Positions 1 through 19,985 of a stretch of DNA of 19,985 nt are shown here, piece by piece. The notes beneath the pieces were generated by a model. It was given only the letters and a program-made list of their open reading frames with translations, was not told the DNA's origin and searched no databases. The translations under genes and the position numbers were made by a program. The stretch's first letter is position 1. Each line of letters starts with the position of its first letter. This DNA is from Candidatus Wolfebacteria bacterium (GTDB lineage: Bacteria; Patescibacteriota; Minisyncoccia; UBA6257; UBA9933), in the NCBI GenBank assembly GCA_027336345.1, contig DAHWFZ010000119.1:1-19985 (forward strand), in the 5' to 3' direction.

Positions 1-1259
<1,259 letters not shown>

Positions 1260-1293
1260 GGCAGTAAAAAGAAAAATGTATAAAGGTGTAAAT

Positions 1294-1327
1294 AAAATAC
1301 CGCTCGGGTTAACCCGAGCGGTATTTT
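1294..1327 (+). terminator. Rho-independent terminator after groEL
   Basis: A perfect 34-bp palindrome with 17 bases per arm, centred between 1310 and 1311 (GGGTT/AACCC). The GC-rich core CCGCTCGGG is flanked by AAAATA and TATTTT, so it can terminate in either direction. It lies 34 bases after the groEL stop and ends that transcription unit. Confidence 0.9.
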
Positions 1328-1380
1328 ATGTTGTTATTTTATGCCTGGCTGATTTTCTTATTATTCCTTGGACCTTTATA

Positions 1381-1486
1381 TGGTGAGCTTGTCGAACCAG
1401 TTGAAGGGGTTATCATTGCGAGGAGCCTGCGACGCGGCAATCTCGTATTTTTGTCATCCTGAGGTACTCCGCGAGGATATCATTCT
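1381..1486. repeat. REP-like intergenic repeat cluster
   Basis: The gap between groEL and rsmE holds three REP-like fragments: GAGCTTGTCGAACC (1385-1398), ATTGCGAGGAG...GCGGCAAT (about 1414-1441, with ATTGC/GCAAT ends) and GTCATCCTGAGGTACTCCGC (1453-1472). Related sequences recur at 11849 and in the cluster at 17347-17646. I recognise them as dispersed repeats common in many bacteria. No gene is visible in 1328-1532. Confidence 0.7.
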
Positions 1487-1532
1487 ACCATCTTTAATTT
1501 AGTTCAAGATCCAATATCTTTTTAATAAATAA

Positions 1533-2231
1533 TCAATTATTTATTAAATATGAAGCAATAATCGCCGCGGTTTCGGCGCGTAAAGTTGTTTTTCCAAGTG
1601 AAATAATTTTAAATTTATTTTCTTTTGCTGTTTCTATTTCTCTTTCGTCCCAGCCGCCTTCGGGTCCGATCCATACTCCAATCGCGTTTAAGTTTTTAAG
1701 TTGTAAGTTTTTAAGTTCACTGCCTGATGCATCGCAGAAAAAATTCTCCCCGATATTTTTTGCTCTTTCAATGGCATCTTCAAATTTTGTTATGGCGCCG
1801 ATTTTTGGAATAATCCCGCGTCCCGATTGTTCCGCGGCTTCTTTCGCAATCTTTAGCAGCCGTTCTTCGTTAAGATTTAACTTTACTGTACGCTGCGTAA
1901 TTATCGGAACAATTTCCTTTATTCCGGTTTCCACGGCTTTTTGGACAACGAGTTCAAAATTTTCTTTTTTCAAAACAGCGCAATATAAAATTCCGTAAAC
2001 TTCGGATTCGCTTTTATTTTTATATTCGCTGACTATTTCGCATTCAATTGAATTTCTGTTTATTTTGGTGATTTTTGCCAATTTTTCATCAAGATTTCCG
2101 CTTTCCAGAATAATTTTTTCTCCCGGGTTTAACTTTAAAACGTTCTTTATGTGGTTGATAATTTCTTCGTCATTTATAACGGCTTTTTTCCCGTTAAACT
2201 CAAAATTCCCGATAAATCTGTGTATTTTCAT
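1533..2231 (-). CDS. rsmE: 16S rRNA (uracil1498-N3)-methyltransferase RsmE
   Basis: SAM-dependent SPOUT-class enzyme that methylates N3 of U1498 in 16S rRNA within the assembled small subunit. The 232-residue length is typical. Family signatures are present in order: an N-terminal PUA-like RNA-binding part with HIKNVLKL, then VQKAVETGIKEIVPI, EAAEQSGRGIIPKI, and the C-terminal knot with IGPEGGW and LGKTTLRAETA, which form the SAM pocket. It stands alone on the minus strand between groEL and a plus-strand gene. No Shine-Dalgarno precedes ATG 2231; a TATAAA box ends 8 bases upstream, so the mRNA may be nearly leaderless. Confidence 0.95.
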   Translation of the reverse strand: MKIHRFIGNFEFNGKKAVINDEEIINHIKNVLKLNPGEKIILESGNLDEKLAKITKINRNSIECEIVSEYKNKSESEVYGILYCAVLKKENFELVVQKAVETGIKEIVPIITQRTVKLNLNEERLLKIAKEAAEQSGRGIIPKIGAITKFEDAIERAKNIGENFFCDASGSELKNLQLKNLNAIGVWIGPEGGWDEREIETAKENKFKIISLGKTTLRAETAAIIASYLINN

Positions 2232-2239
2232 ACATCCAG

Positions 2240-2266
2240 TTTATAGGCATATTTTTTAATTGACAA
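2240..2266 (-). promoter_or_regulatory. Candidate rsmE promoter
   Basis: On the minus strand, TTGTCA (plus 2261-2266) is followed by a 15-base spacer and TATAAA (plus 2240-2245), then 8 bases to the ATG. The spacer is short, so this is tentative. The -35 box overlaps a TTGACA on the opposite strand that would serve the divergent gene. Confidence 0.4.
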
Positions 2267-2288
2267 GGTTTGTTGTTTGATTTAATTT
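2260..2288 (+). promoter_or_regulatory. Candidate promoter for the nucleotidyltransferase pair
   Basis: A consensus TTGACA at 2260-2265 is followed after 17 bases by TAATTT (2283-2288), a weak -10 box. It would give a leader of about 45 bases before ATG 2340, and it overlaps the divergent rsmE promoter candidate. Confidence 0.4.
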
Positions 2289-2339
2289 GGAGGCAGAGGC
2301 TTTAAAAATTCAAAATGAAAGAAAATAATGGAGGATATC

Positions 2340-2918
2340 ATGTTTGATGACCATTTAAAGAAAATTGTATCGGATTTAGCGGCATTGAAAAAAATAGCCG
2401 AAGGTTTGCAAGAAGCCGGAGCAAAAATTGTTGTTACAATCGGATCATGGGATCAGCTTCATATCGGTCACGGAAGATATTTAAAAAAAGCCAAAAAGGC
2501 GGGGGATATTTTGATTGCCGGGGTGGATAGTGATAGAGCAATAAAGCTTTATAAAGGCCCTACTCGGCCGATGATTCCGGAAAGGGAAAGAATGGAGATG
2601 TTGAGCTACATGGCTTTTGTTGATTTTATCACCCTTGTTGATGATGTGGATGACAAAGGCAAGTGGCAGTATGAACTTGTTACAGCAATAAAGCCGGACG
2701 TTTTTGTAGCTGTTGTTGATTCATACCCTAAAGATCAGCTGGAAGAACTAAAAAAGTATTGCAAAGAAGTTATCGTCCTTGAGCGCCAGGCGGAAACAAG
2801 CACTTCAAATCAGCTGCACAAGATGATGAAGGAATTTATTGCGCCTATGATTAAATCGCTCATACCCATGATAAAATTCTTGAAAGAGCACGGAATGCTT
2901 CCGGAGGGGGAGATATAA
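2340..2918 (+). CDS. Cytidylyltransferase-like nucleotidyltransferase
   Basis: Small enzyme of the HxGH nucleotidyltransferase superfamily, resembling glycerol-3-phosphate cytidylyltransferases and the adenylyltransferase domain of heptose enzymes. These transfer a nucleotide from CTP or ATP to a phosphorylated acceptor. Visible are the Rossmann-type start VVTIGSWDQLHIGHGRYL with H41 and H44 of the HIGH motif, GVDSDRAIKLYKGPTRPMIPERERMEML, and TSTSN (153-157) matching the C-terminal ISTS-type phosphate loop. I chose ATG 2340 (192 aa) over ATG 2328 because GGAGG (2330-2334) sits 5 bases upstream of it and overlaps the earlier ATG. The stop overlaps the next start by one base, so the two genes are translationally coupled. 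The acceptor is unknown; no heptose or teichoic-acid genes are nearby. Confidence 0.85.
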   Translation: MFDDHLKKIVSDLAALKKIAEGLQEAGAKIVVTIGSWDQLHIGHGRYLKKAKKAGDILIAGVDSDRAIKLYKGPTRPMIPERERMEMLSYMAFVDFITLVDDVDDKGKWQYELVTAIKPDVFVAVVDSYPKDQLEELKKYCKEVIVLERQAETSTSNQLHKMMKEFIAPMIKSLIPMIKFLKEHGMLPEGEI

Positions 2919-3757
2919 TGAAAACGATTTTGATTGCATATGTCCCCGTGATTCATAATGGCTATCTTGAATTATTTAAAAGGAGAGCTTTTGAAGTGGA
3001 TCAGCTAATTATTCTCGGTGATGATTTGGTTTTACAATATATGCCGAGAAAGGAAATCCGCGCATTAAGTGCTTATAAAGCAAGACAGCTTATATGCGCC
3101 CTGGGATTTTTTAAAGAGGTTTTGATCATGGATTTGTATAATTTCCTTGATATTAAATTTGAAGGTAATAGGCTGATTATTATCAGTGATGAAGTCTGCA
3201 GAAAGTTTGCCGATGACAACAAGCTTAGGGAAAAAGCAAAGGAATTGATTTTTGATACTGCTTTTCTGCGCTGGGATGAAAAATCTGTTTTTTCAAAATC
3301 CGATGTAGTGGTTGACCGGGTATCCGAAGAAGGAACCGACCAAAGAAGAATGCGCATGGCATCGGAAGAATCAGATTTTACGTCGGATTGGTGGCGGCAA
3401 GTGGGTTGTGTTTTGGTAAAAGACAATCTTGTAATATTTAGAACCCACAACAAGCATCTTCCAAGCGAATACACCCCGTATCTGGTTGGTGATCCGAGAG
3501 ATTTTATCCAAGCCGGGAAAAACAGCGAAATAGCTTCGGCTCTTCATTGTGAGCAGGAGGCGATTGCTTGGGCAGCCAATGAAGGTGTTTCATTAAAAGG
3601 GACAAGCTTGTATGTTACGGTTTTTCCTTGTCCTGTTTGCGCAAAACTTATCGCGCACTCCGGCGTGTCCAAAGTTTTTTATCTTACCGGGCACGCGAGC
3701 CTTGATGGTGTTGAAGTCTTGAAAAGTAAAGGCGTTGAGATTATTCTGGTGAAGTAA
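2918..3757 (+). CDS. Nucleotidyltransferase-like domain fused to a dCMP/cytidine deaminase domain
   Basis: Two-part protein of 279 residues. Residues 140-279 form a zinc-dependent deaminase of the dCMP/cytidine deaminase superfamily: H210-C-E212 (zinc ligand and proton-shuttle Glu) and P-C238-P-V-C241 (two zinc Cys), preceded by DWWRQVGCVLVKDNLVI. The N-terminal 140 residues start KTILIAYVPVIHNGYLELF and have alternating hydrophobic strands, resembling an HxGH nucleotidyltransferase fold with the motif altered to H13-N-G-Y16, so transfer activity may be lost. Its start overlaps the previous stop (TAATG) with GGAGGGGG upstream, indicating coupled expression. The likely product is dUMP from dCMP, which would feed the thymidylate synthase downstream. 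The deaminase call is strong; the substrate and the N-domain role are inferred. Confidence 0.85.
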   Translation: MKTILIAYVPVIHNGYLELFKRRAFEVDQLIILGDDLVLQYMPRKEIRALSAYKARQLICALGFFKEVLIMDLYNFLDIKFEGNRLIIISDEVCRKFADDNKLREKAKELIFDTAFLRWDEKSVFSKSDVVVDRVSEEGTDQRRMRMASEESDFTSDWWRQVGCVLVKDNLVIFRTHNKHLPSEYTPYLVGDPRDFIQAGKNSEIASALHCEQEAIAWAANEGVSLKGTSLYVTVFPCPVCAKLIAHSGVSKVFYLTGHASLDGVEVLKSKGVEIILVK

Positions 3758-3771
3758 TTTTTTAAAATAAC

Positions 3772-3804
3772 AAGCTCCGCACGATTTGTGCGGAGCTTTT
3801 TTTA
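3772..3804 (+). terminator. Rho-independent terminator after the deaminase fusion
   Basis: Stem AAGCTCCGCAC / GTGCGGAGCTT (3772-3782 and 3788-3798) with loop GATTT, followed by a run of T. It starts 15 bases after the stop and touches the end of the convergent HIT gene, so it separates the two units. Confidence 0.9.
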
Positions 3805-4248
3805 TCCAATCGGGAAATATACCGGGATGGACTTCTTATTTTTTAATTTTGGCGTGATTAGATGGAAATGGATGTGGGCAACTGAAGATCCCGTATAGTC
3901 AGTATTGCCAAATCTTAAGGTCAGTCCGCCTCCGGTAATTTTAAATTTTTTATTAGCCCAGTTTACAAGAGACATTATTTCTTTAAAATCATCCATGTAT
4001 AATTCCTTGAAATTCTCTTTATGTTTTTTTCCGATAATCAGCAGGTGTTCCCTTGTGTTTTTATAGGGCCAGCTGGATCTGGTGATAAGCCAATTTTTTG
4101 TATTTTTTAAAATCGGGTTTTTGTGATATTTGAAATTTTCCGGGCAAAACGGGCATTTGCCCTCTTTTATAATTGCCGATATTACTTCTTTATATTCTCC
4201 TTTTCTGGCAAAGCGGGGATTAACAAACTTTTGCGATTTTTTAACCAT
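3802..4248 (-). CDS. HIT family (histidine triad) nucleotide-binding protein
   Basis: HIT proteins are small nucleotide hydrolases or transferases acting on nucleoside phosphoramidates or dinucleoside polyphosphates. The triad is seen as HIHFHLI near the C-terminus, with CPFCPENF near residues 32-39 (a CxxC pair common in HIT proteins) and an intact central core including HLLIIGKKH. Length is 148 residues. It is convergent with the deaminase fusion. On the minus strand, TTGGCA, 16 bases and TATAAT end 7 bases before the ATG, with no Shine-Dalgarno, which is the layout of a leaderless mRNA. The exact substrate cannot be told from sequence. Confidence 0.9.
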   Translation of the reverse strand: MVKKSQKFVNPRFARKGEYKEVISAIIKEGKCPFCPENFKYHKNPILKNTKNWLITRSSWPYKNTREHLLIIGKKHKENFKELYMDDFKEIMSLVNWANKKFKITGGGLTLRFGNTDYTGSSVAHIHFHLITPKLKNKKSIPVYFPIG

Positions 4249-4255
4249 AATATTT

Positions 4256-4283
4256 ATTATATATCTATTGAAAATTTTGCCAA
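4256..4283 (-). promoter_or_regulatory. Promoter of the HIT gene, leaderless type
   Basis: Minus-strand TTGGCA (plus 4278-4283), 16-base spacer, perfect TATAAT (plus 4256-4261), then 7 bases to ATG 4248. Transcription would start at or next to the start codon. Confidence 0.7.
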
Positions 4284-4302
4284 ATTTTTGATATTAAATT
4301 TG

Positions 4303-4331
4303 TTGACATAAGGAAATTTTGATTGTATTTT
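4303..4331 (+). promoter_or_regulatory. Promoter of the thymidylate synthase gene
   Basis: Consensus TTGACA (4303-4308), 17-base spacer and TATTTT (4326-4331). It gives a leader of about 40 bases containing AAGGAG (4366-4371), 6 bases before ATG 4378. Confidence 0.7.
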
Positions 4332-4377
4332 TTAAGTAGCAACTAAAAATAATTCTTATAAGGATAAGGAGCGATAA

Positions 4378-5211
4378 ATGGAAAATCATTCGTTTTTGAA
4401 GGGGATGGTAAAGCACTTGGTTATTGATGGAAATCTTGATTTTGCATGGTGGACGGCGTTGGATTTGGTTATGACGCAGGGCAGAAAATATTTTATTGAC
4501 TCCGGCAGTTGTGATCAGACGCACCGGCTTACGTTACCTATGATTATTGAAGTGCATAAGCCAGGAATTCGTCCTTTGGCGCCGATTATGCCGGAGGGTT
4601 CAGACATTGCTCCGCCTACAACCGAAGAAAAGATTGAGGAGTATGTGGCGTCATTGGTAACAAATGAAGTGGCAAAAGAACAGCATTACACTTATGGCGA
4701 AGATTTGTGGTGGCAGATTGAGGAGGTAATAAAATATTTTAAGAAGTATGGATTCGGAAATGCATGCTGCCATATGCCAGTTGGTCGTCCGGAATCGTTT
4801 CTTTTTTATAACTGGGATATTGATTATCATGAAATGATTGTAGTGGAAGACAGAAAAACCGGCGAAACGCTTTGGACAAGGCATATAACCAATACCTGGA
4901 ATAAAAAACCAAAAGTTGAGGTTAGTTCGCAGTGTTTGCGCGGCATTGATTGTTGGGTTGAAAACGGCAAGCTGCACTTCTGGTGTTATTTTCGTTCAAA
5001 TGATTTGTACGCCGCATGGCCGGAAAATCACGGCGGACTTCAAATTATGAAGGAAATGATGGCCGAGCGTCTCGGCGTTGGAGATGGGGTTCTTATAACC
5101 TCATGTAAAGATCTCCACGTTTATGAAAGTACGTGGCTGATGGCTTTGAAGCGATTAAAGAAAGATCAGGAGGATAATCAAGGAAATGTCATAATATTGA
5201 AAGATAGATAA
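4378..5211 (+). CDS. thyA: Thymidylate synthase family protein, archaeal-like
   Basis: ThyA-fold enzyme expected to make dTMP from dUMP with methylenetetrahydrofolate. Key residues keep the exact spacing of E. coli ThyA: C186 (C146 nucleophile), R206-S207-x-D209 (R166, S167, D169), N217 (N177, which selects uracil over cytosine) and H247-x-Y249 (H207, Y209). HYTYGEDL matches the conserved tyrosine-glycine region. The usual Ser-Arg-Arg phosphate motif is not visible before C186, and there is an insertion between HYTYGEDL and the Cys. CLRGIDCWVENGKLHF and FRSNDLYAAWPENHGGL resemble archaeal-type thymidylate synthases as I remember them. At 277 residues it is near E. coli length (264). AAGGAG lies 6 bases before the ATG. 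The fold and active site are secure; dUMP as substrate is inferred from the Asn and the neighbouring dCMP deaminase. Confidence 0.85.
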   Translation: MENHSFLKGMVKHLVIDGNLDFAWWTALDLVMTQGRKYFIDSGSCDQTHRLTLPMIIEVHKPGIRPLAPIMPEGSDIAPPTTEEKIEEYVASLVTNEVAKEQHYTYGEDLWWQIEEVIKYFKKYGFGNACCHMPVGRPESFLFYNWDIDYHEMIVVEDRKTGETLWTRHITNTWNKKPKVEVSSQCLRGIDCWVENGKLHFWCYFRSNDLYAAWPENHGGLQIMKEMMAERLGVGDGVLITSCKDLHVYESTWLMALKRLKKDQEDNQGNVIILKDR

Positions 5212-5229
5212 TTTGAATAAAATTATTAA

Positions 5230-5259
5230 GCGCGGAGCTTACCCTCCGCGCCTTTTTTT
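5230..5259 (+). terminator. Rho-independent terminator after thymidylate synthase
   Basis: Stem GCGCGGAG / CTCCGCGC (5230-5237, 5244-5251) with loop CTTACC, followed by C and seven T. It is followed within 20 bases by the -10 box of the HD gene. Confidence 0.9.
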
Positions 5260-5274
5260 GTTTAAGTTTTTATG

Positions 5275-5280
5275 TATAAT
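5275..5280 (+). promoter_or_regulatory. -10 box of the HD gene, leaderless type
   Basis: Perfect TATAAT, then GAAATT and ATG 5287. No good -35 is visible; that position falls in the T-run of the preceding terminator. The 6-base distance fits transcription starting at the ATG. Confidence 0.55.
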
Positions 5281-5286
5281 GAAATT

Positions 5287-5874
5287 ATGGAAAAGGATAT
5301 AAATTTTATTTATGAAATCGGATGTCTAAGATTTATGCAAAGGACATGGCGGCAGTTTTTAAATCCGGACTTTGCGAATATTTCAGAACACATTTTTAGG
5401 GTTGCATGGATTGCTTTGATTTTGGCGAAACGTGAAAATGTAAAAAATACTGATAAGTTATTAAAAATGGCTTTGGTACATGATATCCCGGAAAGCAGGA
5501 CAGGCGATGTGAATTATATCTCCAGGCAATATACGGAGCGCAAGGAACATAACGCAATACGAGATATGCTTAAGGATACGACTCTCGAAGAGGAATTTAT
5601 CGAATTATGGGAAGAATGTGAGAAGAAAGAAACTATTGAAGCAAGGATTATTAAAGACGCGGATAATCTTGATGTTGATTTTGAGCTTCAGGAACAGGCA
5701 GCTAAAGGAGAGAGTATAAAAAGCATCCTTAATGAAGTCAGGGAGCATGTCGGAGCGAATAAGCTTTATACTGAATCTGCAAGAAAAATTTATCAGGCAT
5801 TAAAAAATTCCAATCCGAATGATTGGCATATAAAAGGGAATAATCGTTTTAATGGCGGAGATTGGAAAAAATAG
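5287..5874 (+). CDS. HD-domain phosphohydrolase, YfbR/HDDC2-like 5'-deoxynucleotidase
   Basis: Metal-dependent HD hydrolase. The motif is complete: H35 (SEHIFRVAW), H65-D66 (ALVHDIPESRTGD) and D126 (KDADNLD). This H...HD...D arrangement, with E69 after the HD, is that of YfbR/HDDC2-type 5'-deoxynucleotidases, which remove phosphate from deoxynucleoside monophosphates. I prefer ATG 5287 (195 aa) to ATG 5272 because a TATAAT lies 6 bases upstream of 5287 and the protein then begins directly with the family's first helix. There is no Shine-Dalgarno. It stands next to thymidylate synthase and a dCMP deaminase, which suggests a role in balancing dNMP pools. The HD call is strong, the substrate inferred. 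Confidence 0.85.
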   Translation: MEKDINFIYEIGCLRFMQRTWRQFLNPDFANISEHIFRVAWIALILAKRENVKNTDKLLKMALVHDIPESRTGDVNYISRQYTERKEHNAIRDMLKDTTLEEEFIELWEECEKKETIEARIIKDADNLDVDFELQEQAAKGESIKSILNEVREHVGANKLYTESARKIYQALKNSNPNDWHIKGNNRFNGGDWKK

Positions 5875-5914
5875 TTTATGTAGTGTCGGACTTAATTAAT
5901 CCACATTTTGCTTA

Positions 5915-6203
5915 TTGACCCCGTTAGAAATCTGTCATGTGGTATGTTTACGTTTTACAAAATAAAGATGACGACTGGTATATTGGTTCCACTAGAGATC
6001 TGCAAAAAAGAATTTTAAACCATAACACCGGTAAAAATAAGTCCACAAAATATGGCATTCCGTGGAGGATTATTTATTGTGAAATTGGCTTAAATCAAAA
6101 AGATGCCAGAGTTAGGGAAAAATATCTTAAATCTGGCATGGGTAGGCGTTATTTAAAAAACAGGTTAAAATTCTTTTTTGGCAAAGATTTCTAACGGGGT
6201 TGA
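5915..6203 (+). mobile_element. Putative IR-bounded element carrying a GIY-YIG gene
   Basis: The left arm (5915-5933, TTGACCCCGTTAGAAATCT) and right arm (6185-6203, AGATTTCTAACGGGGTTGA) form a perfect 16-bp DNA inverted repeat, or a 19-bp RNA helix counting two G.U pairs. TTGAC is also repeated directly at both ends (5915-5919, 6200-6204). The enclosed gene starts 3 bases after the left arm and its stop codon lies within the right arm. The ends resemble those of the non-coding element at 6257-6401. Mobility is inference. Confidence 0.6.
5937..6194 (+). CDS. GIY-YIG domain endonuclease, minimal single-domain
   Basis: The 85-residue protein consists of a single GIY-YIG nuclease domain like UvrC-N and the YhbQ/SLX1-type proteins. 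Y3-V-Y5 stands for GIY, Y15-I-G17 for YIG, with R20 or R25 and metal-binding E61 in RVREKYLKSGMGRRYLKNRL. No DNA-binding domain is fused, so specificity must come from the domain itself or from DNA or RNA structure. No Shine-Dalgarno or leaderless -10 box is visible. Uniquely here, the gene is enclosed by complementary arms and its TAA (6192-6194) is part of the right arm, suggesting that gene and arms move or act as a unit. Confidence 0.88.
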   Translation: MWYVYVLQNKDDDWYIGSTRDLQKRILNHNTGKNKSTKYGIPWRIIYCEIGLNQKDARVREKYLKSGMGRRYLKNRLKFFFGKDF

Positions 6204-6229
6204 CTTTCTATAGCATTTTTTGTTAGTAT
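6200..6229 (+). promoter_or_regulatory. Possible outward promoter at the right end of the GIY-YIG element
   Basis: TTGACT (6200-6205), 18 bases, TAGTAT (6224-6229). The -35 box is formed by the element's terminal TTGA. Weak and untested. Confidence 0.25.
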
Positions 6230-6256
6230 CTAAAGGTCATAGAAATCAAATAAATG

Positions 6257-6401
6257 TTGACCCCGTAGTGAAATTGCGACTGCTTTAACTAATTTTACGG
6301 GGCAATTGGAGTAGAATATAAAGTAGTTTATTGATTTTTACTGTTTAATTTTTTAACAATGTTAAAGAAAAATTCGGTCGCAATTCTACTAACGGGGTTG
6401 A
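6257..6401. repeat. Family 1 non-coding IR element, copy A
   Basis: 145 nt. The left arm is TTGACCCCGTAGTGAAATTGCGAC without a break from 6257 to 6280. The right arm, 6377-6401, ends CTACTAACGGGGTTGA. The arms pair over 24 positions with one bulged A and one A.C mismatch. A second internal stem is CTTTAAC / GTTAAAG (6283-6289, 6361-6367), with 9 unpaired bases before the right arm. The last 13 bases (CTAACGGGGTTGA) are identical to the right end of the GIY-YIG element. No ORF of note inside. Confidence 0.75.
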
Positions 6402-6426
6402 TTTTTGAGGAAAAATTTAATAAGAT
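6398..6426 (+). promoter_or_regulatory. Possible ribosomal-operon promoter using the end of element A
   Basis: TTGATT (6398-6403), 17 bases, TAAGAT (6421-6426). The -35 would be made by the terminal GGTTGA of element A. A 7-bp inverted repeat TTTACTT / AAGTAAA (6430-6447) follows directly. Weak -10, so tentative. Confidence 0.3.
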
Positions 6427-6472
6427 TTATTTACTTTTGTAAGTAAAAATTTAAAAAGTGATTTAGCTTTGG

Positions 6473-6528
6473 AATGAGGGCTGAATCCCTCATTTTTATT
6501 GTTGCGGCGAGCGATGCCGCAATATAAA
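6473..6528 (+). promoter_or_regulatory. Leader of the ribosomal operon: two hairpins and a candidate promoter
   Basis: Hairpin 1 is AATGAGGG / CCCTCATT (6473-6480, 6487-6494), followed by TTTTA, and looks like a weak terminator or attenuator. Hairpin 2 is TTGCGGC / GCCGCAA (6502-6508, 6516-6522) with a 7-base loop. TTGTTG (6499-6504), 18 bases and TATAAA (6523-6528) could be a promoter overlapping hairpin 2. In E. coli the equivalent leader binds L4 for feedback; whether this one does is unknown. Confidence 0.4.
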
Positions 6529-6579
6529 CAAAAAAATATACTGATATCGTACTTTGGTATTGGTGAATAAAGTGAAATT

Positions 6580-7194
6580 ATGAAAATTATTTTAGGAAAA
6601 AAATTGAAAATGACCCAAATCTGGAAGGACGGGAAAATTGTTCCGGTCACCATGATTGAGGCCGGCCCGGTAAAAGTTACCCAGCTCAGAACCAAAGAAA
6701 AAGACGGTTATATTGCCGTCCAGGTTGGTTATGGAACAAGAAAGCTGAAGAATATCAAAAAACCGCAGCAAGGCCAGTTTAAAGATTTGGGCAATTTTGC
6801 GCATCTAAAGGAATTCAGGGCAAAGGGCAATGTTGAAATGCCAAGCGTCAATATTGGCGATGTTTTGGATGTCAGCCAATTTAGCGAAGGAGATAAAATC
6901 AAAGTCAGCGCATTGTCAAAAGGGCGCGGATTTCAGGGCGTCGTAAAAAGGCATGGTTTTAAGGGCGGTCCGAAAACCCACGGTCAGAAGAACAGATTAA
7001 GGGCTCCGGGTTCAATCGGCGCCACTGCTCCTCAGAGGGTTACTCCGGGGAAAAGAATGGCGGGACGCATGGGACAGGAAAGGTTTGCAATCAAGAATTT
7101 AAAAGTTATTGAAATTGATAAAGATAAAAATATTTTAATGGTTAAAGGAGCTGTCCCGGGATTTAAAGGCAGACTTCTTGAAATACAAAAATAA
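6580..7194 (+). CDS. rplC: 50S ribosomal protein L3
   Basis: Early-assembling 23S rRNA-binding protein whose loop reaches towards the peptidyl-transferase centre. The 204 residues include the conserved long loop (about 114-166) with KGRGFQGVVKRHGFKGGPKTHG, GSIGATAPQRVTPG and MAGRMG, and a typical end VKGAVPGFKG. It is the first gene of the ribosomal run; S10, which usually precedes it, is not in this window. No Shine-Dalgarno at normal spacing. TAAAGT lies 6 bases before the ATG, the same spacing and following bases (GAAATT) as in the HD gene. Confidence 0.97.
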   Translation: MKIILGKKLKMTQIWKDGKIVPVTMIEAGPVKVTQLRTKEKDGYIAVQVGYGTRKLKNIKKPQQGQFKDLGNFAHLKEFRAKGNVEMPSVNIGDVLDVSQFSEGDKIKVSALSKGRGFQGVVKRHGFKGGPKTHGQKNRLRAPGSIGATAPQRVTPGKRMAGRMGQERFAIKNLKVIEIDKDKNILMVKGAVPGFKGRLLEIQK

Positions 7195-7202
7195 ATTCAT
7201 TT

Positions 7203-7832
7203 ATGAAATTTGATATTGTAAACATTGAGAATAAAAAGGTTGGACAGGCTGAATTATCAGATACGATTTTTGGCGCCAAATGGAATTCCAATCTGGTTAA
7301 ACAGGTTATGGTTGCCCAGCTTGCCAACAAGCGCGAACCGATTGCCCATGCCAAAGGAAGGGGCGAAGTAAGCGGAGGAGGCAAAAAACCATGGAAACAA
7401 AAAGGAACAGGCCGCGCAAGGCAGGGCTCCAACAGGTCTCCGATCTGGGTTGGAGGAGGCGTTTCCCATGGTCCGGTAAAAGAAAGGGATTTTTCACAGA
7501 AAGTGAACAAGAAAATGAAGACCGCGGCCCTTTTTTCGGTAATTTCAAAAAAACTTAAAGATAATGAGATATTGATAGTTGACCAATTCCAGAATGTCGG
7601 CAATAAGACAAAAGATTGGGCAAATGTTTTGAAGAATTTAACCGACAGAAGATCCAGAACATTAATGATTTTGGAAAATGGCAATAGGGGATTTTCGAAA
7701 GCGATTTCAAATCTTCCCAAAATTGATACCATCAGCCCGCTATCATTGAATGTTTACGATTTATTAAAGAGTAAAAAAATAATTTTGGAATCAAAAGCGA
7801 TTGAAGAAATGACAAAGCAGTACGTGTCATAA
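7203..7832 (+). CDS. rplD: 50S ribosomal protein L4
   Basis: 23S rRNA-binding protein lining the exit tunnel; in E. coli also the autoregulator of the S10 operon. The 209-residue protein shows the extended tunnel loop at about 50-91 (AKGRGEVSGGGKKPWKQKGTG, then RARQGSNRSP and GGGVSHGP). The C-terminal globular part is normal in length. It follows L3 by 8 bases without a Shine-Dalgarno. Its stop TAA coincides with the left end (TAAATTAAAAA) of the A-rich repeat at 7830. Confidence 0.97.
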   Translation: MKFDIVNIENKKVGQAELSDTIFGAKWNSNLVKQVMVAQLANKREPIAHAKGRGEVSGGGKKPWKQKGTGRARQGSNRSPIWVGGGVSHGPVKERDFSQKVNKKMKTAALFSVISKKLKDNEILIVDQFQNVGNKTKDWANVLKNLTDRRSRTLMILENGNRGFSKAISNLPKIDTISPLSLNVYDLLKSKKIILESKAIEEMTKQYVS

Positions 7833-7924
7833 ATTAAAAATAGAAAAATAAAAAGTAAAAACGACAGTGAAAAATTTTAAATTAATTTTCAGTTTTTCAT
7901 TTTCAGTTTTTAAATTGAAACGTG
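7830..7924. repeat. Family 2 A-rich/T-rich hairpin element before L23
   Basis: 95 nt filling the L4-L23 gap. The A-rich left half (TAAATTAAAAATAG...) can fold imperfectly on the T-rich right half (TTTTCAGTTTTTCATTTTCAG...). The first 33 bases match the element at 13372 at 30 of 33 positions, and both end TTGAAACGTG with the GTG as start codon. ACGTGTCA (7822-7829) and ACGTGGCA (7920-7927) flank it almost as a direct repeat. Confidence 0.65.
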
Positions 7925-8284
7925 GCAACCGTAAAAACAACAAAAAAATCAAAAGCAGCAGTTGAATCAAAAGAAGTTACCGCGACTTCCGGCGCTTTTG
8001 ACGGCAAAAAAATATTTTCAATCAAGCATCCTTGGATAACTGAAAAGGCATACAGATTGTCATCCGGGGGCAAGTACGTTTTTATTGTTGACGCGCAAAC
8101 CAACAAATCGGAAGTTAAAAAAGCTGTTAAGGTTTTATATAAAGTTGATCCGGTTTCGGTTAATATCATAAATTCCAGGGGGAAAAATACGCATTTTGGA
8201 TCAAAATTTACAGCCGGAAAAGAATATAAAAAAGCGATTGTTACACTAAAGAAAGGCCAAAAAATCGACGTAATGCCGTCATAA
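7922..8284 (+). CDS. rplW: 50S ribosomal protein L23, GTG start
   Basis: Protein at the tunnel exit, docking site for trigger factor and SRP. The core from about residue 30 (FSIKHPWITEKAYRL...YVFIVDAQTNKSEVKKAVKVLYKVDPVSVN) is typical L23. It carries a basic, low-complexity N-terminal extension of about 30 residues (MATVKTTKKSKAAVESKE), giving 120 residues against about 100 in E. coli. The only suitable start is GTG 7922, directly at the end of an A/T-rich repeat; no ATG lies in frame before the end of the gene and no Shine-Dalgarno is present. Confidence 0.95.
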   Translation: MATVKTTKKSKAAVESKEVTATSGAFDGKKIFSIKHPWITEKAYRLSSGGKYVFIVDAQTNKSEVKKAVKVLYKVDPVSVNIINSRGKNTHFGSKFTAGKEYKKAIVTLKKGQKIDVMPS

Positions 8285-8314
8285 AGAACACAGTAAATTT
8301 TTTAAATTTTATTC

Positions 8315-9139
8315 ATGAAAAAATATAAACCAACAAGTCCATCAAGAAGGCAGATGATGGGAATTGATTATTCCGTCCTGACCAAAGTTGAACCGCTTAG
8401 AAAGCTGCTTATTAAGCTGCCGAAACACGGCGGAAGAAATAATCAGGGCAGAATTACAATGCGGCATCAGGGAGGCGAGAACAAGAAGTTCTACCGTGTT
8501 GTTGATTTTAAACAGGACAAGCTGGATATTTCAGGGAAGATTGAAGCCATTGAATATGATCCGTATCGCACGGCTTTTATCGCCAGAGTTATTTACAATG
8601 ACGGCGAAAGAAGGTATATTTTAGCTTCAAAGGAGATGGCAGTCGGTATGGCGATCATTACATCGGAAAATGCTCCTCTTAAGACGGGTAATCGCCTTGT
8701 TTTAAAAAATATCCCGATAGGCCAATTCGTTTATAATATTGAATTGTCAAAAGGAAGGGGAGGACAAATTGCCAGGTCAGCCGGTTCATATGCAAAAATT
8801 TTGGCGCATGAAGGCAAGTATACCCACTTGAAGATGTCTTCCGGCGAAGTAAGAAAAGTTGTCTCGGAAGGTTTCGCTTCTATAGGAGAAGTTTCAAATG
8901 GAGAACACGCACTGGTTAATATCGGAAAAGCCGGGCGCCAAAGGCAATTGGGCGTAAGACCTACCGTTAGAGGAACGGCTATGAATCCCCGCGACCATCC
9001 ATATGGAGGCGGAGAAGGAAAGCAAAGGAGAGGAACCAAGAGGCCGAAAACCAAATGGGGCAAGGTTACGGGAGGAAGAAAGACCAGAAGCAAGAAAAAA
9101 TATTCAAACAAGATGATAGTTGAAAGAAGGAAAAAATAA
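8315..9139 (+). CDS. rplB: 50S ribosomal protein L2
   Basis: Core 23S rRNA-binding protein required for subunit association and peptidyl transfer. The 274-residue length equals the family standard. Visible are the OB-type N-domain (KHGGRNNQGRITMRHQGGE) and the C-terminal VRGTAMNPRDHPYGGGEG. H228 matches the conserved E. coli H229, although the usual second His of DHPHGGG is Tyr here. The basic tail ends KKKYSNKMIVERRKK. It follows L23 by 30 bases with no Shine-Dalgarno. Confidence 0.97.
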   Translation: MKKYKPTSPSRRQMMGIDYSVLTKVEPLRKLLIKLPKHGGRNNQGRITMRHQGGENKKFYRVVDFKQDKLDISGKIEAIEYDPYRTAFIARVIYNDGERRYILASKEMAVGMAIITSENAPLKTGNRLVLKNIPIGQFVYNIELSKGRGGQIARSAGSYAKILAHEGKYTHLKMSSGEVRKVVSEGFASIGEVSNGEHALVNIGKAGRQRQLGVRPTVRGTAMNPRDHPYGGGEGKQRRGTKRPKTKWGKVTGGRKTRSKKKYSNKMIVERRKK

Positions 9140-9171
9140 ATTAATAACTAACTAACCACAGTAAAATAATT

Positions 9172-9483
9172 ATGAGCAGAAGTTCAAAAAAAGGACCATA
9201 TGTAGACCCGAAGTTGCTTGAAAAAGTGGCTAAGTTAAAAGTGGGTGACAGGACTGTTATAAAAACATGGTCCAGAGATTCTGAAATTTCTCCGGAAATG
9301 ATCGGTTTTATATTTGGAGTTCATAATGGAAAGAATTTTATTGAAGTAAGGGTTACCGAGGAAATGGTTGGGCATCGTCTTGGAGAATTTTCTTTGACCA
9401 GAAAATTTGTCAGGCATGGAGGCAAGATGCAAAAAGACATAGAAAAGAAAGCGGCTGCTCCGGCTCCCGCGGCAAAGAAATAA
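9172..9483 (+). CDS. rpsS: 30S ribosomal protein S19
   Basis: Head protein of the small subunit that forms a complex with S13 and contacts the A-site finger. The sequence [44 protein letters not shown] and [16 protein letters not shown] matches the family throughout. The last dozen residues ([12 protein letters not shown]) are an Ala/Pro/Lys tail not found in the 92-residue E. coli protein. The gene lies 32 bases after L2 with no Shine-Dalgarno. Confidence 0.96.
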
Positions 9484-9498
9484 TAAAATAAAATTGTA

Positions 9499-10074
9499 AT
9501 GAAACAACAAACCGCACAATTAAATTATCTGAGGATTGCTCCGCGTAAAGTGAGGCTGGTTGCCAACCTCATAAAAGGAATGCAAGTCGCCGAAGCGGAA
9601 GCTCAGCTTTTGGTAAATCCGAAAAGAGCCGCGGAATCGGTATTGAAGCTTTTAAGGTCAGCCGTATCCAATGCCAAGAATGGAGACATGTCAGTTGAAA
9701 AACTTATTGTCAAAGAAATCAGAGTTAACGAAGGTCCGGTGCTTAAAAGATTTATGCCAAGGGCTCAGGGGCGCGCTACTTCAATCCACAAAAAGAGCAG
9801 CCATATAACTTTGATTTTGGAAGAATCTGAAAAAGCCGCAAAACCCCGCTTCAAAATCGTCAAAGCTGCCAGAGTAAAAAAATCGGAGCTTGAAAAGATG
9901 AAAAAAATTGAGGAAAGAAGAAAGAAAGACGAATCACATGAAGAGGTGAAAGAAACCCTTAAAAAGCGAGAGCCGGTTTACAACGAAGATAAGTCAAAGG
10001 ACGTTAAAACAAAAGAAAAGCCAAGCATCGGCAAAAGAATGTTCAGAAGAAAAGCAATGGGCGGAGGAAAATAA
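9499..10074 (+). CDS. rplV: 50S ribosomal protein L22 with long charged C-terminal extension
   Basis: Tunnel-lining 23S rRNA-binding protein. Residues 1-112 form a complete L22 (LNYLRIAPRKVRLVANLIKG, LLRSAVSNAKNG, LKRFMPRAQGRATSIHKKSSHITLILEE). About 80 further residues follow, very rich in Lys and Glu (SELEKMKKIEERRKKDESHEE...), probably helical or disordered and ending in FRRKAMGGGK. E. coli L22 has 110 residues, so this protein is almost twice as long. The extension is in frame without any break, so it is a real part of the gene. Its function is unknown; surface rRNA binding would be a guess. Confidence 0.95.
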   Translation: MKQQTAQLNYLRIAPRKVRLVANLIKGMQVAEAEAQLLVNPKRAAESVLKLLRSAVSNAKNGDMSVEKLIVKEIRVNEGPVLKRFMPRAQGRATSIHKKSSHITLILEESEKAAKPRFKIVKAARVKKSELEKMKKIEERRKKDESHEEVKETLKKREPVYNEDKSKDVKTKEKPSIGKRMFRRKAMGGGK

Positions 10075-10102
10075 TTTGAAAATAAAGAACTAACTAAATT
10101 TC

Positions 10103-10780
10103 ATGGGAAATAAAATTAAACCAACTTCATTAAGATTAGGAATCATCAGGGACTGGAATGCAAAATGGTTCCCGAAGAGACTTGAGTTCAAGGCCTTTTT
10201 AGAGGAGGATGTTTTGATCCGAAAAATTATAGGAGAAAAGATTGGTGGAGCCGGAATCGACAGGATTGTAATTGAGCGCGTCGGCGATTCTTGCAGAATT
10301 TTCATCAAAGCGGCAAAGCCGGGTTTGATAATCGGCCGGGGAGGAAAAGGAATTGAAGATTTGAAAAAATTGATTGAAAAGAAAATCGCTTCATTAAGGA
10401 CTGCGAATAAACTGCCGAAATTGAAGAACTTGAGTTTAAATATTGAAGAATTGAAAAGGACCGACATTTCTGCCGCTGTTGAAGCCCAGAATATTGCCGG
10501 AGAATTGGAAAGAAGAATGCCTTTCAGGAGAGTCATTAAAAAGCATCTTGAAGGAATTTTACAGCACAGGGAAGTTAAAGGAGCTAAAATCAGAGTTGGC
10601 GGACGTTTGAATGGCGCTGAAATCGCAAGGCACGAGCATTTGGAAAAAGGAACAATACCTTTGCATACCATTAGGGCAAACATCGATTATGCCGAAGCCA
10701 CTGCTTTCACTACCTATGGGACCATCGGCGTGAAGGTTTGGATAAACAAAGGAGAAGTTTTCGGAAAGGAAAAGATTTAA
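10103..10780 (+). CDS. rpsC: 30S ribosomal protein S3
   Basis: Protein at the mRNA entry channel. The N-terminal part MGNKIKPTSLRLGIIRDWNAKWF is typical, the KH RNA-binding domain carries its GxxG loop as G78-R-G-G81 (LIIGRGGKGIEDL), and the C-domain has VKGAKIRVGGRLNGAEIARHE. At 225 residues it is close to the E. coli protein (233). The gene is 28 bases after L22; a GGAGG in the end of rplV is too far away to serve as a Shine-Dalgarno. Confidence 0.97.
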   Translation: MGNKIKPTSLRLGIIRDWNAKWFPKRLEFKAFLEEDVLIRKIIGEKIGGAGIDRIVIERVGDSCRIFIKAAKPGLIIGRGGKGIEDLKKLIEKKIASLRTANKLPKLKNLSLNIEELKRTDISAAVEAQNIAGELERRMPFRRVIKKHLEGILQHREVKGAKIRVGGRLNGAEIARHEHLEKGTIPLHTIRANIDYAEATAFTTYGTIGVKVWINKGEVFGKEKI

Positions 10781-10801
10781 GGTGAAATTTAATTTTTAAA
10801 C

Positions 10802-11215
10802 ATGTTACAACCCAAAAAAGTAAAACATAGGAAGTGGATGAAGGGAAAATCCAAAACCAGAATGGTTGAAACCAGAGGGATGGAGCTTAGTTTTGGCAGC
10901 TTCGGATTACAGGCTTTGGATGGCGCTTGGGTCAATGCAAGACAGATTGAAGCTTCAAGAAAAGCCATAACTCATCACATAAAAAGAGGAGGAAAAGTTT
11001 GGATCAGAATTTTCCCAGACAAGCCGATAACCAAAAAACCGCCCGAGGTCACTTTGGGAGGAGGAAAGGGTGCGGTTGACCATTACGTTTTTGCGGTTAA
11101 GCCGGGCAGAGTCTTGTTTGAATTGGATGGTGTTAAAGAAGATGTTGCCAGGGAAGCGTTAAGAAGAGCCGGGCACAAATTACCGGTTAAAACAAGAGTT
11201 ATTGCAAAGAGTTAA
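10802..11215 (+). CDS. rplP: 50S ribosomal protein L16
   Basis: Large-subunit protein near the A site that positions tRNA. The 137-residue sequence shows [17 protein letters not shown], the conserved loop region ([26 protein letters not shown]), [32 protein letters not shown] and [13 protein letters not shown]. No extension or gap. AAGGTG lies about 17 bases before the start, too far for normal use. The L29 gene follows only after a 185-base gap filled by a repeat element. Confidence 0.97.
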
Positions 11216-11258
11216 TTACTAATATATAAATAAATTCAGGCGTTTAAGTCAAAATTAT

Positions 11259-11403
11259 TATGCCCCGTAGTGAAACTGCGATAGTTCAAATATTTCGAGT
11301 TTTACAACGTGGCAAAAATAATATTTAAATAAACCAACAATAATTAATAGAATAACGATTATAAATTTGAAGAAATAAAATCGCAGTTCTACTACAGGGT
11401 ATG
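11259..11403. repeat. Family 1 non-coding IR element, copy B, between L16 and L29
   Basis: 145 nt. Left arm TATGCCCCGTAGTGAAACTGCG begins at 11259; right arm TCGCAGTTCTACTACAGGGT begins at 11381 and runs into TATG (11400-11403), whose ATG is the start codon of rpmC. The arms pair with one C.A and one A.C mismatch. Compared with copies A and C, one T-A pair in the stem is C-G here. A second stem is TTCAAAT / ATTTGAA (11285-11291, 11365-11371), again with 9 unpaired bases before the right arm. Confidence 0.8.
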
Positions 11404-11604
11404 AAGAAACAGGAATTCCAACAATTAAAAGAGAAAAGCGTTGCTGAACTTCAGAAAGATCTCAGGAGTTTTCAAGAAAAACTCAGGGACTTGAAGCTTG
11501 ATTTGGCTGCCGGAAAAGTTAAAAATATTAAAGAAATCAAGAATATCAAAAAAGTTGTTGCAAAAATAATGACATTAATTAATCAAGGTAAAGCGACTAT
11601 ATAA
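11401..11604 (+). CDS. rpmC: 50S ribosomal protein L29
   Basis: Small helical-hairpin protein near the tunnel exit next to L23. Residues 1-67 match the family: [56 protein letters not shown]. The start ATG 11401 is the last part of repeat element B and has no Shine-Dalgarno. The preceding base run belongs to the element's right arm, so the original 5' flank of this gene has been replaced. Confidence 0.93.
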
Positions 11605-11608
11605 AACT

Positions 11609-11839
11609 ATGAGCCGAAAATTAAAGGGAACTGTCGTTTCCGACAAAATGAATAAGACTAGAATTGTTGCCATTGAGAAGCTTAAGAAGCATCCGCGCTA
11701 CCAGAAGTTTTATAAAGTAACTGCCAGATTTAAGGCGCATGATGAAAAGAACGAATATAAGACCGGTGATAATGTCATTATTGAAGAAACAAGGCCGTTA
11801 TCAAAAGATAAGAGGTGGAAAATAAGCGAAAAAATTTAA
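11609..11839 (+). CDS. rpsQ: 30S ribosomal protein S17
   Basis: Primary 16S rRNA-binding OB-fold protein. The 76 residues include [64 protein letters not shown], typical over the full length. It starts 4 bases after L29 without a Shine-Dalgarno. A REP-like repeat fills the gap to L14. Confidence 0.96.
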
Positions 11840-11848
11840 AACATAGCT

Positions 11849-11896
11849 GTCATCCTGAGCGATAGCGAAAGGATCCTTCGGGATTACCCTTGGGAC
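11849..11896. repeat. REP-like repeat between S17 and L14
   Basis: GTCATCCTGAGCGATAGCGA begins at 11849, followed by the near-palindrome CGAAAGGATCCTTCG (11866-11880) and GGGACGAC (11891-11898). It belongs to the same broad repeat type as those at 1453 and 17423-17646. It fills most of the 78-base gap between the two ribosomal genes. Confidence 0.65.
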
Positions 11897-11917
11897 GACA
11901 TAATATGCCGATTTATT

Positions 11918-12286
11918 ATGATACAAGAACGATCAATTTTAAAAGTTGCCGACAATAGCGGTGCCAAAACCGTGCGCTGTTTTAGGATTTTAGGCGGAAC
12001 CAGAAAACGCTATGCCAGAATCGGCGATGTAATCGTCGCTTCGGTACAGGAAGCGGAGCCGAGAAAATCCGTCAAAAAGAAAGACAAGGTTAAGGCAGTT
12101 TTGGTAAGGCAAAAGAAGTCATTCCGCCGCGCGGATGGTTCTTATGTTCGTTTTGATGAAAATGCGGTTGTGCTGATAAATCCAAAGAAAGAACCGGTTG
12201 CCACCAGAATTTTCGGACCAATTTTGAGGGAATTAAAGGAAAAAGGATTTGAAAAAATAGTAACTATGGCGGAAGAAATAGTTTAA
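11918..12286 (+). CDS. rplN: 50S ribosomal protein L14
   Basis: Beta-barrel protein at the subunit interface with bridge contacts and a binding site for the silencing factor RsfS. All 122 residues align without gaps to the usual protein: [68 protein letters not shown] and [21 protein letters not shown]. No Shine-Dalgarno; TTTATT directly precedes the ATG. L24 follows by 4 bases. Confidence 0.97.
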
Positions 12287-12290
12287 ATAT

Positions 12291-12596
12291 ATGAAAATAA
12301 AGAAAGGCGATACAGTAAAAATTTTAATAGGGAAAGACAAAAATAAAGCAGGCAAGGTTATAAAAACGCTTCCGTCTGTCGGCAAAGTTTTGATTGAAGG
12401 CTTGAATATGTTCAAAAAGAGCGTAAAGCCGAAAAAGCAGGGCGAAAAAGGGCAGATTGTTTCATTTCCGAGAGCAATAAATGTTTCCAATGTAATGCTG
12501 GTTTGCCCGAATTGCAAAGCCGCAGCCAGAGTCGGATATGTTATTGAAGGTGACGACAAGAAAAGAGTTTGCAAAAAGTGTCAGGCAAGAATTTAA
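12291..12596 (+). CDS. rplX: 50S ribosomal protein L24, with a four-Cys zinc-ribbon-like C-terminus
   Basis: Assembly-initiator protein of the large subunit. The N-terminal KOW motif is KIKKGDTVKILIGKDKNKAGKVI, followed by VLIEGLNMFKKSVKP. The C-terminal part contains C72-x-x-C75 and C94-x-x-C97, an arrangement that could bind zinc. It is 101 residues long and follows L14 by 4 bases without a Shine-Dalgarno. Confidence 0.95.
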   Translation: MKIKKGDTVKILIGKDKNKAGKVIKTLPSVGKVLIEGLNMFKKSVKPKKQGEKGQIVSFPRAINVSNVMLVCPNCKAAARVGYVIEGDDKKRVCKKCQARI

Positions 12597-12614
12597 AGCA
12601 TAAAGATTATAATT

Positions 12615-13172
12615 ATGAAAGATTTAAAGTTTAAAGAAAAATATAATAAGGAAGTTGCCGCGAAGATGAAGGAAAAATTCGGGCACAAAAATTTATTATC
12701 CATACCTAAGATTGAAAAGGTGGTTGTTAATGTCGGCGTCGGGAAAAAGAGCCAGCAGCAGGGTTTTGAAGACAAGGTATTGCCTGAAATCGTAAAAGAT
12801 TTGTCGGCAATCACGGGACAAAAACCAAAAACAACAACCGCAAAGAAATCAATCGCAGGATTTAAAACAAGGCAAGGCCAGATTGTCGGGTTGGTTGTCA
12901 CATTAAGAGGCAACAGGATGGCGGATTTTATGGACAGATTAATCAAGATTGTTTTCCCGCGCGTTAAGGATTTCAGGGGAATTGAGTTGAAAAATATTGA
13001 TAAAAACGGTAATCTTTCTATTGGCTTTAAAGAGCATGTGGTGTTTCCGGAAATAAGCCAGGAAACCTCAAGGCAGGATTTTGGCTTGGAAGTTACGATT
13101 GTTCCGAATATTAAGAACAGGGATGAGGCAGTGGAATTATACAGATTATTGGGAATGCCTCTTAAAAAATAA
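12615..13172 (+). CDS. rplE: 50S ribosomal protein L5
   Basis: Central-protuberance protein that binds 5S rRNA and contacts P-site tRNA. Family signatures: [85 protein letters not shown] and [27 protein letters not shown]. At 185 residues it is close to the usual 179. The start ATG 12615 is preceded by an A/T-rich stretch without a Shine-Dalgarno. S14 begins 11 bases after its end. Confidence 0.97.
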
Positions 13173-13183
13173 TTATAAAAACA

Positions 13184-13369
13184 ATGGCAAAAAAATCAGT
13201 CATAGCAAGATCAAAAAAAACACCGAAGTTTTCAACCCGCTCAGTCAGGCGTTGTTTCCGCTGCGGGAGAAAGCATGGTTATATGAGAGATTTCGGTATC
13301 TGCCGTATTTGCTTCAGGGAAATGGCTTCCAAAGGGGAGATTCCGGGAGTTAAAAAAGCAAGCTGGTAA
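13184..13369 (+). CDS. rpsN: 30S ribosomal protein S14, zinc-binding short form
   Basis: Small-subunit head protein. This is the C+ type of 61 residues, with C24-x-x-C27 and C40-x-x-C43 ([22 protein letters not shown]) binding zinc, unlike the 101-residue zinc-free E. coli protein. The end [17 protein letters not shown] is standard. It lies 11 bases after L5 and is followed by a 107-base gap filled by an A/T-rich repeat. Confidence 0.97.
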
Positions 13370-13371
13370 GC

Positions 13372-13479
13372 TAAATTAAAAACAGAGAAATAAAAAGAAA
13401 AAACTAAATTTAAAAAATAAAAATCAGCAAATTCAAAAAGTTTTCGGTTTTTATATTTTAATTTTAAATTTGAAACGTG
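13372..13479. repeat. Family 2 A-rich/T-rich hairpin element before S8
   Basis: 108 nt. The left end TAAATTAAAAACAGAGAAAT continues into an A-rich tract; 30 of its first 33 bases match the element at 7830. The right half is T-rich and ends TTTTAAATTTGAAACGTG, whose GTG is the S8 start codon. Left and right halves are imperfectly complementary. The middle parts of the two copies differ, so the ends are the conserved portion. Confidence 0.65.
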
Positions 13480-13857
13480 TATATAGATTTATTAATAAAA
13501 ATTAAAAATGCTCAGGCAGTTAAAAAAGAATCCATTAAGGTTCCTTATTCGGGCAACGATGAAAGGATTTTGGAAATTCTAAAAAGAAATAATTTCATCG
13601 GGAATTTTGAAAAAAAGGGAAGAGGTATAAAGAAAATTATGAGCATTGATTTGAAATATGCGGATGGCAAAGGAGCTATCAGCGGAATCAGACTTTTCAG
13701 CACGCCGAGCCGCCACCTCTATGCCGGTTATAAGGAAATAAGGTTGGTAAGGGGCGGATACGGAATTTCAGTTATTTCAACCCCGGAAGGAGTTATGACC
13801 GGAGCTGAAGCAAGAAAGAGAAAGTTGGGCGGAGAGTTATTTTTCCAAATGTGGTAA
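13477..13857 (+). CDS. rpsH: 30S ribosomal protein S8, GTG start
   Basis: 16S rRNA-binding protein of the platform and, in E. coli, repressor of the spc operon. The 126-residue protein begins VYIDLLIKIKNAQAVKKESIKVPYS, lacking only the few leading residues of the usual start. It ends GGYGISVISTPEGVMTGAEARKRKLGGELFFQMW, typical of S8. GTG 13477 is the only suitable start since the first in-frame ATG lies deep in the domain. The GTG coincides with the end of the A/T-rich repeat. Confidence 0.95.
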   Translation: MYIDLLIKIKNAQAVKKESIKVPYSGNDERILEILKRNNFIGNFEKKGRGIKKIMSIDLKYADGKGAISGIRLFSTPSRHLYAGYKEIRLVRGGYGISVISTPEGVMTGAEARKRKLGGELFFQMW

Positions 13858-13893
13858 AAATTTAAAAGATAAATTGTTAAATATAAAATTGAT

Positions 13894-14463
13894 ATGTCAA
13901 AAATAGGCAAAAAACCAATAGTAATACCAGATAATATAACCGTAGTTAAAAACGGTGATGTTTTGGAATTCAAAACAGGAGACAAAGCAGCAGAATTAAA
14001 AGTGTTGCCTTATATCAGTGCTGAAATTTCAGAAGAAACTGTTGATGATAAAACCGTTAAAGTTTTGACTTTTAAGACTACAAAAGATTTGAATCAGGCG
14101 ACTGCTAACTGGGGAACAACACGCTCTCTGGCAAACAATATTATTGAAGGATTGAAGAAGGGTTTTATAAAAATTTTGGAAATTGAAGGAGTTGGATACA
14201 GGGCCAATATGGAAGGAGATGTATTGGTATTGAATCTTGGTTTTTCACATCCAGTCAGATTTGTTTCCAGAAAAGGAGTAAAAATTTCGTCTGAAAAGAA
14301 CGTTATAACCATCTCGGGTCAGGATAAAGAAGCTGTCGGACAGATTGCCGCTGAAATAAGGGCTCTCAAGAAACCGGAGCCTTACAAGGGAAAGGGAATC
14401 AAATACAGGGGAGAAATTATAAGGAGAAAACAGGGTAAGAAAGTTGGAAGCGCGGGCAAGTAG
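13894..14463 (+). CDS. rplF: 50S ribosomal protein L6
   Basis: Two-domain protein next to the factor-binding site. The first half begins SKIGKKPIVIPDNITV and the second contains FIKILEIEGVGYRANMEGDVLVLNLGFSHPV. The C-terminal KKPEPYKGKGIKYRGEIIRRKQGKK is the conserved rRNA-contact end. At 189 residues it is slightly longer than E. coli (177). It lies 36 bases after S8 without a Shine-Dalgarno. Confidence 0.97.
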   Translation: MSKIGKKPIVIPDNITVVKNGDVLEFKTGDKAAELKVLPYISAEISEETVDDKTVKVLTFKTTKDLNQATANWGTTRSLANNIIEGLKKGFIKILEIEGVGYRANMEGDVLVLNLGFSHPVRFVSRKGVKISSEKNVITISGQDKEAVGQIAAEIRALKKPEPYKGKGIKYRGEIIRRKQGKKVGSAGK

Positions 14464-14470
14464 AAAATAA

Positions 14471-14518
14471 AATGGTAAATGCAAAAAGTAAAATCGAACC
14501 CATTCCGCATTATCCATT
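14471..14518. repeat. Inverted repeat between L6 and L18
   Basis: AATGGTAAATGC (14471-14482) and GCATTATCCATT (14507-14518) pair at 10 of 12 positions around an A-rich centre. The 72-base gap otherwise contains only A/T-rich sequence and no Shine-Dalgarno for L18. It may be a third kind of intergenic hairpin in this operon. Confidence 0.55.
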
Positions 14519-14535
14519 AAACATTTGACTAATTT

Positions 14536-14898
14536 ATGAACAAAAAAAGAAAAAAAATAAACGAAACAAGATTAAGGAGAAAAAATCGCACCGGCGCTAA
14601 GATTTTTGGCACCTTGGAAAAGCCCAGACTCTCTGTTTTTAAGAGCCATTTTTACACCTATGCCCAGCTGATTGATGATTCGGCCGGAAAGACTTTGGTC
14701 AGCGCGTCAACCCATGAATTGAAAGAATTGAAATCAAAAACAAGAGTTGATGAAGCCCGGTCGTTGGGAGAATTGGTCGCGAAAAAAGCATTGGAAAAGA
14801 AAATTTCATCGGCTATTTTTAACAGAGGCAGTTATGCGTACCACGGTCGTGTTAAAGCTGTCGCCGAAGGAGCTCGCAAAGGCGGATTAAAGATATAA
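14536..14898 (+). CDS. rplR: 50S ribosomal protein L18
   Basis: 5S rRNA-binding protein of the central protuberance. The 120 residues show RLRRKNRTGAKIFGTLEKPRLSVFKSHFYTYAQLIDDSAGKTLVSAST and the C-terminal AIFNRGSYAYHGRVKAVAEGARKGGLKI, all standard. ATG 14536 follows an inverted repeat and a short A/T-rich stretch, with no Shine-Dalgarno. S5 starts 18 bases downstream. Confidence 0.97.
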   Translation: MNKKRKKINETRLRRKNRTGAKIFGTLEKPRLSVFKSHFYTYAQLIDDSAGKTLVSASTHELKELKSKTRVDEARSLGELVAKKALEKKISSAIFNRGSYAYHGRVKAVAEGARKGGLKI

Positions 14899-14916
14899 TA
14901 AAATTATTTTATAAAC

Positions 14917-15426
14917 ATGGAAAACAGAAGACAAGACAATAGAAGGCCGATGGCTCCGAAGCCAAAAGCCGAATTTAAGGAAAAAACAATTGACTTGCGC
15001 AGAGTTACGCGTGTTGTGTCCGGGGGAAAAAGAATGAGTTTCAGGGCGACTGTCATAATCGGAGATGAAAAAGGGAGAGTGGGCCTTGGCCTCGGAAAAG
15101 GCCTTGATGTCGCTCAGGCGATTGATAAGGCAAAAACCAAAGCTAAAAAGAATTTAGTTACCATTAACTTGAAAGGAAGAACCATCCCTCACGAAACATC
15201 CGCAAAATACAGTTCGGCAAGAGTGCTTATCAAACCGGCTAAATTGGGACACGGATTGAAAGCGGGAGGATCAATGCGTAATGTTTTGCTTATGGTTGGA
15301 ATTAAAGATGCCACTGCAAAAACATTGGGCACTACAAAAAACAAACTTACGAATGCGATGGCGACAATTGATGCGTTAAAAGATCTCAAACCGGCCAGGC
15401 ATTACAAGCAAGCGCCCGTAAAATAA
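14917..15426 (+). CDS. rpsE: 30S ribosomal protein S5
   Basis: Small-subunit protein with a role in decoding accuracy and mRNA unwinding. The double-stranded-RNA-binding-like N-domain is RVTRVVSGGKRMSFRATVIIGDEKGRVGLGLGKG. The C-domain contains NLKGRTIPHE, ARVLIKPAKLGHGLKAGGSMRNVL and GIKDATAKTLGTTKNKLTNAMATIDAL. At 169 residues it has near-standard length, with a short basic N-terminal leader. L15 follows by 11 bases; the L30 gene that normally stands between them is absent. Confidence 0.97.
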   Translation: MENRRQDNRRPMAPKPKAEFKEKTIDLRRVTRVVSGGKRMSFRATVIIGDEKGRVGLGLGKGLDVAQAIDKAKTKAKKNLVTINLKGRTIPHETSAKYSSARVLIKPAKLGHGLKAGGSMRNVLLMVGIKDATAKTLGTTKNKLTNAMATIDALKDLKPARHYKQAPVK

Positions 15427-15437
15427 GCTATAAATTT

Positions 15438-15857
15438 ATGCAATTACACGAATTAAAATCAACAACAAAAAATAGGAAAGAAACCAGAGTTGGCCGTGGA
15501 GGAAAGCGCGGTACTTATTCGGGCCGTGGAACAAAAGGACAAAAAGCAAGGTCAGGGCACAGAATCAGGCCGGCAATCCGCGATTTGCTTATCCGCATTC
15601 CTAAATTAAGAGGATTCGCGAATAAGGCTATAATTTCAAAGCCTGAAATTGTTAACCTTAAAAATATTGAAAGCAAAGTGAAAGAAACCTTGATAACCAA
15701 GGAATTATTGGCAAAATACGGGTTGATTAAAAATGCGTCCATTGAGGTTAAAGTTTTATCAAACGGCGAGGTTAAAAGAGCTTTAACTCTAAAAGGCATT
15801 TCCGTTTCTGAAAAAACAAAAGAGAAAATTGAAGCAGCCGGGGGAAAAGTGGAATAA
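15438..15857 (+). CDS. rplO: 50S ribosomal protein L15
   Basis: Late-assembly 23S rRNA-binding protein. The glycine- and arginine-rich N-terminal tail (RKETRVGRGGKRGTYSGRGTKGQKARSGH) and the globular end (RALTLKGISVSEKTKEKIEAAGGKVE) match the family. Length is 139 residues against 144 in E. coli. No Shine-Dalgarno. A 100-base gap containing short inverted-repeat fragments separates it from secY. Confidence 0.96.
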   Translation: MQLHELKSTTKNRKETRVGRGGKRGTYSGRGTKGQKARSGHRIRPAIRDLLIRIPKLRGFANKAIISKPEIVNLKNIESKVKETLITKELLAKYGLIKNASIEVKVLSNGEVKRALTLKGISVSEKTKEKIEAAGGKVE

Positions 15858-15957
15858 AAAACGCGGTTCAAAATATTCAAATACATCCGAATGCCTCAAA
15901 TTAAATATTTGTGGATTCGTATGAAATTTGCAGATTGGAATTGCTCGCGTAAGCATA

Positions 15958-17220
15958 ATGAACAAATTTCTTAAACTTTTTAAAAATAAAGATCTCCGCA
16001 ATAAGGCTCTTATAGTTATTGGTTTATTGATCGCTTTCAGGGTTTTGGCCGCAATACCGATTCCCGGCATTGACGCAGCCAGATTAAGGGATTTTTTCGC
16101 GTCCAGCCAATTATTCAGCTTTTTGGGCGTTATGGCTGGCAGCACATTGAGCAATTTGTCTATCATAATGCTTGGAGTCGGCCCGTATATTACCGGCACT
16201 ATTATTATGCAGCTTCTGACTATGATTTTCCCGAAGTTGAAAGAGATATATTATGAAGAAGGAAACGCGGGACGCGCTAAATTTAACCGCTTATCAAGAT
16301 ATATTACGGTCCCATTGGCAATACTTCAGGGCTATGGATTTTTGAATCTCCTTATGTCTCAGGGAGTTTTGCCGCGCTTGGGCTTATTTGAAATTATAAG
16401 AGATGTTATTGTGATTACCGCGGGATCAATGATTTTGATGTGGATCGGCGAACTTATTACGGAACAAAATATGGGTAATGGCATTTCATTGATAATTTTT
16501 GCGGGTATTGTCAGCAGGCTTCCATCATCCATCGGAAATATTATTAAAACATATAATGCGGCTGATTTGCCGACATATCTGGCATTTATAATCGTTGCCG
16601 TTGTGGTTATTGCCGGAGTTGTTTTTGTAAATGAAGGGGAAAGAAAAATTCCGGTTTCATACGCCAAACAGATAAGAGGCAATAAAATGTACGGCGGAGT
16701 TTCCAGCTATTTGCCGATTAAGGTTAATCAAGCCGGAGTTATTCCAATCATATTTGCCATTTCAATTATGCTTTTCCCGCAGTTTATAGCCCAAGTCAGC
16801 GCGGTGTTCTCAAAAGCTCTTTCACTGAGACTAACCGACTTCGTAACCGGAGTATTCAATAACCAATATATTTACAGTTCAATATATTTTGCAATGGTTG
16901 TCCTGTTTACTTATTTTTATACCGCAGTTACGTTTGATCCGAATGAAATTTCAAAAAATTTGCAAAGAAGCGGAGGATTCATCACCGGTATCAGGCCGGG
17001 AGAATCAACAACTGTTTTTCTTGGAAAAACAATCAATCGCATTACGCTTTGGGGCGCAATCTTTCTTGGCATTATTGCTATCCTGCCTAATATTTTGAGA
17101 ATGTTTACCGGCATATCATTTTTGACAATAGGCGGCACGGCGGTATTAATCGTTGTTTCGGTGGCTCTTGAAACAATAAGGCAAGTTGATTCCCAACTGA
17201 TGATCAGGGAATACGAATAA
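15958..17220 (+). CDS. secY: Protein translocase channel subunit SecY
   Basis: Membrane pore of the Sec translocon, expected to have ten transmembrane helices. The 420 residues show the N-terminal cytosolic NKDLRNKALIVIGLLIAFRVLAAIPIPGI, the plug region FSFLGVMAGSTLSNLSIIMLGVGPYITGTIIMQLL, WIGELITEQNMGNGISLIIFAGIV, and the ribosome-contacting loop with PVSYAKQIRGNK and ending DPNEISKNLQRSGGFITGIRPGEST. I use ATG 15958 rather than the upstream in-frame TTG 15928 because the protein then begins with the family's usual start. It is the last gene of the ribosomal run, as in the spc operon, but the genes that often follow (adk, map, infA) are absent; a terminator follows instead. Confidence 0.97.
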   Translation: MNKFLKLFKNKDLRNKALIVIGLLIAFRVLAAIPIPGIDAARLRDFFASSQLFSFLGVMAGSTLSNLSIIMLGVGPYITGTIIMQLLTMIFPKLKEIYYEEGNAGRAKFNRLSRYITVPLAILQGYGFLNLLMSQGVLPRLGLFEIIRDVIVITAGSMILMWIGELITEQNMGNGISLIIFAGIVSRLPSSIGNIIKTYNAADLPTYLAFIIVAVVVIAGVVFVNEGERKIPVSYAKQIRGNKMYGGVSSYLPIKVNQAGVIPIIFAISIMLFPQFIAQVSAVFSKALSLRLTDFVTGVFNNQYIYSSIYFAMVVLFTYFYTAVTFDPNEISKNLQRSGGFITGIRPGESTTVFLGKTINRITLWGAIFLGIIAILPNILRMFTGISFLTIGGTAVLIVVSVALETIRQVDSQLMIREYE

Positions 17221-17240
17221 AAATTTATAAATTATTCTAA

Positions 17241-17269
17241 AAAATCCGGCTTTTAAGCCGGATTTTTTT
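17241..17269 (+). terminator. Rho-independent terminator after secY
   Basis: Stem AAAATCCGGCTT / AAGCCGGATTTT (17241-17252, 17255-17266) with a two-base gap at the centre, followed by more T. It starts 20 bases after the secY stop and closes the ribosomal transcription unit. Confidence 0.92.
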
Positions 17270-17272
17270 GCT

Positions 17273-17646
17273 CTCTTTAATAAAGAGGGTTAGAGTGATT
17301 TTTCCTCTCCTTCATAAGGAGAGGTTAGGTGAGGTTTGTTTTTTAATATTATTCTCCGAGTGAAGCGCAGCGGAATTGAAGGGTTTACCATTGCGAGATA
17401 CTCCGCGGCGATCCTACTTCCCGTCATTCTGAGGTACCCCGTTTGTTGGAAGCAGGCTTCCTCCGCGTTAGCGTCAAGAATTTTGCTGGTGTCATTCTGA
17501 CGTACTCGGAAGAATCTGTGTTCAATGAGATCTTTCGTTGGACTCAGGATGACATGCAATTTAGTCATTCTGACGTACTCGGAAGAATCTGCGTCGCATG
17601 CGGTCCTTCGCAACCTGCCTGCCGGTAGGCAGGGCTCAGGATGACA
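17273..17646. repeat. Dense cluster of REP-like intergenic repeats
   Basis: No gene is visible here. From left to right: CTCTTTA / TAAAGAG (17273-17287); CCTCTCCTT / AAGGAGAGG (17304-17324) followed by TTAGGTGAGG; CATTGCGAGATACTCCGCGG (17389-17408); GTCATTCTGAGGTACCCCG (17423-17441); then a 28-base sequence beginning GTCATTCTGACGTACTCGGA present twice without mismatch (17491-17518, 17564-17591). Each of these two copies is followed by CTCAGGATGAC (17543-17553, 17635-17645), which pairs with its own GTCATTCTGA end, so they are two hairpin units about 73 bases apart. The second encloses the near-palindrome CCTGCCTGCCGGTAGGCAGG (17614-17633). Confidence 0.75.
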
Positions 17647-17693
17647 AATGAAACTTTTTTACCGATTCCATCGTTATATTTGATGAATTAACG

Positions 17694-17712
17694 GCGCTTT
17701 TGCGCGTATTTT
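17694..17712 (+). terminator. Weak terminator-like hairpin before element C
   Basis: GCGC-TTTT-GCGC (17694-17705) followed by GTATTTTT. The stem is only four pairs, so this is tentative. Confidence 0.25.
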
Positions 17713-17855
17713 TATGCCCCGTAGTGAAATTGCGAATGATTTTTCATTAAATATCATTATCGGGTTATAATAAAAAGTATTTTGAGGTGTGAACAAATTA
17801 TTAAAAATAAAATTTTTAATAAAATTTTAAGTTCGCAATTCTACTACAGGGTATG
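17713..17855. repeat. Family 1 non-coding IR element, copy C, before the ABC transporter
   Basis: 143 nt. Left arm TATGCCCCGTAGTGAAATTG begins at 17713; the right arm (from 17831, GTTCGCAATTCTACTACAGG) ends GTATG, whose ATG (17853-17855) starts the ABC transporter. The arms pair over 25 positions with two mismatches (17720.17848 C.A and 17727.17841 A.C), at the same places as in copy B. A TATAAT at 17766-17771 inside the element could be a -10 box, but its -35 is poor. Confidence 0.8.
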
Positions 17856-19595
17856 GAAATCCCAAAAGAATTAAAATTCGTCTGGACAAAAATTGAAAAT
17901 AAGAAAAAAGTCTATTTGGGCATAGCCGCCACTTTTTTTGTGAGCGCAATCAGCGCGGTGGTCCCGTATATTTATGGCCGTTTGGTTGATATTTCCATAA
18001 AACCGGATTCTTCCGCCAAGCTTTTGTTGATAATTATTATTTTATGGGCTCTTTTATCGCTTATTAGGGATGCTGTGGACAGATATAGCGGTAAATTCGC
18101 TTATGAGATTGGCATGGATATTTTCACAATACTTCAGGTGGATGTCGTGGCGCATATTATGAATTTGCCGCTGCAGTTTCATAAAGAGAAAAAGATTGGG
18201 GAGGTATCAAATAGAATTAACAGGGGAATTGACGATCTTTATAATCTGATTGAAAGCACTATCTTTTCATTTTTTCCGACAATCATTACATTTTTTGTCG
18301 CCATAATTATTCTCTTATTTGTAGAATGGAAATTAACGATTATTCTGCTGGTTGCGAGCATAGCTTATGTCGCGATTACTTTTTTCTATACAAAACAAGT
18401 AATAAAATGGCAGAAAAAATTGAATCAGGCATGGGACAAGGCTTTCGGCGACAGGCACGATGCCATGTTTAATGTTGAAACCGTCAAAGCTTCCACAAAT
18501 GAAAAATTTGAATACGAAAGGAATAAAAAAAATTTTGGTAAAGCCAGCGATGTATTCAAATATTACCGCTATATCTGGATGCAGATGGATAAATGGCAAA
18601 GCACTATTTTTACATTGAGTTTCATAATTGTCTTCGGTCTTGGGGTGTTTATGCTGAGGGCGGGAACTATGACTCCCGGAAAATTGATGATGTTTGTCGG
18701 TTACATAAGCCTTCTTACGGCGCCTCTTTCCAGAATAGCCGACCAGTATAGGAGAGTAAAAAGATCGTTAACCTCGTTTAAAAGGGTGGTGGATTATTTT
18801 TCAATTGCTCCGGAAAAAGATTTTGGAAAAACAATTGATGTTAAAGAGATTGAAGGCAATATTGCATTTGAAAATGTCGGCTTTGGTTATAAAAAAGGCC
18901 AGATGACCATAAAAAATATTTCTTTTGAAATTAAATCAGGTGAAACAGTTGCCCTTGTTGGGGAAAGTGGCGTCGGTAAAACTACCATTACTAATTTAAT
19001 AGGCAGATACTTTTTCCCTCAGGAAGGGAAAATTTTAATTGACGGCATTGATATCAAGAAGTTTAAGTTGAGTATGTTGCGGAATAATATGGCGGTAGTG
19101 CCGCAGGAAGTTTTGCTTTTTAACGATACGATTGAGAACAATATAAAATATGGGAATATGAAAGCGAAGGAAAAAGAAATAGTTGAAGCAGCTAAGGCCG
19201 CGAATGCCCGCGAATTTATTGAAAAATTTCCAAAAAAATACAAACAAATTGTCGGTGAAAGGGGAATCAAACTGTCTACCGGAAAGAAGCAAAGGATTGC
19301 GATTGCACGGGCGATTTTGCGCAATCCCAAGATTTTGATTTTGGATGAAGCCACATCTGCTCTTGATTCGGTTTCGGAAAAATTGGTTCAGGAAGCTTTA
19401 AATAATCTTATAAAAAATCGGACAACTTTTATAATTGCGCATCGCTTAAGCACGATTCAGCATGCGGATAAAATTATTGTTTTGGAAAACGGAAAAATCG
19501 CGGAAATGGGCAAGCATGGCGAATTAATGCAAAATCCAAACGGAATTTATAGAAATTTCTGGGAACTTCAGACAGCGATTGAAAAAGTAAAATAA
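17853..19595 (+). CDS. ABC exporter, fused membrane and ATPase domains (MsbA/ABCB-like)
   Basis: Type IV (exporter) ABC half-transporter of 580 residues that should work as a dimer, exporting lipids, peptides or drugs; the substrate is unknown. Residues 1-320 contain about six transmembrane helices. The ATPase domain has Walker A G370-E-S-G-V-G-K376-T377, Q-loop VVPQEVLLFND, signature L474-S-T-G-K, Walker B ILILD498 with catalytic E499 (LDEATSALD) and H-loop H530 (AHRLST). The signature LSTGK departs from LSGGQ, but Walker B Glu and switch His are intact, so it can probably hydrolyse ATP. The ATG is the end of repeat element C and has no Shine-Dalgarno. Confidence 0.95.
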   Translation: MEIPKELKFVWTKIENKKKVYLGIAATFFVSAISAVVPYIYGRLVDISIKPDSSAKLLLIIIILWALLSLIRDAVDRYSGKFAYEIGMDIFTILQVDVVAHIMNLPLQFHKEKKIGEVSNRINRGIDDLYNLIESTIFSFFPTIITFFVAIIILLFVEWKLTIILLVASIAYVAITFFYTKQVIKWQKKLNQAWDKAFGDRHDAMFNVETVKASTNEKFEYERNKKNFGKASDVFKYYRYIWMQMDKWQSTIFTLSFIIVFGLGVFMLRAGTMTPGKLMMFVGYISLLTAPLSRIADQYRRVKRSLTSFKRVVDYFSIAPEKDFGKTIDVKEIEGNIAFENVGFGYKKGQMTIKNISFEIKSGETVALVGESGVGKTTITNLIGRYFFPQEGKILIDGIDIKKFKLSMLRNNMAVVPQEVLLFNDTIENNIKYGNMKAKEKEIVEAAKAANAREFIEKFPKKYKQIVGERGIKLSTGKKQRIAIARAILRNPKILILDEATSALDSVSEKLVQEALNNLIKNRTTFIIAHRLSTIQHADKIIVLENGKIAEMGKHGELMQNPNGIYRNFWELQTAIEKVK

Positions 19596-19689
19596 TTTAA
19601 CCCCGGTTGAATACTATTTTGGAACAAAAATAGCGATTTTTCGTTATAAGGTATAGATTTTATGTGGCTTTTTTTGAGTTTGATAATAA

Positions 19690-19827
19690 GCTTTATATTT
19701 TCTAAAAAATAAAATTAAAATATTTCAATCCACAATACATAAAGACAATAAAAAATCTAAAAAATTTCATGAGGAAATTGGTTTTAAATTATTTGGGTAT
19801 GTATTAAGGAGAAAAATAAAAAGTTAA
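19690..19827 (+). pseudogene. Remnant of a GNAT acetyltransferase, C-terminal end only
   Basis: An open frame without a start codon, ending at TAA 19825-19827, reads STIHKDNKKSKKFHEEIGFK then LFGYVLR. This resembles the C-terminal part of GNAT N-acetyltransferases (N..S..F.E..GF). No acetyl-CoA-binding motif or N-terminal half is found upstream in any frame I read. It is therefore probably a decayed or truncated copy. Its TAA shares one base with the ATG of the following GNAT start, so it may be a broken tandem duplicate. Confidence 0.45.
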
Positions 19828-19985
19828 TGAAATTAATTGGAAAAAAAATTATTTTGCGAACTTTAAAAAATTCAGATGCACAATCTATTTTTATCAATAT
19901 TAATGATAAAAAAATTTATAATTACACTGATATTAAGCCAATCTCTTTGTTAAAAGTTTTATCTTTTATTAAAAAAATAAATAAA
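19827..19985 (+). CDS. GNAT family N-acetyltransferase, 5' part, cut by the window end
   Basis: 53 open codons reach the right edge. KLIGKKIILRTLKNSDAQSIF matches the beginning of RimJ/RimL-type GNAT proteins (G..I.LR.L..SDA..I), which acetylate amino groups using acetyl-CoA. The catalytic part is outside the window. AAGGAG (19806-19811) lies 15 bases upstream, too far for a standard Shine-Dalgarno. The very A/T-rich codon use differs from the ribosomal genes. Only the N-terminal pattern supports the call. Confidence 0.6.
   Translation, partial: MKLIGKKIILRTLKNSDAQSIFININDKKIYNYTDIKPISLLKVLSFIKKINK

Follow-up and report, generated by a model that had tools for sequence, protein, structure and literature searches.

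Foldback elements with 4-bp direct repeats at start codons in Parcubacteria and their probable dependence on a GIY-YIG nuclease

The hairpin units found in a 19,985-nucleotide stretch of Candidatus Wolfebacteria DNA (the window; contig C82, with ribosomal-protein operon genes, in a genome of 554 kb) are mobile elements, and they are not primarily regulatory RNAs. The explanation that we favor, and regard as probable, is a GIY-YIG-dependent foldback transposon of Parcubacteria that settles at start codons and is accompanied by short non-autonomous derivatives. The three repeats of the preliminary description were recovered as claimed at 6257-6401 (copy A, 145 nt), 11259-11403 (copy B, 145 nt) and 17713-17855 (copy C, 143 nt), and the genome as a whole carries at least 12 hairpin copies. 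The parts of these copies and of a candidate coding relative, as read from the sequence, are listed below.

5915-5918, forward strand: 5′ TTGA of the GIY-YIG element
5919-6199, forward strand: GIY-YIG element of 281 bp, candidate coding relative, with ends CCCCGTTAGAAATC … GATTTCTAACGGGG
5937-6194, forward strand: GIY-YIG nuclease ORF of 85 aa (PF01541, E 1.9e-14), its stop codon inside the right arm
6200-6203, forward strand: 3′ TTGA of the GIY-YIG element
6257-6260, forward strand: 5′ direct repeat TTGA of copy A
6261-6397, forward strand: 137-bp hairpin element of copy A, away from any start codon
6398-6401, forward strand: 3′ direct repeat TTGA of copy A
11259-11262, forward strand: 5′ direct repeat TATG of copy B, identical to 11400-11403
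11263-11399, forward strand: 137-bp hairpin element of copy B, with arms CCCCGTAGTGAAACTGCGA / TCGCAGTTCTACTACAGGG
11400-11403, forward strand: 3′ TATG of copy B, in which ATG 11401-11403 is the rpmC start codon
11401-11604, forward strand: rpmC (ribosomal protein L29; Ribosomal_L29 PF00831), target of copy B
17713-17716, forward strand: 5′ TATG of copy C
17717-17851, forward strand: 135-bp hairpin element of copy C
17852-17855, forward strand: 3′ TATG of copy C, in which the ATG at 17853 starts the ABC-transporter gene
17853-19595, forward strand: ABC transporter gene (PF00664 and PF00005), target of copy C

The arms of the three copies had been described as bearing a compensated base change, a retained mismatch and a further mismatch common to two copies, and all of these are present: a T-A pair in copies A and C is C-G in copy B, G·U adjoining A·C occurs in A, B and C, and a C·A mismatch is common to B and C. 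Among 13 copies (11 from the own genome and 2 from relatives), two-sided change was seen at 5 pairs, a number reached by 6 of 500 shuffles. NATG-flanked copies served to train a covariance model, and the best copies of a longer list were assembled into a set of 102, comprising 10 from the own genome and 92 places (one of which, L099, is also from the own genome), with one strand per place; the weak places L073:652-798 and L113:168-275 were dropped and a copy cut by a contig end (C122) was left out. Arm cells were counted in the 80 copies of this set that are in register, the 22 out-of-register copies being dropped. Uncompensated changes and loss of the mismatch had been named as the outcomes that would speak against a structure, and neither was what we found: outside positions 10 and 11 the arms were Watson-Crick in 1306 of 1360 cells (the others being 24 G·T, 17 A·C and 13 of other kinds), and 77 of 80 copies carried G·T at position 10 and A·C at position 11, with the order swapped in 2, which is what an inverted element would show. 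The pairs at position 14 were A-T in 47 copies, C-G in 22, T-A in 6 and G-C in 1; those at position 15 were T-A (47), C-G (25), G-C (4) and A-T (3), and those at position 16 were G-C (38), T-A (37) and A-T (3). Arm covariation is thus a general feature of the hairpin family, and there is strong support for a conserved foldback structure in which arm changes are compensated and a polar mismatch is invariant. The G·T/A·C mismatch is the one fixed asymmetry of the hairpin and gives it polarity, which suggests strand-specific recognition.

The second stem described for the interior of the hairpins (~75-120 bp) did recur as a type of feature. An inner stem of 7 bp is exact in copies A and B, no exact one is found in C, and such a stem is present in 50 of the best 102 copies, compared with 11.0 in shuffles; the 9 unpaired bases said to follow it exactly recur in 2 of the 102 only. 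The near-equal lengths did prove general, at 113-156 bp without the flanking repeats (median 137 bp, ends CC…GG), a result that the covariance model's own length favors. With respect to the proposal of a conserved fold of RNA or single-stranded DNA, the pairing is indeed conserved, but the units are mobile elements with direct repeats and empty sites. Pairing alone is insufficient to argue for a folded RNA, since inverted ends that are read by one enzyme covary too; the compensated arm changes fit pairing as well as co-adaptation of the two ends to one enzyme.

The evidence for mobility comes from the flanks. With the model ends fixed, the flanking 4-bp repeat was identical in 76 of the best 102 copies (permuted mean 31.7, maximum 45), and in 84 of the 102 when the choice of boundaries rewarded equal repeats. 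With the boundaries so chosen, per-position identity was 93, 98, 99 and 94 of 102 inside the repeat and 12-34 of 102 outside it, and the repeat types were TATG/TATG (50), CATA/CATA (9), CATG (4), AATG (4), TTGA (3), CTTG (3), TAAA (3), TATA (2), ATAA (2) and one each of AAAA, TATT, ATGA and CAGG. Two copies in genome G097 are 98% identical and stand at CTTG and TAAA sites. In the full sister genome G011 (629,802 bases), 7 of 10 examined start-codon sites that are occupied in G010 were empty and held a single TATG or CATG, a count that leaves out an eleventh copy (L128, at an AAAA site with ambiguous alignment) and further G010 matches. At three of the empty sites (L080, L106 and L132) the alignment crosses the junction with exactly 4 nt of overlap, and the other four align as far as some local divergence. 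The remaining 3 of the 10 sites are occupied in G011 as well, one by an orthologous element and two by elements with different arms; at rpsQ the orthologous copy is kept in both sister species. The rplO start codon (L153; G011 C8:48625-48766) carries elements with different arms in G010 and G011, which suggests recurrent insertion at one place. Inverted ends together with a target-site duplication, as found here, are the marks of a MITE.

Relatives with similar ends encode a GIY-YIG protein and not a known transposase: elements of 280-323 bp with similar ends and repeats carry an ORF for a GIY-YIG nuclease of ~85 aa. The ORF at 5937 has the PF01541 domain and the fold of the GIY-YIG superfamily. 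In one structural model the highest Z among the matches listed was to the solved branched-DNA nucleases HIGLE and Slx1, and UPF0213 GIY-YIG proteins are akin in fold and in sequence; the present protein differs from all of these in being encoded inside a mobile element. The single NCBIfam match, to a group I intron endonuclease, was far below the cut-off (25.9 of 56.05 bits). In element-bearing genomes, inverted arms flanked 52 of 70 GIY-YIG loci (SW>=28), and 16 of these 52 also had a 4-bp repeat, compared with arms at 2 of 140 control ORFs and arms plus repeat at none of the 140. With a stricter score and an earlier set, arms were present at 15 of 33 GIY-YIG loci (10 with a repeat) and at 0 of 60 controls. 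Coding elements that have the GTAGTGA/TCTACTAC core and are flanked by TATG or AATG repeats precede ORFs in G043, G140 and G010, and GIY-YIG was detected in all 26 element-bearing genomes tested. A genome-matched comparison of the arms was not significant overall (117 of 2000).

These observations bear on a classical alternative, in which a MITE or REP is moved in trans by a DDE or Y1 (IS200/IS605, RAYT) transposase and the GIY-YIG gene is cargo, an account that we consider unlikely. The elements do share with bacterial MITEs their shortness, inverted ends, target duplication and multiple copies, but differ in a coding relative with a GIY-YIG nuclease, in the start-codon target and in a polar mismatch within otherwise paired arms. 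A screen of G011 for symmetric ends within 900 bp, which bulged arms escape, returned 9 symmetric CC…GG elements with 4-bp repeats, and the sole one with an open stretch of more than 60 aa encodes GIY-YIG; its arm start, CCCCGCACCTTT, is common to 4 short elements of that genome. The screen missed a second GIY-YIG element of G011, which has TGGA repeats and a bulged arm. A Y1 transposase is present in 15 of the 26 element-bearing genomes, but Y1_Tnp was not found in the other 11, which include the own genome, G010, G011 and G161 (some assemblies being incomplete); Y1 as the driver was set aside on this count, although a source acting in trans from outside the incomplete assemblies is possible. 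IS200/IS605 elements are not known to make a target-site duplication, and the 4-bp duplication seen here argues against both these and REP-RAYT systems. As far as passages of PMC3733652 describe GTAG-tagged repeats, REP/REPIN sequences with RAYT resemble the present elements in an imperfect hairpin and in GTAG, here within the arm, and differ from them in that here there is a 4-bp duplication, the GTAG is paired in the stem and no Y1 gene was found in several hosts.

The second consistent feature of the elements is their position. Most repeats read NATG, and in 75 of the best 102 copies (68 in forward orientation and 7 on the other strand) the next gene starts with the ATG of the 3′ repeat. 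Copies of the TATG/TATG type lie at starts in 49 of 50 cases, far above the background of 233 starts among 622 non-coding TATG/CATA sites in G011 (one genome, simple ORF caller). A pattern set of at least 120 loci from named genomes was also collected, in which the 5′ TATG was fixed and the 3′ flank was free; the genome titles include Parcubacteria, Portnoybacteria, Yanofskybacteria, Jorgensenbacteria and Nealsonbacteria, with some 'bacterium' and one Spirochaetia. Among the matches listed, the 3′ flank was TATG in 121 of 127 and an ORF opened there in 118 of 126, and of the 8 exceptions two resemble, on inspection, the short genes rpmH and rpmJ. Since 20 of the 127 copies are common to the 102-copy set, the two sets are not independent; without the common copies, the counts among the matches listed were 102 of 107 for TATG and 98 of 106 for the ORF. 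Pfam matched 39 of 40 scanned downstream proteins (out of 75, picked partly by inspection), and the confirmed targets outside the window include ribosomal proteins L19, L20, L13, L15, S5, S6, S10, S12 and S17 as well as RpoB, GrpE, SecE, a release factor, EF-P, Obg and seven tRNA ligases. The remaining gene names were assigned by inspection, and no enrichment of gene classes is implied. An insertion placed exactly at a start codon does not disrupt the coding sequence that follows, which retains its own ATG because this triplet is part of the duplicated tetranucleotide.

A location directly before start codons, mostly in coding orientation, would also be expected of a cis-regulatory RNA leader, that is, a structured 5′ UTR for translational control that spread by duplication, the repeats being part of the RNA and the start codon pairing with the upstream ATG; we judge this improbable. 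Its arms, and often its inner stem, would pair as observed, an orthologous copy is kept at rpsQ in the two sister species, and a -10-like box lies just upstream at 22 of the 45 start sites that have no gene close by on that side (shuffled 9.3%), so that the hairpin would often open the transcript; the box was present at 9 of 30 start sites with a close upstream gene and overall at 31 of 75 element starts, compared with 46 of 247 and 70 of 315 control starts, and was unclear at non-start sites (2 of 27 forward, 4 of 27 reverse). Such a leader is harder to reconcile with 4-bp repeats at non-ATG sites (TTGA, CTTG, TAAA, ATAA, TATT and CAGG), with empty sites in the sister genome, with diverged interiors, with target genes that by their names have no common pathway, and with different elements at two of the three sites occupied in both sister species. 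Selection on RNA would further be expected to leave strand-specific pairing, yet outside the fixed mismatch there was no overall excess (24 G·T to 17 A·C); by position, the ratio was 9 to 0 at position 12, which favors a leader, and 7 to 11 at position 4. The element may nevertheless have a role as RNA, since it forms part of the downstream gene's 5′ leader and its transcription is probable. Rfam yielded no match at gathering score in the window, introns included, and 12 matches at E<=1 in nine copy-bearing loci, of which only two tRNAs in L030 reached the cut-off; MIR2629 (21 of 60 bits needed) and speF (19 of 37) overlap an element and were discarded as far below their cut-offs.

Identical triplets flanking a hairpin recall translational bypass, in which the ribosome would start at the upstream AUG and jump to the duplicated one. 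The byps of yeast mitochondria are mobile hairpins between repeated codons and lie inside ORFs, whereas the present elements are mostly at start codons and, in 118 of 126 copies among the matches listed, precede an ORF at its start without interrupting it. A uORF or fusion from the 5′ ATG was rejected, as 125 copies contained no open in-frame fusion where 2.2 were expected from shuffles; this absence would suit bypass, but nothing indicated use of the 5′ ATG, and we think bypass highly improbable. A group I or II intron was dismissed because Rfam intron models matched neither the window at gathering score nor the nine copy-bearing loci at E<=1.

In the GIY-YIG-dependent foldback transposon that we favor, the full form of 280-323 bp would consist of inverted arms of ~14-23 bp, usually CC…GG, around one ORF of ~85 aa, and the abundant short form of 113-156 bp, represented by copies A, B and C, would keep the arms and lack the ORF. 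Both forms are inferred to be moved by the GIY-YIG protein, which would act on the short copies in trans. The arms would extrude as a hairpin or cruciform, this DNA hairpin being the presumed substrate of the nuclease, which would recognize the junction and the polar G·T/A·C step and cut at the CC/GG ends; the element would then join a 4-nt staggered break, usually at NATG, and the 4-bp duplication would result. The predominance of start codons, even in presumed essential genes, could reflect preferred targets, losses elsewhere or both. When non-start copies were examined for a younger age, no difference was seen (median 0.77 for 65 start copies and 0.76 for 26 non-start copies, p=0.41), and retention as the cause of the bias therefore gains no support.

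To our knowledge, transposons are moved by enzymes of the DDE, HUH, Tyr, Ser and Cas1 groups. If the GIY-YIG protein alone drives movement, the present elements would be a transposon class outside these groups and among the smallest coding mobile elements. Only tentatively, and with some doubt, do we extend this to a new class of transposable element with a sole Slx1-like GIY-YIG protein of ~85 aa, hairpins aimed at start codons, and essential genes translated across the looped-out hairpin by way of the duplicated AUG. Insertion exactly at ATG with duplication would provide a route into gene-dense, streamlined genomes that leaves proteins unbroken. It also raises the question of how initiation proceeds in CPR bacteria when rpoB, rpsL or alaS is to be translated with a stem of ~20 bp ending at the AUG, a question sharpened by the near absence of Shine-Dalgarno-like motifs, which were found at 3 of 75 element sites and at 13 of 247 and 31 of 315 control sites.

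In full-text literature comprising few subscription journals and excluding preprints, no description of such an element was found, and a term search of a review of MITEs (PMC10969869) gave none of GIY-YIG, endonuclease, homing, Patescibacteria or start codon. The nearest parallel is in CPR rRNA genes, where, according to passages of PMC11270868, every GIY-YIG protein lies in an insertion without a match to an intron, the GIY-YIG insertion sites are poorly conserved, and most of the uncharacterized insertions without an ORF are shorter than 200 bp; these passages give no ends or repeats for such insertions. The likeness lies in the CPR hosts, the non-intron GIY-YIG insertions and the short insertions without an ORF, and the present elements may bear on those unexplained insertions, although no direct link was found. 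A search of 23 genomes gave a 23S rRNA match in 13; a screen of 30 loci for symmetric arms with an exact repeat, which bulged arms escape, found none of the present elements in the 23S loci of these 13 genomes and gave no support, since its one match has TC…GA ends.

Covariance-model matches were found in 64 of 244 genomes of the order (E<=1e-3), in 65 of 383 genomes of the class (E<=1e-5) and in 7 of 379 genomes of a phylum sample (E<=1e-6), three of the seven belonging to the window's own class. Viral contigs gave 7 pattern matches; NATG repeats together with an ORF opening at the ATG were seen in L428 alone, and the remaining 6 were set aside as apparent chance matches. Four QYPD01 records titled Spirochaetia (L262, L267, L288 and L298) carry elements and probably represent a mislabelled MAG. 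Related or neighboring hairpins were also seen. A 75-nt hairpin with a related core, GACCCCGTATTAGAATT … GGAATTTCACTACGGGGC, lies upstream of rpoB in L032 (1481-1555; G000:C126, 7480-7554), and a hairpin of ~65 nt with a GTAGTGAAACTGCGA core occurs in L037 (G014:C4) at 1500-1564, shortly after an apparent terminator. In the window, a 47-nt sequence of the GTCATTCTGACGTACTCGGAAGAATCT type occurs twice in direct orientation at 17491-17610, the two copies being 85% alike; around other GIY-YIG genes of the own genome (C78 and C81), repeats of this type form 29-nt inverted arms.
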